From the NCBI RefSeq assembly GCF_040869035.1, contig NZ_CP162100.1:1488001-1552000 (forward strand): DNA of 64,000 nt, given 5' to 3'. The stretch's first letter is position 1, and each line of letters starts with the position of its first letter. This stretch comes from Vibrio sp. NTOU-M3 (GTDB lineage Bacteria; Pseudomonadota; Gammaproteobacteria; Enterobacterales; Vibrionaceae). A program made the position numbers and the translations under genes. Positions 1-64,000 of this stretch are shown piece after piece. The notes below the pieces were generated by a model. It was given only the letters and a program-made list of their open reading frames with translations. It searched no databases and was not told the origin of the DNA.

Positions 1-2059
1 TCCATTGCCATGTGTTGCCTTCGGTAAAATCTTCACCTCGGTGCTCGGCGCGGTAAGGCCAGAACACGTCACTTTCGTTGAGTGCTTTGCGGTCTTTACA
101 CGCGTTGTAGTCCATACCGTCTGGGATAGACAGCGCCATGTTGCCGTCCAAACATTCGGCTTTCAGGTTATTTGCCCAAACTTTGCTGCCGCTGTTCATG
201 TAAGCCGGACGCATAAAGCCCGTTGCACCCAATGCGTTGCCTTTGGTGTCTTGCAGTTTGCCGTATTGTTCTGGGTTGTAATCGAAGTAGTTCTTGAACG
301 ATTCAGAACGTGCCATGTAGCGGTCGTACTGTTGGTCGTTGCCAGCAAGTTTAGCGATCTGGGCGATACACCAGTCGTAGTATGCGTTCTCAAGACCGTA
401 AGACACCGACTCGTTCACGAGCTCGTCGTATTTATCGACTTTTAAGCCTTCTACGTAACCCGGTTTGTCACCAGAATCCGGCGCCCATTTGGTGTTGGCT
501 GGAATAAAGCCGACGTCTTGTTGGTAGTCGTTGTGACGAGTCATGACCGTGAAGCGTTTGTCACCATTCCAAGCGTCTTGGTAAGGCACCCAGCTTTCAG
601 TTTTATCAAGGTTAAAGTTGACCGTTTCGTCAGCGGCTTTCAACGCCAAATCAAACTCAGCAGCAGTAAAGGCTTCTGGGTGTTTGACCATGATATCGGC
701 AATAACCGAGACCGCAGGATGACCGACCATTTCACCGGTGTAATCCGAGTGCAGTTCCCATTTTGGCAGCACGCCGCCCGTTTGGTATTTGTTCAATAGA
801 TCGCGTGCGTGTTCAATCGCGCGGTCTTTATCGATGATGGTTTTCAGTGGGTGTGCGGCGCGGAAGGTATCCCACATTGAGTACACCGAGTAGTTGACTA
901 AGCCATCTTCTGCTTGGTGCACTTTGCCATCCATGCCACGGTATCTGCCATCTACGTCTTGGTATAGGAATGGGGCAACGAACGTACGGTAGAGCGAGGT
1001 GTAGAACATGGTTTTGTCGGCTTTGTTGCCGCCTTCCAGTTCAAACTCGCCAAGGATGTTTTCCCAAGCCACGCGGTTTTGTTGTACGACGTTGTCGAAA
1101 TCCCAGCCGTTAGTGTCTGCTTCTAGGTTTTTCAGTGCGCCGTCGACGCCAGTGCCAGAAATCGCTACCTTGACTACCAATGGTTCATCGCTCTTGCCAA
1201 AGTTTAAATGAGTCAGGACATCGTTTGCGCGTTTTGCCAAACGTTCTGGGTCAGGTTCTGGTTCGCCCGGCATTGGTTTGTGCTCTGCGTAGCCGCGGTA
1301 ATCTTCCAAGCCGACTTCAGTAGCGTCAGTTGGAGTCAATTTGCTTTCAGAAGCCAGCTTGGTGTACAGGTTCTCTTCAATGATTGGATCAGAGAATTCT
1401 GCCGCGAAGAAGACAGTTTGCCATTGACCCCATTCGTTTGAGGTACGTGCGCCTACGACTGTGGTGTCGTTAACGCGTTTGTAGTAGATGCTGCGAGAGT
1501 GGTTGCCGTATTGTTCCAACAGTTCGTGTTGCAGGTCGATACGCACTTTACGATCTTCACCCGGCTTGAAGGTGTAACGTTGGAACGCTACGCGGTCGGT
1601 TGCTGAAAGCTCGGCTTTTACGCCAGTTTCTACAAGGTCAACTGAGTAGTAACCAACCTCTGCCACTTCCGAGCTTTTATCCATGGTCACGGCATCAGTA
1701 TTGAAACCTGTGTATGGCAAGAAGGCGAAGTCGTTTAAATCGCCTTTACCTGCGCCAGAGATGTGGGTCATTGAGAAGCCAGAAAGCAGGCTGTGCACAG
1801 GATCGTATTCAACAGGCGAGCCTTGACCATTCCAACCGTTTGGATCGAAGTTATCTGGGGACGGTTGAATCATACCTTCTGGCATGACTGGAGAAGGGTT
1901 AACGTTGCCAAGACCTTTAGTGCCGATCAAGGTATCAACGAATTCCAAAGTAGGGGTAGAGATCACCGGAGTTTCTGGATCAGAGTCGCTGCCACAACCA
2001 GCAAGACCAAGCATGGCGGTTAACACTGCGGTAGAGAGTAGGGTTCTTTTTAGTTTCAT
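1..2059 (-). CDS. GH92 family alpha-mannosidase lipoprotein, 3' end cut by window edge
   Basis: Glycoside hydrolase family 92 enzymes are calcium-dependent exo-alpha-mannosidases that trim mannan or high-mannose glycans. I translated this gene by hand from the ATG at 2059 (reverse strand). It opens with MKLKRTLLSTAVLTAMLGLAGC, a lipoprotein signal peptide whose lipobox is LAGC. A typical GH92 N-terminal domain follows (FVDTLIGTKGLGNVNPSP, then MPEGMIQPSPDNF), and the family motif YSVYSMWDTFRAAHPL lies near residue 390. About 686 residues are inside the window. The catalytic GNEP and D-D motifs of the C-terminal half are not reached. It is third and last of three GH92 genes in a probable operon, 47 bp after its neighbour. 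Family assignment is firm; linkage specificity cannot be read from the sequence. Confidence 0.93.
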   Translation of the reverse strand, partial: MKLKRTLLSTAVLTAMLGLAGCGSDSDPETPVISTPTLEFVDTLIGTKGLGNVNPSPVMPEGMIQPSPDNFDPNGWNGQGSPVEYDPVHSLLSGFSMTHISGAGKGDLNDFAFLPYTGFNTDAVTMDKSSEVAEVGYYSVDLVETGVKAELSATDRVAFQRYTFKPGEDRKVRIDLQHELLEQYGNHSRSIYYKRVNDTTVVGARTSNEWGQWQTVFFAAEFSDPIIEENLYTKLASESKLTPTDATEVGLEDYRGYAEHKPMPGEPEPDPERLAKRANDVLTHLNFGKSDEPLVVKVAISGTGVDGALKNLEADTNGWDFDNVVQQNRVAWENILGEFELEGGNKADKTMFYTSLYRTFVAPFLYQDVDGRYRGMDGKVHQAEDGLVNYSVYSMWDTFRAAHPLKTIIDKDRAIEHARDLLNKYQTGGVLPKWELHSDYTGEMVGHPAVSVIADIMVKHPEAFTAAEFDLALKAADETVNFNLDKTESWVPYQDAWNGDKRFTVMTRHNDYQQDVGFIPANTKWAPDSGDKPGYVEGLKVDKYDELVNESVSYGLENAYYDWCIAQIAKLAGNDQQYDRYMARSESFKNYFDYNPEQYGKLQDTKGNALGATGFMRPAYMNSGSKVWANNLKAECLDGNMALSIPDGMDYNACKDRKALNESDVFWPYRAEHRGEDFTEGNTWQW

Positions 2060-2080
2060 TGTTTTTATTCCACGAGAAAA

Positions 2081-2097
2081 GGGGACACGAGGTCCCC
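2081..2097 (-). terminator. Short GC-rich intercistronic hairpin
   Basis: GGGGAC (2081-2086) pairs with GTCCCC (2092-2097) around a five-base loop. Read on the minus strand it is followed by TTTTCT. It could be a weak terminator or an RNA stability/processing hairpin between the second and third GH92 genes. Confidence 0.5.
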
Positions 2098-2106
2098 TCA
2101 AAATCA

Positions 2107-4527
2107 TTATTCGCCTAGGTTGGCTTGCATTGCTTCAGACTTGTCAGCTGTCATCACGAAGTGCAGTTCGCCGCCTGCTTTGAATTCGCTGTGCTGGAAG
2201 GTGTTGTACACATCCAGAGGCTTGCCGTTGATGGTCACTTCTTTGATGTACATGTTGTCTGGACCGTTGTTTTCAGCCGTTACCGTGAAGGTGCCAGAGC
2301 CAATGTCTACTGTCGCTTTGTCGAAGATTGGACGACCGATGCTGTAGGTTGGATCGGTTGGCGAGATTTGGTAGAAGCCTAGTGCTGACATCAAGTACCA
2401 CGCCGACATTTGACCTACGTCTTCGTTACCGATGATGCCGTCTGGTGTCGGTTTGTAGAATTGGTCGTAAACTTGGTCTAGGTATTCCTGCGCCTTGTAA
2501 GACTCTTCTGTACGGTTGTACAAGTAGATGACGTGGTGCGAAGGTTCGTTACCGTGAATGTACTGACCGATGTAGCCTGTCATGTCTTGGTGCGCTTCGC
2601 CGCCATTTGGATCGGCAGTAAATAGGTTGTTCAGCTTGTCGTTCAGACCTTGCGTGCCGCCCATGATTTCAGTCAGCTTGTCTAAGTCTTGCATGAACGC
2701 CCATTGCCATTGCCACGCGTTACCTTCTGTGTAGTAGAACGCGTCAGACTTGTAAGGGTCGAAATCAGTTGAAGCGTATTTCAGCGCACATGGGTCGCCT
2801 TCTTTCAGTTCTGTTGGTACGAAGAAGCCCGTGCCGTCTGCGTTACCTGCTTCTGCATCCCAGTGTTTCAAAGAGTTGTAAGAACGAGCTTTGAACTCTT
2901 CATACGCGTCCATATCGCCAGCGGCTTTTGCCATTTCTGCGATCGTCCAATCGTAGAATGAGAATTCCAACGAGTACGACACTGAGTTCCAGTTCGGGTA
3001 ACGAACACACTGTTCTTTCTCGTGGTAGTTCAACTGACCTGCCATGAGTGAGCTTAGGATGTCGTCATGAATTTGTGGGTATTCATGCGGTGTGTAATGT
3101 GCGGATTTGACGGATGCTTTGTAACCCTGCTCTGCATCAATCAAGCCTTTGGTTACGGCATCGCCCAGAATCGCTGCCGACGGGTAGCCGATCATGGTGC
3201 CTGTTTCTGAGCCGTGACCTTCCCATTTCGGTAATAGGCCAAACTCGTCGTTGGATTTACGAATCAAGTCTTTGACGTATAGCGTTGCTTGGTCTGGGTC
3301 GATGATGGTCCACATTGGGTGAACGGCGCGGAACGTATCCCACGTTGAGTAAATCGAGTAGTTTGGTGTGTCGCCATCTTTCAGTGTGCGCACTGTGCCA
3401 AGCATATCGACGTATTGACCGTCCACATCGTAGAACTCGATTGGTGCGATCATCATGTGGTACATGCCAGTGTAGAAGTTGGTTTTCTCTGCGTCTGTGC
3501 CGCCTTCAACTTTGATTTTTGCTAGTTTCTCAGCCCACGCGTATTCCGCGTCTTCTTTCACTTGTGCTAGGTCGAAACTTGGCGCTTCCGCTTCTAAGTT
3601 TTTCTGTGCGCCTTGCCAGTTAACAGGAGAGATACCCACGCGGATTTCAATTGGCTCTTCGCCTGTGCCGAAGTTTAGGTAAGCGGTCAGATCATCGCCT
3701 GAGTAAACCGCACCATTACGCATTTCGCGCGTTGGCTCTAGATCTTGTTCGCCCAACAGTGCTTTCGCGATTGGTTGGTTGAATTTCGCGTAGAAGAAGA
3801 TGTCCTGACCTTGGTGATCTTGCCCTTGGAACCAGCCTGTTGATGTTTTACGACCGCGAATGGTGTATTCGTCCACCACTTCTACTTTGTTCTTCAAAGA
3901 CTTGCCGTTGTTGTTCATTAGGGTATGACCCAAATCGAACTTCACGTTGCGGTCCGCTCCATCAGTAAAGGTGTATTTGTGCAAACCAACGCGTTTGGTT
4001 GCGCTCAGTTCTACTTCGATTTGGCCTTGGTTTAGCTTGCTTTTGTAGTAGCCCGCGCTTGCTTCTTCATTGGCTTTGTCGAACGAGTTCAGCTGCGTGT
4101 CCGCCATGTCTGCGTATGGCAGAACCAAGATGTCACCTAGGTCCGTTGCGCCTGTACCTGAAAGGTGAGTATGGGAGAAGCCGTACAGCGGAACGTCAGT
4201 GTTAACCACTTCGCCAGTTGCGTAGTTGGATGAATCCCAATAGCCAGAAGCAGAGTGCCAAGGGTTAAGCCCTGATTCGTGATCAGTGTTAGAGCCGATG
4301 AAGGTATCTGGAGACAGTTGAACCATACCTGCCGGTACCGTTGCGCCCGGGAATGTATGACCAGAAGCTGCTGTGCCGATCATTGGATCGACGTACTTTA
4401 ACACCGCGAGATCAACAACTGGCTCGCCCGGTAGTGAAGAGGAAGAGTCGTTGTTACAGCCAGCCAAGCCACCCGTCAGACCAACTAGGATAGCCAAAGA
4501 GATAAGATTACGTTTAAACATGTTCAT
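2107..4527 (-). CDS. GH92 family alpha-mannosidase lipoprotein
   Basis: Predicted surface or periplasmic exo-alpha-mannosidase of family GH92, 806 residues, a full family length. The N-terminus is a lipoprotein signal (lipobox GLAGC near residue 23). The N-terminal beta domain begins YVDPMIGTAASGHTFPGAT. The catalytic (alpha/alpha)6 barrel carries IYSTWDTFRAVHPMW, the GNEPSHHVIYLYNR motif near residue 660 and GNEDVGQMSAWYLMSALGF near residue 697, which hold the acid/base and calcium-site residues of the family. A second ATG two codons in (4521) is an alternative start; neither has a strong ribosome-binding site. It lies between two paralogues and downstream of a PTS transporter, which suggests that released mannose is taken up by that PTS. 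Exact linkage (alpha-1,2, -1,3 or -1,6) is not deducible. Confidence 0.95.
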   Translation of the reverse strand: MNMFKRNLISLAILVGLTGGLAGCNNDSSSSLPGEPVVDLAVLKYVDPMIGTAASGHTFPGATVPAGMVQLSPDTFIGSNTDHESGLNPWHSASGYWDSSNYATGEVVNTDVPLYGFSHTHLSGTGATDLGDILVLPYADMADTQLNSFDKANEEASAGYYKSKLNQGQIEVELSATKRVGLHKYTFTDGADRNVKFDLGHTLMNNNGKSLKNKVEVVDEYTIRGRKTSTGWFQGQDHQGQDIFFYAKFNQPIAKALLGEQDLEPTREMRNGAVYSGDDLTAYLNFGTGEEPIEIRVGISPVNWQGAQKNLEAEAPSFDLAQVKEDAEYAWAEKLAKIKVEGGTDAEKTNFYTGMYHMMIAPIEFYDVDGQYVDMLGTVRTLKDGDTPNYSIYSTWDTFRAVHPMWTIIDPDQATLYVKDLIRKSNDEFGLLPKWEGHGSETGTMIGYPSAAILGDAVTKGLIDAEQGYKASVKSAHYTPHEYPQIHDDILSSLMAGQLNYHEKEQCVRYPNWNSVSYSLEFSFYDWTIAEMAKAAGDMDAYEEFKARSYNSLKHWDAEAGNADGTGFFVPTELKEGDPCALKYASTDFDPYKSDAFYYTEGNAWQWQWAFMQDLDKLTEIMGGTQGLNDKLNNLFTADPNGGEAHQDMTGYIGQYIHGNEPSHHVIYLYNRTEESYKAQEYLDQVYDQFYKPTPDGIIGNEDVGQMSAWYLMSALGFYQISPTDPTYSIGRPIFDKATVDIGSGTFTVTAENNGPDNMYIKEVTINGKPLDVYNTFQHSEFKAGGELHFVMTADKSEAMQANLGE

Positions 4528-4583
4528 ACCGTTTTGTTGTTATTTGCTTACAAAGAGCGTTTATAAAGATTGCTTGTAGGGAT

Positions 4584-4605
4584 GCCGGGGGATGCATCCC
4601 CCGGC
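4584..4605. repeat. Perfect 22-bp GC-rich palindrome between GH92 genes
   Basis: GCCGGGGGATG is followed directly by its reverse complement CATCCCCCGGC. In RNA it forms a very stable hairpin. No T-run follows on the minus strand, so it is more likely an mRNA stabilising or processing element in the gap between the first and second GH92 genes than a simple terminator. Confidence 0.6.
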
Positions 4606-4624
4606 TAGGTGGTAAAAATTGGGA

Positions 4625-7369
4625 TTAGCGAGAATCTGCTGGCATCTCGTGTTCGTGCTGGAATTGGCCGATGCCTTGCGCAGGGGGAAGATCTTGTTCT
4701 AATGAACCCCAACGTTGATTTGGCTTATCGCCCATGACAAATTCCAATTCGCCGCCATACATGATTTCTTCATGGGTTAGATAGGTGCGATTAAAATCTT
4801 TACCGTTGAAGCGAGCCGATTGAATGAAGATGTTTTCTCGGCTGACGTTCTTCGCTGTGATTGTGAACTTCTGGTTGTTGCCGACATCGATAGACGCACT
4901 TTCAAACAGCGGCGTACCGATTTCATAGATGCCAGAAGAGGCGTTTACCGGGAAGAAGCCAAGCGCGCGGAACACGAACCACGCAGAGAGCGTGCCGAAG
5001 TCGTCATTACCACAGATGCCGTCAGCCGTGTTCTTGTAGCAAACGTTAGTTGCCGCGGCGATGGCAGCCTGACCTTTCCATGGTTGACCCACGTAGTTGT
5101 ACAAATACGGCACGTGGATATCCGGTTCGTTACCTTGAACGTGTTGACCAACGTTACCTGTGTTGAACACTGGGAATTGGTTGTCGCCTGCGTTGCGATC
5201 TGGGTATGTCGACCAGTACTCATCCAAGCGAGCTGCGAACAAGTCACCGCGCTTAGCTTCAGGGTTTTGTTTCTTGTCGAAGCGCGTCATCAGGTCAATC
5301 AAACCATGAATGTCGTGCTGAACACTAAACGAGTATTGCCAGCCGTTAGACTCAGAGAATGACCAGTTGAACATATCTGGTCGCCAGTCTTTGCCAACGG
5401 CGCGACCTGTGACTGGGTCGACCCAATCGGCATCGATGAATTCACCGTTGTAGTCGCGCGCTTTAAACCAACCTTGGTATTGCTTACCGCCAAAATCGAA
5501 TTGTGCTTGCCAGTTTTTAGAGCGATCAGCAAACTCGGTGTAGCGTGGATCGTCTTCACCAAAGACTTCTTTGATGGATTGTGCAATAGCCCAGTCATTC
5601 ATTGAGTATTCCAGTGAGTAAGAGGCTGTCCAAGAATCTTTAAATGGTGAGTGAGCGCCATAAGAGTCGGGGGGAGTGTCATGTAATTGTGCTGGCACAT
5701 AACCTTGTTCTTCGTACTCTTTAATCCATGCTACACCTTGACTGGTAGCTGAACGAGCGTCGGTGATCATGGCTTCGACTAAGCGTTCTTTGACATTTTG
5801 TTGGTCAGATTCAGTGAAACCTAACTCGATCATTCGTTTTTCTAATGAGCCTTTTGAAAGTACATCATGAATTACCGATGTAGAATGCATCCCCATCATC
5901 ATGCCCGTTTCGTTGCCCTTGAATGTCCACTCAGGTAGGCGACCTTTGCGCACGTTACCTTTGTCATCCACCCATTCTTCTTCGGCATAAGACAGCATAG
6001 AAAGCACCACATCGGCTAGGCGATCTGACTCAAGAATCGAAGACAGCGGTTGAACTGCGCGATAGGTATCCCACAGTGAGAAGGTGTCGTAACGAGTAAA
6101 ATCTGCTTTGCCGTCTTTGTTGGCATCAGCGGTACGAATTGACTCTTTTAAGGTGTCAATCTTTTCACCCCAAGGGGTGTTGCCATCAGGGTAAGCGTTG
6201 CGACCTTGGTGAACTTGGCGGTAGCGGCCATCTAAATCTGAGTGAATGGTTTGGCCTAGGTAGGAGTGGTACATCGCGGTGTAGAAGGTTTGTTTGTAAT
6301 CTTCGTCGCCAGAGACTTCGACTTTGCCCAACTCATCTTCCCATTTTTTTGTTGCGGCTTCGCGAACTTGGTCGAAGTTCATGTCAGCAACTTCCGTCAT
6401 GTTAAGAGAAGCACCGGACTTGCCATTGCGGCCAATTTCTACGTTGGATAATGCGAGTTTTGCTTCAACGGTTAAGCCTTCTTTAGCTGTGTCAAACTCA
6501 ACGTATGCACGTGCATACTGGTATTTGCCGCGTGTCTCGTTACCAATTTCAGTGATGCCTTCAGGCACATTCATGTAACGACCTTCATCTTTATCGTAAT
6601 AGGCAAAGCGGACGTTTTTGATTGGCTGGTCAAATTCCATGACGAAGAATTCTTTTTGACTAGGGGCCCAACCATCAGAGAAACGATGTCCTTCTAAGCG
6701 ATTATGTTTTTTATCCCATTTCAAGTAAGAATCTGAGGTGTAATCCCAGTTAATTTTAAAGCCTGTGTTGACGATGATTTCTGACTTCTCGTCACGAGGA
6801 AAGGTGTAGCGGTGCACGCCAACACGATCCGACGCGGTGAGCTCAGCTTTGATGTCGTAATCTAATAATTCTACTTTGTAGTAGCCAGCGGTGGCTTGCT
6901 CGTCACGATGTTGGAAGCGCGAGGCTTCAAGGTTTAGTGTCGCCGAACCTTCGTTAAGCATGTAATCAGAACGTGAATTAATCGGCATCACTAGAATGTC
7001 ATTCAAGTCACCTGCACCTGCGCCGGAAAGGTGAGTATGAGAAAAGCCAGCAATACGTGGGTCGTGGTAGTAATATCCTGAAATGTATTCCCAACCATTA
7101 GCCCCATTGTTTGGGGATAGTTGCACCATGCCGTGTGGTGTGGTCGCTCCGGGGTAGGTGTTACCGAGATTACCCGTGCCAATAAATGGGTTCACATAAC
7201 GTGTTTTATCCATATCAGCAAAGTCAACAGGAACATGAACATCCATGTCGACGCCAGGGTTATCTGTATCTGTGCCGTCATAGATATTGGTGGTTTCATC
7301 ATTACAGCCTGCTAGACCAACGAGAGCACTGAGAACAGCGCAAGCGAGTAGGGAAGGTTTGAATTTCAT
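4625..7369 (-). CDS. GH92 family alpha-mannosidase lipoprotein
   Basis: Third GH92 paralogue in the window and first of the three in transcription order; 914 residues, the longest. It has a lipoprotein signal (lipobox GLAGC near residue 22). The N-terminal domain starts at about residue 58 with RYVNPFIGTGNLGNTYPGAT. Family motifs in the catalytic half are LWDTYRAVQPL, GNEPDIHVPYLYNYVGQPW near residue 746 and GNDDFGTLSAWFVFRALGFF near residue 785. The acidic residues expected for calcium and catalysis are present. About 120 bp separate it from the EIICB gene upstream, with a hairpin in the gap. Divergence among the three paralogues suggests different glycosidic linkages or positions in one glycan, which is inference. 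The C-terminal tail after residue 880 (PPAQGIGQFQHEHEMPADSR) looks unstructured. Confidence 0.95.
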   Translation of the reverse strand: MKFKPSLLACAVLSALVGLAGCNDETTNIYDGTDTDNPGVDMDVHVPVDFADMDKTRYVNPFIGTGNLGNTYPGATTPHGMVQLSPNNGANGWEYISGYYYHDPRIAGFSHTHLSGAGAGDLNDILVMPINSRSDYMLNEGSATLNLEASRFQHRDEQATAGYYKVELLDYDIKAELTASDRVGVHRYTFPRDEKSEIIVNTGFKINWDYTSDSYLKWDKKHNRLEGHRFSDGWAPSQKEFFVMEFDQPIKNVRFAYYDKDEGRYMNVPEGITEIGNETRGKYQYARAYVEFDTAKEGLTVEAKLALSNVEIGRNGKSGASLNMTEVADMNFDQVREAATKKWEDELGKVEVSGDEDYKQTFYTAMYHSYLGQTIHSDLDGRYRQVHQGRNAYPDGNTPWGEKIDTLKESIRTADANKDGKADFTRYDTFSLWDTYRAVQPLSSILESDRLADVVLSMLSYAEEEWVDDKGNVRKGRLPEWTFKGNETGMMMGMHSTSVIHDVLSKGSLEKRMIELGFTESDQQNVKERLVEAMITDARSATSQGVAWIKEYEEQGYVPAQLHDTPPDSYGAHSPFKDSWTASYSLEYSMNDWAIAQSIKEVFGEDDPRYTEFADRSKNWQAQFDFGGKQYQGWFKARDYNGEFIDADWVDPVTGRAVGKDWRPDMFNWSFSESNGWQYSFSVQHDIHGLIDLMTRFDKKQNPEAKRGDLFAARLDEYWSTYPDRNAGDNQFPVFNTGNVGQHVQGNEPDIHVPYLYNYVGQPWKGQAAIAAATNVCYKNTADGICGNDDFGTLSAWFVFRALGFFPVNASSGIYEIGTPLFESASIDVGNNQKFTITAKNVSRENIFIQSARFNGKDFNRTYLTHEEIMYGGELEFVMGDKPNQRWGSLEQDLPPAQGIGQFQHEHEMPADSR

Positions 7370-7445
7370 TTTTTAAGCCTTGTAAGTTGTAGGGTTATAT
7401 AATTCTAAAAATCAGGGGTATTACTAAAACTAAAAAACTTGAAAT

Positions 7446-7470
7446 AGAGCCCTTTGGGGGAAAGGGCTCT
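7446..7470 (-). terminator. Hairpin between PTS gene and GH92 genes
   Basis: AGAGCCCTTT (7446-7455) and AAAGGGCTCT (7461-7470) form a perfect 10-bp stem around a five-base loop just after the EIICB stop codon. On the minus strand it is followed by ATTTCAAGTTTTTT, so it may be a leaky terminator that lowers expression of the downstream glycosidases relative to the transporter. Confidence 0.6.
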
Positions 7471-7489
7471 TAGGGGAGGAGCTTAAGGT

Positions 7490-8893
7490 TTAAGCGTCAA
7501 TAAGAGTCGCTGCGTTACGCATCGCTTCTTTAGTTGAACATTCAACAACGTTCGCATTAGCAAAGCGGTGAGCATCTTTTACTTGGATATCGTGAGCGAG
7601 AATAACCAGCTTCGCGTTGGCAACGTCTAGGTCTGTGATGCGGTTCTGAATACCGTTTTGACCTTGAGTTTCGACTTTGATCTTAATGCCAGCTGCGGCA
7701 CCCGCTTTCTCTAGGGCCTTCGCGGCCATGAATGTGTGCGCTACGCCAGATGGACAACACGTTACTGCGACGATGTCGTACTCGCCTTCACCAGCAACTG
7801 AAGCCGCCTGAGCTTGTACAGGTGCTGCTTCTACTAGCTCGTCTTCAGCTTCCTCTTCAGCAATAGGTTTCCAGAAGCCAACGATTAGGGCTGTAGTTAG
7901 CGAGCCAAGCGCAATACCGACTACGTACATTGGAATGTTGCTTGATACCGGTGCTGTGATTAGGCCGCCCCATGGCGCGTGCAGTAGAACGTTTGTTAGG
8001 AAACCAAACACACAACCAACGATACCACCAGCAACGATTGAAGGAAGAACGCGTACAGGGTCGTTAGCAGCAAATGGGATAGCGCCTTCAGAGATACCGA
8101 TAGAGCCCATGATTGCAGCTGCTTTACCTGCTTCTTGCTCTTGCTTCGTGAATTTCTTCTTGAATAGGAAAGTTGCTAACGCCATACCCAATGGAGGCGT
8201 ACAGATTGCGATACCAACACCGCCCATTAGCCATGGTTGAGTGTCAACTTGAGTTTGAGCGAATAGCGTCGCCACTTTGTTGATCGGGCCGCCCATATCG
8301 AATGCAGTCATACCACCAAGAATTGTACCCAGCACCACTTTAGAAGCGCCGGCCATCGAAGCTAGGAATTCGTTCATAGAAGCCATGAAGATCTTAATTG
8401 GCTCACCGATCCCCCAAAGTACGATACCCGCGGAGATTATTGTTCCGACAAGGGGATAAATAAAGTAAGCGCCTAATGCTGTCATGTTGGCAGAGAGAGG
8501 TATCTTCTTGAGCTGGAATACCACACCACCTGCGATGAAGCCTGCTACGATACAACCCAGAAAGCCGCCACCCATGTCAGCCATAATGCCAGAAGAGATC
8601 ATGGCTGGTGCAAGTGCTGGTTTGTCTGCAATTGAGTATCCAATGAAACCGCCAAGGATGATCGGAAACAGCACCAGACCTTTAATACCGATATTTGAAA
8701 TATCAGCTAATAAACCGTCAGCAGGAACCGCACCTTTGCCTGATGCCATTACCGCAAGCGCAAGCAGTACACCCCCCGCAACGATAAATGGGAGCATATG
8801 GGAGGTTCCAAATAAAAGATGACCTTTCATCTTGCCTAATGATTTTTTGAAATTGCTACTATTATTAGTAGCTTGAGCAGTGATTGTACTCAT
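7490..8893 (-). CDS. PTS fructose/mannose-family permease, EIIC-EIIB fusion
   Basis: Inner-membrane phosphotransferase permease that imports and phosphorylates a hexose of the fructose/mannose/mannosylglycerate class; 467 residues. The membrane EIIC domain comes first (about residues 25-345, with many hydrophobic helices and the conserved segment FDMGGPINKVA). A linker rich in Glu and Ala follows, then an EIIB domain from about residue 370 (VAVTCCPSGVAHTFMAAKAL). The phosphorylated cysteine is probably C380, next to the proline; C379 is also cysteine. The usual arrangement in FruA-type proteins is EIIB before EIIC, so the C-B order is notable. The EIIA gene lies 11 bp upstream and three alpha-mannosidase genes downstream, so mannose or a manno-oligosaccharide is the likely substrate (inference). 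Confidence 0.92.
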   Translation of the reverse strand: MSTITAQATNNSSNFKKSLGKMKGHLLFGTSHMLPFIVAGGVLLALAVMASGKGAVPADGLLADISNIGIKGLVLFPIILGGFIGYSIADKPALAPAMISSGIMADMGGGFLGCIVAGFIAGGVVFQLKKIPLSANMTALGAYFIYPLVGTIISAGIVLWGIGEPIKIFMASMNEFLASMAGASKVVLGTILGGMTAFDMGGPINKVATLFAQTQVDTQPWLMGGVGIAICTPPLGMALATFLFKKKFTKQEQEAGKAAAIMGSIGISEGAIPFAANDPVRVLPSIVAGGIVGCVFGFLTNVLLHAPWGGLITAPVSSNIPMYVVGIALGSLTTALIVGFWKPIAEEEAEDELVEAAPVQAQAASVAGEGEYDIVAVTCCPSGVAHTFMAAKALEKAGAAAGIKIKVETQGQNGIQNRITDLDVANAKLVILAHDIQVKDAHRFANANVVECSTKEAMRNAATLIDA

Positions 8894-8904
8894 AAATTCA
8901 CGCC

Positions 8905-9357
8905 TTATGAATTAATTAAAATATTTAGTATTTGGTTTTCGTTTTTTGCGTTATGAATATCTTCAATAAATTCTTCGCTAAATTTTCCGAATAATTCTTG
9001 AAGAACATAAATATGATGATCTGCACCGTTATCTGGTGAAGCAATCATGAAGAATACGGTCGGTTTGACTCCCTCTTCATCACCGTATTCGATACCTTCG
9101 CGCTTTACGCCAACTGCGATTGCTGGCTCAGTAACTGCTTTGCTTTTTGCGTGTGGGTAAGCGATGCCGTCCATTGAAGTGACGCTCATTGCTTCGCGTG
9201 ATTGGATGTCGGTTAAAAACGCTTCTTTGCTGCTAATTCGATCATTGTCGAATAATAGTTGGGCTAGTTCTTCAAAGACTTCTTTTTTATTATTTGCCTG
9301 AAGTTCGTTTTTAATTAAATTGGAGTTTGTTAGTTCTGTAATCATTTTTTGACTCAT
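8905..9357 (-). CDS. PTS fructose-family EIIA component
   Basis: Cytoplasmic EIIA of the fructose/mannitol family (PTS_EIIA type 2), 150 residues, the normal length for a stand-alone domain. It passes phosphate from HPr to the EIIB domain encoded next door. The phosphorylated histidine is H69 in the motif GIAYPHAKS; other family segments are SREAMSVTSMDGIAYPH and FFMIASPDNGADHHIYVL. It is the first gene of the putative mannoside operon, 11 bp ahead of the EIICB gene. The start at 9357 gives MSQKMITELTN; a second in-frame ATG at codon 5 is possible. Confidence 0.93.
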   Translation of the reverse strand: MSQKMITELTNSNLIKNELQANNKKEVFEELAQLLFDNDRISSKEAFLTDIQSREAMSVTSMDGIAYPHAKSKAVTEPAIAVGVKREGIEYGDEEGVKPTVFFMIASPDNGADHHIYVLQELFGKFSEEFIEDIHNAKNENQILNILINS

Positions 9358-9764
9358 TAATACGATGGTGATGAATCAAATTTAATGGTCGTTGAGATTT
9401 TCTTAAATAGTAAAAAAAATACAATAACTATACATTTGTATCACTCAAGTATAAGTGTGATAGATGTCATTAATACCAATGGATGAGAATTAAAAAAGAT
9501 TGTGATTTATATTCCATTTTTATGGGGGTAATAATTAAGACCGGAAATATCCAAGCAGAGGTCGTCAATGATATCTCCATTTTTTAATTATTGATGAGCG
9601 GGGGAGGAAAGCACTTTTTAGAAATGTATGTGTTGAACCAAAAAATTTACGAATGCAAAGATTGTAAATTTAATGCAAATGGTAATGGTTATCATATAGA
9701 TTTGCTCGCAAGTTTTCGATGTGGCAGTCCTTGCCACTGACTAAAAGATGATTTGGAGAAGCAA
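9358..9764. other. Divergent regulatory region, PTS operon / siderophore receptor
   Basis: About 400 bp of AT-rich sequence between two divergent transcription units. It should contain the promoter of the PTS-mannosidase operon on the left and of the siderophore receptor on the right. Apart from the Fur-like site at 9680-9694 I see no convincing operator. Confidence 0.6.
9680..9694. promoter_or_regulatory. Probable Fur box upstream of siderophore receptor
   Basis: TGGTAATGGTTATCA matches the 7-1-7 Fur consensus TGATAATNATTATCA at all but two positions and lies about 70 bp before the receptor start codon. Iron-repressed expression of the receptor is the expected consequence. Confidence 0.7.
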
Positions 9765-11864
9765 ATGTTTACAAAAAGCCGACTTGCATTGGTTATCGCC
9801 TCGGCCTTGATGTCTACACATTCGATTGCGGATGTAGTGAATGCTGATGAGCACATGGTGATTGAAGGAAGAGAATTTGGCTATAAAGCTGACAGTAACT
9901 CGACCGCAATGAAAATGGAGGCCACTCAGCTTGAGACTCCGGGACAAGTTTCGGTGATTGATGAACAGATAATTGAAGAGCAACGAGCAAGCACCTTAGG
10001 TGAAGTGCTTAAAAATGATTCTTCAATTACTGCTGGCTCTACGTCAACTAACCGCGAACGTTTTTCCTTACGAGGGTTCCCTTTAGATAGCGGTGACAGT
10101 TATTTGCGTGACGGTGTTCAGCATTGGTCTCATTACCGCCAACCTGTAGAACTGCTGGAGAGAGTTGAAGTTCAAAAAGGACCTGCAGGTCTGCTTTACG
10201 GTCAATCTGCACCAGGTGGCCTTGTGAATATGGTGACCAAAAAGCCGACATACGATACGCAAGTGAGTGTTAGTCAGGATATTGGTTCAAATAACTACAC
10301 GCGTACAACCACAGACGTGAGTGGCGCATTAAACGAAGATAAAACGATGCGAGCGCGTTTGATTCTGTCAAAAGAAGATAAAGAATCATGGCGCACGCGT
10401 TTCGACGGAACTGATGTTGAAAGTGAACGTTTTGTTGGTGGCCTGTTTGTCGACTATGACATTAATCAGGATGTGATGCTGTCGATGTATTACGACCGTA
10501 CCCAAGAAACCGCAGATCTCGACAACGGTTCAAAAGTCGACGTGACAACAGGTCAAGTTATTGAGCCTAACATCGTAAATGACCAACGATTTGCGATGAC
10601 AGACAACGACGTGAGCAATTACGGTTTTAAGGTTAAGGCAAACCTGAATGAGTCGTGGGAAGTGAATACTGGGTTAAATCGTCAGTTCTATGACAGACAA
10701 CGTATTGAGTCAGATAGCGAAGTAGACGAAACCAAGAGTGGTACGTATGGCTATAAAGCTTATGATCGCCACGATGAATGGACATTTGATACTGCATATG
10801 TCGACTTTACCGGTGATTTTGACGCTTTAGGTATGAACCACCGAGTGCTAGTGGGTGCCAATGCGCTTCACAATGATTACAAACAACTTAGATACACTAC
10901 GTATGCATGCGAAAGTGCGACTTCGGCCGAAGCGCAAGCTCAGTGCGGAAATGGTTTTTCTAAACCTGCTGATTTAGATTATCGTAATGACGATTCGTTA
11001 TACAAAAGCAGCTCGAAACACTACGGAATTTACGTTCAAGATTTATTAACCTTAAACGACCAATGGCAATTATTGGCAGGTGTTCGTTTTGCTTATGATA
11101 AGAAAGAAAAAGACACAGGTGATGAGACGTTTAATAACGTATTGCCGAAAGCTGGTGTGATTTTCCACCCAACCGACAATGGTTCTGTGTACGCGGTATA
11201 TTCACAAAGTTTTGAGCCACTAGACAACATTAGCGACGAGAACGACGTTAACTACGGCGACGAACAGAAAGCGAAACAAGGCCATTTATACGAAATGGGT
11301 ACGAAATGGGAGCTGCTGGATAATCAACTGTTACTGAGCGGTGCTGCGTTCCAAATTACGCAAGACAACATGCAAGTAACCGAGGATCTTGACAATGACA
11401 TGCAACAAACCACACAGGTTGGTTCTCAAGTCCACAAAGGTATCGAATTGGCCGCAAGTGGTGCGTTGACTGAGTCACTATCTCTGAATGCAAGCACTAT
11501 GATCCTTGATGCCGAGTACAAAAACGATCCTCAGCTAGAAGGCAAAACACCAAAAGATGTCGCTGAATTTTCAGCAGCGCTATGGTCAACGTACGCATTT
11601 GAAAACGGAACAGACGTGAACTTAGGCGTGTATCATGTTGGTGAACGTTATGGTGATGCTGCAAATACATTCAAGAAAGACGCGTACACACGAGTTGATC
11701 TCGGGGTATCTCACACGTTCAAATATGATGATAACTTAGACATTACAACACGCTTAAATGTTGAGAACCTATTCGATACGGACTACTTAGCCGGTGGAGA
11801 TAGCGACAATGTTGTCGTTGGCGAGGGACGTAACTTTATGGCGACGCTACAAGTTAAGTACTAA
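9765..11864 (+). CDS. TonB-dependent siderophore receptor
   Basis: Outer-membrane gated channel for a ferric siderophore, 699 residues. The ATG at 9765 is chosen because GGAG lies six bases upstream; a TTG four codons earlier has no such site. The signal peptide (LALVIASALMSTHSIA) ends near residue 22. A candidate TonB box (EHMVIEG) follows. The plug domain carries TPGQVSVIDEQIIEEQRAS, RFSLRGFPLDSGDSYLRDGV, VEVQKGPAGLLYGQSAPGG and VNMVTKKPT, diagnostic of the siderophore-receptor branch (FhuA/FpvA-like). The C-terminal barrel ends in FMATLQVKY, with a terminal aromatic. A Fur-like site lies upstream and a complete TonB energy-transduction operon downstream. The ligand is unknown; ferrichrome or another hydroxamate is a guess only. 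Confidence 0.95.
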   Translation: MFTKSRLALVIASALMSTHSIADVVNADEHMVIEGREFGYKADSNSTAMKMEATQLETPGQVSVIDEQIIEEQRASTLGEVLKNDSSITAGSTSTNRERFSLRGFPLDSGDSYLRDGVQHWSHYRQPVELLERVEVQKGPAGLLYGQSAPGGLVNMVTKKPTYDTQVSVSQDIGSNNYTRTTTDVSGALNEDKTMRARLILSKEDKESWRTRFDGTDVESERFVGGLFVDYDINQDVMLSMYYDRTQETADLDNGSKVDVTTGQVIEPNIVNDQRFAMTDNDVSNYGFKVKANLNESWEVNTGLNRQFYDRQRIESDSEVDETKSGTYGYKAYDRHDEWTFDTAYVDFTGDFDALGMNHRVLVGANALHNDYKQLRYTTYACESATSAEAQAQCGNGFSKPADLDYRNDDSLYKSSSKHYGIYVQDLLTLNDQWQLLAGVRFAYDKKEKDTGDETFNNVLPKAGVIFHPTDNGSVYAVYSQSFEPLDNISDENDVNYGDEQKAKQGHLYEMGTKWELLDNQLLLSGAAFQITQDNMQVTEDLDNDMQQTTQVGSQVHKGIELAASGALTESLSLNASTMILDAEYKNDPQLEGKTPKDVAEFSAALWSTYAFENGTDVNLGVYHVGERYGDAANTFKKDAYTRVDLGVSHTFKYDDNLDITTRLNVENLFDTDYLAGGDSDNVVVGEGRNFMATLQVKY

Positions 11865-11964
11865 TTGAACTGACACATTTAGGTATTTATTGAATCAAAT
11901 AGGAATATGTGTGCCATGTGAGATGTGTTATGCATAGATGATAAATACTTTAATGAGTGATCTA

Positions 11965-11990
11965 GGGGAGCGTAAAGCTCCCCGTTTATC
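11965..11990 (+). terminator. Probable terminator after siderophore receptor
   Basis: GGGGAGC (11965-11971) and GCTCCCC (11977-11983) form a 7-bp GC-rich stem with a GTAAA loop, followed by GTTTATC. The T-run is short, so termination may be partial. Confidence 0.55.
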
Positions 11991-12032
11991 GTTGGCAAAT
12001 TGCTCAAAAAGCGCTAGTATGTCGACCTTGTT

Positions 12033-12051
12033 GATAATGAGATTTTTTATC
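12033..12051. promoter_or_regulatory. Probable Fur box upstream of TonB operon
   Basis: GATAATGAGATTTTTTATC agrees with the 19-bp Fur consensus GATAATGATAATCATTATC at 15 of 19 positions by eye and ends about 40 bp before the start of the first gene of the TonB operon. It implies iron-responsive expression of the whole six-gene operon. Confidence 0.65.
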
Positions 12052-12091
12052 AACTGAAAATCTTATAACACTTAAGTAATTGATTACTATT

Positions 12092-12856
12092 ATGAATCTG
12101 ATTCGAACCAGTTTAGCCTTGTTGATCACGGCTTCCATACTTCCTGCCAATGCGTCCGGCTTGGATACGGCGCAGTCTATCCAACAAAAAACCAATAATG
12201 CCTCTGCTGCTAGTCAAAAGCGTATAAGTGCCAGTGCTGATCATTCGGTCAGTATGCGAGCAGAGATAGAACAACTTCGAGAAGAAGTGAAAAATCTCGA
12301 GGTTTATCAACAGCACCTGACAAGCATGGTTGCGAACCAAGAACAAGAACAAACCAGCCTGTTGAATCAGATTGAAGAAATCAAAGTGACCCGTCAAGGC
12401 GTAGTGCCCTTGATGTATCAAATGATCGATGGTTTAAAAGAAAACATTGAGAAAGATAAGCCGATTAAACTAGAACAAAGGCAAGAGCGGGTTGAAAAGC
12501 TGGTGGCACTGATGCCGAGGGCTGATGTCAGCGATGCGGAAAAATACCGTCGCATTCTCGAAGCTTATCAAATAGAAATGGACTACGGGACCAAGCTTGG
12601 TACTTATCAAGGCAGTATTCAAATTGATGGTGAGAGTCGTGAAGCGGATATTCTATATGTTGGTCGTCTCGCCTTAGTAGCCAGAAGCCTAAATGGGACA
12701 ATATTCTGGAGTTGGCAGCAAGACCAATCGCAATGGCAGGAAATCGACAGTGCAATGAAGAGCGAGTTAGATACTGCATTTAGTATTGCTGATAAACAAA
12801 TTGCACCGGGCCTTATCACTGTCCCAGTTTCCCTGAATGCCGTGGAGTTCGACTAA
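12092..12856 (+). CDS. DUF3450-like periplasmic coiled-coil protein of TonB operon
   Basis: Exported protein of 254 residues in the position usually held by a DUF3450 protein in Vibrio TonB2/TonB3-type operons. The ATG at 12092 starts a clean signal peptide (LIRTSLALLITASILPANA); a TTG four codons upstream is an alternative. After the signal, residues of about 30-110 form a long predicted coiled coil rich in Glu, Gln and Leu (REEVKNLEVYQQHLTSM). The C-terminal half is globular, with YVGRLALVARS and IFWSWQQDQSQWQEI. Its molecular role is not established to my knowledge; a periplasmic adaptor for the TtpC-ExbBD-TonB complex is plausible. It is separated by two bases from the TtpC gene. Confidence 0.85.
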   Translation: MNLIRTSLALLITASILPANASGLDTAQSIQQKTNNASAASQKRISASADHSVSMRAEIEQLREEVKNLEVYQQHLTSMVANQEQEQTSLLNQIEEIKVTRQGVVPLMYQMIDGLKENIEKDKPIKLEQRQERVEKLVALMPRADVSDAEKYRRILEAYQIEMDYGTKLGTYQGSIQIDGESREADILYVGRLALVARSLNGTIFWSWQQDQSQWQEIDSAMKSELDTAFSIADKQIAPGLITVPVSLNAVEFD

Positions 12857-12858
12857 TC

Positions 12859-14220
12859 ATGAAACTAAAACTCATAACCTCTGCGATTTGTCTGGCGGTA
12901 CTTTCTTTCAATGTATCTGCAACGGCTGAACTTGCCACAAAAACGAAGCAGGAAGCCGCTGTAGAACAAAAACACAATGCCGTACGTGAGTCCTCATTTA
13001 AAACGGTTGAGCGTGACTTAGCAAAGATAAAAGCTGAACTTAATGCGAAAAAAGCATTCTTTCAGGCCAACACAGAAAAGCTGGCTGAGCAGTTTAGTAA
13101 AAATGAAGATCAGTTAGCTCGGCTCGAAGAACAGTTACGTTTAGAGACGGGGAGCTTAGGTGAACTTTTTGGCGTGGTTCGTCAAAATGCGAAAGAGCTG
13201 CGTGACGAGATTAAATATTCAGTAACCAGTGTTGATCACAATGAAAATACACAACTGGTGGATCAAATTGTTGCTTCTGAATCACTACCATCTATGCCTC
13301 AGTTGACGGCGTTATGGAAGGTAATGGAACAACAAATTGCAGCCAGCTCTGAGGTTGCTGAAGTTCAAGTGTCTTTTGTGAATGGTGAAGGTAAAAAGCA
13401 GTCCATCAGTGCAACACGAGTAGGTAGTTTTGGACTGATTGCGGAAGACGGCTTCATTCAATGGAACGGCGCACGTGGTGAGGCGAAAGCGTACATCAAA
13501 CAGCCGGATAATGCGCCAACGAGCAAAACGGTCTCTGGGTTGTTTTTAGGTGACACTGTCACTATGGTGCTTGACCCTTCGCGTGGAATCATGCTTGAGC
13601 AACTGGCACTAACCCCAAGTGCGATGGACCGTTTACAGGCGGGAGGTGTCGTAGGGAAGATTATTCTTGGGCTTCTAGCTATTGGTTTGATTATCGCAGT
13701 GGTTCGCGGAGCATCTTTAGCTACCGCTCGAAGCAAAATTAAGAACCAGCTGAAAAATCCGGCACAGCCAGGAGATAATCCTTTAGGACGCGTTCTATCT
13801 GTTTATCAAAGTGAGCAGAATCGAAGTGTCGAAGCATTAGAGCTGCGTTTACTTGAGGCTGTCGTCGATGAACAAACAGGATTAGAGCGCGGCCTTTCAA
13901 TGCTTAAGCTCCTCGCTGCATTAGCGCCGATGCTAGGTCTACTGGGTACAGTGACAGGTATGATTGAGACCTTCCAAGTGATCACCCAGTTTGGTAATGG
14001 TGACCCGAAAGTGATGGCTGGTGGCATTTCAATGGCACTAGTAACCACTGTTTTAGGTCTTATTGCGGCAATGCCATTGCTACTGGCTCACAATATCTTG
14101 AGTACGCAAGCGGAAAATATTCGAAATATTCTTGAGAAACAGGGAATCGGCTTAGTGGCAGAAGAAGCTGAGCGAGAATCGGTTGCGGCTAATACCAATA
14201 CGGTTGGGAATGCTGCCTAA
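12859..14220 (+). CDS. ttpC: TtpC, TonB2-type system accessory with MotA/TolQ/ExbB domain
   Basis: TtpC is a fourth essential component of Vibrio TonB2-type systems, an inner-membrane protein with a large periplasmic N-terminal part. This 453-residue protein shows a signal peptide (LITSAICLAVLSFNVSATA), a coiled-coil segment (about 25-120), a periplasmic domain, a membrane helix near 268-290 (VGKIILGLLAIGLIIAVV), and a C-terminal MotA/TolQ/ExbB proton-channel domain with LLAALAPMLGLLGTVTGMI and GISMALVTTVLGLIAAMPLL. It overlaps the exbB start by one base (TAATGG), which implies tight translational coupling. Its length and architecture match TtpC and not an ordinary ExbB (about 180-240 residues). 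Confidence 0.92.
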   Translation: MKLKLITSAICLAVLSFNVSATAELATKTKQEAAVEQKHNAVRESSFKTVERDLAKIKAELNAKKAFFQANTEKLAEQFSKNEDQLARLEEQLRLETGSLGELFGVVRQNAKELRDEIKYSVTSVDHNENTQLVDQIVASESLPSMPQLTALWKVMEQQIAASSEVAEVQVSFVNGEGKKQSISATRVGSFGLIAEDGFIQWNGARGEAKAYIKQPDNAPTSKTVSGLFLGDTVTMVLDPSRGIMLEQLALTPSAMDRLQAGGVVGKIILGLLAIGLIIAVVRGASLATARSKIKNQLKNPAQPGDNPLGRVLSVYQSEQNRSVEALELRLLEAVVDEQTGLERGLSMLKLLAALAPMLGLLGTVTGMIETFQVITQFGNGDPKVMAGGISMALVTTVLGLIAAMPLLLAHNILSTQAENIRNILEKQGIGLVAEEAERESVAANTNTVGNAA

Positions 14221-14777
14221 TGGATACGGTCATGTCGTGGTTACCACATTGGCTCAGTCAGGCAAACTGGGCCATTGCGTTGCAGCAATTTATGGAGCAG
14301 GGTGGCGCCGTTTTGTGGTGGCTAGCAGTGGTTGTTGCCGTGTATTGGGTCTTAGTTATTGAACGGATACTTTATCTATTCCTAACGTTTCCTAAACAAC
14401 GACAGAGTTGGGTTGAACACTGGCATCAAAGAAAAGAACAACATTCATGGAATGCCAGAGCCATTCGAGAAGGTTGGCTGGCGCAAGCTCATATTGCACT
14501 AAATCAAAACTTAAACTTTATCAAAGTACTGGTCGCGATTTGCCCAATGTTGGGTTTACTTGGCACTGTGACAGGTATGATTTCGGTGTTTGATGTGATG
14601 GCAAATCAGGGAAGCAGTAACCCTAAATTAATGGCATCTGGTATTTCATTAGCAACGCTGCCCACCATGGCTGGTATGGTTGCAGCACTTGTGGGCATGT
14701 TTGTGCATGCTCGTTTAGTGAAGGCATGCCAGCTACGTGAAATCAAATTAGAAAAATCATTAAGGAGTCAGCGATGA
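14220..14777 (+). CDS. exbB: ExbB biopolymer transport protein
   Basis: Inner-membrane proton-channel subunit that powers TonB with ExbD. It has 185 residues and three hydrophobic segments: about 35-55 (VLWWLAVVVAVYWVLVIERI), 95-120 and 135-160. The hallmark VAICPMLGLLGTVTGMISVF is present, as in TolQ/MotA relatives. It starts on the last base of ttpC and its stop codon overlaps the exbD start by four bases (ATGA). The next-door TtpC carries a second, related channel domain, a combination typical of Vibrio TonB2/TonB3 systems. Confidence 0.95.
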   Translation: MDTVMSWLPHWLSQANWAIALQQFMEQGGAVLWWLAVVVAVYWVLVIERILYLFLTFPKQRQSWVEHWHQRKEQHSWNARAIREGWLAQAHIALNQNLNFIKVLVAICPMLGLLGTVTGMISVFDVMANQGSSNPKLMASGISLATLPTMAGMVAALVGMFVHARLVKACQLREIKLEKSLRSQR

Positions 14778-15178
14778 GACTCGGAAGACGCCAACAGAAA
14801 AACGATGAGGCGCAAATCGATCTAACATCGATGCTTGATATTGTATTTATTATGCTGATCTTCTTTATCGTCACTAGTTCATTTGTTCGTGAATCTGGTG
14901 TGGAAGTGAACCGCCCTCAGGCTTCAAATGTTGTAAGCCAAAAAGATGCAGGTATTTTTGTCGCAATTACAGCCGCAAACGACATCTACATTGATAAACG
15001 CGTTGTGGATGCAGAGCGCGTACAAGCGACCTTGGAGCACTTAGCGCTCGATAAACCTGATGCTTCTTTGGTCATTCAAGCGGATGAACACGCCTACAAT
15101 GGTACCGTGGTTAAAGTCATGGATGCGGCAAAAGGCGCAGGTATTAAGAATATTGCACTTGCTGCGGAGAAACAGTAG
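14774..15178 (+). CDS. exbD: ExbD biopolymer transport protein
   Basis: Single-pass inner-membrane partner of ExbB, 134 residues. After a short basic N-terminus the segment IDLTSMLDIVFIMLIFFIVT contains the conserved membrane aspartate (D22) needed for proton use. The periplasmic domain continues with GVEVNRPQASN and ends KNIALAAEKQ. It overlaps exbB by four bases and tonB by one base, so the genes are a translationally coupled block. Confidence 0.95.
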   Translation: MRLGRRQQKNDEAQIDLTSMLDIVFIMLIFFIVTSSFVRESGVEVNRPQASNVVSQKDAGIFVAITAANDIYIDKRVVDAERVQATLEHLALDKPDASLVIQADEHAYNGTVVKVMDAAKGAGIKNIALAAEKQ

Positions 15179-15798
15179 TGAACAGGCTAATTCTTGCACT
15201 GCCAACAGCAGCCATAATTACTCTGGGTCTATTTGTTTTTATGTCATGGATGGTGGACAACGGTCATCGACGAACGCCAGAAGCCAGTCAGCCACTCAGC
15301 TTTAACATGGTTATGGTGGAAAACGAGCAAGACGTTCAGCGCCGGAAACGAGCGTTGCCTGAACAACCTGAAATTCCAGAAGTCCCTGAACAAAAGCCAG
15401 TGGAACAAATGGAAGCTAAGGTATCGCAAGTGTCACCAACGTCATCGATTCCGACATTGGGTTTGAATACAGCGATTAGCGGCATTGCCATCAATGCACC
15501 GACCTTCGGCGATTTTGGTGTCAATCAAGAAGTGGTGCCGTTGTACCGAGTGGAACCTGCATATCCGGCGAAGGCGAAAGCACGCGGTGTCGAAGGGTTT
15601 GTTACATTAAGTTTTACTATCGATGAAACGGGCAGACCGGTGGATGTTGAAGTGGTAGACGCCAAACCGAGACGTTTCTTTGAACGAGATGCTATTCGAG
15701 CGCTGAGACGTTGGAAGTATCAACCTCAGATAGAAGAAGGTAAGGCTGTCGCTAGACAGGGGCAAACCGTAACGTTGGAGTTTAAGTTGGTAAAATGA
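15178..15798 (+). CDS. tonB: TonB energy transducer, TonB2/TonB3 type
   Basis: Carries conformational energy from ExbBD to outer-membrane receptors. It has 206 residues, short for a TonB as is usual for the Vibrio TonB2/3 class. There is one N-terminal membrane anchor (LPTAAIITLGLFVFMSWMV), a modest Pro/Glu-rich spacer (about residues 55-85, EIPEVPEQKPVEQMEAKV) and a C-terminal TonB domain with YRVEPAYPAKAKARGVEGFV and ALRRWKYQP. The start is a GTG overlapping the exbD stop codon. The short proline-rich spacer suggests a shorter periplasmic reach than E. coli TonB, which may be why TtpC is needed (inference). Confidence 0.95.
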   Translation: MNRLILALPTAAIITLGLFVFMSWMVDNGHRRTPEASQPLSFNMVMVENEQDVQRRKRALPEQPEIPEVPEQKPVEQMEAKVSQVSPTSSIPTLGLNTAISGIAINAPTFGDFGVNQEVVPLYRVEPAYPAKAKARGVEGFVTLSFTIDETGRPVDVEVVDAKPRRFFERDAIRALRRWKYQPQIEEGKAVARQGQTVTLEFKLVK

Positions 15799-16970
15799 TT
15801 AAGCAAATTCTTCTCGGTGTTTCCCTGATTGCAACGGCAGGCTTAACTCAGGCCGCTGAACTAAGCCAATATACCGCCGTCAGGGTTCAAAAAGCGCATC
15901 AACAAGTTCAAAACGACAAGATCAAGCAAGCAATTTCAACGCTAGCGTCGATTGATACATCGCGTGGCTACGATAAAGCGTATATTGCACGCATGTTAGG
16001 TGTGTATTACTGGCAAGATGGACAAGTAAAGAAAGCGATACAGCAAATTCAGTACGCGGTAGATTCTGGCTTATTGGAAGATGAACAGGCGTGGGTGACC
16101 CGGAAAATGCTGGCAGACTTACTTCTATCTGATCAGAAGTATCAACAAGCATTGCCACATTACTATCGATTGGCAAAGAAAGTCCCTGAAAAGCAAAAAG
16201 CGGATGAACTTTGGCTGCGCATTGCCCAATCTCATTATCAGATTGACCAATGGGCGAAAGTAGTGAGTGCGGTTGACAAGTATCGTTCTTATCAACGCAA
16301 AGATGAAGTTCAGCCACTATCTCTGAAGCTAGGAGCATTGCTGCAGCTAAAACGCTATAAAAATGCCATTCCAACTCTAAAGAAACTTATTGCTCTACAA
16401 CCTGAAAAAGCAAATTGGTGGCGTCAACTTGTTGGCCTGCAAATGCAAACTGGTCAGAATGCTCAAGCACTTGCAACACTTGGACTAGCAAAACACCAAG
16501 GTGTAGCGCTTAGTCAGCAAGAGTTAAGATTAATGGCTCAGTTATATGCCCAAAAGGGGATTCCCGAAAGAGCTGCGCGTCAAATTGCAGAACTTGATAA
16601 GTCAAAAACCGACTTAAAATTGATTGTTGAGCAAGCCAGTTACTGGCAGATGGCGAGAGAGTGGGATAAAGCAACGGATCAATGGGCACTGGCTGCAAAA
16701 CAAGACAGTAAATACCATTGGAACGTGGCACAATTGTTAGTTCAACAGGGGCATTATCGCACTGCATTAACGGTGCTTAATAAGGTTAAGGGACGTAACG
16801 CTGAGGTTGCATTAGTTAAAGCCAGAGCTTTGTATAAGCTCAATCAAATTGAAGATGCATTGGTACAAGCAAAGAAATCACAAGCGATCAAACCATCAAC
16901 ACAAGCTAAAAGCTGGGTTAAGTATCTTAGTAATTTGCGAAAATCGGATGATAAGAATCAATCTTCTTAA
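15795..16970 (+). CDS. TPR-repeat periplasmic protein of TonB operon
   Basis: Exported helical-repeat protein, 391 residues, encoded last in the TonB operon and overlapping tonB by four bases (ATGA). It begins with a signal peptide (QILLGVSLIATAGLTQA). The rest is composed of tetratricopeptide-like helices with the typical spacing of Ala/Gly/Tyr/Leu (for example KKAIQQIQYAVDSGLLEDEQ, KYQQALPHYYRLAKKVPEKQ, QALATLGLAKHQGVALS). TPR proteins at this position are a feature of Vibrio TonB2/TonB3 operons; the role is presumably a scaffold in the periplasm, but it is not shown by the sequence. Confidence 0.88.
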   Translation: MIKQILLGVSLIATAGLTQAAELSQYTAVRVQKAHQQVQNDKIKQAISTLASIDTSRGYDKAYIARMLGVYYWQDGQVKKAIQQIQYAVDSGLLEDEQAWVTRKMLADLLLSDQKYQQALPHYYRLAKKVPEKQKADELWLRIAQSHYQIDQWAKVVSAVDKYRSYQRKDEVQPLSLKLGALLQLKRYKNAIPTLKKLIALQPEKANWWRQLVGLQMQTGQNAQALATLGLAKHQGVALSQQELRLMAQLYAQKGIPERAARQIAELDKSKTDLKLIVEQASYWQMAREWDKATDQWALAAKQDSKYHWNVAQLLVQQGHYRTALTVLNKVKGRNAEVALVKARALYKLNQIEDALVQAKKSQAIKPSTQAKSWVKYLSNLRKSDDKNQSS

Positions 16971-16983
16971 TCGAGCAAGTATT

Positions 16984-17016
16984 AAAAAAGGATGCCAATT
17001 GGCATCCTTTTTTTTG
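16984..17016. terminator. Bidirectional terminator between TonB operon and barrel gene
   Basis: AAAAAAGGATGCC and GGCATCCTTTTTT form a near-perfect hairpin around AATT, with A-run and T-run on either side. It can end the TonB operon (plus) and the outer-membrane barrel gene (minus). Confidence 0.9.
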
Positions 17017-17031
17017 CACTGCTTTTTCTTA

Positions 17032-17583
17032 TTAGAAGTAGAAGCGAGTACCGAATACGATGTTAGTGAAGCTGTCAGATAGGCCATCTGAAGTCACGTT
17101 TACGTCGTCAGTTGCGATGTTGTAGTTAACTTCTGCACTTAGAGCAACGTTAGGGTTGATGAAGTATTTCACACCAGCAGCCATTTTAAAGTTAAGTGCA
17201 GCTGAGTCACCTTCGCCATCTTCACCTAGACCGCCATCAAAACCTTGACCGTCTTTGTAGCTAAGCGCAGCGAACTGAGCAGAAGCACCTAGGTAAGGTA
17301 CCCAGTTAGTTTCGTTAGTGAAGTTGTACTCTGTGAAAGCACCTAGAACAAAACGTTTGTTGTTGTCAGACATGTTAACGCCTAGGTTACCACCCACTTC
17401 CCAGTCATCAGCAAGGAAGTAACCGTAAGAAGTATCAAGAACCAATAGGTACTCGTCAGAGTAATCTAGGTTTAGGTTACCTTGAACAGAGATTTCTTGA
17501 GTGCCTTCTGACAGTTGAACCGCTGCTTGAGCAGAACCAACAGATGCAAGCATAAGTGCGATTGCTAGAGTAGTCTTTTTCAT
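17032..17583 (-). CDS. Small outer-membrane beta-barrel protein
   Basis: Predicted eight-stranded outer-membrane barrel of 183 residues, in the size range of OmpX/OmpA-barrel proteins. The signal peptide MKKTTLAIALMLASVGSAQA is cleaved near residue 20. The mature part shows alternating polar/aromatic strands (LDYSDEYLLVLDTSYGYF, WVPYLGASAQFAALSY) with acidic loops (GGLGEDGEGDSA), and it ends in FGTRFYF, the C-terminal aromatic recognised by the BAM machinery. It shares a terminator with the convergent TonB operon. Specific function is unknown; it may belong to the generic porin-like outer-membrane-protein family. Confidence 0.88.
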   Translation of the reverse strand: MKKTTLAIALMLASVGSAQAAVQLSEGTQEISVQGNLNLDYSDEYLLVLDTSYGYFLADDWEVGGNLGVNMSDNNKRFVLGAFTEYNFTNETNWVPYLGASAQFAALSYKDGQGFDGGLGEDGEGDSAALNFKMAAGVKYFINPNVALSAEVNYNIATDDVNVTSDGLSDSFTNIVFGTRFYF

Positions 17584-17878
17584 TTTATTTTCCTTTCATG
17601 TTTTTGAGCATCAGCGAGCCCATGGCACATAAAGTAGAAGGGACTGGGTGCTGTTCTGTCAGTGAAATGTCAGCAAAATATGCTGCCAATTACCTGTCTC
17701 AGTAGTGAAAAAGACTATAAGTGGTTAATTTGAGATTACAGAAAAACACCACAAAGCACTCTATATGCATTGTGGTGTTTATATAATTATTTTGTATGTA
17801 CGGTGTGAGTTTGATGGATGTAAAGATTTGATCATGTCTTTACTCATAGGGCGGGATTGATGCTTTTCTTATCCTCAC
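17584..17878. other. Intergenic region with promoter of barrel gene
   Basis: AT-rich stretch of about 295 bp between two minus-strand genes. It holds the upstream region of the outer-membrane barrel gene (AGGAAAATAAAATG on the minus strand gives a good ribosome-binding site) and the hairpin at 17744-17780. Nothing else is recognised. Confidence 0.5.
17744..17780 (-). terminator. Terminator-like inverted repeat
   Basis: AAACACCACAA (17744-17754) and TTGTGGTGTTT (17770-17780) form a perfect 11-bp stem with a 15-base loop. On the minus strand the stem is followed by TTCTG after a TTTTT stretch, so it probably ends transcription of the small gene at 17879-18103. Confidence 0.65.
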
Positions 17879-18103
17879 TTATTTCATTCGTTGACAACAA
17901 AACTCAGCACGCCAAACACGTGAACGCGAGTGCTTCATAGACTTCAACACCTCCTTGCCTGATAGCTGAGGGTATGATTCCAAAACCTGTGCGTCATCCA
18001 AAATTTCTGGCGAATCATAAGCTCTGACATGAGTGAAAGTAGAATTGAGGTTGCTTGATAACATAGATTTTGAAAGGCAAATTCCTAATACGTCGCGCTG
18101 CAT
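17879..18103 (-). CDS. Small hypothetical protein
   Basis: A 74-residue open reading frame with a good ribosome-binding site (AGAGGG, seven bases before the ATG) and its own terminator-like hairpin about 100 bp downstream. The product is basic at the C-terminus (SMKHSRSRVWRAEFCCQRMK) and has no recognised domain, signal peptide or membrane helix. The ribosome-binding site and terminator argue for a real gene; the lack of a known family keeps confidence moderate. Confidence 0.5.
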   Translation of the reverse strand: MQRDVLGICLSKSMLSSNLNSTFTHVRAYDSPEILDDAQVLESYPQLSGKEVLKSMKHSRSRVWRAEFCCQRMK

Positions 18104-18412
18104 TGTCTTTTCCCTCTGAACGTCGTTATTTAGTAAGCGTATTGTTTTATTGTGTGCTTACCTGAAGCCATTTGCTCATACTAAAGTTGTACAATAAATA
18201 TACAACAAGAATGCATGTCTAGCCGGAAAAATCCCTGTTTTTAATGTGAGCGAGATCTAAGGTTCAAGCCAGAATACGGAGCTCTATCCTTACAGCATCA
18301 ATATTGGCTAAAACGTAGACTCTCACTTCAATAGCTCTCACAAATTCAAACGCAACTATTCGGTGGTTTGTTAATTAGATGTTAGCCTTATCGCATTAGT
18401 AGGGAGAGATGT
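18104..18412. other. Upstream region of the two-component operon
   Basis: About 310 bp without a gene. It contains an inverted repeat, GTTGTA (18186-18191) and TACAAC (18201-18206), spaced nine bases apart, which could be an operator, and a strong ribosome-binding site (AGGGAG) for the sensor kinase gene at the right end. Confidence 0.45.
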
Positions 18413-20032
18413 ATGAAATGGAGCCGTATCAGCTTTCGTAAACGGATGCTGATTATCATGACACTTTCAGGTTTGTTAGAGCTGCTTATCCTTGTTGCTG
18501 CTGGCTTTTTTTATGTCAAACACGCTCAAGAAGAAGAAATGGGGCTCAAAGCCTTAGGTGTGGCTTCATTCCTTGCCAAGTCGCCTTATGTTATCGAAAT
18601 GATTGAAGCAGGAAGTGGTGAGCAATATCAGCAGCGATATCGTGATTTAACGAATTTGATTGGTGCTGCGTTTATTGTTATTGGCGATAAAAACGGAATT
18701 CGATTGGTTCATCCGGTTGATGAGCGTATTGGCAAGCCAATGAAAGGGGGAGATAACAGCCGAGCCTTAGTTCATGGTGAGTCCTATGTTTCATTAGCAA
18801 AAGGGTCTTTGGGTTATTCCGTTCGAGGTAAATCTGCGGTCTACAATCAGCAAGGTCAGATCATTGGCGTTGTATCAGTCGGCTATCTCATCGAAAGGCT
18901 ACAAGATAGGGTTGAGCCGTTTCTCTACTTTTTGATCATCATGGCGTTTATTGTAGTTGCCGCAAATGCCGTTGTATCTAGTTATGCTTCTCGTCGTTTC
19001 CAAAAAGCCATCTTCGGTTTTGAGCCAGAAGAAATCGGTCGTTTATATGTCGAAATGGACGTGACATTAGAAACGTTAAAAGAAGGAATTTTGAGTATCG
19101 ATGGCGACGGTAAGTTACGATCTATCAATAAAAGTGCATGCCAAATTCTAGGATTAATAAAAGAAAACTGCATTAATCGACCATTGAGTGAGGTTCTGCC
19201 TGATAGTGACTTACAGTTGGTATTGCAAACCGGAAGAACCGATCACGATATTAATCTTTATCTGAATGAACAACGGTTAATTGCAAACAGAAGTCCCATT
19301 GTGGTTGATGGCAAAGTCGTGGGAGCCGTGTCCAGTTTTCGTTTGCGTGATGAACTTAATGAGCTGACGGAGCAACTTGCGCAAACCAAAGAGTATGCGG
19401 AAATGTTGCGCTCACAAACTCATGAGCATCGTAACAAGCTCAATACGATCAGTGGTTTGGTACAAATGGGAGAGCTGGATGCGGTACAAAACTTGATCGG
19501 CCAAGAAACTGCGCACTATCAGAGCCTAATTGAGTTCTTACGAGAAACGATTAAAGACCCATTGATTGCGGGGATGTTATTAGGAAAAACAGAGCGAGCC
19601 CGCGAGTTAGGGTTGGAGATAGTCGTAGAAGAGGGGTCGCGTTTAGAACCGTTACCGAAAAGGATTAATGCAGAAGATATCGTGACGATTGTCGGTAATT
19701 TGATTGATAACGCTTTTGATGCTGTAAGGACTGCGATTAAGAATGATAAGGCGTTTTCAGTGACTCGCAGGAGTATTGAGGTTTCGATCAGTGATTACGG
19801 CAATGAAGTTATTTTAGAAGTGCTCGATCAAGGCTGTGGTTTACCACCAGAACTTGAACCTCAAAGCTTATTGCAGCGTGGTGTATCGAGCAAAGACAAA
19901 AGTACGCGTGGAGTAGGGCTTTATTTAGTGAACAATTTGGCCCAGAGATACCATGGAGAACTTGAAATGGTAAACAATAAGGAATTTGGTACCAGGATGA
20001 CGGTATATTTGCCTAAGGAAGATCAGGCATGA
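18413..20032 (+). CDS. DcuS/CitA-family sensor histidine kinase
   Basis: Membrane sensor kinase of 539 residues in the CitA/DcuS group that typically senses C4-dicarboxylates, citrate or related acids. Two membrane helices (about 13-33 and 171-193) flank a periplasmic PAS-like (PDC) domain of about 135 residues. A cytoplasmic PAS domain follows (about 220-320), then the DcuS-type phosphoacceptor region SQTHEHRNKLNTISGLV with probable phospho-site H337. The ATPase domain has VGNLIDNAFDAV (N box), EVLDQGCGLPP (G1) and STRGVGLYLVNNLAQRYHG (G2). The ATG at 18413 has AGGGAG upstream. Its stop codon overlaps the start of the response regulator. No carboxylate transporter is adjacent, so the ligand is open. 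Confidence 0.93.
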   Translation: MKWSRISFRKRMLIIMTLSGLLELLILVAAGFFYVKHAQEEEMGLKALGVASFLAKSPYVIEMIEAGSGEQYQQRYRDLTNLIGAAFIVIGDKNGIRLVHPVDERIGKPMKGGDNSRALVHGESYVSLAKGSLGYSVRGKSAVYNQQGQIIGVVSVGYLIERLQDRVEPFLYFLIIMAFIVVAANAVVSSYASRRFQKAIFGFEPEEIGRLYVEMDVTLETLKEGILSIDGDGKLRSINKSACQILGLIKENCINRPLSEVLPDSDLQLVLQTGRTDHDINLYLNEQRLIANRSPIVVDGKVVGAVSSFRLRDELNELTEQLAQTKEYAEMLRSQTHEHRNKLNTISGLVQMGELDAVQNLIGQETAHYQSLIEFLRETIKDPLIAGMLLGKTERARELGLEIVVEEGSRLEPLPKRINAEDIVTIVGNLIDNAFDAVRTAIKNDKAFSVTRRSIEVSISDYGNEVILEVLDQGCGLPPELEPQSLLQRGVSSKDKSTRGVGLYLVNNLAQRYHGELEMVNNKEFGTRMTVYLPKEDQA

Positions 20033-20712
20033 CAACGCAAACAAAAGTAATGATCATCGAAGATGACATTGCAATTGCACAGCTACACCAGCGCTATATA
20101 GAGCAAATCGGTGGGTTTGAAATTGTGGGTATAGCGACAACAAAAGCTGAGGCAGAAATCCAGCTCGATGTACTTCAGCCCGAGCTTTTGCTTCTTGATG
20201 TTTACCTCCCTGACGGGACTGGCTTGGATATATTACAAGCGCTTCGTAGCAAAAATTATAGTGGTGATGCGATATTGATAACCGCTGCTCGGGATGTCGA
20301 AACACTACAACAAGCCATGCGCGGCGGTGTGGTTGACTATCTCTTAAAGCCGGTGATTTTCCCGCGATTAGAAGCGGCACTCAAGAAACACGCATTACAA
20401 AAGCAACAACTGACAGAAATGTCTAACCTTGACCAGAGCTTGGTCGATAAGATGCTGCAATCAAGCAATAACAGTAATCAACCACAACGTTTACCAAAGG
20501 GCATTGACAGTGTGACGTTGGATAAGATTAGAGCGCTATTTAATGACCCCTCTCCGTTAACTGCTGATGAAGCAGGGGAAAGAATTGGTGCGAGTAGGAC
20601 GACAGCACGACGTTATCTTGAATATTTAATCAGTACTGGAGAGCTGGAAGCGGATCTTCACTACGGCTCAGTGGGAAGACCTGAACGTAGTTATAAAAAG
20701 GTAAGTCGATAA
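20029..20712 (+). CDS. DcuR/CitB-family response regulator
   Basis: Cytoplasmic transcriptional regulator of 227 residues, partner of the kinase whose gene it overlaps by four bases (ATGA). The receiver domain has the acidic pocket EDD (residues 11-13), phospho-site D57 (LLLLDVYLPDGTGLDIL), a conserved T/A (LITAARD) and lysine (LLKPV). The C-terminal part contains an HTH of the CitB/DcuR type (LTADEAGERIGASRTTARRY, LEYLISTGELEADLHYGSVG). Family members activate transport or fermentation genes for organic acids. The two solute-binding-like genes directly downstream are the obvious candidate targets (inference). Confidence 0.94.
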   Translation: MTTQTKVMIIEDDIAIAQLHQRYIEQIGGFEIVGIATTKAEAEIQLDVLQPELLLLDVYLPDGTGLDILQALRSKNYSGDAILITAARDVETLQQAMRGGVVDYLLKPVIFPRLEAALKKHALQKQQLTEMSNLDQSLVDKMLQSSNNSNQPQRLPKGIDSVTLDKIRALFNDPSPLTADEAGERIGASRTTARRYLEYLISTGELEADLHYGSVGRPERSYKKVSR

Positions 20713-20784
20713 TTTTCTAGACGGTAAGTAGAACGCCGCCTACAGTTTAATGATAACAAGCAGAACGAGTTTCTCGGGGTTATC

Positions 20785-21546
20785 ATGCGCTTAGTAAAGT
20801 GGATATGTATTTTTATCTTGGCTTTGTCTACTCAGGCATTGTCAGCTCAGTTAAATGAGCTGACTTTTATCACGGAAGAATACCCTCCTTACAATTATGT
20901 CGAAAATGGTCGCACTCAGGGAATCGCAGTTGATTTACTACTTGAGGCAAGTGAAGTCGCTGGTACACCGCTTAAACGTGAAGAAATTTTGGTTCAACCA
21001 TGGGCCAGAGGATATCGCTCAACATTGGTTAAAAATAACACCGTCTTGTTTTCAACGACACGGACTGAATTACGGGAACATTTGTTTCAATGGGTTGGTC
21101 CGCTTAGTGACACTCGAATTGTGGTGCTAGCTAAAAAATCTCTTGGCGCAAAAATCATCTCACCAGTTGATTTAGCGAAATTTCGAATCGGTGTGATCCG
21201 AGATGATGTAGGGGAACAGTTGCTACTGGAATTAGGCGTCCCACGCAATTCCATGGTGGAAAGTTCTCACGCAGAAATACTGGCTAATCAATTGTACAAA
21301 GGAAGAACTGATCTTTGGGCATATGAGGAAAATGTAGCCAAGTGGTGGTTGAGCCAAGCGGGGTATGACCTTAACCAGTTTGAAGTTGTTTATGTCTTGC
21401 AACAAGGCGAGTTGTATTACGCATTTAATGCCAATATCAGTGAAGAGATTGTGGCGTCACTACAAAACGCGATTAATAAACTTAAACATGACATTAATGA
21501 AGATGGGACCAGCCAATATGAATCGATTGTCAAAAAATATTGGTAA
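20785..21546 (+). CDS. Periplasmic solute-binding protein, family 3 type
   Basis: Exported protein of 253 residues with a signal peptide (ICIFILALSTQALS) and the fold signature of bacterial extracellular solute-binding family 3: LTFITEEYPPYNYVENGRTQ at the mature N-terminus, GIAVDLLLEAS, and late segments ISEEIVASLQNAINKLK and YESIVKKYW. No ABC permease or ATPase gene is adjacent, so it may be an orphan binding protein or a ligand-presenting partner for the neighbouring sensor kinase. It lies 72 bp after the response regulator and 25 bp before a second, related gene. Confidence 0.88.
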   Translation: MRLVKWICIFILALSTQALSAQLNELTFITEEYPPYNYVENGRTQGIAVDLLLEASEVAGTPLKREEILVQPWARGYRSTLVKNNTVLFSTTRTELREHLFQWVGPLSDTRIVVLAKKSLGAKIISPVDLAKFRIGVIRDDVGEQLLLELGVPRNSMVESSHAEILANQLYKGRTDLWAYEENVAKWWLSQAGYDLNQFEVVYVLQQGELYYAFNANISEEIVASLQNAINKLKHDINEDGTSQYESIVKKYW

Positions 21547-21571
21547 GAATTGAGCGGAGGGCGATAAGAAA

Positions 21572-22375
21572 ATGAATGGTGCTGTGGGTCAATTTATTCG
21601 TATTGTTGCGCTATGTTTGATTACTAATTCGACTCTGGCTTCAGAGCTAACATTAGTCATGCCTTCTCAGCTTGATAAAGGGCACCGCTATTATCATGAG
21701 TTGCTCTACGAAGCATTGTTAGCACAAGGGTTGAAGCTCCACATTGAAGTTCCCAGTGCTCACATACCGCAAAAGCGGGCATTCAAGATGCTAGAGCGGA
21801 ACAAGCTTGATATTGCTTGGATGATTCCTACCAAACAACGTGACCAAAAATACACCATAGTGGATGTACCACTCACAGGTGGATTGATTGGGCGCCGAGT
21901 CCTATTGATACCGCCAGAGCTGCAACCCGCATTTAACATGATTCATTCCCTTGACGATTTGAGAGCGTCAGGGCTTGTCGCTGGGCTTGGCGTCAAATGG
22001 TTTGATGTCAAAGTATGGCAAGCGAGCGGGCTTGCATATTACCCTCAAGATGGAGAGTGGCGTGAGATCTATCCAAAACTAAGTGTTGATGGCGATGTAA
22101 ATTACTTTCCTAGAGGCATGAATGAAATCATTGCCGAGGCAAACCTTCATAGTTATTTAGCGATTGAACAGCGACTGATCCTCGAATACAGCAAGGACTT
22201 CAAATTTTATCTAAGTGGTAATGCAGCAAAGTATAAGCCAATAATAGAAAAAGCATTAAAGGAAGCTCAAGAGTCGGGATTGATGGACAAGCTAATGCAG
22301 AAGTATTGGACCAATACGTTTGACCGTTTAAATCTTGAAGAGCGGATTGTTATTAAGCTAACGCAACCTGAATGA
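21572..22375 (+). CDS. Periplasmic solute-binding-like protein
   Basis: Second exported binding-protein-like product, 267 residues. The signal peptide (FIRIVALCLITNSTLASE) is followed by LTLVMPSQLDKGHRYYHELL, a central hinge region and a C-terminal helix ending MDKLMQKYWTNTF. The layout resembles a type II periplasmic binding fold, but the primary sequence is further from family 3 than its neighbour. A ribosome-binding site GGAGGG lies about 12 bases before the ATG. Together with the previous gene it forms a pair downstream of the two-component system, with no transporter genes. Confidence 0.8.
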   Translation: MNGAVGQFIRIVALCLITNSTLASELTLVMPSQLDKGHRYYHELLYEALLAQGLKLHIEVPSAHIPQKRAFKMLERNKLDIAWMIPTKQRDQKYTIVDVPLTGGLIGRRVLLIPPELQPAFNMIHSLDDLRASGLVAGLGVKWFDVKVWQASGLAYYPQDGEWREIYPKLSVDGDVNYFPRGMNEIIAEANLHSYLAIEQRLILEYSKDFKFYLSGNAAKYKPIIEKALKEAQESGLMDKLMQKYWTNTFDRLNLEERIVIKLTQPE

Positions 22376-22508
22376 ATTGTTGCTAGAAGTAACAATGATG
22401 GGTAGAGGAAAGCCATAATATCGCAAAAACCTCATTTGTTGCTTGATGAAAGCGCGGAAAAACGAATAATTAAGGTAATTTCAAAGAATTGAGAGTTTAG
22501 TTGCCTGA

Positions 22509-23165
22509 ATGGAAAGTATTTTTATCGTCGTTCTTCTGCTGATCGTGTTCTTTTGGTTCATCCAAAATCGCTATTTAAAGCAAGACGAACTGAAAGACGC
22601 CAGTTACAAAAAGAAAGGCCCGTTGCTAACAATGAAAGAGAGTGCATTTCTTAACGCACTAATTTCTGCTATCGGTGAGCACGGTGTAGTGATGGCAAAA
22701 GTGAATATGACGACAGTTGTAACGCCATTAGAAACCAATAAAAAGAAATGGTTTATTGCAAACTCGCGTATTTCAAAGAGTTACTTTCAATTTGTTGTGT
22801 GTGACCCTCGCTCGCTAGACATTCGTGTTGCAATTGAGCTTGATGATGGCGTTGAACTAAATAAAGGCAAAGTTGAGCGTCAAAAATTACTGATGCACGT
22901 CTGTAAAACAGCCAACATTCCACTGATTGGTGCCTCCATCAAACACAGTTATCAAGTGGGAAAACTGAGACGCTTACTTGCGGCACATATTGATTTGATT
23001 GAGCCGGAAAAAGAAGTGCGTTTTTGCAAACGGTGTGGCAGTCCTATGGTCATCAAAACAGCAAGCCAAGGTGAATTTAAAGGCAGACGTTTCTTTACCT
23101 GTAGTCGACAGCCTCATTGTACTTACACGGAAAACTATAATGTTGTGTTTGATGAAGATGAGTAG
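22509..23165 (+). CDS. DUF2726 nuclease-like protein with C-terminal zinc ribbon
   Basis: Membrane-anchored protein of 218 residues. An N-terminal hydrophobic helix (IFIVVLLLIVFFWFIQNRYL) is followed by a DUF2726 domain (about 45-165). That domain is related to restriction-endonuclease-like folds and shows MKESAFLNALISAIG, IAIELDDGVELNKGK and VERQKLLMHVCKTANIPLI. The C-terminus is a topoisomerase-type zinc ribbon: CKRCGSPMV then FFTCSRQPHCTYTENY, with four cysteines. DUF2726 plus a topoisomerase-like zinc finger is known as a combination in gammaproteobacteria, but the function is not established. It stands alone between the binding-protein pair and the diguanylate cyclase. Confidence 0.85.
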   Translation: MESIFIVVLLLIVFFWFIQNRYLKQDELKDASYKKKGPLLTMKESAFLNALISAIGEHGVVMAKVNMTTVVTPLETNKKKWFIANSRISKSYFQFVVCDPRSLDIRVAIELDDGVELNKGKVERQKLLMHVCKTANIPLIGASIKHSYQVGKLRRLLAAHIDLIEPEKEVRFCKRCGSPMVIKTASQGEFKGRRFFTCSRQPHCTYTENYNVVFDEDE

Positions 23166-23188
23166 ATGATTCAAACTCAAGCAATATC

Positions 23189-24229
23189 TTAAGAGCAAGT
23201 CACTTTGGCTTGCTCTTTTTTGTTGTAGACCATCACTTGGTTACGCCCATTTTGTTTTGCTTTATAGAGCTCTTTATCTGCGAGAGCCAATACTTCATCA
23301 AGATTTGCAAACTTATCACATTGATAAATGCCGATGCTGGCTGTTAACTGGATTGGAGTAGTTGCATCGTTGAACTGAAACTGTTGGATGGCAAAACGTA
23401 TTTTTTCCGCCTTTAAATGTGCCTCATGACTGTCAGTATTGTGCAATGCAATACAAAATTCTTCACCGCCAATTCGATAGACTAAATGTTCATCAGATTG
23501 TGCGTCGATTAATGAGGCTGTCTGAATTAAAACTTTATCACCAACATCGTGGCCGTATTGATCGTTCACCGCCTTAAAAAAATCGAGATCTAGAATGAGT
23601 AAAGAAAGAGGGACTTGCTTACTTTCTCTGCGGTAGCGGTCAAAGTTGTGGCTCAAAGCGTGTCGATTATAAACTCCGGTTAACGCATCGCGTGATGCTA
23701 ACTGCCCGAGAGCCGCCTCGGAGGTTTTCCGCTTTATCTCAAGTACATGAGAGGTGATCCATATGCAGAGGTAACATAGGAGAAGATTAATAAGCAGCTC
23801 AATGTTACTGAAATCAAACCGGCATACTTTGAAAATAATATTGCTAAGAAGAACAGTAAACGCAATGCCACTCGCTAACATGCCATAGCGTTTACCGAGT
23901 AACAGATAAAATAAGACAGGAAACAAGCAGGACCAGATGAAAAAGCCACTTTCTAACGGACGAAGAAAAGTACCTGTGCTGACAATACCAATCAGGAAGT
24001 AGCTATAGATGTTACACCAAAGCAACGAGTAGCGTGCGTTGTAAGTACGATAGAACATCCACAATGAAAAGATACAAAATACAACCTCTAAGGTAGCCAT
24101 TGAATAGGACTGATTGCTTGCAATGTTAACCAATGCAAGAACGGCAGACACAACAGCAAGTAACGCGCTGCTCCAACGCAAAACGTCTTTTCTTAGTTGT
24201 CGTGAAGGCCTGAAAACATCCAAATCCAT
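23189..24229 (-). CDS. Membrane diguanylate cyclase, GGDEF domain
   Basis: Inner-membrane enzyme predicted to make cyclic di-GMP from two GTP; 346 residues. The N-terminal half (about 20-165) is a multi-helix membrane region of six or so hydrophobic segments without a recognisable sensor domain. The GGDEF domain starts near residue 178 (ASRDALTGVYNRHALSHNFD), has metal-binding DLDFFKAVNDQYGHDVGD and the active-site loop GGEEF, so it should be catalytically competent. Its last codons form one arm of a hairpin terminator for the convergent upstream gene. Output and signal are unknown. Confidence 0.93.
   Translation of the reverse strand: MDLDVFRPSRQLRKDVLRWSSALLAVVSAVLALVNIASNQSYSMATLEVVFCIFSLWMFYRTYNARYSLLWCNIYSYFLIGIVSTGTFLRPLESGFFIWSCLFPVLFYLLLGKRYGMLASGIAFTVLLSNIIFKVCRFDFSNIELLINLLLCYLCIWITSHVLEIKRKTSEAALGQLASRDALTGVYNRHALSHNFDRYRRESKQVPLSLLILDLDFFKAVNDQYGHDVGDKVLIQTASLIDAQSDEHLVYRIGGEEFCIALHNTDSHEAHLKAEKIRFAIQQFQFNDATTPIQLTASIGIYQCDKFANLDEVLALADKELYKAKQNGRNQVMVYNKKEQAKVTCS
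23191..23222 (+). terminator. Terminator embedded in the 3' end of the convergent gene
   Basis: AAGAGCAAG (23191-23199) and CTTGCTCTT (23209-23217) form a 9-bp stem, followed by TTTTTG. It ends the DUF2726 gene on the plus strand while lying wholly inside the last codons of the diguanylate cyclase gene on the minus strand. Confidence 0.85.
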
Positions 24230-24861
24230 GAGTACGCTGTGGGGTATAAAGTGGGTATTTTGTCAATCATTCAATGGTATTAGATCTTTGTATTTGTTCA
24301 ATAGCAGTTATGAATGGATGTCACAATATTAGAAAAAGGTTTATATGTCTTTTTTTAAGGTTTTATTTGAAAGTGTAAATGTTAAATATCCTATAAAACA
24401 TAAGGTTATTTTTGTATGTGCCATGTCTATGGCTTAATTGTTCGTTAATTTTTGTTACAAATATCTATACGAGCTATCGTGCGACTATGGAACTAAGTGA
24501 GATGAAAATAATTCATCATTCTTGCTCAAGGAAGTGAATAGCTTGCCGATAAAAATATAAGTTGAGATTGGGTAGACTAGACTCGGGCTAGAACCTACAT
24601 TTTAAAGACAAACAATCTGTTATGTTTTTTGGTTTCGTATTCAAGAAAGGTTATTAATTAAGCCAATGCATAACATGGGTGGGTTACCAGAACGTGTGGT
24701 TCTTTTAGGGAGATTACCTAAGTATTTGTTTCTGGGCATGATCGAGTAGTTGCATCGAGAGATTGTTAAGAGTAAAACTACTTAAAGTGTGGTGATGGTA
24801 CTTTGGATTTCACTCGCGAACCCGAATATAAACAATAATACTAAATTAAGACGTAACAAGT
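24230..24861. other. Long intergenic region between GGDEF and cheV genes
   Basis: About 630 bp of AT-rich sequence between divergent genes, carrying the promoters of both. I see no convincing open reading frame, tRNA or strong hairpin. The length leaves room for a long leader or a small RNA, but nothing in the sequence proves one. Confidence 0.4.
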
Positions 24862-25836
24862 ATGAGTCATTCAAGCAGCACAATATTAACCGAAAGTGGC
24901 ACAAATGAACTTGAGATCATTGAATTTCATCTCGAAAAACAATTGCCGGACGGTAGCACTAAGACGTGTTACTACGGGATAAATGTCGCAAAAGTTCGTG
25001 AAGTGATTCAGGTGCCAGAAACGACAGATTACCCAAATGCTCAGCCACATATGGTCGGGGTATTTTCTTCACGCGACATTTTAACGCCTTTGGTTGACCT
25101 TGCCGGATGGTTAGGCGTTCCTACCAGTAAAGATCTGACACGTAAATTTGTTATTGTTACTGACTTCAACCGAATGACCAACGGTTTCTTAATCGACAGT
25201 ATTAGCCGAATTCACCGCATTTCATGGAATGATGTTGAGTCTCCGAGCCAATTTTTGGAAGCGGGTGAGCAGGACTGTGTGGTTGCTGTTGTTCGTAAAG
25301 ATGGCAATCTCATCATGATCTTGGATTTCGAAAAGATCATCGCGGATATCAACCCTGAACTGAGTATGGAAAAATACGATGTTAAAGTTGATAAGACGGT
25401 CGACCTAAACCAACAAATGGTGACCAAACGTAATGCGAAAACAGTGATGGTGGTGGATGATTCAGCGTTCATCCGTAGCTTAATCCAAGATACTTTAGCG
25501 TCTGCGGGCTACAACATTATTTCGTGTAAAGATGGTGGCGAAGCACATGAGAAGTTGATGGAAATTGCTGAAGTTGCGAAGAAAGAAGACTTGCCAGTAC
25601 ATGAACTCGTAAATGCTGTTGTTACTGACGTAGAAATGCCTCGCATGGACGGCATGCACTTGGTCAAGCGCCTGCGTGAGAGTGATATGTATCGTGACAC
25701 ACCAATTATCATGTTCTCGTCTTTGATGAGTGATGATAACCGCGCGAAAGCCCTTGCTCTTGGTGCAAATGACACCATCACCAAACCGGAAATTGGGCGT
25801 ATGGTGAATCTCATGGATAAGTTTGTATTTAAGTAA
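24862..25836 (+). CDS. cheV: CheV chemotaxis coupling protein
   Basis: Cytoplasmic adaptor of 324 residues that links chemoreceptors to CheA and tunes signalling through phosphorylation. The N-terminal CheW-like domain (about 15-165) contains YYGINVAKVREVIQVPETTD and LVDLAGWLGVP. The C-terminal receiver domain (about 192-320) carries the acidic pair in MVVDDSAFIRS, phospho-site D256 (VVTDVEMPRMDGMHLVKRL), MFSSLMSDDNRAKAL and the lysine in ITKPE. Length and domain order match CheV. It is a single gene with its own terminator, not part of a chemotaxis operon; Vibrios usually carry several dispersed cheV copies. Confidence 0.95.
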   Translation: MSHSSSTILTESGTNELEIIEFHLEKQLPDGSTKTCYYGINVAKVREVIQVPETTDYPNAQPHMVGVFSSRDILTPLVDLAGWLGVPTSKDLTRKFVIVTDFNRMTNGFLIDSISRIHRISWNDVESPSQFLEAGEQDCVVAVVRKDGNLIMILDFEKIIADINPELSMEKYDVKVDKTVDLNQQMVTKRNAKTVMVVDDSAFIRSLIQDTLASAGYNIISCKDGGEAHEKLMEIAEVAKKEDLPVHELVNAVVTDVEMPRMDGMHLVKRLRESDMYRDTPIIMFSSLMSDDNRAKALALGANDTITKPEIGRMVNLMDKFVFK

Positions 25837-25851
25837 CCGTAAGCCTTTAGG

Positions 25852-25881
25852 AAACGCAGCTTAATTAAGCTGCGTTTTTTA
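25852..25881 (+). terminator. Terminator after cheV
   Basis: AAACGCAGCTTAA and TTAAGCTGCGTTT form a perfect 13-bp palindromic hairpin followed by TTTT, 16 bases after the cheV stop codon. Confidence 0.92.
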
Positions 25882-26253
25882 TGTCTATTCTTCCTTTTTG
25901 TATAATTTCGTTGTCAGCCGAATGTAGAACTACCGCACTTAACGAGATCATTATTTACGCTCAAGATCGATTTTCTCGCAAATGTGACACCTTGTTTGAA
26001 TCCTACAGTTTCTCCATAAACTCCTTCTACAAACTGTCGTCTGTTTCACGTAAATAGACTTCTTTGCGTAGTTTTTTGATCGAAAAAATGGCCCTTGTGT
26101 GAGTCATGGCTGGTTTTTATTTCTCCTCCCTTTGCTCTACGCCTTATCCTCTTGTTGTATAGGATGAGGAAATAAAATGCTTCATATTTATAACGTTAGC
26201 TTGTGGTGGTTTCACATCCACATGAGGGCATTTCCCTTTGAACGTGAACGAAT
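25882..26253. other. Promoter region of the amylopullulanase gene
   Basis: About 370 bp between cheV and the giant glycosidase gene. The right part carries the MalT-like boxes described separately. I see no open reading frame or RNA gene in the left part. Confidence 0.5.
26122..26169. promoter_or_regulatory. Cluster of three MalT-like boxes upstream of amylopullulanase
   Basis: Three sequences each match eight of ten positions of the MalT box GGGGAKGAGG: AGGGAGGAGA (minus strand, 26122-26131), GAGGATAAGG (minus strand, 26142-26151) and TAGGATGAGG (plus strand, 26160-26169). The last lies about 85 bp before the start codon, at a suitable distance from an AT-rich possible -10 (TTTATAAC, near 26188). 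MalT with maltotriose activates pullulanase and mal genes in enteric bacteria and Vibrio, so this fits the gene downstream. Confidence 0.65.
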
Positions 26254-29200
26254 ATGGACATAAAGATGAATAGCAAGCTAACAAAACTCAGTTTAGCCAT
26301 GGCTTCACTTGGACTTTTAGCCGGTTGTAACGATCAGCTACAAGTGCGCGTGATGGATGGTTATATTCAAGATGCTCAGGTCTGGTTAGATACCAACAAA
26401 GACTTTTTACAAAGCGACCTCGAGCCAAAAGCCGTTACGGATAAATATGGCCGAGCGACTCTCACACTTTCAGGTTCTCAGAGCAGCGATAAAAAGCAGA
26501 TAGTGGTTGCCAAAGTACAACGAGGAATTTCCATCGATAGTGATATCCCCGGCGTCACGTCGACTCGTGATTACTTAATGATGGCACCAAGCAACTACGA
26601 ACATATTACGCCTTTCTCGACTTACATTACCTTGCAAATGAACGAGGGGCTCAGTGCGAGAAAGGCACTTAAAAAGCTAAGAAAACAATTAAATCTGCCT
26701 AAGCTAAGCCTACGTAAAGATTACATTAAAGAAAAACAAATGGTGGTGGCACGAAGTGCAAAAGCACTTGCCCAGCTATTGCCGTCAGGGCTGAAACATG
26801 AAGACCTCAGTGAACTTCGACAAACATTTGAGCTGGGTGCCATTGCCATTGGCAATGAACTGAAACATAACCGTAGTGACATGCTCGGTAAGACTCTTAT
26901 GTTTGATGAGTTAGGTAAGCCAGTGATCAGTGATGACAGCGACGGCGACGGGGTAGCAGACCTAGTTGATCGTTTCCCTAATGACGTTCAAGAATCTGCG
27001 GATGCAGATAATGATGGTGTTGGCGATCATGCAGATTTAGATGATGACAATGATGGTTTTAATGACGTCGTGGAATTTAAGCTAGGTACTGATCCGTATG
27101 ATGCAGCGAGTCATCCTTCCGATCTCGATGGAGATAAGATCCCAGATGCACTAGATAGTGATATAGATGGTGATGGCTGGAGTAACATCGATGAAGAGCG
27201 CCTAGGGACGGATCCATATGCAGACGATGATGTACCTGCGGATTACGATAATGATGGCACTGCAGATATTGAAGATAGTGACATCGACGGAGATGGCATT
27301 ACAAATGACCAAGACCTTTTCCCAACCAACCGCTTTGAAAGCCTTGATACAAATGGCGATGGGTTAAGTGATTTTGCGTCAAGTGACGATGATGGTGATG
27401 GGATTCCAGACAGCATTGATCCAAATCCAACCAGCCCGGACAACAGCTCAACTGAGCCTGCACCGTCTTACAGTGAAGCAGTAATTTACTATAAGCGTGA
27501 TGATGGAAATTATACGGATTGGGGATTGCATCTATGGAACAATGCAACGTGTGACGCCATCGATGCTAATACGCTAGAAGGGGTAGATTGGGGCAATCCA
27601 TTTGCATGGAGTGAGATTGACCCTGAGCATGGCGCTAAGTTCGTTGTTCCTTTGAAGTCTGAACATGGCGCTTGCATGAACTTCATCGTTCATAAAGGTA
27701 ATGATAAAGCACTTGGTGGTGATGACCTAAAAGCAGAATTTGTTAAAGGCAACACGCTGTATACCAATCATGGTAGTTCGACTCTTAAATACTCCCCAGA
27801 TGAACAGGTAGTAGTCGCATTAACGGGAGCCGCTGCGCACTGGCTGAACCTTAACTCAATTGCGTGGTTTGACCATAGTGAAGCCGCCAGCTATCAGATT
27901 TGGAGTCGCCAACAAGGAAATGGTGATATTACTAAGCCCCAACAGTTTGAAAAATACGATTTGTCCTTTGCTGGCTTAAATGACAACAGCGAATTCCCAC
28001 ACCTTAAAGGTCGTACTGAGTTCTTCCTTGATGTGGATGCGGCGACAGCCAAGTCTTTGTTAAAGACCCAGCTGATTGCGGTTGCTTTAGATGCTGAAGG
28101 GGAACCTCTGGTTGCCACGCGGATACAAATCCCGGGTATTGTCGATGACCTCTATACCCAAGGTAGCAACGATGCGGATGAAGCAAAACTAGGTAGTTGG
28201 TTAGAAGCGGGACAAGCCAAGTTTGCTCTTTGGGCTCCGACGGCACAAGAGGTGGAGTTGTACCTCTATCAAGAGGACAAATCGCTATTCCCAGAATCAC
28301 CGATAACCATGACGCTGGACCCGACTACCGGCATTTGGCGTTATCAAGGTGATGCTTCGCTTGAAAACGTATTCTATCGTTATCGAGTTAAAGCTTACCA
28401 TCCCAAAACAGACCATGTTGAATGGATGATGACGACTGACCCGTATTCGTTATCACTCAGTACATCGAGCTTGCATTCACAACTGGTTGATCTAGATTCA
28501 CAGCAAAGCAAACCATTCGGGTGGGATTCTCACACCGTCCCAGAGATTGATAATCCGGAAGATAATATTATTTACGAGCTACACATTCGCGATTTCAGTA
28601 TCAGCGATGATAACGGCTCCAACCAAACCAGCGGAAAATATCTTGCGTTCCTAGAAGACGAACGTGACAGTGTGACGCAGTTGAAACAATTGAAAGAAGC
28701 GGGTTTAACCACGATTCATCTGTTACCGAGTTATGACTTAGCCTCAATTCCTGAAGATGAAGCAAAAACCGTTAACCTAACTGACACGGTTGAGAAGCTT
28801 TGTGGTGTGAACCTAGAGGCGAAGCTATGTCACGATGGAACGTCTCGTGAGGCGACAATTCTTTCACTCTTAGAGCAAACAGATCCAAATACCGGTGAGG
28901 CTCAAGCACTACTTGCAGATGTAAGACCGCTTGATGGGTTTAACTGGGGATATGACCCATTCCACTACAATGCACCAGAAGGAAGTTATGCGGTTGAGTC
29001 GGATGGTATTTCGCGTATTCGTGAATACCGACAAATGGTCCAGAAACTTCACGATATGGGCTTTAGAGTGGTTCAAGATGTGGTTTACAACCACACTTAT
29101 TCATCTGGGCTTTACGATAAATCCGTATTGGATAAAACCGTGCCGGGTTACTACCATCGCTTAAATCCTCTAACTGGCGCCGTTGAAAACTCAACATGTT

Positions 29201-32200
29201 GCGACAATACCGCGTCGGAAAATCGCATGTTTGAAAAACTGGTGGCTGATAGTGTCATGATGTGGGCACAGGATTACAAAATAGATGGTTTCCGTTTCGA
29301 TTTAATGGGCCATTTGATGAAATCCAGCATGCTACACATTTACGACAAAGCAAAACAAGTCGACCCTGATACATGGTTCTACGGAGAAGGTTGGAACTTT
29401 GGTGAGGTGGCTAACGGGCAGCGTGGTGAAAATGCAACTCAATGGCCAATGGCAGGGACGGGCATTGGTAGCTACAACGACCGTTTACGTGATGGTGTCC
29501 GTGGTGGCGGGCCATTCGATAGTGGTGGAGCTTTATTGAGTAACCCAGGCTTTGCCAATGCGGGCGATCGTTTTTCAGAAGAACTCAAGTCACGTATGGA
29601 CTTGATCCGGTATGGCATGGCAGGCAACCTGCAAAACTACCCACTTGAAACCTACAGTGGCGCAACCGTATATGGTCGTGATTACCAGTACGGTGGTCAG
29701 GGAGCGGCTTATACACTCGATCCGCAAGAATCGATTAACTACGTCTCTAAGCATGACAATCAGACTCTATGGGACTTCAACCAGTACAAGGCTTCGGCGG
29801 ATATTAGTCCGGCAGATCGTGCACGGATGCAAATTGTTGGTATGTCGACGGTGATGCTTGGCCAAGGCGTACCATTCCTACACATGGGGGCAGAACTATT
29901 GCGTTCGAAATCGATGGAGCGAGATAGTTATGACAGTGGGGATTGGTACAACAAGGTCGATTTCAGTAAGCAAACCAATAATTGGAACATTGGCTTACCG
30001 AGAGCAGATAAGGATCAAGCGAACTGGAGTGCGATTCAGTCAATTATCAGCAATCCAAACACGATAGCAACGGCACAAGATATCGAGTGGACAGACGATG
30101 CGTTTAAAGCTCTGCTGAAAATTCGTTCAACAACACCATTGCTGAAATTACTTTCTGAAGAAGAGGTGCTTAAACGCGTCAGATTCCACAACACTGGCCC
30201 AGAAGCATTACCGGGAATGATTGTGATGTCTGTGAACGATGGAGTTTCTGCGGGAGCAGATCTTGATAAAGCTCACGATGCGATTGTGATTGCGATTAAC
30301 GCCAATACAAAGGCTCAGAGTATCGCTATTGAAACGGCAGAGAACTTCCAGCTTCATCCAGTGTTATTGGCGTCGGGTGATGAGATTGTCAAACAAGCTA
30401 AGTTCTCTGAAGGCCGCTTTAGTATTCCTGCTCTGACCGCCGCCGTTTTTGTTCAGCCACAACAAGGTGAGCAAGGTTCCGGATTAGAGGTGGAGACTAA
30501 GCCGGTTGACGTTGCGCCATATGGATCAACTAAGCTGTACCTGCGAGGTTCAATGAATGGTTGGTCAGTTTCTGACGAATTGCAGTACCAAGGTGATGGC
30601 ATATATATCTTTGAAGGGTACCTCATGCCCGGAGTTTACGAGTTTAAACTTGCTTCAGAAGATTGGGCGACGGTTAATCTTGGCTTTGGTTCATTTACCA
30701 CTGCAAATGGCTCGGTGCTGTTAGAAGATGCAGGTAACGGCAATATTAAAGTTACCGTATCAAACCAGGGTGTGTATGAGTTTGTGCTCAATGCACTCGA
30801 TCAAAATGCACTACAAGTTGGTGTCGTCGACAAAAATCTTGATTATGCATGTTATCAAGACAGTAACCCGGCGTGTGATCTGCGTATTTACCAAGTCATG
30901 ATGGAGTCGTTTGTCGATGGTGATAGCAAGCATGATTATGGTGTGGGTTATGGTACATCGCATCACAAAGGCGACTTACAAGGTGTTATCGACAGTTTAG
31001 ATTACATTGCAAGCTTAAACATGAATGCAATTTGGCTAACGCCTATCTTTGATTCGTGTGCAGGTGAAGGCGGAGACGACAAACTTGATGCGACTGGATA
31101 TTTTGCATGTGACTACTTCAATGTTGATCCAAACTTTGGCACCAAAGAGAAGTTGAAAGAGTTGGTGGATAAAGCTCATGCGAAAGGTTTGTATGTCATC
31201 CTTGATGGCGTTTTCGGCCATACACATATTAACGGAGTGAAAACGTCACCAAGTGGTAAACAGCCAAGCTTACGTAGCGAAGCAGGTTATCCGGGGATGT
31301 ATGTCAACTATCCAAGCGCAGAGAGTGAGGCCTTCTTTGCCGAAGTAGCAACGTACTGGATTAAAGAGTTCGGTATCGATGGTTGGCGTTTAGACCAAGC
31401 TTACCAAGTACCGCTTGAAAACTGGCGAAATATCCGTACGGCGGTCGAGCTTGCAGCAAAGCAGAACCAGCAGGCGGGCAAACAATGGGGAACGTTAGGG
31501 TACATGGTTGGTGAGGTATGGAATGGTGCTGATGAAATTACGCGCACAACCTACGGTAGCGACCAAGAGCCGGGTTTATCTTCGGCCTTTAACTTCCCGC
31601 TGCGTTATGGGGTTGTACAAGCGTTGGCAGTCGAGGAGTCAGGAGCAAGCAATAATGCTCGTGTGCTTGATGCGAACTGGAATAGCCGAGACAAATCGCC
31701 GTATCATGCCATGCCAAATTTGATGTTAGGTAACCATGACTTGGTGCGCTTTGGTGATTTAATTCAGCGAGGTGGACTGGGTGATTATGTTCAGCGTCAT
31801 AAAGCAGCATTCAGTTTCTTAGCCGCTTATTCAGGTCCAATCACACTTTATTATGGTGAAGAGATTGGTGATGAGGTTGAAAACTTTGCTGAGAAAGTCT
31901 CTGGTGATTGTGTAAGCCAAGGTTTATGTGATGATCATGTGGCTCGCACCAGTGCTAAAATTGAAGGAGTGACGGATGTAACGCTAACGTCAGACCAGCA
32001 ATCACTCAAAACATACCTTGCTAAGCTGATGCAAGTTCGCAGTGAGCATAAAGCATTATATGCAGGGGAACGTCGAAATCTTTGGTTAGACGATCATGTC
32101 TATGCGGATCTTAAGACCTATGAAGATGAGCAAGTGCTGTATGTGTTGAATACCTCAACCTCGCAGCAGCAATTATCTGTTGAACAGTTGCAACTGAACA

Positions 32201-32310
32201 ATGCCAATGGCTTGGTTGATCTCGTTACGGGTGAGCAGATCGTGTTGGAATCCAACCAAAGTGTGCTCAAGATATCGCCACTTACAGGACGTTTATTGCG
32301 GATTAACTAA
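26254..32310 (+). CDS. Two-catalytic-domain amylopullulanase lipoprotein (GH13 x2)
   Basis: Surface or outer-membrane lipoprotein of 2018 residues that should cut alpha-1,6 and alpha-1,4 bonds in branched glucans. Order: lipoprotein signal (LAMASLGLLAGC); about 200 residues without known domain; thrombospondin type-3-like calcium repeats (about 225-390, DSDGDGVADLVDRFP, DSDIDGDGWSNIDEERLGTD); a starch-binding pullulanase-type module (about 405-500); CBM48-like region; GH13 pullulanase domain with NWGYDP (897-902), DVVYNH, nucleophile D1016 (GFRFD), acid E1045 (YGEGWN) and D1168 (KHDNQ). A further carbohydrate-binding-like module follows (about 1430-1530, LYLRGSMNGWSVSDELQYQG). A second GH13 domain has DGVFGH (1651-1656), D1714 (GWRLD), E1754 (VGEVWN) and D1829 (GNHDL). 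Both active sites look intact. A second ATG at 26266 is an alternative start. The single gene is flanked by terminators. Confidence 0.94.
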   Translation: MDIKMNSKLTKLSLAMASLGLLAGCNDQLQVRVMDGYIQDAQVWLDTNKDFLQSDLEPKAVTDKYGRATLTLSGSQSSDKKQIVVAKVQRGISIDSDIPGVTSTRDYLMMAPSNYEHITPFSTYITLQMNEGLSARKALKKLRKQLNLPKLSLRKDYIKEKQMVVARSAKALAQLLPSGLKHEDLSELRQTFELGAIAIGNELKHNRSDMLGKTLMFDELGKPVISDDSDGDGVADLVDRFPNDVQESADADNDGVGDHADLDDDNDGFNDVVEFKLGTDPYDAASHPSDLDGDKIPDALDSDIDGDGWSNIDEERLGTDPYADDDVPADYDNDGTADIEDSDIDGDGITNDQDLFPTNRFESLDTNGDGLSDFASSDDDGDGIPDSIDPNPTSPDNSSTEPAPSYSEAVIYYKRDDGNYTDWGLHLWNNATCDAIDANTLEGVDWGNPFAWSEIDPEHGAKFVVPLKSEHGACMNFIVHKGNDKALGGDDLKAEFVKGNTLYTNHGSSTLKYSPDEQVVVALTGAAAHWLNLNSIAWFDHSEAASYQIWSRQQGNGDITKPQQFEKYDLSFAGLNDNSEFPHLKGRTEFFLDVDAATAKSLLKTQLIAVALDAEGEPLVATRIQIPGIVDDLYTQGSNDADEAKLGSWLEAGQAKFALWAPTAQEVELYLYQEDKSLFPESPITMTLDPTTGIWRYQGDASLENVFYRYRVKAYHPKTDHVEWMMTTDPYSLSLSTSSLHSQLVDLDSQQSKPFGWDSHTVPEIDNPEDNIIYELHIRDFSISDDNGSNQTSGKYLAFLEDERDSVTQLKQLKEAGLTTIHLLPSYDLASIPEDEAKTVNLTDTVEKLCGVNLEAKLCHDGTSREATILSLLEQTDPNTGEAQALLADVRPLDGFNWGYDPFHYNAPEGSYAVESDGISRIREYRQMVQKLHDMGFRVVQDVVYNHTYSSGLYDKSVLDKTVPGYYHRLNPLTGAVENSTCCDNTASENRMFEKLVADSVMMWAQDYKIDGFRFDLMGHLMKSSMLHIYDKAKQVDPDTWFYGEGWNFGEVANGQRGENATQWPMAGTGIGSYNDRLRDGVRGGGPFDSGGALLSNPGFANAGDRFSEELKSRMDLIRYGMAGNLQNYPLETYSGATVYGRDYQYGGQGAAYTLDPQESINYVSKHDNQTLWDFNQYKASADISPADRARMQIVGMSTVMLGQGVPFLHMGAELLRSKSMERDSYDSGDWYNKVDFSKQTNNWNIGLPRADKDQANWSAIQSIISNPNTIATAQDIEWTDDAFKALLKIRSTTPLLKLLSEEEVLKRVRFHNTGPEALPGMIVMSVNDGVSAGADLDKAHDAIVIAINANTKAQSIAIETAENFQLHPVLLASGDEIVKQAKFSEGRFSIPALTAAVFVQPQQGEQGSGLEVETKPVDVAPYGSTKLYLRGSMNGWSVSDELQYQGDGIYIFEGYLMPGVYEFKLASEDWATVNLGFGSFTTANGSVLLEDAGNGNIKVTVSNQGVYEFVLNALDQNALQVGVVDKNLDYACYQDSNPACDLRIYQVMMESFVDGDSKHDYGVGYGTSHHKGDLQGVIDSLDYIASLNMNAIWLTPIFDSCAGEGGDDKLDATGYFACDYFNVDPNFGTKEKLKELVDKAHAKGLYVILDGVFGHTHINGVKTSPSGKQPSLRSEAGYPGMYVNYPSAESEAFFAEVATYWIKEFGIDGWRLDQAYQVPLENWRNIRTAVELAAKQNQQAGKQWGTLGYMVGEVWNGADEITRTTYGSDQEPGLSSAFNFPLRYGVVQALAVEESGASNNARVLDANWNSRDKSPYHAMPNLMLGNHDLVRFGDLIQRGGLGDYVQRHKAAFSFLAAYSGPITLYYGEEIGDEVENFAEKVSGDCVSQGLCDDHVARTSAKIEGVTDVTLTSDQQSLKTYLAKLMQVRSEHKALYAGERRNLWLDDHVYADLKTYEDEQVLYVLNTSTSQQQLSVEQLQLNNANGLVDLVTGEQIVLESNQSVLKISPLTGRLLRIN

Positions 32311-32334
32311 CCATTTATCATTAATTTGTCCAAT

Positions 32335-32362
32335 AAAAGCCCTTTTAAAGGGCTTTTTTTTG
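32335..32362 (+). terminator. Terminator after amylopullulanase gene
   Basis: AAAAGCCCTTT and AAAGGGCTTTT form a strong hairpin followed by a T-run, 25 bases after the stop codon. Confidence 0.92.
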
Positions 32363-32427
32363 TGTTTAACGGCGTAGGGTTGTTAACATATGGCATGTTT
32401 TTAGTAAGGTTAAAATAAGAGTTCGTT

Positions 32428-32916
32428 ATGGAAAAGGTCGCGATATTTGCGGATGTACAAAACATCTATTACACAACCAGACAAAAGTACGCTGCAAATT
32501 TTGATTATAACGAGTTTTGGTATATCGCCACGCAAGGTCGAGAAGTGGTGAGTGCAAATGCTTATGCCATTGCGACGACCGATCCAAAACAGCGACAATT
32601 CCATCATATTCTTCGAGGGATTGGATTCGACGTAAAGCTTAAACCTTTTATTCAGCGGCAGGATGGCAGTGCGAAAGGGGATTGGGATGTCGGTATTGCG
32701 CTCGATGTTTATGAAATGGCCAAAGATGTTGATACGGTGATACTGCTTTCAGGGGATGGTGACTTCGAAATACTAGTAGAGCGTATAAAAGAGCGCTTTG
32801 GCGTAAAAGTCGAAGTTTATGGCGTGCCGGGGCTCACTGCACAAAACTTGGTAGACTCATGTGATCGCTATATAGCCATCGATGGAAATCTTCTTCTCAA
32901 CCGTAGCAATCGTTAG
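32428..32916 (+). CDS. NYN/PIN-like (LabA/DUF88) protein
   Basis: Cytoplasmic protein of 162 residues with a single NYN domain, a PIN-like nuclease fold predicted to act on RNA. The N-terminal strand with the first acidic site is VAIFADVQNIYYTTRQ (D9, N12), and the central acidic cluster is KGDWDVGIALDVYEMA and LLSGDGDFEILVERIKERFG, both conserved in LabA/DUF88 proteins. The protein is the core domain alone; no C-terminal OST-HTH domain is present. It is monocistronic and lies just before the tRNA-Val pair. The cellular target is unknown. Confidence 0.9.
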   Translation: MEKVAIFADVQNIYYTTRQKYAANFDYNEFWYIATQGREVVSANAYAIATTDPKQRQFHHILRGIGFDVKLKPFIQRQDGSAKGDWDVGIALDVYEMAKDVDTVILLSGDGDFEILVERIKERFGVKVEVYGVPGLTAQNLVDSCDRYIAIDGNLLLNRSNR

Positions 32917-32995
32917 TAAATTGCTCTGCTGAGTATAAAAAAACATCATTTAGGCGATATGTACGCCAAACAGTTCAAAAATAGAAAAATTACAC

Positions 32996-33024
32996 TTGCA
33001 CGGTATAAAAACACTGGTTATTAT
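32996..33024 (+). promoter_or_regulatory. Sigma-70 promoter of the tRNA-Val operon
   Basis: TTGCAC (32996-33001), a 17-base spacer and TATTAT (33019-33024) lie 20 bases before the first tRNA, which is followed in tandem by the second. Spacing is optimal for sigma-70. Confidence 0.75.
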
Positions 33025-33044
33025 CCTTCGCGTTCTAAAGGAAT

Positions 33045-33121
33045 GGGTCCGTAGCTCAGTTGGTTAGAGTACTACCTTGACATGGTAGGGGTCGGCGATT
33101 CGAGTTCGCCCGGACCCACCA
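33045..33121 (+). tRNA. tRNA-Val (anticodon GAC)
   Basis: A 77-base cloverleaf: acceptor GGGTCCG pairs with CGGACCC, the discriminator is A and the CCA end is encoded. The D-loop contains AGCTCAGTTGGTTAGAG. The anticodon stem is CTACC/GGTAG with loop TTGACAT, anticodon GAC reading GUC/GUU valine codons. The T-arm GGCGATTCGAGTTCGCC is regular. Confidence 0.97.
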
Positions 33122-33158
33122 CTCCTTTAACGCATATCGATGCAAGAACACAAGATTT

Positions 33159-33235
33159 GGGTCCGTAGCTCAGTTGGTTAGAGTACTACCTTGACATGGT
33201 AGGGGTCGGCGATTCGAGTTCGCCCGGACCCACCA
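33159..33235 (+). tRNA. tRNA-Val (anticodon GAC), second copy
   Basis: Identical in all 77 bases to the copy 37 bp upstream, including the encoded CCA. The pair shares one upstream promoter and one downstream terminator, so they are probably cotranscribed and separated by RNA processing. Confidence 0.97.
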
Positions 33236-33260
33236 AATTTCGTTCTTTATGAACAAACGC

Positions 33261-33294
33261 AAAGCCCGCTTAATAGCGGGCTTTGTTGTTTTTG
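33261..33294. terminator. Terminator of the tRNA operon
   Basis: AAAGCCCGCT (33261-33270) and AGCGGGCTTT (33275-33284) form a 10-bp stem with loop TAAT, followed by GTTGTTTTTG. It ends the tRNA operon and could also serve the minus-strand gene at 33360. Confidence 0.88.
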
Positions 33295-33359
33295 TCTATT
33301 AGAAACTTTGCTAGCGTGCATTCTTGTTCCATTGAACAGGGTACTGAATGGTGTTGTGA

Positions 33360-33587
33360 CTAGGTAAGATTGTCATTGACTGTTTTCTTACCGCACTGTT
33401 CACATATACTGTGGCGTGAAAAATCGTCCATGGCACTTTCGAATGCACCTACAGCAGCACTTTTAATAAAGCCATTTAAAAAGTCTTGAACTTTGTTTTG
33501 CTTCGGCTCTTCACGCACCAGAACCACGATATGTGTGGTCTTGGTTGAGCATTGTGAACAATAGTGCTCTTCTTTCACGCTTAACAT
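33360..33587 (-). CDS. Small zinc-ribbon-like protein
   Basis: A 75-residue protein with two CxxC pairs: YCSQCSTKTTH at the N-terminus and ICEQCGKKTVN at the C-terminus, which can bind one zinc ion as a treble-clef or ribbon. The middle is a charged and then hydrophobic helix (VQDFLNGFIKSAAVGAFESA). A Shine-Dalgarno-like AAAGGATGA lies upstream. It is conserved in style with small zinc-binding proteins of Vibrio, but no function is known to me. Confidence 0.75.
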   Translation of the reverse strand: MLSVKEEHYCSQCSTKTTHIVVLVREEPKQNKVQDFLNGFIKSAAVGAFESAMDDFSRHSICEQCGKKTVNDNLT

Positions 33588-33971
33588 AGTTCATCCTTTT
33601 GTTTTTTGCGATTCTTTCAGTATAAGTAGGTTGGTAAGGTATTACGTGGCTTTATATCACAAATACATTCACATAGTGGATGAAGCATACATTTGCATAT
33701 CCTATTTAAATGTCCATACGTAGGCAAAAGAAGAGGGGTAAACGGTTAGTTTTTGTATGAATTTAAAATAAAGTTAGAAATTGCTATCTATTCTTTACAC
33801 AAGGTGTATAGTAGCTCCAGCTCTAAAAGCCGGGCTATTAATGAAATATTTAGTTCAAGATCTTCACAGTTTTCTTTCGAATCACTTCGTCATATTGTCC
33901 TGCGATAACTTTTTCTTCATTCCTGATTTAGTAGCTTCATTTTTTAAATTATCGATGTTTTCGAGGTATAT
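33588..33971. other. Leader and promoter region of the cold-shock gene
   Basis: About 384 bp between the divergent zinc-ribbon gene and the cold-shock gene. CspA-family mRNAs usually have long structured 5' leaders of around 150 bases, and the AT-rich stretch from about 33800 on fits this. A 72-codon open frame here (33781-33999) has no recognisable product and overlaps the csp start; I take it as a chance frame. Confidence 0.5.
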
Positions 33972-34184
33972 ATGTCAAATAAGACAACTGGTTCAGTAAA
34001 ATGGTTTAACGAAACAAAAGGCTTCGGTTTTATTACACCAGATAACGGTGGTGCTGATGTTTTTGTTCACTTCAGAGCAATTGAATCAGATGGTTTCAAA
34101 ACGCTGGCTGAAGGCCAAAAAGTAGCATTCAACGTAGAGCAGGGTGGCAAAGGCCCGCAAGCTGCAAACGTTACTGTAGCTTAA
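33972..34184 (+). CDS. cspA: CspA-family cold-shock protein
   Basis: Single-stranded RNA/DNA-binding beta-barrel of 70 residues, the standard size. RNP1 is KGFGFITPD and RNP2 is VFVHFRAI; the N-terminus is [15 protein letters not shown]. It acts as an RNA chaperone. AGGT lies five bases before the start codon, a long leader precedes the gene, and a hairpin terminator follows. Which of the Vibrio paralogues it is, and whether it is cold-induced, cannot be told from sequence alone. Confidence 0.94.
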
Positions 34185-34192
34185 TTAATTTG

Positions 34193-34236
34193 AAGAGATC
34201 TCATCTATTCCCTAGTTATGTTGAGATCTCTTTAGT
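34193..34236 (+). terminator. Terminator after the cold-shock gene
   Basis: AAGAGATCTCA (34193-34203) and TGAGATCTCTT (34222-34232) form a perfect 11-bp stem with an 18-base loop, followed by TAGTTT. Nine bases after the stop codon. Confidence 0.75.
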
Positions 34237-34540
34237 TTCTTATTCCGTACACAGTTATATGATCCGATGAGCCAGTAGGACATTGCAGCATCATAACGAT
34301 TCTTTCTGACTTCCCATCATTCATAGCTGAACCGCGACGTATTGAGTCGTCCTACATTACTCAGATTAATAGACTTTTTTCTATCGTTTTTTATTTGGCC
34401 GAAAAATAAATGTGCGCTTTTGATATTAGTCAGTCAAATGAGTGATCAGTGACGGCACCAAAGAGACGAAAGATTGAAAATATTCTGTTAAAGCATGAAC
34501 AGAATAAGTATTTAGACCTTTGATAGTAAGAGGCGGGATT
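34237..34540. other. Intergenic region after cspA
   Basis: About 300 bp with no recognisable gene. It leads into a strong ribosome-binding site (AGAGGCGGG) for the small gene at 34541. Confidence 0.45.
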
Positions 34541-34744
34541 ATGCGTAAACCGGTAAGAAAATCTAATAAAAAAATGCGAAAAAGTGATTTCGAAGAGAAG
34601 TTCGCCCAGATGGTTGCTGAACACCAAAAAGCGAATGAAATCCTAGAATCACTGGAAGTAGGCTCTCCTGAATATATCAAACAGAAAAAACAGTGTGATA
34701 TGTTGTTTGCACGAGCTGAACGTTTTATCAATGCTCAGCGATAG
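34541..34744 (+). CDS. Small basic conserved-type protein
   Basis: A 67-residue protein starting MRKPVRKSNKKMRKSDFEEK. The ATG at 34541 is preferred over an upstream TTG (34520) because AAGAGGCGGG lies just before it. The N-terminus is strongly basic and the rest is predicted to be helical (FAQMVAEHQKANEILESLEV, then YIKQKKQCDMLFARAERFIN). It has a single cysteine and no signal peptide. Own terminator follows. I do not recognise a family; an RNA- or ribosome-associated role would suit the composition but is only a guess. Confidence 0.7.
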   Translation: MRKPVRKSNKKMRKSDFEEKFAQMVAEHQKANEILESLEVGSPEYIKQKKQCDMLFARAERFINAQR

Positions 34745-34790
34745 CGTTTAACTCACTAAATTGAGTGAGCTTCTATCTATAAATTTTAAA

Positions 34791-34822
34791 ACAAAGCCCG
34801 CAAAAAGCGGGCTTTGTTTTTT
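34791..34822. terminator. Bidirectional terminator
   Basis: ACAAAGCCCGC (34791-34801) and GCGGGCTTTGT (34807-34817) form an 11-bp stem with an AAAAA loop, T-run on the plus side and A-run on the other. It separates two convergent genes. Confidence 0.92.
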
Positions 34823-35516
34823 ATTTCATATGGAAAATTTGTTCTGTCTCAAGAGAGGTCATGGCGCGGATCTGACGCCAAACATAGTAAAAGATACCAA
34901 ACATCATCAGCATGCTTGGAATAGCGATAATAGGGTAGCTGTACAACGTTAACTTGCCTAACTCCTCATTGAATGCTGGTGTCCCAGCAGGGCTGGTCAC
35001 AATCCAAGTCGCTAGAAAATAGTTCATTGCTGAAGAAAACGCGAAAGTACTGGCGAATAGGTAGTTAGACGACATTAAGCAGCGCTCAAACGCTTCAGAT
35101 TTTCCATTCTCTTTTAAACGCTCAGTGATCAAAGATAGGTTTAGCACGGTGTCGTTTAAGACCATCTTTTGCATCAATGGGTAGCGGGTAAATGTTGAAC
35201 CTAAAACAGCTAAACCAATTAAGCCAGGGATCAATGCTTCTTTCAGCGCTAACCAGCGGGTATCGAGTTCTAATAAGCCAATACCGCCTGTTAGTAGCAC
35301 ACTAATAAAGCCGAGTGCGGAGATAAAGTTAAACTTCTTATTACGGATAAGATCCATGCCACCGTAAACGATAGGAAAGAGTAAAGCGACGACTAGTGCC
35401 ATGGCGGTGCCTAGGTGCTCATCTCCACTGAGTTTCATCAAAATGATAGATGGGATAATTACGTTAAAGAGGATCTCGAATAGGGGATTCGACTTTTTTG
35501 TGGTCTTGTTGTTCAT
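34821..35516 (-). CDS. VC0807-like inner-membrane protein
   Basis: Integral membrane protein of 231 residues with about six hydrophobic segments (PLFEILFNVIIPSIILMKL, AMALVVALLFPIVYGGMDLI, FISALGFISVLLTGGIGLL, ALIPGLIGLAVLGSTF, YLFASTFAFSSAMNYFLATW, PIIAIPSMLMMFGIFYYVWR). The pattern resembles the VC0807 family of Vibrio proteins, distantly like intracellular septation protein A. No catalytic motif is visible. It is a single gene; function unknown. Confidence 0.8.
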   Translation of the reverse strand: MNNKTTKKSNPLFEILFNVIIPSIILMKLSGDEHLGTAMALVVALLFPIVYGGMDLIRNKKFNFISALGFISVLLTGGIGLLELDTRWLALKEALIPGLIGLAVLGSTFTRYPLMQKMVLNDTVLNLSLITERLKENGKSEAFERCLMSSNYLFASTFAFSSAMNYFLATWIVTSPAGTPAFNEELGKLTLYSYPIIAIPSMLMMFGIFYYVWRQIRAMTSLETEQIFHMK

Positions 35517-35702
35517 ACTTTTACTAATTCTACTGTGTAGGCTGTATTTTACTTCGAGTGGAAGTGTTCAATGCTTCGCGTCAGATGTAAAGCTTTAATA
35601 CGCTGGCTTATGTAACGACTTATGAAATATGTAGGCTACTAAGCGTTTCTGTTTTTGATAACTGGTCTCCTATGAATATGGAAATTAAATTGGTGAGTAT
35701 GA

Positions 35703-36593
35703 TTAAGCATTATCGTCATTATAGTTTAAGTATTGTATACACAGGTCGTGAAAGGCCTTAGCCTGTGGGGAAATTGTTCGGTCGGATAAGGTGAAAATAC
35801 CAATTTGTCGCTCTAAAGGTGGGTCGATGAGTGGAATCCAAACTAAGCGCGTTTCATTCGTTGGGAATGCCAACTTTGGTAACGTAGTCACGCCGATTCC
35901 TAGTTCTAGCACTGAGAACAAGGACGTAATGTTTTCGACAGAGTATAAAGCTTGTTCACTTAAGGTGCGTGCTGGAGTAGGGTCGAGTAGGGTGCACGTA
36001 CCATTTCGGATAAAAGGTTGCTCAAGTAACGTTTGCCATTCCACCCCTTCTGGATGACTCGCGATAGGGTTATCTTTTAAACACACCACGCCAATGGGAT
36101 CAGAGAGTAAAGGTGTAAACTCAATCCCCCCTTCATCTAGTTGAGAAGCGTTGCCTAGTGCTAAATCTACCTCTCCTGATAACAATCTTGCTTCAACGCC
36201 GGCAGCATTATCATCAATTAAACTCACCTCAACGTTTGGGAATTGTTCACAGAATGCGCCTAATACGCTCGGAATGAGCTTGGCGGCAACCGAAGGGACA
36301 CTTGCGATACGTACGCGGCCCTGTTGCCCGGCTGCTGCTGCTCTTAGGTCGTTATCCAATGCATCGTAAATATTTAGGAACTGCACAATCTTAGGTAAAC
36401 AGATTTCACCAAATGGCGTGAGCTTGGATTTGTTGCCTGATTCAAATAGGGATTGGCCAAGGATTTTTTCCAGTTCTTTGATTGACGTTGATAGTGCGGC
36501 TTGTGAACGGTTTGCTCTATGTGAGGCTGCTCGAAAACCACCTTCCTCGACCACCATCACAAAATTGTTTAATTGTTGCAGTTTGATCTTCAT
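35703..36593 (-). CDS. LysR-family transcriptional regulator of the catabolic operon
   Basis: DNA-binding regulator of 296 residues. The N-terminal winged helix-turn-helix is KIKLQQLNNFVMVVEEGGF with RAASHRANRSQAALSTSIKE; the effector domain starts near residue 90 (GRVRIASVPSVAAKLIPSVL). It is transcribed divergently from the RidA-ALDH-peptidase-transporter operon, with a perfect inverted repeat between them (36639-36657), so it most likely controls that operon in response to its substrate or an intermediate. The substrate is not known. Confidence 0.92.
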   Translation of the reverse strand: MKIKLQQLNNFVMVVEEGGFRAASHRANRSQAALSTSIKELEKILGQSLFESGNKSKLTPFGEICLPKIVQFLNIYDALDNDLRAAAAGQQGRVRIASVPSVAAKLIPSVLGAFCEQFPNVEVSLIDDNAAGVEARLLSGEVDLALGNASQLDEGGIEFTPLLSDPIGVVCLKDNPIASHPEGVEWQTLLEQPFIRNGTCTLLDPTPARTLSEQALYSVENITSLFSVLELGIGVTTLPKLAFPTNETRLVWIPLIDPPLERQIGIFTLSDRTISPQAKAFHDLCIQYLNYNDDNA

Positions 36594-36638
36594 GGAGAAG
36601 CCTCTCTAATCCCTTCATTTATCGAGCTTTCATAAAAG

Positions 36639-36657
36639 TGATAAGTTTTTCTTATCA
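36639..36657. promoter_or_regulatory. Probable LysR operator
   Basis: TGATAAG (36639-36645) and CTTATCA (36651-36657) form a perfect 7-5-7 inverted repeat in the gap between the divergent LysR gene and the catabolic operon. It fits the T-N11-A form of LysR sites and lies about 90 bp before the first catabolic gene. Confidence 0.7.
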
Positions 36658-36748
36658 AATGTAAGAAATTTACCGTTCGATTTATCGCCTGTCAATGTGC
36701 AGTATTTAACCAAATTGAAACAAGGTTATTACAAAGGTTAACGAGCAC

Positions 36749-37147
36749 GTGAACAGTTCTACAAAAAAATACCCAGTAAAAACGGCATTATTTGCCTCTA
36801 AAGCGCCGCTGGAATGGGCAATCGTCAACAATGGCACTTTATACACTGCGCAAATCCCGATTGATGATACTGGTGCTGTCGTGGAAGGCGGTATCGAAGC
36901 GCAAACTCGTCAAACCTTTAATAATCTCGTTCACACGTTGGAGTGTGCAGGAGAGTCTTTAGACTCTGTTCTGCAAGTGCTGATTTATGTGACGGATCGT
37001 GAGTACTTAAAAACGGTTAACCAAGTCTACGCTGAGTATTTTGACGCGCCTTACCCTAATCGCGCAGCCATGGTTGTGGCAGGGCTAGCCCGTGAAGAGA
37101 TGCTGGTGGAGTTTGTGGTGTACGCATCTGCAAGTCAGTCGGAGTAG
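36749..37147 (+). CDS. RidA-family (YjgF/UK114) protein
   Basis: Small trimeric enzyme family that hydrolyses reactive enamine/imine intermediates to keto acids; 132 residues with a GTG start. The key arginine R105 in PYPNRAAMVVAGL and the glutamate E121 in MLVEFVVYA are present at the expected places, so imine deaminase activity is possible. First gene of the operon behind the LysR operator, followed 84 bp later by the aldehyde dehydrogenase. Its presence points to an amino- or imino-compound as pathway substrate. Confidence 0.92.
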   Translation: MNSSTKKYPVKTALFASKAPLEWAIVNNGTLYTAQIPIDDTGAVVEGGIEAQTRQTFNNLVHTLECAGESLDSVLQVLIYVTDREYLKTVNQVYAEYFDAPYPNRAAMVVAGLAREEMLVEFVVYASASQSE

Positions 37148-37231
37148 AGAAGAGCTTAATCGCAGGGCTTTATAAGTGAGATTAATGAACTGGTGCAAAT
37201 GACCAGACGTCGGAAGAATAAGGATAGAGCA

Positions 37232-38692
37232 ATGACTTTTATTAATAGTGTTCAAGCAGAGAGATCTCTTTACATTGCAGGTGAATGGCAATCAGGCGTC
37301 AACACGGTTGCGAATATTAACCCTTCAGACATCGGTGAAAATTTAGGTGATTTTGCTCAGGCGAGTGAGGGACAAGTAGAACAAGCGATTCAAGCTGCAA
37401 AAGCCGCACAACCAGAGTGGGAAAACACGCCGATTGAACGCAAACAAGCGGTGTTGCAGGCGATTGGTGATGAGCTAATCGCACGCTGCGATGAGCTTGG
37501 CACGCTGCTTTCACGTGAAGAAGGTAAGCCATTTGCTGAAGGTCGTGGTGAGATCTACCGCGCAGGTCAATTCTTCCAATACTTTGCAGCTGAAGTGCTG
37601 CGCCAAATTGGCGATAACGCGGCTTCTGTCCGTCCAGGCGTCTCCGTTGAGGTAACTCGCGAAGCAGTTGGCGTTATCGCCATTATCTCTCCTTGGAATT
37701 TCCCAACTGCTACTGCCGCGTGGAAAATCGCGCCAGCGCTTGCTTTCGGCAATAGCGTCATTTGGAAACCTGCAAACCTAACGCCAGCAAGTGCCGTTGC
37801 ACTGACAGAGATTATCCATCGTCAAGGCTTACCTGCAGGCACATTCAACCTTGTTCTGGGCAGTGGCTCCCAAGTGGGTAACACGCTTATCAACTCGAAA
37901 GACGTAAATGGCGTGAGCTTTACTGGCTCTGTGGATACCGGACGCAAAGTCGCGGCAGCAACAGCACCGAATTTTGTTCGCTGCCAGTTAGAAATGGGCA
38001 GCAAAAACGCACTAGTGGTTGCCGATGATGCTGACATTCAAATCGCCGTTGAAGCGACCATTGCAGGATCTTTCTCTGGCGCAGGTCAGAAGTGTACCGC
38101 GTCTTCTCGCTTAGTCGTCATGGATGGAATTCACGATGCGTACGTAGAAGCACTGATCAAACGAATGAGCGAGCTTAAAGTCGGTCACGCTTTAGAAGAA
38201 GGCGTTTTCATGGGACCTGTTGTGGATGGAAACCAATTGAATGCCAACTTTGAATGGATTGAGAAAGCACGTCAAAGTGGTGCGGAATTAGCATTCGGAG
38301 GCGAGCGCTTGAACTTAGAACATGACGGTTTCTACATGTCGCCAACCCTTTTCCTCAATACGCAAAACAGTTGGGAAGTGAACCAAGAAGAAGTGTTTGC
38401 GCCAATGGCAAGCGTGATTCGAGTTTCTGACTTGGACGAAGCCATTGCTGTCGCGAATGATACTCGCTTTGGCTTAACGGGCGGCATCATTACGCAAAGC
38501 CTCCGTAACAGCGCCATCTTCAAACAGCAAGCTCAAACTGGCTGTGTCATGGTCAACCTACCAACCGCAGGAACGGATTATCACGTGCCGTTTGGTGGTC
38601 GTAAAGAGTCGAGCTTTGGTCCGCGCGAGCAAGGTCAATACGCAAAAGAATTCTACACCGTGGTGAAAACCGCTTATCAACGTCCTTACTAA
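37232..38692 (+). CDS. Aldehyde dehydrogenase, alpha-ketoglutaric semialdehyde DH-like
   Basis: NAD(P)-dependent enzyme of 486 residues oxidising an aldehyde to an acid. The ATG at 37232 is chosen because AAGGA lies upstream; a longer frame from 37193 adds a basic run that looks untranslated. Motifs: cofactor site GVIAIISPWNFPTATAAWKI and FTGSVDTGRKVAAA, glutamate in CQLEMGSKNALVV, catalytic C288 in GAGQKCTASSRLVV, and EEVFAPMASVIRV. The GQKCTASSR context is typical of the YcbD/KGSADH group that oxidises 2,5-dioxovalerate, an intermediate of hydroxyproline and sugar-acid catabolism. Here neighbours (RidA, M19-like protein, BCCT carrier) point to a nitrogen compound instead; the true aldehyde is unknown. 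Confidence 0.9.
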   Translation: MTFINSVQAERSLYIAGEWQSGVNTVANINPSDIGENLGDFAQASEGQVEQAIQAAKAAQPEWENTPIERKQAVLQAIGDELIARCDELGTLLSREEGKPFAEGRGEIYRAGQFFQYFAAEVLRQIGDNAASVRPGVSVEVTREAVGVIAIISPWNFPTATAAWKIAPALAFGNSVIWKPANLTPASAVALTEIIHRQGLPAGTFNLVLGSGSQVGNTLINSKDVNGVSFTGSVDTGRKVAAATAPNFVRCQLEMGSKNALVVADDADIQIAVEATIAGSFSGAGQKCTASSRLVVMDGIHDAYVEALIKRMSELKVGHALEEGVFMGPVVDGNQLNANFEWIEKARQSGAELAFGGERLNLEHDGFYMSPTLFLNTQNSWEVNQEEVFAPMASVIRVSDLDEAIAVANDTRFGLTGGIITQSLRNSAIFKQQAQTGCVMVNLPTAGTDYHVPFGGRKESSFGPREQGQYAKEFYTVVKTAYQRPY

Positions 38693-38759
38693 GTGAAATT
38701 GGGCAGCCGATGATTCCGCTGCTCAACCTAAAAGGCTTATTAACGTTTAAGGAGTGGTT

Positions 38760-39746
38760 ATGTACCAACAACGGATTGTGATTGATGGATTGCAGTACTG
38801 CAATTGGGATCGAGAATACTTCCAAACGCTGAAGGCGAGCGGTATTACGGCTGTGCATGCGACGATTGTTTATCATGAGAATGCACGAGAGACCTTAACT
38901 CGCTTTGCCGAATGGAACCTGAGATTCGAACAAAATGCAGATCTGATTATGCCTATTTACTCGATGGCTGACGTCGAGAAAGCAAAAGCAGAGGGAAAGG
39001 TTGGTGTCTTCTTTGGCGCGCAGAATTGCTCCCCAATTGATGATGAAATCGGCTTAATAGAAGTCATGCGTCGCCAAGGTTTGTTGATTATGCAACTGAC
39101 ATACAACAACCAAAGCTTGCTGGCAACAGGGTGCTATGAGCAGAACGACTCAGGTGTCACACGTTTTGGTAAACAAGCTATCGAAGAGATGAACCGTGTC
39201 GGGATGATTATCGACATGTCCCACAGCGCTGAGCGCTCAACGTTGGAAGCGATTGACCTTTCTTCACGTCCCATTTGCATTAGTCACGCGAACCCAACCT
39301 TTGCTCATGATGCTCTGCGCAACAAATCGAACAACGTCATTAAAGCGCTCACCGAACGTGGCGGCTTAATTGGCTTTAGTCTTTATCCATTCCATCTTCC
39401 AAACGGAAGCCATTGCACGCTAGAAGATTTCTGCCAAATGGTCGCGAAAACTGCCGATCAGTTCGGTGTGGATCATTTAGGCATCGGCAGTGATCTTTGT
39501 TTAAACCAACCACAGCAAGTGCTTGAGTGGATGCGCAACGGTCGTTGGTCCAAAGCAATGGACTATGGTGAAGGCTCCGCTAGTAATGCGGGGTGGCCTG
39601 ATGCTTTGCCTTGGTTTAGTGGCAGTAAAGGGATGGAGAACATTTACAACGGCTTAATGCGTCATGGATTCAGTGAATCCGAGGCAGGAAAAATCCTGGG
39701 TGAGAACTGGTTTAACTTCCTTAAAGAAGGGCTGGAGGCAAACTAA
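38760..39746 (+). CDS. M19 membrane-dipeptidase-like protein with altered metal site
   Basis: Homologue of renal dipeptidase (peptidase M19), a zinc amidohydrolase-fold enzyme; 328 residues. Start ATG 38760 has AAGGAG five bases upstream. Family signatures: IIDMSHSAERSTLEAIDLSS, RPICISHANP, DALRNKSNNVIKALTERGG, DHLGIGSDLCLN and ILGENWFNFLKE. The usual N-terminal DGHND, which gives two zinc ligands (His and Asp), reads DGLQY here, so one metal-site pair is lost although later histidines remain. A role as a divergent amidase/hydrolase in the pathway is more likely than as a general dipeptidase. Third gene of the catabolic operon, no signal peptide. Confidence 0.88.
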   Translation: MYQQRIVIDGLQYCNWDREYFQTLKASGITAVHATIVYHENARETLTRFAEWNLRFEQNADLIMPIYSMADVEKAKAEGKVGVFFGAQNCSPIDDEIGLIEVMRRQGLLIMQLTYNNQSLLATGCYEQNDSGVTRFGKQAIEEMNRVGMIIDMSHSAERSTLEAIDLSSRPICISHANPTFAHDALRNKSNNVIKALTERGGLIGFSLYPFHLPNGSHCTLEDFCQMVAKTADQFGVDHLGIGSDLCLNQPQQVLEWMRNGRWSKAMDYGEGSASNAGWPDALPWFSGSKGMENIYNGLMRHGFSESEAGKILGENWFNFLKEGLEAN

Positions 39747-39860
39747 GTTGTAACCCAAATAAACATGGAATAGCCCGCTAAAAACACAATAACAAGGTGG
39801 GTGTTAAAGTCACTTTTTGTAGCCGTTAAGGCAGCTGCAATAAACCTCTGGAGTCAGAGT

Positions 39861-41465
39861 ATGTCTGATCTAACCAATAGCATGAAAGCTTCAGCGATGA
39901 GTTCGTCATCAGAGAAGCAGCAAGCAAAACACAGCGACACTTTAGCAACAGAAAATTCACCGGATAAGTTAGGGTTGAGTAACCCTGCACTTTGGTATAG
40001 CGGTGGTTTCATCGCCTTATTCGTAGCTATCGCGCTTTACGATGGTGACCTGTTATCAACCCTTGTTAACTCAGGGTTTGCCTGGTCAGTAAAAGTATTT
40101 GGTCCATATTGGCAGATACTGCTTCTTCTCACCTTTCTTATTGGTCTTGGTTTGGCGGCAGGGCGAACAGGTAAGGTGATTTTAGGCGGAACCGCAAAGC
40201 CAGAAATGAATGGTTTCCGTTGGATGGCAATCATCTTCTGTACGCTTTTAGCTGGCGGCGGCGTATTTTGGGCGGCGGCAGAGCCTATCGCGCACTACGT
40301 GAGTCCTCCTCCTTTGTATGGTCCGCAAGACAATCCTCAGCAAGGTGCCATTAACGCGTTGTCACAGTCGTTTATGCACTGGGGTTTTCTAGCGTGGGCT
40401 ATTGTTGGCAGCTTAACGTCTATCGTGGTCATGCATTTACATTACGATAAAGGGCTGCCGTTAAAACCTCGCATCTTGCTTTATCCAATGCTGGGTGAGC
40501 GAGCGCTAAAAGGTCAAACGGGTGCGCTGATTGACGCATGTTGCATCATCGCTGTAGCGGCAGGAACCATTGGGCCGATTGGGTTCCTAGGTTTACAGGT
40601 TAGCTACGCGTTAAATGCACTGTTTGATATCCCAGATGGCTTTACCACACAGTTGATCATCATCTTATTTGCGATTGTGTTGTACACCGTATCAGCTCTA
40701 AGTGGCTTAAACCGCGGCATGCAAATGCTGAGTCGCTATAACGTGATCCTCGCACTTGCGCTGATGGTTTACATTCTGCTGTTTGGCCCAACAGATTTCA
40801 TCTTCAATGGTTATATTCAAGGCGTGGGTACCATGCTGGATAACTTCATCCCAATGGCAACCTACCGCGGCGATGAAGGCTGGTTGAGTTGGTGGACAGT
40901 ATTCTTCTGGGGCTGGTTCTTGGGCTATGGACCGATGATGGCAATCTTTATTGCCCGCATTTCTCGTGGCCGTAGTATTCGACAGATCATTACCACGATC
41001 AGCATTGTTGCACCGCTTACAACCTGCTTCTGGTTCACCATTGTTGGTGGCTCAGGTCTCGCGTTTGAAATCGCTAACCCGGGTAGTGTGAGTGCCGCAT
41101 TTGAAGGCTTCAATTTACCCGGAGCACTTCTCGCTGTGACACAACAATTACCGTTACCAATGTTGGTGTCCATTTTATTCCTGATCCTAACCACTATCTT
41201 CATCGTTACTACAGGCGACTCGATGACCTACACCATTAGTGTCGTGATCAGTGGCGAGACAGAACCTAATGCCATTATTCGCACCTTCTGGGGTGTAGCG
41301 ATGGGTGTAACAGCATTAATTCTAATTTCGCTTGGGTCTGGTGGTGTTTCAGCCTTGCAGTCCTTCATTGTGATAACCGCAGTTCCAGTGTCCCTGATCT
41401 TGTTACCGTCACTTTGGAATGCGCCGCAAATTGCCATCAAGATGGCCAAAGAACAAGGGCTATAA
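39861..41465 (+). CDS. BCCT-family betaine/choline/carnitine-type transporter
   Basis: Inner-membrane carrier of 534 residues with twelve predicted helices. ATG 39861 has GGAG upstream; a GTG 60 bp earlier is less likely. The N-terminal cytoplasmic tail (about 45 residues) is followed by GFIALFVAIALYDGDLLSTL and VFWAAAEPIAHYVSPPPLYG. The conserved core region WWTVFFWGWFLGYGPMMAIF with IARISRGRSIRQ is present (tryptophan-rich signature of the family). BCCT carriers use sodium or proton gradients to import quaternary or zwitterionic amines. Within this operon it should supply the substrate; long C-terminal osmosensory tail is absent, arguing for catabolic uptake and not osmoprotection. Confidence 0.93.
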   Translation: MSDLTNSMKASAMSSSSEKQQAKHSDTLATENSPDKLGLSNPALWYSGGFIALFVAIALYDGDLLSTLVNSGFAWSVKVFGPYWQILLLLTFLIGLGLAAGRTGKVILGGTAKPEMNGFRWMAIIFCTLLAGGGVFWAAAEPIAHYVSPPPLYGPQDNPQQGAINALSQSFMHWGFLAWAIVGSLTSIVVMHLHYDKGLPLKPRILLYPMLGERALKGQTGALIDACCIIAVAAGTIGPIGFLGLQVSYALNALFDIPDGFTTQLIIILFAIVLYTVSALSGLNRGMQMLSRYNVILALALMVYILLFGPTDFIFNGYIQGVGTMLDNFIPMATYRGDEGWLSWWTVFFWGWFLGYGPMMAIFIARISRGRSIRQIITTISIVAPLTTCFWFTIVGGSGLAFEIANPGSVSAAFEGFNLPGALLAVTQQLPLPMLVSILFLILTTIFIVTTGDSMTYTISVVISGETEPNAIIRTFWGVAMGVTALILISLGSGGVSALQSFIVITAVPVSLILLPSLWNAPQIAIKMAKEQGL

Positions 41466-41562
41466 CTGGCTCAAATAACCAATAACGTGGAGCTTGTGCG
41501 GGTGAATTTTCCTGCATCCGCACAAGTCTAAATTCTTACAATAAAAATAGGTGGTGAGCAAA

Positions 41563-43299
41563 ATGGATGCACATCGTTCTACTTATACCAAAGCTACACT
41601 CCGCAATGCTGCAATTGTAATGGCGCCACACAGGCTAGGGGCTATGCACCAAAATCGAATCAGCTTTGTGCGAAGCTTGATCCGAAAAATGGCAAACCAA
41701 AAGTGGCAAGTAAGCAAACATGAATGGCAGTTGTGTCCACGTGGCTTTGGTTACGTGATATACAAATTAGCGACACCGGAACACATTTACCATCTGGTTG
41801 TGTTCTGTGATGAAATTGCCGATGAAGAGCGTAATGACCGAGTGATCGCCGAGAAATGGGACGTAACCTTTGCTTTGGTAAAAGGTGATGTGAACGTCGA
41901 ACTGCTAGAGCAACTTCGAGCCAATGTTCCTTTGCAGGAAGCTGGGCGTAACCCAAACAAAGTGCTTGTACTTGCTCGTGCGAATAAGAGTGTTCGTGTG
42001 TTTGAACATATCGTGAATGCGCTTGCTAAAGGTACGCAACCAGAGCCTGCGGAGCTGGCAGAGGTTGGTTATATCCTAAGAACTACCGCCGTTTATGGCA
42101 ATGGAAAGTTTGGCATTGCAGATTTTAAGCTGCTAGAAAACAATTCAGATTTCAATCAGTCGTTCAGTGCACAAATGTGCGCGGTGTACATGCTTCGCGA
42201 ATTCAGCTTGGATTGGGTGCATTATCTGGCTCAGCAACAAGGTGGAGACAGAGCCATTAGACTTCACAAAGGTCTGCAGCGTTACCTTGGTGTTGGTAAC
42301 GCAACAGGCCTAGGTATGGCACCTTACTTAATCAATCATCCATGCATTGTCGATCAATGGATGACGTCACGTGAAGGTGCTGTCGCGAGCGTGTTAGCCA
42401 TGTCATGTGAAGCGAAGCAAGGGCAAGCATTACAAACGTTACTTGCCAAAGCACAGCGCCATCTAGAGCAAGTTATCACCATTAACGAACATCAAGATCA
42501 ACTCAATCATCAAGCGATAGAAGACATCCAAGCGCTGAAAATCAATTTGAATGTATTGATCGCGAAACATTCAAACTGGGCGAGCGTAATCGAACAAACC
42601 AACTCAATGAGTTTGGAAGCCCAAGAAATCCTAATGTCATGTTTGATCGAACTTTACCCATCTTTGACTGATGAATTTGAAAACCAAATGAACACCAATG
42701 AGTCACTTTCCATTCCAGCAGGCAAGCGTGTTCAAGATATTCTACAAACACTAGAAAGCAAATACCGTTGGTCTATCGATGCAGATTACTCGTTACCAGA
42801 GAACAACTATTGGTTCTGGTATCGTTCGCAAGATAAAGAAGAGCCAAGGCTCGGTGTTCGTGGAGAAGAAATTGGCGAAGATCGTGAGTTGCCACTCGAC
42901 ATTGGGCGGCAGGTAAACCGTCTTTACCATGCACTCAATAAGTGCCAACCGGACATCTCGTTGGCTGAGTTCTTACTGCAACATCCGCAATATCGTGCGA
43001 TCACTCGTCGCGTATGGACGCTTGGCAATCGCGAAATGGGCGATATTCAAATGAATGTGCTACGAGAAGATGCACTGCCAATGCATCTACTTCGTTGTAA
43101 GTTGGCCATCTTTGGTGCCACTAAGTTTGATCCGCGATCAGACCGTTGGGTTCGTGTGACTTTCTTCCAAGGTGCTCCGTTGCTGGATGAGATTAACGAC
43201 CCCAATTACACCGACACTTGGATGTTCCCAACCATGCCGGAGCATGAGGAAATCGCGCAAAGCGATAATCAAAAAATCGATGGAGGTTGTGCACAATGA
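41563..43299 (+). CDS. Unknown protein of the BCCT catabolic operon
   Basis: A 578-residue protein for which I recognise no family. ATG 41563 is preferred: AGGTGGTGAG precedes it. No signal peptide or membrane helix; it is likely cytoplasmic. Visible features are a mixed alpha/beta N-terminal part (FGYVIYKLATPEHIYHLVV, CDEIADEERNDRVIAEKWDV), a stretch with VRVFEHIVNALAKGTQPEPA, a His/Gly-containing centre (YLGVGNATGLGMAPYLINHP), a Gln-rich helical segment and an aromatic patch (NYWFWYRSQDKEEPRLGVRG). It overlaps the next gene by four bases. Position between transporter and the next unknown gene implies an enzyme or subunit acting on the imported compound. Confidence 0.85.
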   Translation: MDAHRSTYTKATLRNAAIVMAPHRLGAMHQNRISFVRSLIRKMANQKWQVSKHEWQLCPRGFGYVIYKLATPEHIYHLVVFCDEIADEERNDRVIAEKWDVTFALVKGDVNVELLEQLRANVPLQEAGRNPNKVLVLARANKSVRVFEHIVNALAKGTQPEPAELAEVGYILRTTAVYGNGKFGIADFKLLENNSDFNQSFSAQMCAVYMLREFSLDWVHYLAQQQGGDRAIRLHKGLQRYLGVGNATGLGMAPYLINHPCIVDQWMTSREGAVASVLAMSCEAKQGQALQTLLAKAQRHLEQVITINEHQDQLNHQAIEDIQALKINLNVLIAKHSNWASVIEQTNSMSLEAQEILMSCLIELYPSLTDEFENQMNTNESLSIPAGKRVQDILQTLESKYRWSIDADYSLPENNYWFWYRSQDKEEPRLGVRGEEIGEDRELPLDIGRQVNRLYHALNKCQPDISLAEFLLQHPQYRAITRRVWTLGNREMGDIQMNVLREDALPMHLLRCKLAIFGATKFDPRSDRWVRVTFFQGAPLLDEINDPNYTDTWMFPTMPEHEEIAQSDNQKIDGGCAQ

Positions 43300-44027
43300 T
43301 CGTCTCTCACAATGAACTGGTTGCAGCGGTAAACAAAGCGTTTTTGGGTATGCGTCGTCACTGTGGTGAAGCTGATGTGATCGCCAATATGGTTGCGGAT
43401 CTGCAAATGGTGGGTTTGCACGGTGTGCGTCATTTCAACAATGCTAGTCTGTTTCTCAATTTGGACTCTGACTGCGCAGTAACCATCACTGGCAACACGG
43501 ATTCGGCTATTGAAGTAGAACTGCATAATGGCAGTATCGCATGTCATTTGCCTGCGGTATTGGATTTTGCATTGGAGAAAATGGTCAATAGTAAATCTGT
43601 CACCATCACGCTGAAGCAATGCCACAACCGTTGGTTAGCGTTTAGTGAATTAGTTAGACTCTCGGCCAAAGGAATAGCGTGTCGTGCACAATGGGTAAAT
43701 GGAACCAGTCCTAAACGTACTTTGTATGTGCTAAACCGTGGCCGTATTGCACCAGAGGTGTTCTTTTCTGATCAACTAAAAAGCCACGACACAGATTTCC
43801 ACAAAATGACGATTGAACTGTCCGTCAATGATTACGATATTGAAGCGACTTCTCAGGGTTACGCAATTCACATTGAAGGAGACGAACTGAGTCAAGCGCA
43901 AAGAACGTCGTGGCAAGAAGGTATTTTCGTTGAAGATTCTGAGTGGAATGCTTTGAAGCAAACTGCGACTGTATTCCTTGTTGAAAACAGTGAGCGTTCA
44001 ATTCAAGGGGCAGGCGAGTTGGCTTGA
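43296..44027 (+). CDS. Unknown, DUF3726-like protein with lactate/malate-DH-like N-terminus
   Basis: A 243-residue protein; the ATG at 43296 overlaps the previous stop codon (ATGA) and has GGAGG upstream. The N-terminus (SHNELVAAVNKAFLGMRRHC, EADVIANMVADLQMVGLHG) resembles the first helices of the YlbC/Ldh2 malate-lactate dehydrogenase group, where a conserved His-Gly follows; the rest does not show a full cofactor site. It may belong to the uncharacterised DUF3726 family, from memory and unverified. Translational coupling to the 578-residue protein suggests two subunits of one enzyme. Last gene of the operon; hairpin terminator follows. Confidence 0.82.
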   Translation: MIVSHNELVAAVNKAFLGMRRHCGEADVIANMVADLQMVGLHGVRHFNNASLFLNLDSDCAVTITGNTDSAIEVELHNGSIACHLPAVLDFALEKMVNSKSVTITLKQCHNRWLAFSELVRLSAKGIACRAQWVNGTSPKRTLYVLNRGRIAPEVFFSDQLKSHDTDFHKMTIELSVNDYDIEATSQGYAIHIEGDELSQAQRTSWQEGIFVEDSEWNALKQTATVFLVENSERSIQGAGELA

Positions 44028-44104
44028 TCTCAAAGTACTAATGTCATCGTTCGTTTGGCTTCTAGCTATTTTGAGATTTGAAGTCATTAAAGATTTTCAA
44101 CTAA

Positions 44105-44134
44105 AAAGCCTCACAATGATGTGAGGCTTTATTT
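44105..44134. terminator. Terminator between catabolic operon and sulfatase gene
   Basis: AAAGCCTCACA (44105-44115) and TGTGAGGCTTT (44120-44130) form an 11-bp stem with a four-base loop, flanked by A and T on both sides, so it may work for both convergent units. Confidence 0.85.
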
Positions 44135-44142
44135 GCTGTTCG

Positions 44143-46164
44143 TTATTTATTTGGCATCGGGAGAATGTCGAACAATCCGTCAAACTCATCCAATGTGTCA
44201 GCCAGTTTATCCAGCAGTGATATGTTGCCTTTTACACTGGCGCGACCAGACTCAAACAACGCTTCCAAGGTTGTTTCACCAAGCACAACTTTAGTGAAGT
44301 CCGTTTTGTTAATGACTAACTCAAAATCAACCTTTGGCAGCGTATCCACTTGGATATTCGCCATGTTCGCGTTCGATACTTCACCATAGTAATGCTCGTT
44401 CAAATCTGGGTGGTAGACACCAAAGTTAAAATCAAGTTGTGCAGCTTCTGCTTTTGGCGCATTTAAGCTAACAGCGATAAAATCCAAGAACATGCCTGTT
44501 GGTGTATTCGCGATCACATCGGCTGAAGCCAGTTTGATGGATGGCTGAATGTCACCGGTACGTAGCTCGACAGCCCCTTGTAAATAGCTATTGCGCCATG
44601 CCATTGTTTCGGATTGATAACCTTGTTGCTCAAAACTGTCAGCCAAAGCAAAACGGTATTTGATATTGCTAGGTGCACATTGCACTAAGTCATTAAACAG
44701 TTGTGATGCCTCTTGATATTCGCCCTTATTAAAATGCTCCATACCTGCGTTGTACAATGTATCTGTTCCTGCGGCGTTGACATAAACGCATGATTTTTCA
44801 GTGGTTTGAAGCGGGTTAGTATTAACCGGATTCATATCATGATAACCCAGGTACAGATTTACGACTGCGCGGGCATTGTGACTGTATGAACCGTGGTAGC
44901 CATTGGTATGCCACGTATCGATTTGAGATTGTGGTACAATTTTCTCAATCTCGCGCCCAACATCGTGGATGGTTACGCCATGATTGGCTAAGCGCATCGC
45001 TTGGTTATGAATAAAGCCATAGTTGTCTCGTTGTAACGTCATGTATTGGGAAATCTCGTTGATCTCAGTGCCAGCATCGTTCCAAACCGGGGCTGAATGG
45101 GCCGCGTGAATGTTGTCAACGAGTCCGCTATCGACAAAGCGCATTTTCAATTCGGTAAGATATTTCGTCCACACGAGAGCATCACGTACTTTTGCACCAC
45201 GGAAGGTATAGATGTTGTGCATGCCATCGTAGGTCAACTCAGCAGTATTGAGTGAACGGTATTCAGGTACGTAGAGCACAATCTCAGCGGGTGCTTCTGC
45301 CCCCGGCATGTTAATCGCGTGGAATTTGAGACCGTCGATTTCAAACATTTTCTCGCGGCTTTGAATCTCTTCTGTTGGTGCAACTAATGTTACTTCACCA
45401 CGAGATGTCCCAAGTCCAAGAGCATTATCTACGATACCTTTGGTGTTGTTATCCAATGTTGTTCCATATTGATAATTGGCGCGGCGGCCCATTGCGGTAC
45501 CAGCGATCACGTTTTCATCAGCGAGCTCTTTAATGAAGTCTTTTGGTGCGAGAATGGGGGCATCTTTAGCAAAATCACCAGATTCATATATCCCGCGAGA
45601 GCCTCCAAAGTGGTCTGCATGCATGTGGGAGTAGATCATGCCTGTAATTTTGTGTTCAACGTTGATCGCGGGTAAATGTTGTTTGGCAAACTCCCAAGAT
45701 GCGGCTGCAGCTTGACGAGACAATAATGGATCATGAATCACGTAGCCATTGTCAGTGCGATAGATTGTCATGTTTGAGAGATCCGCGCCACGAATTTGGT
45801 AAACACCATCGGCCACTTCATATAAACCACCGGCGGCATAATTCAACATGCCTTGACGCCAGATAGATGGGTTCACTGTAGCTGGCAAGTCTTCGACAGA
45901 CATGTCCGTCATGTATTCAAATCGGTTTTTAAGCTCTCCGGCTTCGTGGGTACCAAACTCGGCAATGAGGCCACGCGCAGTACGTTGGAATGCAGAAGTA
46001 TCCTCCCATGGCAGTATGCGTGCCACTGCGGCATTCGCTTGTTTTGTATGTGTAGAGGCGGGTTTTCCTTCATAAGTGTCAATGGATGCGTAATCGTTCG
46101 CAACGGCATTAAAGGACACAATGATTGCAAGTGACAAAACAGAAGGAACAAAACGAGTTTTCAT
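44143..46164 (-). CDS. SdsA-type alkylsulfatase (MBL-fold)
   Basis: Secreted or periplasmic sulfatase that hydrolyses primary alkyl sulfates such as SDS; 673 residues. ATG 46164 is preferred because it opens a signal peptide (FVPSVLSLAIIVSFNAVA) and has AGAGG upstream; a 19-codon extension is unlikely. The metallo-beta-lactamase core has the zinc motif MIYSHMHADHFGGSRG; the sulfatase-specific parts include RANYQYGTTLDNN and ELTYDGMHNIYTFRGAKVRD. A dimerisation domain follows, and an SCP2-like C-terminal domain (about 560-670, INKTDFTKVVLGETTLEALF). It is divergent from a LysR regulator, the usual arrangement for inducible alkylsulfatases. Confidence 0.94.
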   Translation of the reverse strand: MKTRFVPSVLSLAIIVSFNAVANDYASIDTYEGKPASTHTKQANAAVARILPWEDTSAFQRTARGLIAEFGTHEAGELKNRFEYMTDMSVEDLPATVNPSIWRQGMLNYAAGGLYEVADGVYQIRGADLSNMTIYRTDNGYVIHDPLLSRQAAAASWEFAKQHLPAINVEHKITGMIYSHMHADHFGGSRGIYESGDFAKDAPILAPKDFIKELADENVIAGTAMGRRANYQYGTTLDNNTKGIVDNALGLGTSRGEVTLVAPTEEIQSREKMFEIDGLKFHAINMPGAEAPAEIVLYVPEYRSLNTAELTYDGMHNIYTFRGAKVRDALVWTKYLTELKMRFVDSGLVDNIHAAHSAPVWNDAGTEINEISQYMTLQRDNYGFIHNQAMRLANHGVTIHDVGREIEKIVPQSQIDTWHTNGYHGSYSHNARAVVNLYLGYHDMNPVNTNPLQTTEKSCVYVNAAGTDTLYNAGMEHFNKGEYQEASQLFNDLVQCAPSNIKYRFALADSFEQQGYQSETMAWRNSYLQGAVELRTGDIQPSIKLASADVIANTPTGMFLDFIAVSLNAPKAEAAQLDFNFGVYHPDLNEHYYGEVSNANMANIQVDTLPKVDFELVINKTDFTKVVLGETTLEALFESGRASVKGNISLLDKLADTLDEFDGLFDILPMPNK

Positions 46165-46280
46165 ACGGAACCTCTTTGGCTTAGGTATTGGGTATGTGCT
46201 TAATGTAATCCGTTGACACATATCAATACATGCATGAAACTGTATTTAACACATCGCGATTTGTTATGTATGAGGAAGGC

Positions 46281-47180
46281 GTGCTCAACAATTTAGATTT
46301 AAATCTACTCAAAGTCTTTGTCGCTGTGTATCGACATCAGTCAATCACACTTGCAGCAGAACAGTTGGGACTAACTCAGCCAGGCGTCAGTGGGTTACTT
46401 AAGCGCCTGCAACAACAAGTAGGTAGCCAATTGTTTGTGCGGGCAGGGCGGGGAATTGCACCAACTCAACATGCACAGGAGCTCGTTCGCCACGTGGAAC
46501 CCGCTTTAGTTCAGATCAGCAATGCATTGGAAAGTCTTCAAGGTTTTTCAACTGAGTACCCAAGAAAGTTTGTGGTGTATACCTCTGAGCCCGTGATGTT
46601 GATGCTTTTGCCGAAAATAGAGGCAGATACGAGCCTAGGTAATGTCACGATTGAGTTACAGCCGACCCTCGCCAATGAAGAGATGCTGATCCAAGGCCTT
46701 AACCAACATCAAGCTGATCTGGCGGTCGAATTTGCCAGTTATTCAAACCCTTCGTTTTTTACTGAATCACTGTTTGAAGATGAGATTTGTGTGATTGCCC
46801 GAAAAGGCCATCCTAGAGTGACTAAGAGGCTATCTCAAGAGCAGTACTACAAAGAAAAGCACATTACGTTAAAGTTACGCAGAGAAGATGCTTACCTCGT
46901 TGATTACTTTACAAAAGAGCGTATTGAAGAGCGTGATGTAGCTGCTGAATGTACGTCGTTGCTGTCACAAATGTCGATGGTTTCAACCAGTGATTGTGTT
47001 GCGACAATGACCGCGAGCATCGCCAAGTTGTTTGCTGATAAATTGGATATCCAAGTTATGGATGTGCCATTTACCACCATTCCTATTCGCTACCTCTTAA
47101 TGGCTCATAATCGAGAGCGTAAAAGCCCATCGAATGTTTGGTTAAGAAATAAGATCAAATCTTATTTTGAAACTGATTAG
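46281..47180 (+). CDS. LysR-family regulator, divergent from alkylsulfatase
   Basis: Transcription factor of about 299 residues. I prefer the GTG at 46281 (protein begins LNNLDLNLLKVFVAVYRHQS) because GAGGAAGG lies just before it and the length matches the family; ATG codons at 46230 and 46266 would add 17 or 5 residues without a ribosome-binding site. The HTH is TLAAEQLGLTQPGVSGLLKR. The effector domain begins near PRKFVVYTSEPVMLMLLPKI. The divergent layout implies control of the sulfatase gene; the 100-bp gap contains no clearly palindromic operator that I can see. Confidence 0.88.
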   Translation: MLNNLDLNLLKVFVAVYRHQSITLAAEQLGLTQPGVSGLLKRLQQQVGSQLFVRAGRGIAPTQHAQELVRHVEPALVQISNALESLQGFSTEYPRKFVVYTSEPVMLMLLPKIEADTSLGNVTIELQPTLANEEMLIQGLNQHQADLAVEFASYSNPSFFTESLFEDEICVIARKGHPRVTKRLSQEQYYKEKHITLKLRREDAYLVDYFTKERIEERDVAAECTSLLSQMSMVSTSDCVATMTASIAKLFADKLDIQVMDVPFTTIPIRYLLMAHNRERKSPSNVWLRNKIKSYFETD

Positions 47181-47184
47181 TCTT

Positions 47185-47221
47185 AAACAAAGCGGTGATA
47201 AATCGTTTCACCGCTTTGTTT
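47185..47221. terminator. Bidirectional terminator
   Basis: AAACAAAGCGGTGA (47185-47198) and TCACCGCTTTGTTT (47208-47221) form a perfect 14-bp stem between the LysR gene and the convergent unknown gene. Confidence 0.9.
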
Positions 47222-47223
47222 AT

Positions 47224-47838
47224 TTAATATTCAACGGGGCGAAATCCGATGTATTGGCCTGCAATCTGCGTTTGTTTGGTAAATAGGACGCCATCGATGA
47301 TCAGTGAAGTGTGTTGACCAGTTCGGTTTGGTTCTTGGCTTAACGTAATGGTTTCAATTTGTGAAAATGTTATGTGGCTGACGTCGGCGGCGATGTTACT
47401 GTGGCTCAGTTTGGTCAGGGCTTCTGCTTTTGCTGCAGCAATAAGCGTTCTTAAAAATGCAAAGTTAGGAATATGGAGAAACTGTTCACTAAAATACGTG
47501 CATCCCTTTATTTGCATGTTGCTTGCAGGGCAGGCTGATACGTCAAGACCAGAGTTCATTGCGGCGTGATGCAGTTTTTTCGTAATAATGTCTTTCCATT
47601 GCAAGGAGTCTGATTTAACAATTATGGGCTTAGCGGGGCTTTCAAGATATTGATGAAGTGCGTCTTTTAACTTTTGTCGCTCACCAAGCAGTAATACACA
47701 TAACATTTTGGCGAGTGATTCTTTGTCATTAATATGGCTGAGCTGAAGCGTGTTTACAACGTTATAAACTAAAGGGTCATCATATCGCTGCGCGTTAACG
47801 AGTGTCTCAAATTGATGGTCAATGGCTTGCCTGTTCAC
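47224..47838 (-). CDS. Hypothetical protein
   Basis: A 204-residue protein starting with GTG; AGAGG lies ten bases upstream. No signal peptide, membrane helix or known motif. The N-terminal half is helical (DPLVYNVVNTLQLSHIN, KMLCVLLLGERQKLKDALHQ); the C-terminal half looks beta-rich (HITFSQIETITLSQEPN, HTSLIIDGVLFTKQTQIAGQ). Three cysteines (one near residue 47 and two in the middle) do not form a clear metal site. It stands alone between convergent and divergent genes. Function unknown. Confidence 0.7.
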   Translation of the reverse strand: MNRQAIDHQFETLVNAQRYDDPLVYNVVNTLQLSHINDKESLAKMLCVLLLGERQKLKDALHQYLESPAKPIIVKSDSLQWKDIITKKLHHAAMNSGLDVSACPASNMQIKGCTYFSEQFLHIPNFAFLRTLIAAAKAEALTKLSHSNIAADVSHITFSQIETITLSQEPNRTGQHTSLIIDGVLFTKQTQIAGQYIGFRPVEY

Positions 47839-48295
47839 AACTTAAACCTCTAAGGTGAGTTTTACTTTCCATATCCATTTAAAGAACTTCCTGTCAATAA
47901 TTGTGTTATTAAACCTATAATTAAAACTAAACTATCGCAATAGAAGCGATTGGTTCTAAAGTTAACGTTTTGTCAGAATTTCTTTTAAATGAGACAGTGC
48001 ATAAAAATGATGAATTATTTTATGATAATTTATTTATAGAAAGAATGTGCTTATTGTTTAAATACGAAAATTTGCAATGTAATATTGCGGATATTTAAAG
48101 CTAATATAAATAAGTTCTTTGGTTATTAGGTCAGACTAGATATATGGGATAACATATTTCACCATCGATTAAAAATATTAGTTCTATTTATATCAAAGGT
48201 GCTTATAAATGAATTTCTAATATGCTCATTATGTCAGGTTTAATTTAGCTTAAAGAATGGCTCGACTGAGCCATTCAAATGGGTAGTAAATAGTA
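47839..48295. other. AT-rich intergenic region
   Basis: About 457 bp, strongly AT-rich, between the promoter end of the unknown gene and the 3' end of the cfa-like gene. I see no open frame with a ribosome-binding site, no RNA gene and no strong hairpin. High AT content could favour H-NS binding, which is inference. Confidence 0.4.
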
Positions 48296-49441
48296 TTACA
48301 TTGAACGAACGGTCATTGGTTGTGGACGACCGATTTTAGTCAAAACCAATTGCCATACACTAAGATCCCTTGAGCGAAAAGCGCCAGCGCAGCTGAGTAA
48401 GTAGTACTTCCACATTCGGTAAAACTCTTCGTTGTAATCTCTTCTTAATTGATCCCACGACTTTTGAAAGTTTGCAAACCAGTGCACTAAAGTTTTGTCA
48501 TAGTCTTCGCCAAAGTTATGTACATCTTCAATGTTAAATAAGTTCTCTATAGCTTCTGATAACTGTTTCATTGAAGGGATCACACCATTTGGGAAAATAT
48601 ATTTAGAGATCCATGGATCGGAGGCATAGGTACTCTTTGGAGAGCCTATTGTGTGTAGCAGAAAGATGCCATTGTCTTTTAGAAAGCGGTCTGCACACTC
48701 AAAATATTCTGAGTAGTTTTGGGGGCCTACGTGTTCAACCATACCAATCGAAACAACGCGATCATATTTGTATGCAGGCTTAAATTCTCGGTAGTCTTTG
48801 ATGATGAAATTGGGTAGTACGTCATGTGCGATGGCGAGTTTAATTCCGAGTTTTTTCTGTTCTTGAGACAACGTTAACCCATCACATATAACACCGTATT
48901 TTGTAGATGCGTAGATCATAAAGCTTCCCCAACCACAACCAATATCTAATATGCGCATACCTGGTTTAAGGTCGAGTTTACGACAAATTAGATCGAGCTT
49001 GTGCTCTTGTGCTTCATCCAAAGAGCAAGCACGATTCCAGTATCCACACGTATAAGTCATTCGGCTATCAAGCATCTTGCGGTATAGCCGGTTACCTATA
49101 TCGTAGTGGTGGGGGACATCAAATTTGCATCGTTCAATGCTTTGAGGGTTCACCAGTGTTTTTATTTTTTCTTTCGCAGCCGACGATACGAATTTTAGTT
49201 TTTGTGAAAGCCCTAGTTCGCCTTCAATGTCGTACGCCAGAATTCGCTCAAAGAATTGATCTAGGCGAGAACAATCCCACATCTTAGCCATATATGCTTC
49301 ACCTAAACCAAGTGAGCCTGATGACATAACCATGCTATAGACCTGAGGGTTGTAGATTTGTATATCCCAGGGATTAGAGCCGTTAATGGTGATACCTGCA
49401 GAGGCGAGTACCTCTTTGAACATGTTTTCTAGCTTGCTCAT
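48296..49441 (-). CDS. cfa: Cyclopropane-fatty-acyl-phospholipid synthase
   Basis: S-adenosylmethionine-dependent enzyme of 381 residues that adds a methylene bridge to unsaturated acyl chains of membrane phospholipids. The N-terminal lipid-binding domain covers about 1-105. The catalytic core has FDVPHHYDIGNRLYRKMLDS, MTYTCGYWNRACSLDEAQEH, the SAM loop MRILDIGCGWGSFMIYAS, VVSIGMVEHVGPQNYSEYF and WISKYIFPNGVIPS. The length equals that of E. coli Cfa. It is a single gene here, not in a folE2/desaturase cluster. Induction in stationary phase or acid is typical of the family but not visible from this sequence. Confidence 0.95.
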   Translation of the reverse strand: MSKLENMFKEVLASAGITINGSNPWDIQIYNPQVYSMVMSSGSLGLGEAYMAKMWDCSRLDQFFERILAYDIEGELGLSQKLKFVSSAAKEKIKTLVNPQSIERCKFDVPHHYDIGNRLYRKMLDSRMTYTCGYWNRACSLDEAQEHKLDLICRKLDLKPGMRILDIGCGWGSFMIYASTKYGVICDGLTLSQEQKKLGIKLAIAHDVLPNFIIKDYREFKPAYKYDRVVSIGMVEHVGPQNYSEYFECADRFLKDNGIFLLHTIGSPKSTYASDPWISKYIFPNGVIPSMKQLSEAIENLFNIEDVHNFGEDYDKTLVHWFANFQKSWDQLRRDYNEEFYRMWKYYLLSCAGAFRSRDLSVWQLVLTKIGRPQPMTVRSM

Positions 49442-49617
49442 ACAATACCTATGTTATCGAAGATAAACGCAGCATCTTTGTCTATGAAGCCATACAAGGA
49501 GCTGCTCTGTAACACAGCTATATGCAGACGAAGACAAACTGTTGTGTCGGAGTAAGGAAGTATTCGGTGTATTTGAAGAGAGAGAAGTTTGGAGGCTGCT
49601 TGATTGAATGGACCCAT

Positions 49618-49782
49618 TCATAACAAGATTCCTATTACCAGTATGATAGATAGAATCACAACGATGGTAATTGTCAAACAAAGTAACTTATCCATGCCTC
49701 GACTAATCCAACCAAGATCTTCCAATATATCGTTTGGGAGATCGATGTTTATTTTTTCCACGTATTCATCAAGTTCTCTCAT
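49618..49782 (-). CDS. Possible small tail-anchored membrane protein
   Basis: A 54-residue frame starting MRELDEYVEKINIDLPNDIL with a C-terminal hydrophobic helix (LCLTITIVVILSIILVIGIL). The internal ATG at 49782 has AGG at a suitable distance; a longer frame from 49815 is less likely. The acidic head and terminal membrane anchor look like a real small membrane protein, but an overlapping plus-strand frame exists and I know no family, so the call is tentative. Confidence 0.45.
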   Translation of the reverse strand: MRELDEYVEKINIDLPNDILEDLGWISRGMDKLLCLTITIVVILSIILVIGILL

Positions 49783-49940
49783 TCCGTTTACCTGTTTATT
49801 TAACCTCAATATCAATAGATTATGCGTAAGCTTCGTTAAGTTAAATCAAATTATAATAAACAACTCGTTTATTATTTATTAACGATAAAGGAAAAAGACT
49901 ACGGTGTGTTTTGAGGCGGGATAGAATGAAGAAAAAATAA

Positions 49941-49972
49941 AAATACCTACGATATTCATCGTAGGTATTTTA
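49941..49972 (-). terminator. Terminator of the cyd operon
   Basis: AAATACCTACGAT (49941-49953) and ATCGTAGGTATTT (49958-49970) form a 13-bp stem; on the minus strand it is followed by TTATTTTTTC. About 35 bases after the cydX stop codon. Confidence 0.9.
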
Positions 49973-50004
49973 TGAATTTGGATTTTGTTATTAAATTTCG
50001 TGCA

Positions 50005-50088
50005 CTAGATTTGTTCAGTTATAAGGCCTCCAATTACACCTAAAGAACAAGCGAGCAATAAGCCGAGTACCCAACAGATGTACCACAT
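50005..50088 (-). CDS. cydX: CydX, small subunit of cytochrome bd oxidase
   Basis: Single-helix accessory subunit needed for stable cytochrome bd; 27 residues, below the size normally called by gene finders. I translated it from the ATG at 50088: MWYICWVLGLLLACSLGVIG followed by GLITEQI and TAG. This matches the CydX pattern (MWY, W, G, LLAC, G). A strong AGGAGG lies eight bases upstream and begins within the cydB stop codon (TAGGAGG). It is the last gene of the operon before a terminator. Confidence 0.93.
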   Translation of the reverse strand: MWYICWVLGLLLACSLGVIGGLITEQI

Positions 50089-50096
50089 GTTACCTC

Positions 50097-51233
50097 CTAG
50101 TATAGGGATGAACTGTTATTGCGAATAAAGTCACTGTCTAATCGCCCAAACATTTTGTAATAACACCATGTGGTATAACTCAAAATCACAGGAACGACGA
50201 TGACTGCAATGATAGAAATAATACTTAATGTTTTCTTGCTCGATGTTGCATCCCATATCGTTAAGCTGTGAGATGGATTAATACTCGATGGCATAATGAT
50301 AGGAAAAAGTGCAATGCCAGCTGTAAGAATAATAGAGGCGATTGCTATGCTGGACATGGTAAATGCGGTAATGGTTCGATGTGAAACAGTTGCCCAAAAA
50401 CACAAGAAGAAACACATAATTCCCATAAAAGGGATTGCCCATAGTTGTGGCATATCACTGAAATTATGTAGTAAACCGCAAGCTATTTCCCCAAGCTGTT
50501 TGTTGAGAGGATTTGAGACCGCATTAGTTAAAACAGGACTAATAAAAAAATAACCTGGATGTTTTGCAGCCATTAGGCCGCCAAACATAAATGCGATCAT
50601 AGTGAAACTAGCGCCCCACAATGTTAGATTTTTTGCTCGATTGAAGAGTTGATTTCGGGTTTTTAGCTGAAGAAATGCCGCGCCTTGGGTTATCGTCATT
50701 CCTAAGCTGATAAATCCGCACAACAAAGGAAATGGTGTCAGCAAGTCAAAGAATCCACCTTGATAATCAATCACTAATAGATCATTGAGTGTGAAGGGGA
50801 CACCAATCAATAAATTACCAAACCCTACGCCAAAAATGATAGGGGGGACAATACCACTAATGAAGATAGCAATGTCACATGCCTTTCGCCATGTCGGGCT
50901 GTCAATTTTTGCACGGTAATCCATTCCCAATGGACGCAACCATAAAGCAGCAAGTACGACGATCATTGCCAAATAAAAACCCGAAAACGCAACAGCATAA
51001 ACGAGAGGCCAAATAGCAAAGATTGCCCCACCTGCGGTGATTAACCAGACTTGATTGCCATCCCAGTGAGGAGCGATTGAATTGATCATGACGCGGCGAT
51101 CAAGTTCTTGTTTGCCAATGATAGGAAGCAGTGCTGCGACTCCCATGTCAAACCCGTCGGTAATTGCAAATCCGATCAGCAGTATTCCAATCACAACCCA
51201 CGTAAACAAGCGTAGAGTTTCGTAGTCGAACAT
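50097..51233 (-). CDS. cydB: Cytochrome bd ubiquinol oxidase subunit II
   Basis: Inner-membrane subunit of the bd-type quinol:oxygen oxidoreductase, 378 residues, E. coli CydB length. Family segments: FTWVVIGILLIGFAITDGFD, MGVAALLPIIGKQELDRRVM, GNQVWLITAGGAIFAIWPLV, YRAKIDSPTWRKACDIAIF and SYTTWCYYKMFGRLD. The start has GGTGAG upstream. It lies nine bases after cydA and eight bases before cydX. Confidence 0.96.
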   Translation of the reverse strand: MFDYETLRLFTWVVIGILLIGFAITDGFDMGVAALLPIIGKQELDRRVMINSIAPHWDGNQVWLITAGGAIFAIWPLVYAVAFSGFYLAMIVVLAALWLRPLGMDYRAKIDSPTWRKACDIAIFISGIVPPIIFGVGFGNLLIGVPFTLNDLLVIDYQGGFFDLLTPFPLLCGFISLGMTITQGAAFLQLKTRNQLFNRAKNLTLWGASFTMIAFMFGGLMAAKHPGYFFISPVLTNAVSNPLNKQLGEIACGLLHNFSDMPQLWAIPFMGIMCFFLCFWATVSHRTITAFTMSSIAIASIILTAGIALFPIIMPSSINPSHSLTIWDATSSKKTLSIISIIAVIVVPVILSYTTWCYYKMFGRLDSDFIRNNSSSLY

Positions 51234-51242
51234 AATCTCACC

Positions 51243-52823
51243 TTAACTAAGTGGCTTAAATGTATTTGATGATGAATGAGCATTCTCGAAGTGATAGCGG
51301 CCAGTTTTTAGAACGCTAGGTCCAATTTTGGCAAACCGAACCATCAAATATATTTCGATAATCAAAAACGCAGAATATAAGAAGAAAATAACCCCGAGAG
51401 AAATCCAGATATCGCTTGGAGCGAGGTTAGATACCGCCATATTAACGGGCAGCACCTCTGCAATTGCCCAAGGTTGGCGCCCATATTCTGCGACAAACCA
51501 ACCAGCTTCGCAGGCAATGAATGGAAGGGGAATAGACCAAAGACAAGCTCGAAGCAACCATGGAGTAGCGCCCAATTTTTTTCGACAAAGCTGAATGAAT
51601 GACAAACCAATGATGGCAAACATAATACCCCCACACACGACCATGATCCTAAAGCTCCAAAATAAGGGAGCTACGCGCGGAATCGTGTCTTGTGCAGCTT
51701 GTTGGATTTGACTTTCAGTAGCATCAATCACCTTATCAGTATACTTCTTAACAAGTAGACCATAACCTAGGTCTTTCTTAAGGTTTTCAAATCGAGCGAT
51801 GTTCTCTGCAGTGTCGTCTCCGGTTCTCAGTTTCTCTAATAACTCATAAGCTTTTATACCATTGCGAATTCGATTTTCACTTTGCGCCATTAAGTCCTTT
51901 AACCCAACCACAGGTTCATCAAAAGATCGCGTAGCAATAAGGCCCATGAGGTAAGGGATTTTTATCGCGTAATCCGTTTCCATGGTGGTTTGATTCGGAA
52001 GACCAAACAATGTAAATGCAGCTGGCGGGGTTTCTGTTTGCCATTCAGATTCAATTGCAGCGAGTTTAACTTGTTGAACATCTCCGAGTGTGTAACCTGA
52101 TTCGTCACCTAATACTAATGTTGAGGTAATCGCCGCCAAGCCAAATGCACTTGCAATAGCAAAAGAACGAAGTGCAAATGGAAAATCTCGTCCTTTTAAT
52201 AAGTAATAGGCACTAATTCCCATCACGAATAGAGCACCGGTGGTATAACCTGCAGCGACGGTATGTACAAACTTAACTTGTGTTACAGGGTTAAATACAA
52301 CGTCAGCGAAGTTGATCATCTCCATTCGCATGGTTTGATAATTAAATTCGGCACCAACCGGGTTTTGCATCCATCCGTTTGCCATAAGAATCCAAAGTCC
52401 GGAGAAGTTAGAACCGAGTGCTGTGAGCCATGTTATAGAAAGGTGCTGCCTTTTAGAGAGACGATCCCAACCGAAGAAAAACAGCCCGACTAGTGTAGAT
52501 TCTAAGAAAAATGCCATCAAAGCTTCGATGGCAAGTGGGGCACCAAAAATGTCGCCCACGTAATGAGAATAGTAGGCCCAGTTTGTACCAAACTGGAACT
52601 CCATTGTAATACCTGTCGCAACACCAATGGCGAAGTTAATACCAAATAATTTTCCCCAAAACTTTGTCATGTCTTTATAGATTGTTTTACCTGTAATGAC
52701 ATAGAGCGTTTCCATTGTGGCGAGTAGAAAGGACAAACCAATCGTCAATGGAACGAAAATAAAGTGATAGAGTGCAGTACTAGCAAATTGAAACCGAGAT
52801 AGCTCAATAATGTCTGTGAACAC
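51243..52823 (-). CDS. cydA: Cytochrome bd ubiquinol oxidase subunit I
   Basis: Haem-carrying subunit of cytochrome bd, 526 residues with a GTG start behind AAGGAG. Haem ligands are present: H20 ([20 protein letters not shown]), the His in [20 protein letters not shown] (about 186), and Met in [12 protein letters not shown] (about 395). The quinol-binding Q loop (about 255-385) is long, as in E. coli bd-I, and the GRQPW motif follows (EYGRQPWAI). The enzyme gives oxygen scavenging and protection from sulfide, nitric oxide and copper. It follows the MNIO cluster on the same strand with an 89-bp gap. Confidence 0.96.
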
Positions 52824-52912
52824 AACAACTCCTTCCGTCGTCGAATGCAGAATAAATTAGAAAACAATAAACGCTGGGTATGTATGCGTTAAGGTGATGT
52901 TTTGGTTATTTG

Positions 52913-53527
52913 TTAAGATGAAAATGTGTTTTTAAAACACGCTTTTTTCAACCAATAATCTAAGCTGACATAACGGCCACCACCGTATATAAACAAGACC
53001 AGTAACATGACGAAATAAGTGGCAGCAAATTCCATCCCGTTGTTTAGCATGACGGGGTCGCCAAGCTCGGTGATGTAGTTATATCGTCCCGGAAAATTGA
53101 CCGATAGCCACTCAATGAAACCATTAAGACGAATTGTGGCTTCCATACTGCTTGTAGCGATGGCATCCCAACCATGCTTCCAGTGAACCATCGCGCTTGC
53201 GACACTCATCAGAAAGATCATCGGGATAGACATAATTCTTGTAAACAACCCCAGTGCGATACAAATACAACCAAGAACTTCCGTTCCTGCTGCAAGAAAG
53301 GCGAGCAATTCAGGAAAGGGCAGATTTAACCCTCCATCAGCGCTGGATGCGCCAAACCAAGCTACCGTACCGGAAAATCCCAGTACTTTTGAACGAGCCC
53401 CAACAAATATCACCGGAATGAGATAAAGACGAATCGCGAGCAATACGAGAAAATCGTATTCTTTACATTTTTCGACCAGTGCGTTGTACCGATTCATCGT
53501 AAACGCACCAAAAGCTGACTTAATCAT
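52913..53527 (-). CDS. DoxX-family membrane protein of the MNIO cluster
   Basis: Inner-membrane protein of 204 residues with a four-helix DoxX/DoxD-type core (LVLLAIRLYLIPVIFVGARS, LLAFLAAGTEVLGCICIALG, IMSIPMIFLMSVASAMVHWK, FAATYFVMLLVLFIYGGGRY). A DoxX protein is a frequent partner of DUF692-DUF2063 operons (HvfABC/bufferin type). It may help with redox or membrane handling of the modified peptide, which is inference. The gene follows the DUF2063 gene after three bases; start near SAFGAFTMNRYNALVEK, with an internal ATG also possible. Confidence 0.9.
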   Translation of the reverse strand: MIKSAFGAFTMNRYNALVEKCKEYDFLVLLAIRLYLIPVIFVGARSKVLGFSGTVAWFGASSADGGLNLPFPELLAFLAAGTEVLGCICIALGLFTRIMSIPMIFLMSVASAMVHWKHGWDAIATSSMEATIRLNGFIEWLSVNFPGRYNYITELGDPVMLNNGMEFAATYFVMLLVLFIYGGGRYVSLDYWLKKACFKNTFSS

Positions 53528-53530
53528 AAA

Positions 53531-54262
53531 TTATTCTCCTAATGGGCGTGTTGTCAGTACTCCAAGTTCGTTGAAGTATTGAACCCACTCCACAAGACAA
53601 AACCTGACTAACCGTTGAGCGGTATATTGTTGTAGTTGAGCAAATGTCAGGGTGAATGGTGGCTGTAACCGTTGAATGAGAGCAACATCGACTTCTCTGA
53701 GCCTTTGCGATATCACCACGTGATGATGGTTACGGAAAACAGCATAAAAAACGGGATAGTGCCGATTCTCTAGAAACGTCACAGATTTCTCATGGAGCAA
53801 AAACGGCACTTGTAACAACCTTAGCGTTGGATTGAGTAGTAAGGTGTAATTTTGTTCCATTGGAACTGTCTTACCATTGAAATGTGCCGTATCTAATTCG
53901 TCAATTTCAGCGCAAAATAACACCCATTCGAATTCTAGAAGCGCCATTTGATCAGAAGATATCAAACAGCTATATCGACTTCTGCAGCGTTCTTGTATAA
54001 CGAAGAGCGTGAACTCAGTTGCAATATGATGGAATTCAGGTTCATTAGCACCATGCAGTACAACAAAGTCATCAACCATTTTCTCTATCTGCTTACTGTC
54101 AAACTCAGAACAAAATAAAGGAAAGGTATTGGTCACCACACCAAGAATGTTTTCTCGAATGAACTCACCATAGCGACATAAACTACCTTGCTGAGCAGGA
54201 GTTCGAATTAAAGCCGTTAAAGATTCTGTTTGTGCGTGCATTTGATTTGATACGTTAAGCAT
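53531..54262 (-). CDS. DUF2063-family MNIO partner protein (HvfC-like)
   Basis: Cytoplasmic partner that presents the precursor peptide to the MNIO enzyme; 243 residues. The N-terminal DUF2063 helical domain (LTALIRTPAQQGSLCRYGEF, IRENILGVVTNTFPLF) covers about 10-100, and a C-terminal winged-helix-like part ends near YFNELGVLTT. It overlaps the MNIO gene by eight bases, as is standard for this pair. Divergence from textbook HvfC sequences is considerable, so the assignment relies partly on synteny. Confidence 0.85.
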   Translation of the reverse strand: MLNVSNQMHAQTESLTALIRTPAQQGSLCRYGEFIRENILGVVTNTFPLFCSEFDSKQIEKMVDDFVVLHGANEPEFHHIATEFTLFVIQERCRSRYSCLISSDQMALLEFEWVLFCAEIDELDTAHFNGKTVPMEQNYTLLLNPTLRLLQVPFLLHEKSVTFLENRHYPVFYAVFRNHHHVVISQRLREVDVALIQRLQPPFTLTFAQLQQYTAQRLVRFCLVEWVQYFNELGVLTTRPLGE

Positions 54263-55121
54263 TACTTACCTCCTCGAAAAAACTCCGAATGGTGTAACTG
54301 GCATCAAGAATGTCCTGATGAATGCAACGTAGCTCTTCTGCTAATACCAACAAGGATGGAATGTTGTGGTCACGCTCAAGCAACATTGGTTTACTGCCAT
54401 GAATTGACACAGTTAATTGAGCAAGCTGTATGACGTCTTCTTGTACGGGCTTACCATGAGTATCCAGTAAAAAGCCCTTTCTTTCGTTTAGATGCCCTGC
54501 AATGTGGTAGTAGCGAATTGCATCACTGGGTAGCGTGCTTAGCATATCAAAGGCATCATAATGATGATTTTTACTGTTGACATATACGTTGTTAATGTCG
54601 ACAAGCAGCTCACATTGGCTTCGATCTGCAATCTCCGCAATGAACTCACCTTCAGGCATTTCATCTCCATAATCATGGTAATAGGAGATATTTTCTAAAA
54701 CGAGTGGACGTTGAATGATGTCTTGAACGCGTTTGATTCGTTCAACGAGATAGGGGATATTCTCTTTAAAACGAGGAACAGGAAGTAGTTCATATAAATA
54801 ACCTTGATTGTCCCTAGAAAAACTCAAATGTTCACTGTAGATCTCGATTTTGTATTCATCGAGAAACTGAGCTATCTCGCGTACAAAGCTCTCATTTAGT
54901 GGCTGGCAGTCACCAATTGATAAGCTTAAGCCGTGGGCGACCAGAGGGTAATGTCGAGCAATATCTTGTAGTTGCTCCCGCTTTAAACCTCCAATGTGCA
55001 TCCAGTTTTCTGGTGCGAGTTCAAGAAAATCGATATCAGGATGTTGTTTTAGCTGCCGTAGTAACTCGACGTGTTCGCTACGTAATCCGATACCTTTTGA
55101 AGTTTCGTTTATTGTCCGCAT
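54255..55121 (-). CDS. MNIO (DUF692) multinuclear iron oxidase, RiPP-modifying
   Basis: Non-haem di/tri-iron oxygenase of the MNIO family (HvfB/MbnB/BufB relatives) which oxidises cysteine side chains of a partner peptide, for example to oxazolone-thioamides or thiooxazoles; 288 residues, usual length. TIM-barrel motifs with the iron ligands: GLRSEHVELL, FLELAPENWM, VAHGLSLSIGDCQPLN, YSEHLSFSR, ENISYY, LLVDINNVYVNSKNHHYDA, YHIAGH, DTHGKPV and LLERDHNIP. The ATG overlaps the end of the precursor gene by 13 bases. The product chemistry cannot be read from the sequence alone. Confidence 0.93.
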   Translation of the reverse strand: MRTINETSKGIGLRSEHVELLRQLKQHPDIDFLELAPENWMHIGGLKREQLQDIARHYPLVAHGLSLSIGDCQPLNESFVREIAQFLDEYKIEIYSEHLSFSRDNQGYLYELLPVPRFKENIPYLVERIKRVQDIIQRPLVLENISYYHDYGDEMPEGEFIAEIADRSQCELLVDINNVYVNSKNHHYDAFDMLSTLPSDAIRYYHIAGHLNERKGFLLDTHGKPVQEDVIQLAQLTVSIHGSKPMLLERDHNIPSLLVLAEELRCIHQDILDASYTIRSFFEEVSNA

Positions 55122-55426
55122 ACACCACCTGTGACTTTGCTTTTGATTAACTGAATGGTCTCAGGGGATAAAGTGATACCTTCCCCATTGATTCCACACT
55201 TACCATCACGTGCTCTGACCAAACGACCTTGTGGGTTATTTTTTAGTTCTTGTTTTTCAAAACGTTTCTCGGTACCACATTTACCTGCTGCGCATTTCCC
55301 ACCATGCTGTGTGTTAGGTTGTGATTCGACAGGTGCTTCAGATGGCGCGTCGGCATAAACCATTCCTGAGTTAAGTGTGATTGCCGATGTGAGTGCAATT
55401 GAGAGGGCAAGCTTATTGTTGTTCAT
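55109..55426 (-). CDS. Cysteine-containing RiPP precursor, HvfA/BufA-like
   Basis: Secreted precursor peptide of 105 residues. The ATG at 55426 (AAGGAG upstream) starts a signal peptide cleaved about VYA-DA (residue 25). The mature part has only four cysteines: C45 and C50 in GGKCAAGKCGTEKRF, C77 in RDGKCGINGE and C103 in GGVCGQ at the very C-terminus. GKCG motifs are what HvfA-type precursors show. It sits between an MBL-hydrolase gene (14-bp overlap) and the MNIO gene (13-bp overlap), so expression is coupled. Modified cysteines would bind copper or another metal in the periplasm or outside (family knowledge and inference). A longer frame to 55480 has no signal peptide and is rejected. Confidence 0.88.
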   Translation of the reverse strand: MNNNKLALSIALTSAITLNSGMVYADAPSEAPVESQPNTQHGGKCAAGKCGTEKRFEKQELKNNPQGRLVRARDGKCGINGEGITLSPETIQLIKSKVTGGVCGQ

Positions 55427-56378
55427 GAGGTATCTCCTTCGTAGCAGTGATTGGATAACTGGATAGATCACGTCCCGCAATTACTTGTCCGTGATAGTAT
55501 TTCTTTACGATCTCGATTGACTGAGGTTTTAGCTTGAGACCAAGCCCCATCCAGTGGTTTAAAACCAGTATTTTTGGGGCAATTTCTGCGGCTATTTGAC
55601 CAACAACGGATGGCTTAGCATGCATAAAAGCGGAGGTTTCATCGGCTTGCTCATGAATCGCAAGAGGCATAACTAAGATGTCAGCGCCTTTTGCGAAGTC
55701 GATGAAAGAGGGATTACTCCCGTTTTGATCAGCGGAGATAACGATAACCCCTTCATCACTCTCAATACGGTATGCTAAGCACGGTACATCTCCATGAGGA
55801 ATGCCTTGTGCATAAACGGTTAAGCCATCGTGCTCATAGACTTTTGTACGTTTGTTATTGGAATAAGAAACGTCAGTTATCGTCACGGGAAACAGCCCAT
55901 CAGTACCGTCGAATAAGCCATTTAAGTATGCATAAGCCCCGTTTTTACTATCGAATAAGGCATGCATATAACCCGAGAGACTAGGGAAAGCGGAACCCGC
56001 TTTGGGACCTGCAATATCGAGCGGATCATCCCGGTTAAAGAAATAACCACCTTTCAGTAGGGCAGGTACAGCTGCCACATGATCAGTATGAAAGTGTGTC
56101 AGGCCTAAAAAGTCCAAATCTTCGAGTTTAGCGCCAGCTTGTCCAAAGCGTAGAAAGACACCACCACCAGCGTCGATCATGATACGAGATTTGCCTTTCC
56201 ACCAGATAAGTTCGCCGGAGGATGCCCGAAGATCATCTGAAATAGGTCCGCCAGAACCTAACAACTGCAAGGTAAAGTTTTTATCGAGTGGTTCGAGATT
56301 GAAAGCGTAACTACTAGCGGTGGCGGTACCTATTGATAAACCTAATGCAAGGGCCAACAAATTAAACGTTTTTTTCAT
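55413..56378 (-). CDS. Exported MBL-fold hydrolase of the MNIO cluster
   Basis: Periplasmic metallo-beta-lactamase-fold protein of 321 residues. Signal peptide (TFNLLALALGLSIGTATASS) then LLGSGGPISDDLRASSGELI, zinc motif GLTHFHTDHVAAVPALLKG (HxHxDH), DGLTVYAQGIPHGDVPCLAY, GVIVISADQNG and a late KILVLNHWMG. The pattern resembles ribonuclease Z-like/arylsulfatase-type MBL proteins. It is the first gene of the MNIO cluster. An MBL hydrolase is not a standard member of HvfABC operons; it could process a modified peptide or a co-imported compound (inference). Confidence 0.9.
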   Translation of the reverse strand: MKKTFNLLALALGLSIGTATASSYAFNLEPLDKNFTLQLLGSGGPISDDLRASSGELIWWKGKSRIMIDAGGGVFLRFGQAGAKLEDLDFLGLTHFHTDHVAAVPALLKGGYFFNRDDPLDIAGPKAGSAFPSLSGYMHALFDSKNGAYAYLNGLFDGTDGLFPVTITDVSYSNNKRTKVYEHDGLTVYAQGIPHGDVPCLAYRIESDEGVIVISADQNGSNPSFIDFAKGADILVMPLAIHEQADETSAFMHAKPSVVGQIAAEIAPKILVLNHWMGLGLKLKPQSIEIVKKYYHGQVIAGRDLSSYPITATKEIPHEQQ

Positions 56379-56530
56379 AGTAAATACCTACTGCTGAATA
56401 CCGTTATGCATCGTTAGAGTTGAATATTGAGATCCTAATCAACTAAACGGCTTGTTTTTGATGTTTGTCAAAGCACATGGGTAAGGTATCCGATACGGAA
56501 GGTTAATTATATCTAGAAATATTTAAGTGT

Positions 56531-56551
56531 TCGTTCAGCTTAGTTGAACGA
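56531..56551. promoter_or_regulatory. Inverted repeat, possible operator for MNIO cluster
   Basis: TCGTTCA and TGAACGA are perfect inverted copies spaced seven bases apart, about 150 bp before the start of the first cluster gene. It may be an operator or a hairpin. Confidence 0.4.
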
Positions 56552-56920
56552 TGGTGTCATTTACTTCATTTACTAACGGGGAAAACATCCAGTGCAATAG
56601 AAATGCTGTTTCTCCTGATTGCTCTAATGAATTAATTTCAGTGAAGAATTATTTGATGGCCAGCTATGCAAAGAGGGGACTTGCTAATGAATGAGAAGGT
56701 AGAATTGTTCATTTTATTCTAATGGTTTTACAACGCCACTAAATATACTTATAAATAGTGACAAGATTAAGAGTGATGAAATTAGTTTTATTTACTATGA
56801 ATATATATTTATCTTGTGAGTAATTATATTCTGAATATAATCATTTAAGATTAAATAAATATGATATTTGTCATTGGTTGAGGTAAGATATTATTCTCTT
56901 CAATTCGAACAAATTTATTT

Positions 56921-57028
56921 ATGAAACCATCTCAATTTATTATGCTTCTCATTGTTGTGTTTTTTAGCGCATCAAGTATTTTGGGGATCTTTGGTTTGAC
57001 GGTGATGAGCGTATTACTTTATTGTTAA
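56921..57028 (+). CDS. Possible 35-residue membrane peptide
   Basis: An ATG frame coding for MKPSQFIMLLIVVFFSASSI and a short hydrophobic rest (LGIFGLTVMSVLLYC). It has one membrane helix but no clear ribosome-binding site. It may be a real small membrane protein or chance in AT-rich DNA. Confidence 0.3.
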   Translation: MKPSQFIMLLIVVFFSASSILGIFGLTVMSVLLYC

Positions 57029-57047
57029 TTGAATCTTAATGGATTTA

Positions 57048-57078
57048 AAAAGCCCGATATCAATAATATCGGGCTTAA
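57048..57078 (-). terminator. Terminator of the scs cluster
   Basis: AAGCCCGATAT (57050-57060) and ATATCGGGCTT (57066-57076) form an 11-bp stem; on the minus strand a TTTTTAAA run follows. It ends the scs operon. Confidence 0.85.
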
Positions 57079-57116
57079 ATCTAACCTATTTTATTATGAA
57101 TATAATTCGATGTTAT

Positions 57117-57839
57117 TTATATTTCACTCGCAAGTTTCTCTTCAACCATAGGTGCTAATTTTTCGTAAGGTAAATATCCGGGAATCAATTGACCATCAAT
57201 CAGCATTGCAGGTGTTCCTTGGACGCCTAAGTCAATAAATAGTTGGTAGTTTTTCTTTACCATTTCTATCATTTCATCGTCAGTTGATACGTATTGTGCA
57301 ACATTGTTTGCTGTTGCAACTTTCATTATAGAGCGTAAGTTGTGAATGCCCGGTTTGCTCATCAACATCTCGCTGACTTCTTCAAACTTGTCACGTCTTT
57401 CCTTCCATACTTTTAATGCAAATGTTGAAGAGTTTGAAGGGCTAGAAAGCTCTTTTAATGGAACGTATATATTAATAACTTTGACTTCTTCAGGATGCTC
57501 CTTGGTGATTTTTTGAAGAACTGGATCTAATTTTTTACACCATGGGCAACTTAAATCAGTGAGAACAACAATAGTTAGTTTTGGCTCGCTTGCACCAAAC
57601 CAAGGTAGGTTTGGGTTGTTATAAATATAATCATGGTTGTCTACCAATGTTTGGTCGAATTTTTTTTGCTGGACAATATACATGGCTAGACTTTCGTGAA
57701 GGCTATCAATAATTGCGCTATTTCCTTTTAGCATCTTATTAATATCATCTAGTTTTTCCTGTTCAGTCATGGCAGAAACAACAGGAGAGAGCATCATTGT
57801 TACCATTAAAGTAACGAATAGTTTTGAATTAAATTTCAT
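57117..57839 (-). CDS. scsC: ScsC-like periplasmic thiol-disulfide oxidoreductase
   Basis: Periplasmic thioredoxin-fold protein of 240 residues, likely a disulfide isomerase or reductase kept reduced by the ScsB homologue. Signal peptide (KLFVTLMVTMMLSPVVSA); an N-terminal oligomerisation helix region (EKLDDINKMLKGNSAIIDSL); catalytic CPWC in LTDLSCPWCKKLDPVL; cis-proline loop in VQGTPAMLIDGQLI. This combination matches ScsC/DsbG-type proteins. It is last in the scs cluster, 12 bp after the TlpA-like gene. The name rests on synteny and motif. Confidence 0.85.
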   Translation of the reverse strand: MKFNSKLFVTLMVTMMLSPVVSAMTEQEKLDDINKMLKGNSAIIDSLHESLAMYIVQQKKFDQTLVDNHDYIYNNPNLPWFGASEPKLTIVVLTDLSCPWCKKLDPVLQKITKEHPEEVKVINIYVPLKELSSPSNSSTFALKVWKERRDKFEEVSEMLMSKPGIHNLRSIMKVATANNVAQYVSTDDEMIEMVKKNYQLFIDLGVQGTPAMLIDGQLIPGYLPYEKLAPMVEEKLASEI

Positions 57840-57851
57840 TGGATTTCCATC

Positions 57852-58361
57852 TTAAATTTTTGTTAACCAAAGGCGAGCTAATAAGCCCCATGGTGTCGTT
57901 ACACCCGTGGTGACGGTTTTAACTTCGCCCTTGTCAATGATTATGATTGTTGGGGTGACTAAAATTCCCCATTGTTTTGAAATATCGCCAGTTACGTCGT
58001 TGATATTGGAGAACTGATAATCGTGGGCGTCCATGTAACGCGACACACGTCTGTTCTCACCGGAATTAAGGCTGACTCCAATCACTTGATATGATTGATT
58101 GAACCAATCAATGGTAGGTGTGACGAACTTGCACGCAGCGCACCACGTTGCCCAAAAATAGACAATTACAGGTTTATTTTTGCTCATTTCAATCGCGTCA
58201 ATAAATTCCCCCGACAGAGTGATACCACTAAGTGGTGGCGCATTTTCCGTCGGCATATCTTTTGTTCGCCATACATCAACTGCGATCGCAAGCACAATGG
58301 ATAGTAGCGCATAAATGATGACATCACGTGTCCATGATTTACGGCGTTTTGACTTAGCCAT
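57852..58361 (-). CDS. scsD: ScsD-like membrane-anchored thioredoxin
   Basis: TlpA-type thioredoxin of 169 residues, anchored by one N-terminal helix (DVIIYALLSIVLAIAVDVW) with the catalytic domain in the periplasm. The active site is ATWCAACKFVTPTIDWF, a CxxC with Ala-Ala in the middle, and the cis-proline part is WGILVTPTIIIID. Length and motif match ScsD. It overlaps the ScsB-type gene by eight bases. Role: reduction of periplasmic thiols under copper or other oxidative stress (from the family). Confidence 0.85.
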   Translation of the reverse strand: MAKSKRRKSWTRDVIIYALLSIVLAIAVDVWRTKDMPTENAPPLSGITLSGEFIDAIEMSKNKPVIVYFWATWCAACKFVTPTIDWFNQSYQVIGVSLNSGENRRVSRYMDAHDYQFSNINDVTGDISKQWGILVTPTIIIIDKGEVKTVTTGVTTPWGLLARLWLTKI

Positions 58362-60456
58362 TAGATACGTCGCCTGCTTTTTTGATGGCTTCTAAAACGG
58401 CGTCGCTGGTCAAGATCACTGGTAACTTAATCCCATCTGGTGCGCCAGGGCCATAAACCACATTAAACGGCACACCAAAACGACCGTGGCTTTGTAGATA
58501 TGAGGTGATAGTCAGGCTAGGAACGGTCCAATCTCCCTGCATGACAACAATGTCACCGTTTGTGAGTGTGCTATAAACCGGTTCTTGCAATAAAACACCC
58601 AATTTGTTGGCTTTGCAGGTGACGCACCAATCGGCGGTCACATCAACGAATACGACTTTTCCTTCACTGACATACTGATTAATCGCGTCGACGGACAGGG
58701 GTTGCCATTGTGGCTCAGATGGCAGTACCTTTGTTGACGTTGCGTTGGAAGAGTATGTTGCGAAACCAATGATCACAACGAGCACCAAGCTTGCAATACT
58801 CGCAGATTTTAATCCATGAACTCGCACCATACGAACTAAAAAAGCACCGACTGAAACAATCGCTAGTATATATAACCATTGCATTGATAAATGATTCGAT
58901 AGCAAATAGAACAGCCATATGCTGGTGACGAGCATCATGCCGCCAAATAGGTATTTGACTCGGTTCATCCATGCCCCCGGTTTAGGTAACGCAAGTGCGA
59001 TGGAGGGGAATAGAGAAACCACGATCCATGGCAAAGCCATACCAATAGCGAGAGCGGTGAAAATGCCAAACATGGTGGGTATGTTTGTAGCTAGTGCAAA
59101 GGCAACAGCCGTACCAAGGAAAGGTGCAGAGCACGGTGTTGCAAGCAGTGTTGCGAACATACCTTGAGTGAAGTGACCATAGTAGGAATTATCACCTTTT
59201 GTTGCCATCCAAGTATTGGTATCAGACGACAACCGAATTTCGAAAAGACCAAGCATGTTTGCGCCAAACAATGCGGTGATCAAAAACATGAGGCCAATAA
59301 ACCAGCCACTTTGGAATTGAATTCCCCAACCGATGGCACTACCCGAAATCTTTAATACAGCAAGAAATGTAGCAATCAACCAGAAAGAGCTAATGATCCC
59401 GCCAGCGGAAGCGAGGAACTGCAATCGAACTTGTTTTTTCTCAAGCCCTTGAGCAGCAACAATACCACTGAGCTTCATGCCTAGAACAGGGAAGACACAT
59501 GGCATCACGTTAAGGATTAAACCGCCAAAGAGTGCAAACAAAACCATATGTACTAGGGATGTTTGTCCTGATTGGCTGGTAATGGTTTTAGCTATAGCGG
59601 TTGTTGTTTGTTCTGCGGTGAAATCATTATCTTTTAACGTTACTAAGATCGTTTCATCGGTTAGATCGGGAGTTCCCATCCAACTGCTCACGTCATAAGT
59701 TGCTGTGAGAGTGTCTCCGTTTATCTCAATTTGTGGGCGAGAGAAGTTTGCATCTTGCATCTGCTCTGACGGACCATCAACCAGAACATCAGGGTTTGTC
59801 CAACCCATACTTTTGGTTGCGGTAACTTGTAGTTGGTTTTTTGTCTTATCCCAACCCGTTGTCACTTTATTAATCAAAGCTGAAGCTTTAGGAACTAAGC
59901 TCATACCTTGCGCGTATGTGCGCATTGCTTCATCTGAGACCATGAGATCGTTAGGAATGAACGACAACTGAATCGGATAATCGGTCAAAACACAAATGGT
60001 TGTGCATGAGGAAAGCGTTAATTTTGCATTTAACTCAACGGGCTGATCGAGATCTTCCACGTGAAGCGTGAGCGGGAAAATAACATCTTTCTTATAACCC
60101 AGAGTTTCTAACCCCAGCATCTCAAATCGTTGAGGATAGGGCCAATGCCAGTCAATATTCTCAATGTTTTTTGAGTTTTCCCAAACCATACTCGGCGCAA
60201 TGCCGCCTTCACCTGGGCTACGCCAATAGGTTTTCCAATCGCCAGTGAGACGAACTTCCAAGTAGCCGGCTAAGGTTTTGTTTGCTTTGTTCACTTGTCC
60301 TGTTACGACAAAGCGAGTCTCTATCGGTGGATGGTTCGGGTTTTGTAACCAACCAGTAGTGAGTGTTTCTGCTTGAACGCTGAATACGCTCAAGGCACAA
60401 AATACCGCGAATAGCCATAGACTGACTAAACGTGAATACGTTTTCGTTATGTACAT
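58354..60456 (-). CDS. scsB: ScsB/DsbD-like transmembrane electron transporter
   Basis: Inner-membrane thiol electron carrier of 700 residues. Order: signal peptide; a large periplasmic N-terminal domain typical of ScsB (ETRFVVTGQVNKANKTLAGY); eight-helix membrane domain (about 305-560) with the two functional cysteines in LNVMPCVFPVLGMKLSG and ATPCSAPFLG; C-terminal thioredoxin-like domain with VTADWCVTCKANK. It passes electrons from cytoplasmic thioredoxin to the ScsC and ScsD homologues encoded downstream. The longer N-terminal part distinguishes it from DsbD proper. Overlaps scsD by eight bases. Confidence 0.93.
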   Translation of the reverse strand: MYITKTYSRLVSLWLFAVFCALSVFSVQAETLTTGWLQNPNHPPIETRFVVTGQVNKANKTLAGYLEVRLTGDWKTYWRSPGEGGIAPSMVWENSKNIENIDWHWPYPQRFEMLGLETLGYKKDVIFPLTLHVEDLDQPVELNAKLTLSSCTTICVLTDYPIQLSFIPNDLMVSDEAMRTYAQGMSLVPKASALINKVTTGWDKTKNQLQVTATKSMGWTNPDVLVDGPSEQMQDANFSRPQIEINGDTLTATYDVSSWMGTPDLTDETILVTLKDNDFTAEQTTTAIAKTITSQSGQTSLVHMVLFALFGGLILNVMPCVFPVLGMKLSGIVAAQGLEKKQVRLQFLASAGGIISSFWLIATFLAVLKISGSAIGWGIQFQSGWFIGLMFLITALFGANMLGLFEIRLSSDTNTWMATKGDNSYYGHFTQGMFATLLATPCSAPFLGTAVAFALATNIPTMFGIFTALAIGMALPWIVVSLFPSIALALPKPGAWMNRVKYLFGGMMLVTSIWLFYLLSNHLSMQWLYILAIVSVGAFLVRMVRVHGLKSASIASLVLVVIIGFATYSSNATSTKVLPSEPQWQPLSVDAINQYVSEGKVVFVDVTADWCVTCKANKLGVLLQEPVYSTLTNGDIVVMQGDWTVPSLTITSYLQSHGRFGVPFNVVYGPGAPDGIKLPVILTSDAVLEAIKKAGDVSNG

Positions 60457-60510
60457 GTATGTGTTCCTTAAAGATAAATATTTCGAATGTTGGTGTAAAC
60501 AAACGTCGAT

Positions 60511-60900
60511 TTATTCTCTAAAGACACACAATTGAAGATGAAGCCGCCTACCTTTATAGAGGGTTGGGGTTGTGGGTGAGGGTCGATATTCTGAAGTAGA
60601 AAGCAGCCATAAGATCAGCACCAATGCAAGAATTTGCATGATCAGCGCATGGTCCGCCACCTGATGTTGGTCAAAGTTAATTAAATGCTCTGACAAACTG
60701 CATTTGTCTGCAATATCGGTGTTGTTGGTTGCTTGGTCATCATTTTGCAAGACTTGTTGGATAACTTGATTGTCGTCTTGGTATTTCACCGGACAGGCGT
60801 TCAACAAGCCGATGTTATTCGCTAGACAGATGCAAATAACCCACCACACTAATGCGAGGGACCATTTGGTAAACCTATGTCTTTGTCGGCTTGTATTCAT
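60511..60900 (-). CDS. Small membrane protein, ScsA-like by position
   Basis: A 129-residue protein with an N-terminal hydrophobic helix (WSLALVWWVICICLANNIGL), a polar exterior part with two cysteines (NACPVKYQDD, KCSLSEHLINFDQHQV), a second helix (ALIMQILALVLILWLLST) and a basic tail ending RLHLQLCVFRE. Such tails occur in small copper-stress-associated membrane proteins. Its position before the ScsB homologue is that of scsA in enteric clusters. The identity is inferred from synteny; sequence identity to ScsA cannot be checked here. Confidence 0.6.
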   Translation of the reverse strand: MNTSRQRHRFTKWSLALVWWVICICLANNIGLLNACPVKYQDDNQVIQQVLQNDDQATNNTDIADKCSLSEHLINFDQHQVADHALIMQILALVLILWLLSTSEYRPSPTTPTLYKGRRLHLQLCVFRE

Positions 60901-61020
60901 CTGTCTTTTAGTCTGATGACGGCTAATATAATTGTCAGCCAGTGAGACTGACTACTGGACGGATAGTTCCAATATTTTAAAATTTTTTGTATGGCATACT
61001 GTCGTATTAGCTTTTGAAGC

Positions 61021-61356
61021 TTAGCTTGTAAGAAACAAATAGAGCCCATGTGTGACCCACAAAGCCCACAGAACATATGTAATAGCCCAGCATTTTGCTA
61101 ATGTACCGCGAATGGTGGTTTTAAAATCTGGAGCGGATTGAAATACACATATAGAACTGAAAAGCGCGAAAAGGGGAAGTGTGATTATTTTGAGCGTGAC
61201 GCTAATATGATCTGGGAGTAGCCATTTGCTCTGCTCCAGCATAAACAATAAGGTGTAACTGCCGAAGAGTTGTAGAACAAAAACGGCTTTCCACAATGGT
61301 AATTCACCTTTGAGCCATCTCACCAAGAGAGGAGGGCTTTGTAGGACATGTTCCAT
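61021..61356 (-). CDS. Small inner-membrane protein
   Basis: A 111-residue protein with three likely membrane helices (WKAVFVLQLFGSYTLLFML, VTLKIITLPLFALFSSICVF, CWAITYVLWALWVTHGLYLF). A clean AAAAGGAAG ribosome-binding site lies before the ATG. No known family recognised. It sits alone between the scs cluster and the PTS gene, on the same strand. Confidence 0.7.
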   Translation of the reverse strand: MEHVLQSPPLLVRWLKGELPLWKAVFVLQLFGSYTLLFMLEQSKWLLPDHISVTLKIITLPLFALFSSICVFQSAPDFKTTIRGTLAKCWAITYVLWALWVTHGLYLFLTS

Positions 61357-61385
61357 GATGCTTCCTTTTGTAAATAACGTTGAAT

Positions 61386-61412
61386 GAAAGCCCCTTATAA
61401 GGGGCTTTCTCG
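61386..61412 (-). terminator. Terminator after PTS EIICB gene
   Basis: GAAAGCCCCTTA and TAAGGGGCTTTC form a perfect 24-base palindrome just past the stop codon. The T-run on the minus strand is short. Confidence 0.75.
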
Positions 61413-61415
61413 TAT

Positions 61416-62918
61416 TTATGCCGTGGCGAGCTCACCACAAGATTGCTCTAGGATGTTGGCAATGAACTGAGCTTTAGCACCCAAAATGATTTGAACACCA
61501 TTGCTACCCACTTTTACCACACCGCGAGCACCCAGTTTCTTGATTTCAACGTCGTTAACCAAGCTGGTATCTCGAACTTCTAAACGCAATCTAGTAATGC
61601 AAGAACCAATTGAAGTTAGGTTGCCACGACCACCAACATGGTGAAGAATTTCTGTTGCAAGTTCTTCATCACTCAATGTGATTTCAGCTGTTGCTTCGTG
61701 TTCACGTCCAACGGTCTGGTAATCAAACTTACGAATAACAACTCGGAAAACAGTGTAGTAAATAGCTGCGTTAATAGGGCCCCATAGGAATAGGTTCACC
61801 CAGTTGGTCTCATAACCTTGCAAACCAGGAAGAACACCAAATACAACGTAATCAATGATACCAGCAGAGAAGGTTTTACCCATTTGCATATCAAGAGCAA
61901 ACGTTACGGTGTAAGAGACACCAGCCATAATAGCGTTAAAAATGTAGAGTAGCGGTGCAGTAAAGACGAAAGCGAATTCTACTGGCTCTGTGATCCCAGT
62001 GACAAACGACGTTAGTGCCGCAGAACCGAGTAAACCCGCCGCAATTTTCTTGTTCTTTGTGTGCGCTTCTTGATACATCGCCAAACAAGCCGCAGGGAAG
62101 GCAAACATATAGATAGCAAAGTTACCCGATAGATACGCACCGGCATTGCTGTAACCACCACCTTCAAATGAATGAACACCATCAGCAAACATGCGGAACC
62201 ATATTGTATGTGCACCATTAACCACATCGCCGTTGGTTGCTGTGTATTCAAAGAAGGTATACCAGTATGGATTGTAGAAGATGTGGTGTAAGCCAACAGG
62301 AATCAACGCACGCTCCATAAACCCATAGAAGAAGGTAGAAATGTACATGTTACCTTGGCTGAGTGTCGTTGAAGCTGCGGCAATACCTTCTTGAACATAA
62401 CCCCAGAAGTATGGAACTAGCAAACCAAGGAAGAAAGCAGAGAATGCCGTCACAATCGGAACGAAGCGTTTACCAGCAAAGAAGCCCAGAAACTCAGGCA
62501 ATTGAATGCTATAAAAACGGTTATACATGTATGCGCCAAGTAAGCCCATGATCATACCGCCTAGTGGTCCCATTTGCATGGAGTTGATCCCAAGCACTTT
62601 TACATAAGCCTGTGAATTGGCGACCATTTCGTCCGTAATTCCGTAGCTTAAGCCTATGGTCATATGCATCACTAAGAAACCGGCAACCGCAGCAAGTGCA
62701 GCGGTACCAGAATCTTTGGTTAAACCAACGGCAACACCAATACAGAAAAGTAGATGTAAGTTGTCAAATAGGACTTGCCCGGCCATTTGCATTAACGGCC
62801 ATTGCAACTGAAAACCAAATGCGAGCAGCAAACCTGCTGCGGGCAGCATGGCGATGGGGAGCATCAAGGCCTTACCCAGCACCTGTGCTTTGGTCATGGT
62901 ATTTTGTAGGAAACTCAT
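61416..62918 (-). CDS. PTS EIICB, glucose/N-acetylglucosamine family
   Basis: Inner-membrane sugar permease/phosphotransferase of 500 residues. The EIIC domain (about 1-395) has ten or so helices and the sugar-binding segment FVTGITEPVEFAFVFTAPLL, plus MERALIPVGLHHIFYNPYWY. The C-terminal EIIB domain (about 420-495) carries the phosphorylated cysteine C440 in SIGSCITRLRLEV. No EIIA domain is fused or adjacent, so it probably depends on a shared EIIA-Glc. Glucose, maltose or GlcNAc are all possible substrates; the sequence does not settle it. Single gene with an AT-rich leader upstream. Confidence 0.92.
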   Translation of the reverse strand: MSFLQNTMTKAQVLGKALMLPIAMLPAAGLLLAFGFQLQWPLMQMAGQVLFDNLHLLFCIGVAVGLTKDSGTAALAAVAGFLVMHMTIGLSYGITDEMVANSQAYVKVLGINSMQMGPLGGMIMGLLGAYMYNRFYSIQLPEFLGFFAGKRFVPIVTAFSAFFLGLLVPYFWGYVQEGIAAASTTLSQGNMYISTFFYGFMERALIPVGLHHIFYNPYWYTFFEYTATNGDVVNGAHTIWFRMFADGVHSFEGGGYSNAGAYLSGNFAIYMFAFPAACLAMYQEAHTKNKKIAAGLLGSAALTSFVTGITEPVEFAFVFTAPLLYIFNAIMAGVSYTVTFALDMQMGKTFSAGIIDYVVFGVLPGLQGYETNWVNLFLWGPINAAIYYTVFRVVIRKFDYQTVGREHEATAEITLSDEELATEILHHVGGRGNLTSIGSCITRLRLEVRDTSLVNDVEIKKLGARGVVKVGSNGVQIILGAKAQFIANILEQSCGELATA

Positions 62919-63215
62919 AAGTTACTCTCATAAATTGTTAGGGTAAAAAGGGGCTCTTCCATGGGGGAGCAAAGAGTTAGCTGAGAGTTTAAGAGCCTTT
63001 ATTAAGTTGAAGGTTACAAATTCAATCAGGTTTGTAAGTGTTGCGCGAGAATGTAAGCGGGCTATTACAAATAGGGCGAAAATTAAGCAAGAAGCAACAT
63101 TTGGACTGGCTATAATATGCCTACCATTTATCGGCATATGCATATTTCTAATTATTCAACATGTAAATCAAACGATATGATTTAATTTACATTAAATATG
63201 CGATGTTAATTGATC
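62919..63215. other. Divergent promoter region of PTS and lipoprotein genes
   Basis: About 300 bp between divergent genes. It contains an imperfect hairpin in the PTS leader (around 62953-62973) and an inverted repeat ATGTAAAT (63161-63168) / ATTTACAT (63185-63192) close to the lipoprotein gene, a possible operator. Confidence 0.45.
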
Positions 63216-63800
63216 ATGAAGAAATGGTTACACAGTACTATTGCTCTTTTATCCATTGTCGGTTGTGGTGAATCCCAATCCGCCTCCGAAGGGATTGCTC
63301 CTCTCCCGCCAAGAATAACGCCGGATTTAGCGTTAAAACTGGAACAGCAAGAGAATGTTCGTGATCAGTTTTCTTTATTATTAGAGTATTTTGAGCTCCA
63401 TTTTGATCGGAGTGATTTGCTGACGGGAGTCGATGAAAACGTAAATGGTATTCGAGATGACATTGAGGCTGTTTTGAATGCTTTGAACGTTTCTGAACCA
63501 GTTCGTAAAGCACTCAAGCAAGACGCACGATATCAGCAAGAAAACCTTTATCATGACTTCAGTAATTTCACTTATGCCAATGTTGATAAGGCGGCAGCCA
63601 TCGCCAATATGTACAACGAAGTCATTGCATGCAAAGTGTATGTAGGTATGTCGATTGACGATCGGGTTGCAACATCTAAGCACTTAGCTGACCTAACTTA
63701 TAACACGTTTGACCGTGCGATGGCTTACCTCGCATATGAGAGTTTACTTGATGGTGTTTTCACTAATGTATTGCCGCCAGAAGAGCAGTATTGTGACTAA
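63216..63800 (+). CDS. Hypothetical lipoprotein with EF-hand-like loop
   Basis: A 194-residue protein from the ATG at 63216 (a TTG two codons earlier is less likely). It begins with a short lipoprotein-type signal (WLHSTIALLSIVGC). The motif GVDENVNGIRDDIEAVLN resembles a calcium-binding loop of the DxNxNGxRDD kind found in secreted Vibrio proteins. The rest is predicted to be helical, with two further cysteines (IACKVYVG and a C-terminal QYCD). Function unknown; no partner genes adjacent. Confidence 0.75.
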   Translation: MKKWLHSTIALLSIVGCGESQSASEGIAPLPPRITPDLALKLEQQENVRDQFSLLLEYFELHFDRSDLLTGVDENVNGIRDDIEAVLNALNVSEPVRKALKQDARYQQENLYHDFSNFTYANVDKAAAIANMYNEVIACKVYVGMSIDDRVATSKHLADLTYNTFDRAMAYLAYESLLDGVFTNVLPPEEQYCD

Positions 63801-63918
63801 GTAATGGAGGAATTACCTTTACGTTAATGACTGGATTTTTATCGAATAAAAATTCATTTGAATGCATATCTCTTTGTTGATCTGATTGTGCCATTATAGA
63901 TTTGTCATGGTTTAATTT

Positions 63919-63944
63919 AACTGGGACGAAAGCTCGCCCCAATT
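63919..63944 (-). terminator. Hairpin downstream of right-edge gene
   Basis: CTGGGACGA and TCGCCCCAA can form a stem (with one G-T pair) around the AAGC loop, just after the stop codon of the minus-strand gene at the edge. No clear T-run. Confidence 0.4.
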
Positions 63945-63949
63945 ATTAG

Positions 63950-64000
63950 TTACTGAAGTTGAATTTGGGTGAGTGCGTTAAACAGGGCTTGTTTATCGGC
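63950..64000 (-). CDS. 3' end of a minus-strand gene, cut by window edge
   Basis: Reading the minus strand inward from the window edge gives an open frame ending ADKQALFNALTQIQLQ and TAA (63950-63952). Only 16 residues are visible, so no function can be assigned. A hairpin follows the stop codon, which supports a real gene end. Confidence 0.45.
   Translation of the reverse strand, partial: ADKQALFNALTQIQLQ

Follow-up and report, generated by a model that had tools for sequence, protein, structure and literature searches.

The window analyzed here, a 64,000-nucleotide stretch of DNA from Vibrio sp. NTOU-M3, contains a six-gene run. With moderate confidence, we take it to be the version found in Vibrio of an operon that occurs widely and acts on a pyridinium betaine carrying an N-methyl group, homarine (N-methylpicolinate) being the likeliest. 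The operon is probably a variant of a pathway that has already been published.

In the route that we propose, the BCCT transporter would import homarine, and the product of the P578 and DUF3726 genes would cleave its ring at C5-C6 in a manner analogous to TgnAB, giving an N-formyl-N-methyl-amino C5 semialdehyde whose aldehyde the ALDH would oxidize. The M19-like enzyme would then take off the formyl group, or carry out an equivalent step, to yield 2-(methylimino)glutarate. In Vibrio, Pseudomonas and Caballeronia, RidA would hydrolyze this compound to 2-oxoglutarate and methylamine, and in many Alphaproteobacteria an LDH2-type imine reductase would produce N-methylglutamate, from which N-methylglutamate dehydrogenase (Mgd) would form glutamate. 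The LysR protein would sense the substrate or an intermediate.

Organization of the operon

The earlier note on this DNA had described a LysR regulator, RidA-like, aldehyde dehydrogenase, M19-like and BCCT proteins, and two further proteins of 578 and 243 residues. All of these genes are present where it placed them (Table 1), and Pfam agrees, with LysR, Ribonuc_L-PSP, Aldedh, Peptidase_M19, BCCT and DUF3726 matches in the block. Translational coupling of the last two genes had also been proposed, and a 4-base ATGA overlap is indeed found there. This overlap and the gaps of 45-97 bases between the remaining neighboring genes suggest a single transcript in which P578 and DUF3726 are coupled. 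Pfam reveals no recognizable oxygenase among the block genes, and no dgc, gbc or sox genes are present in the block.

Table 1. Features of the operon region (positions are those of the window).
Feature	Position	Strand	Pfam match or remark
LysR-family regulator	35703-36593	-	PF00126 + PF03466; divergent from the rest
Perfect dyad TGATAAG-N5-CTTATCA, putative LysR box	36639-36657		Between LysR and RidA genes
RidA-family protein	36749-37147	+	PF01042, 2.4e-23
Aldehyde dehydrogenase (ALDH)	37193-38692	+	PF00171
M19-like amidohydrolase-fold protein, altered metal site	38754-39746	+	PF01244, 2.5e-71
BCCT transporter	39801-41465	+	PF02028, 3.1e-148
P578, 578 aa from ATG, proposed ring-attacking subunit	41563-43299	+	No Pfam above cut-off
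DUF3726 protein (PF12525), 243 aa from ATG, proposed P578 partner	43296-44027	+	

The perfect inverted repeat that had been noticed upstream of the RidA gene is confirmed. Taken alone, the dyad is weak evidence, because 159 of 2000 single-base shuffles of the stretch contain at least one perfect repeat with 7-bp arms spaced by 3-8, and just 5 of 78 intergenic regions have the exact dyad. The core TGATA-N9-TATC is found in 58 of 77 intergenic regions (window included) versus 3 of 1540 shuffles.

Conservation and distribution

A genome scan confirmed 94 relatives of P578, and the best 80 of these 94 were retained as genome loci. They come from Vibrio, Photobacterium, Aliivibrio, Enterovibrio, Veronia, Moritella, Psychromonas, Zobellella and a Francisella sp., together with one MAG labelled Bordetella. 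Among the 80, phmmer detects P578 and DUF3726 in every locus, ALDH, M19 and BCCT in 79 each, RidA in 78 and LysR in 77, and gene order is identical wherever the genes are detected. The locus L025 starts 236 bases ahead of P578, where the contig end removes the upstream genes; RidA and LysR are missing from L077, and LysR from L068. This constant order and the near-complete gene sets across genomes bear out the view that the genes form one co-inherited catabolic unit.

The block is also met in other Proteobacteria. The closest named relative of P578 (98% identity) is in Vibrio sp. TRT 21S02, homologues of both P578 and DUF3726 are listed under V. natriegens, and the gene for P578 is carried by 84 of 196 sampled Vibrio genomes, counting that of the window. 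It is also present in 29 of 398 sampled genomes of the phylum and in 53 of 385 from a class that we take to be Alphaproteobacteria (that of genome G115), where the two samples overlap in some genomes. Four carriers in this class have genomes of 1.2-1.4 Mb with a regional GC content of 28-36%. This profile would suit SAR11-type bacteria, which fits the reported occurrence of the published homarine operon in that group. In the 55 other loci, ALDH is close to P578 just 24 times, so some relatives may act differently.

The imine step and N-methylglutamate dehydrogenase

The gene at the imine step differs among relatives. Many alphaproteobacterial copies carry an Ldh2-type partner, an imine-reductase relative whose closest PDB match is delta1-piperideine-2-carboxylate reductase (4.6e-67, the next being 2.6e-47). 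When 143 loci with a P578 match of at least 300 bits are counted, a few of them from one and the same genome and all with limited flanks, 84 carry RidA, 30 carry Ldh2, none carries both and 29 carry neither. In the P578 tree, the RidA loci cluster within the gamma/beta portion. Because the RidA/Ldh2 split follows this tree, it is a matter of few independent events. Even so, the position of the RidA gene varies: Vibrionaceae have it first in the operon, L088, L155, L156, L191 and L192 have it at the opposite end, and L082 has it past the BCCT gene. The simplest reading is that a single N-methylimino acid is the substrate of both enzymes, hydrolyzed by RidA or reduced by Ldh2.

Genes annotated as a four-subunit 'sarcosine oxidase' lie within a few kb of the operon in Ruegeria sp. 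TM1040, Phaeobacter inhibens and 'Roseateles' sp. XES5. A beta-subunit tree of 11 rows, with long branches on L148 and two Sox-side rows that warn of long-branch joining, rejects a Sox (sarcosine) identity for such neighboring genes (split support 100/98). The beta subunits of L083, L085 and L086 group with copies linked to mgs/gmaS in Aminobacter and Rhizobium leguminosarum (72-86% identity), versus 51-56% identity to the copies of Azospirillum and Paracoccus seriniphilus. Thus, the 'sarcosine oxidase' beside the operon in these three loci is probably Mgd. The Azospirillum copy adjoins glyA and serine ammonia-lyase genes.

Sox/Mgd-type subunits also occur near the operon in L158, L214, L146 and L148. 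L148 falls on the Mgd side with its long branch, and L146, L147 and L158 are absent from the tree, their beta subunit being unusable. Among seven Ldh2-type plasmid loci (L083-L087, L089 and L175), Mgd lies within the flank of three, and no Sox/Mgd-type subunits are found in the flanks of L084, L087, L089 and L175. The linkage in some relatives supports an N-methylated amine as the substrate class, as had been suggested from the window alone. It could also arise if methylamine were released from some other N-methyl compound.

The genome of the window contains no full-length Sox/Mgd alpha subunit (one partial match, residues 626-862, 30%), no close Ldh2 (best 24%) and no close GmaS (best 38%, partial). 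These absences fit a pathway that ends with RidA.

Homarine and other ring betaines

TgnAB cleaves the ring of trigonelline in the tgnABCDE pathway. The logic proposed here is the same in its opening to an N-formyl semialdehyde, its ALDH and its amide hydrolysis, and differs in that no TgnAB-type oxygenase is recognized in the operon, where P578-DUF3726 is found instead. By this logic it is homarine, rather than trigonelline, that would yield a glutamate skeleton suited to completion by Mgd.

A homarine operon, homABCDER, reportedly described by Ferrer-Gonzalez et al. in Nat Microbiol in 2026, is said to be a conserved set of five genes plus a regulator. It reportedly occurs in Rhodobacterales, SAR11 and SAR116 and ends in N-methylglutamate and Mgd. 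Several alphaproteobacterial copies of our operon, for example L083 and L085, consist of LysR, ALDH, M19, P578, DUF3726 and Ldh2 beside a transporter gene. They resemble the reported operon in having five enzyme-like genes and a regulator, and some copies adjoin Mgd. The Vibrio form differs in carrying RidA and BCCT, with neither a close Ldh2 nor a full-length Mgd alpha subunit in the genome. If Mgd in the same organism is a mark of the hom pathway, it is seen in the relatives L083, L085 and L086 and not in the genome of the window.

According to PMC13390433, which refers to Ferrer-Gonzalez et al. 2026 (doi 10.1038/s41564-026-02313-7), Mgd is involved in the catabolism of homarine. The description of the operon as undescribed in the earlier note is thus probably out of date, since this source cites a homarine pathway published in 2026; the match to its genes is a candidate one. 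Among the homarine papers listed by our literature search none concerned such an operon, and no paper turned up for the combination of BCCT, M19, RidA and aldehyde dehydrogenase. The oxygenase step in trigonelline breakdown is mentioned in a paper on homarine and trigonelline. Homarine has been described as abundant in marine phytoplankton, in a paper whose values were later corrected as overstated. Growth of R. pomeroyi was poorer on homarine than on trigonelline in a 2021 paper, and a 2025 paper described quick drawdown of homarine by this species.

We consider it unlikely, at roughly one chance in a few, that the operon applies the same logic to a different ring betaine with an N-methyl group (trigonelline, a betaine of proline or hydroxyproline, or an unknown one from plants or the sea) and that the match to homarine is coincidental. 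Rhizobiales from soil, Caballeronia and Pseudomonas also have copies of the operon, although homarine is not what one would first expect there, and soil hosts such as Aminobacter and Caballeronia would need a terrestrial source of it. Such a substrate range would also agree with the two mandelate-racemase-family genes and second BCCT gene near the operon in Pseudomonas L082, and with the paralogous P578/M19 sets of Sinorhizobium, Variovorax and Aminobacter, which have IclR and other transporters. However, trigonelline has its own TgnAB pathway, and the Mgd-compatible glutamate skeleton is the one expected from homarine. A pyridinium betaine of the homarine or trigonelline type, which the earlier note offered as a speculative substrate, is plausible, and we infer that homarine is the better candidate of the two.

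The transporter and the M19-like protein

The carrier in 79 of the best 80 of 94 genome loci is BCCT, as it is in L083 and L085, which upholds the assignment of a BCCT carrier to the unit. An OpuA-type ABC set takes its place in L084, L086, L089, L175, L144 and L145, L087 has an ABC set of the branched-chain type after its core, and some other loci have neither BCCT nor OpuA within the flank. The window's protein scores 494.7 bits against PF02028 (cut-off 27). An excerpt of PMC12093977 gives the glycine-betaine pocket of BCCT proteins as Trp203, Trp208, Tyr211, Trp380, Trp381 and Trp384. When these positions are mapped by motif spacing rather than by alignment to the reference protein, those of Tyr211, Trp381 and Trp384 are changed in all 91 aligned operon proteins (V/L/T202, F373 and Y376) and the other three are kept. 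According to the same excerpt, V. natriegens BCCT4, BCCT6 and BCCT7, which carry related changes, moved no osmolyte tested, and its authors note that expression was unchecked.

The closest solved structure to the M19-like protein is 2i5g (1.7e-61), which we take to be PA5396. The M19 metal-ligand positions are assumed from renal dipeptidase, with HxD placed by its motif and the bridging Glu by alignment with 3id7. On this placement, the His of HxD is replaced by Leu (L13) in 143 of 144 aligned proteins and by Thr in one, the Asp by Tyr (Y15) in 138, Cys in 4 and Met in 2, and the Glu by Gln90 in all 144. H157, H178 and D247 are kept in 144 of 144. The protein thus shares with 2i5g and the M19 dipeptidases its fold family and these three residues, but is missing the canonical two-metal ligands of the dipeptidases. 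In our alignment, 2i5g is also without the HxD and Glu letters. Because the HxD and Glu ligands are replaced throughout, the name 'dipeptidase' is probably wrong for this subfamily. The proposal that the M19-like protein is the cleaving enzyme is weakened by the same replacements, and a protein that lacks the canonical ligands for amide hydrolysis also speaks against the homarine route.

These observations bear on two further explanations. It is very improbable that the block is a catabolic cluster for glycine betaine, dimethylglycine or sarcosine, of the kind in which PA5396-like 'dipeptidases' adjoin dgcAB. The match to 2i5g fits such a cluster, and PMC12093977 places a predicted dipeptidase ahead of dgcAB in both V. 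natriegens and P. aeruginosa, but dgc, gbc and sox are absent from the block, three of the six BCCT pocket positions are changed in all 91 proteins, and the genome of the window has no full-length Sox alpha subunit. Likewise, there is scarcely any chance that the operon salvages peptides or amino-acid derivatives with the M19 protein as a true dipeptidase, since the strong Pfam match is set against HxD and Glu replacements in 144 of 144 proteins and against BCCT and OpuA transporters, which would be ill-suited to peptides.

Two other enzymes of the homarine scheme retain their expected residues. The ALDH has C301 and E267, its catalytic residues, in 112 of 112 aligned proteins, and its top NCBIfam model is NF042993 (alpha-ketoglutaric semialdehyde DH, GucD) at 469.7 bits, below the cut-off of 770. 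RidA has R105, presumably the catalytic Arg position, in 85 of 85 aligned proteins (window included), and scores above the PF01042 threshold and below that of TIGR00004 (75.1 bits, cut-off 106.25).

P578 and the DUF3726 protein

The 578- and 243-residue proteins could not be named in the earlier note. The second is now placed as PF12525 with an LDH2-type fold. P578 has one sub-threshold Pfam match and no family above cut-off. Its AF2 model (pLDDT 87.4, pTM 0.89) gives no Foldseek match to solved structures at E<=0.001.

The DUF3726 protein, whose pairing with P578 is near-constant across relatives, has a shortened fold of the lactate/malate-dehydrogenase type 2 family (LDH2, PF02615), in agreement with the likeness to such enzymes noticed earlier. 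It shares this fold with the LDH2/delta1-piperideine-2-carboxylate reductase family (1wtj, 3uoe) and has 243 residues versus about 335, making it some 90-100 residues shorter. The DQSAS and GGYKGFG stretches of the partner Ldh are absent from it. Residue 42, matched by eye to the His of the LDH2 SHG motif, which we take to be catalytic, is variable. No significant profile-profile match was obtained between DUF3726 and the partner Ldh, and a literature search on DUF3726 found no paper. Long open frames give the impression that P578-DUF3726 fusions are common, but of 150 loci L087 alone proves to be a true fusion.

P578 is a likely candidate for the ring-opening enzyme. The assignment of ring opening to P578-DUF3726 is a candidate made by elimination and, with the M19-like step, is the least certain part of the proposed pathway.

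Relatives of P578 at 29-33% identity occur in Sinorhizobium meliloti (pSymB), Variovorax and Aminobacter. Their DUF3726-like partners are recognized at profile E values of 6e-10, 7e-11 and 1e-4 in a six-protein test, and the sets include an M19-like gene, an IclR regulator and other transporters. Since paralogous sets recur under IclR with other transporters, P578-DUF3726-M19 looks like a reusable module. We tentatively suggest, with somewhat less than even confidence, that P578-DUF3726 represents a new ring-opening class, with a large subunit of unknown fold that has many invariant arginines and, beside it, a lactate/malate-dehydrogenase relative that has lost its cofactor segment. Together with the M19-like protein, it would be reused for different N-heterocycles under LysR/BCCT, LysR/OpuA and IclR/ABC arrangements, and the Vibrio version would end in RidA-driven methylamine release.

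Implications

Our analysis singles out P578 as a specific unknown protein that is likely to be a ring-opening enzyme. If the homarine reading is true, invertebrate-associated vibrios would be homarine consumers, given the presence of P578 in 84 of 196 Vibrio genomes, and methylamine release rather than glutamate formation would be predicted in vibrios.

Fused and duplicated copies

Mesorhizobium sp. 131-2-1 encodes P578, the 578-residue protein of the operon, and its DUF3726 partner as a single polypeptide of 814 residues, which is the sole such fusion among the 150 loci checked. A second P578 copy is present in four of the sampled genomes (G083, G099, G183 and G319). In G083, this copy (L159) adjoins an M19-like gene and lies in a locus that includes a DUF3726-profile match, and no ALDH, BCCT, RidA or LDH2-type (Ldh2) match was found there. 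Paralogous sets are listed in the table.

Fused, paralogous and operon-flanking features
Feature	Location	Strand	Remarks
P578-DUF3726 fusion	L087:11956-14400		Mesorhizobium sp. 131-2-1
P578/DUF3726-like/M19 paralogue sets	L172:8944-12390, L173:8941-12437, L174:8962-12370		IclR regulators; Sinorhizobium meliloti pSymB, Variovorax, Aminobacter plasmids
VC0807-family protein	window:34821-35516	-	directly past the operon's LysR gene
692-residue protein	window:44143-46221	-	weak metallo-beta-lactamase and TPR-like matches
LysR gene	window:46230-47180		LeuO-like (below cut-off); adjoins the 692-residue protein gene

Hosts and genomic context

All seven operon genes are present in a Francisella sp. 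(L079), and the operon is also carried, with no LysR match, by a metagenome-assembled genome labelled Bordetella (L068). P578 identity is 54-59% in these two loci. In the P578 tree, the L068 protein lies on a long branch among Psychromonas, Moritella and Vibrionaceae sequences, and thus the Bordetella label may be wrong.

The 692-residue protein is presumably similar to alkyl sulfatases. Because neither its gene nor the flanking VC0807-family and second LysR genes have a match strong enough to be listed in the loci of the best 80 of 94 confirmed P578 relatives (L002-L081), the genomic site of the operon seems to vary.
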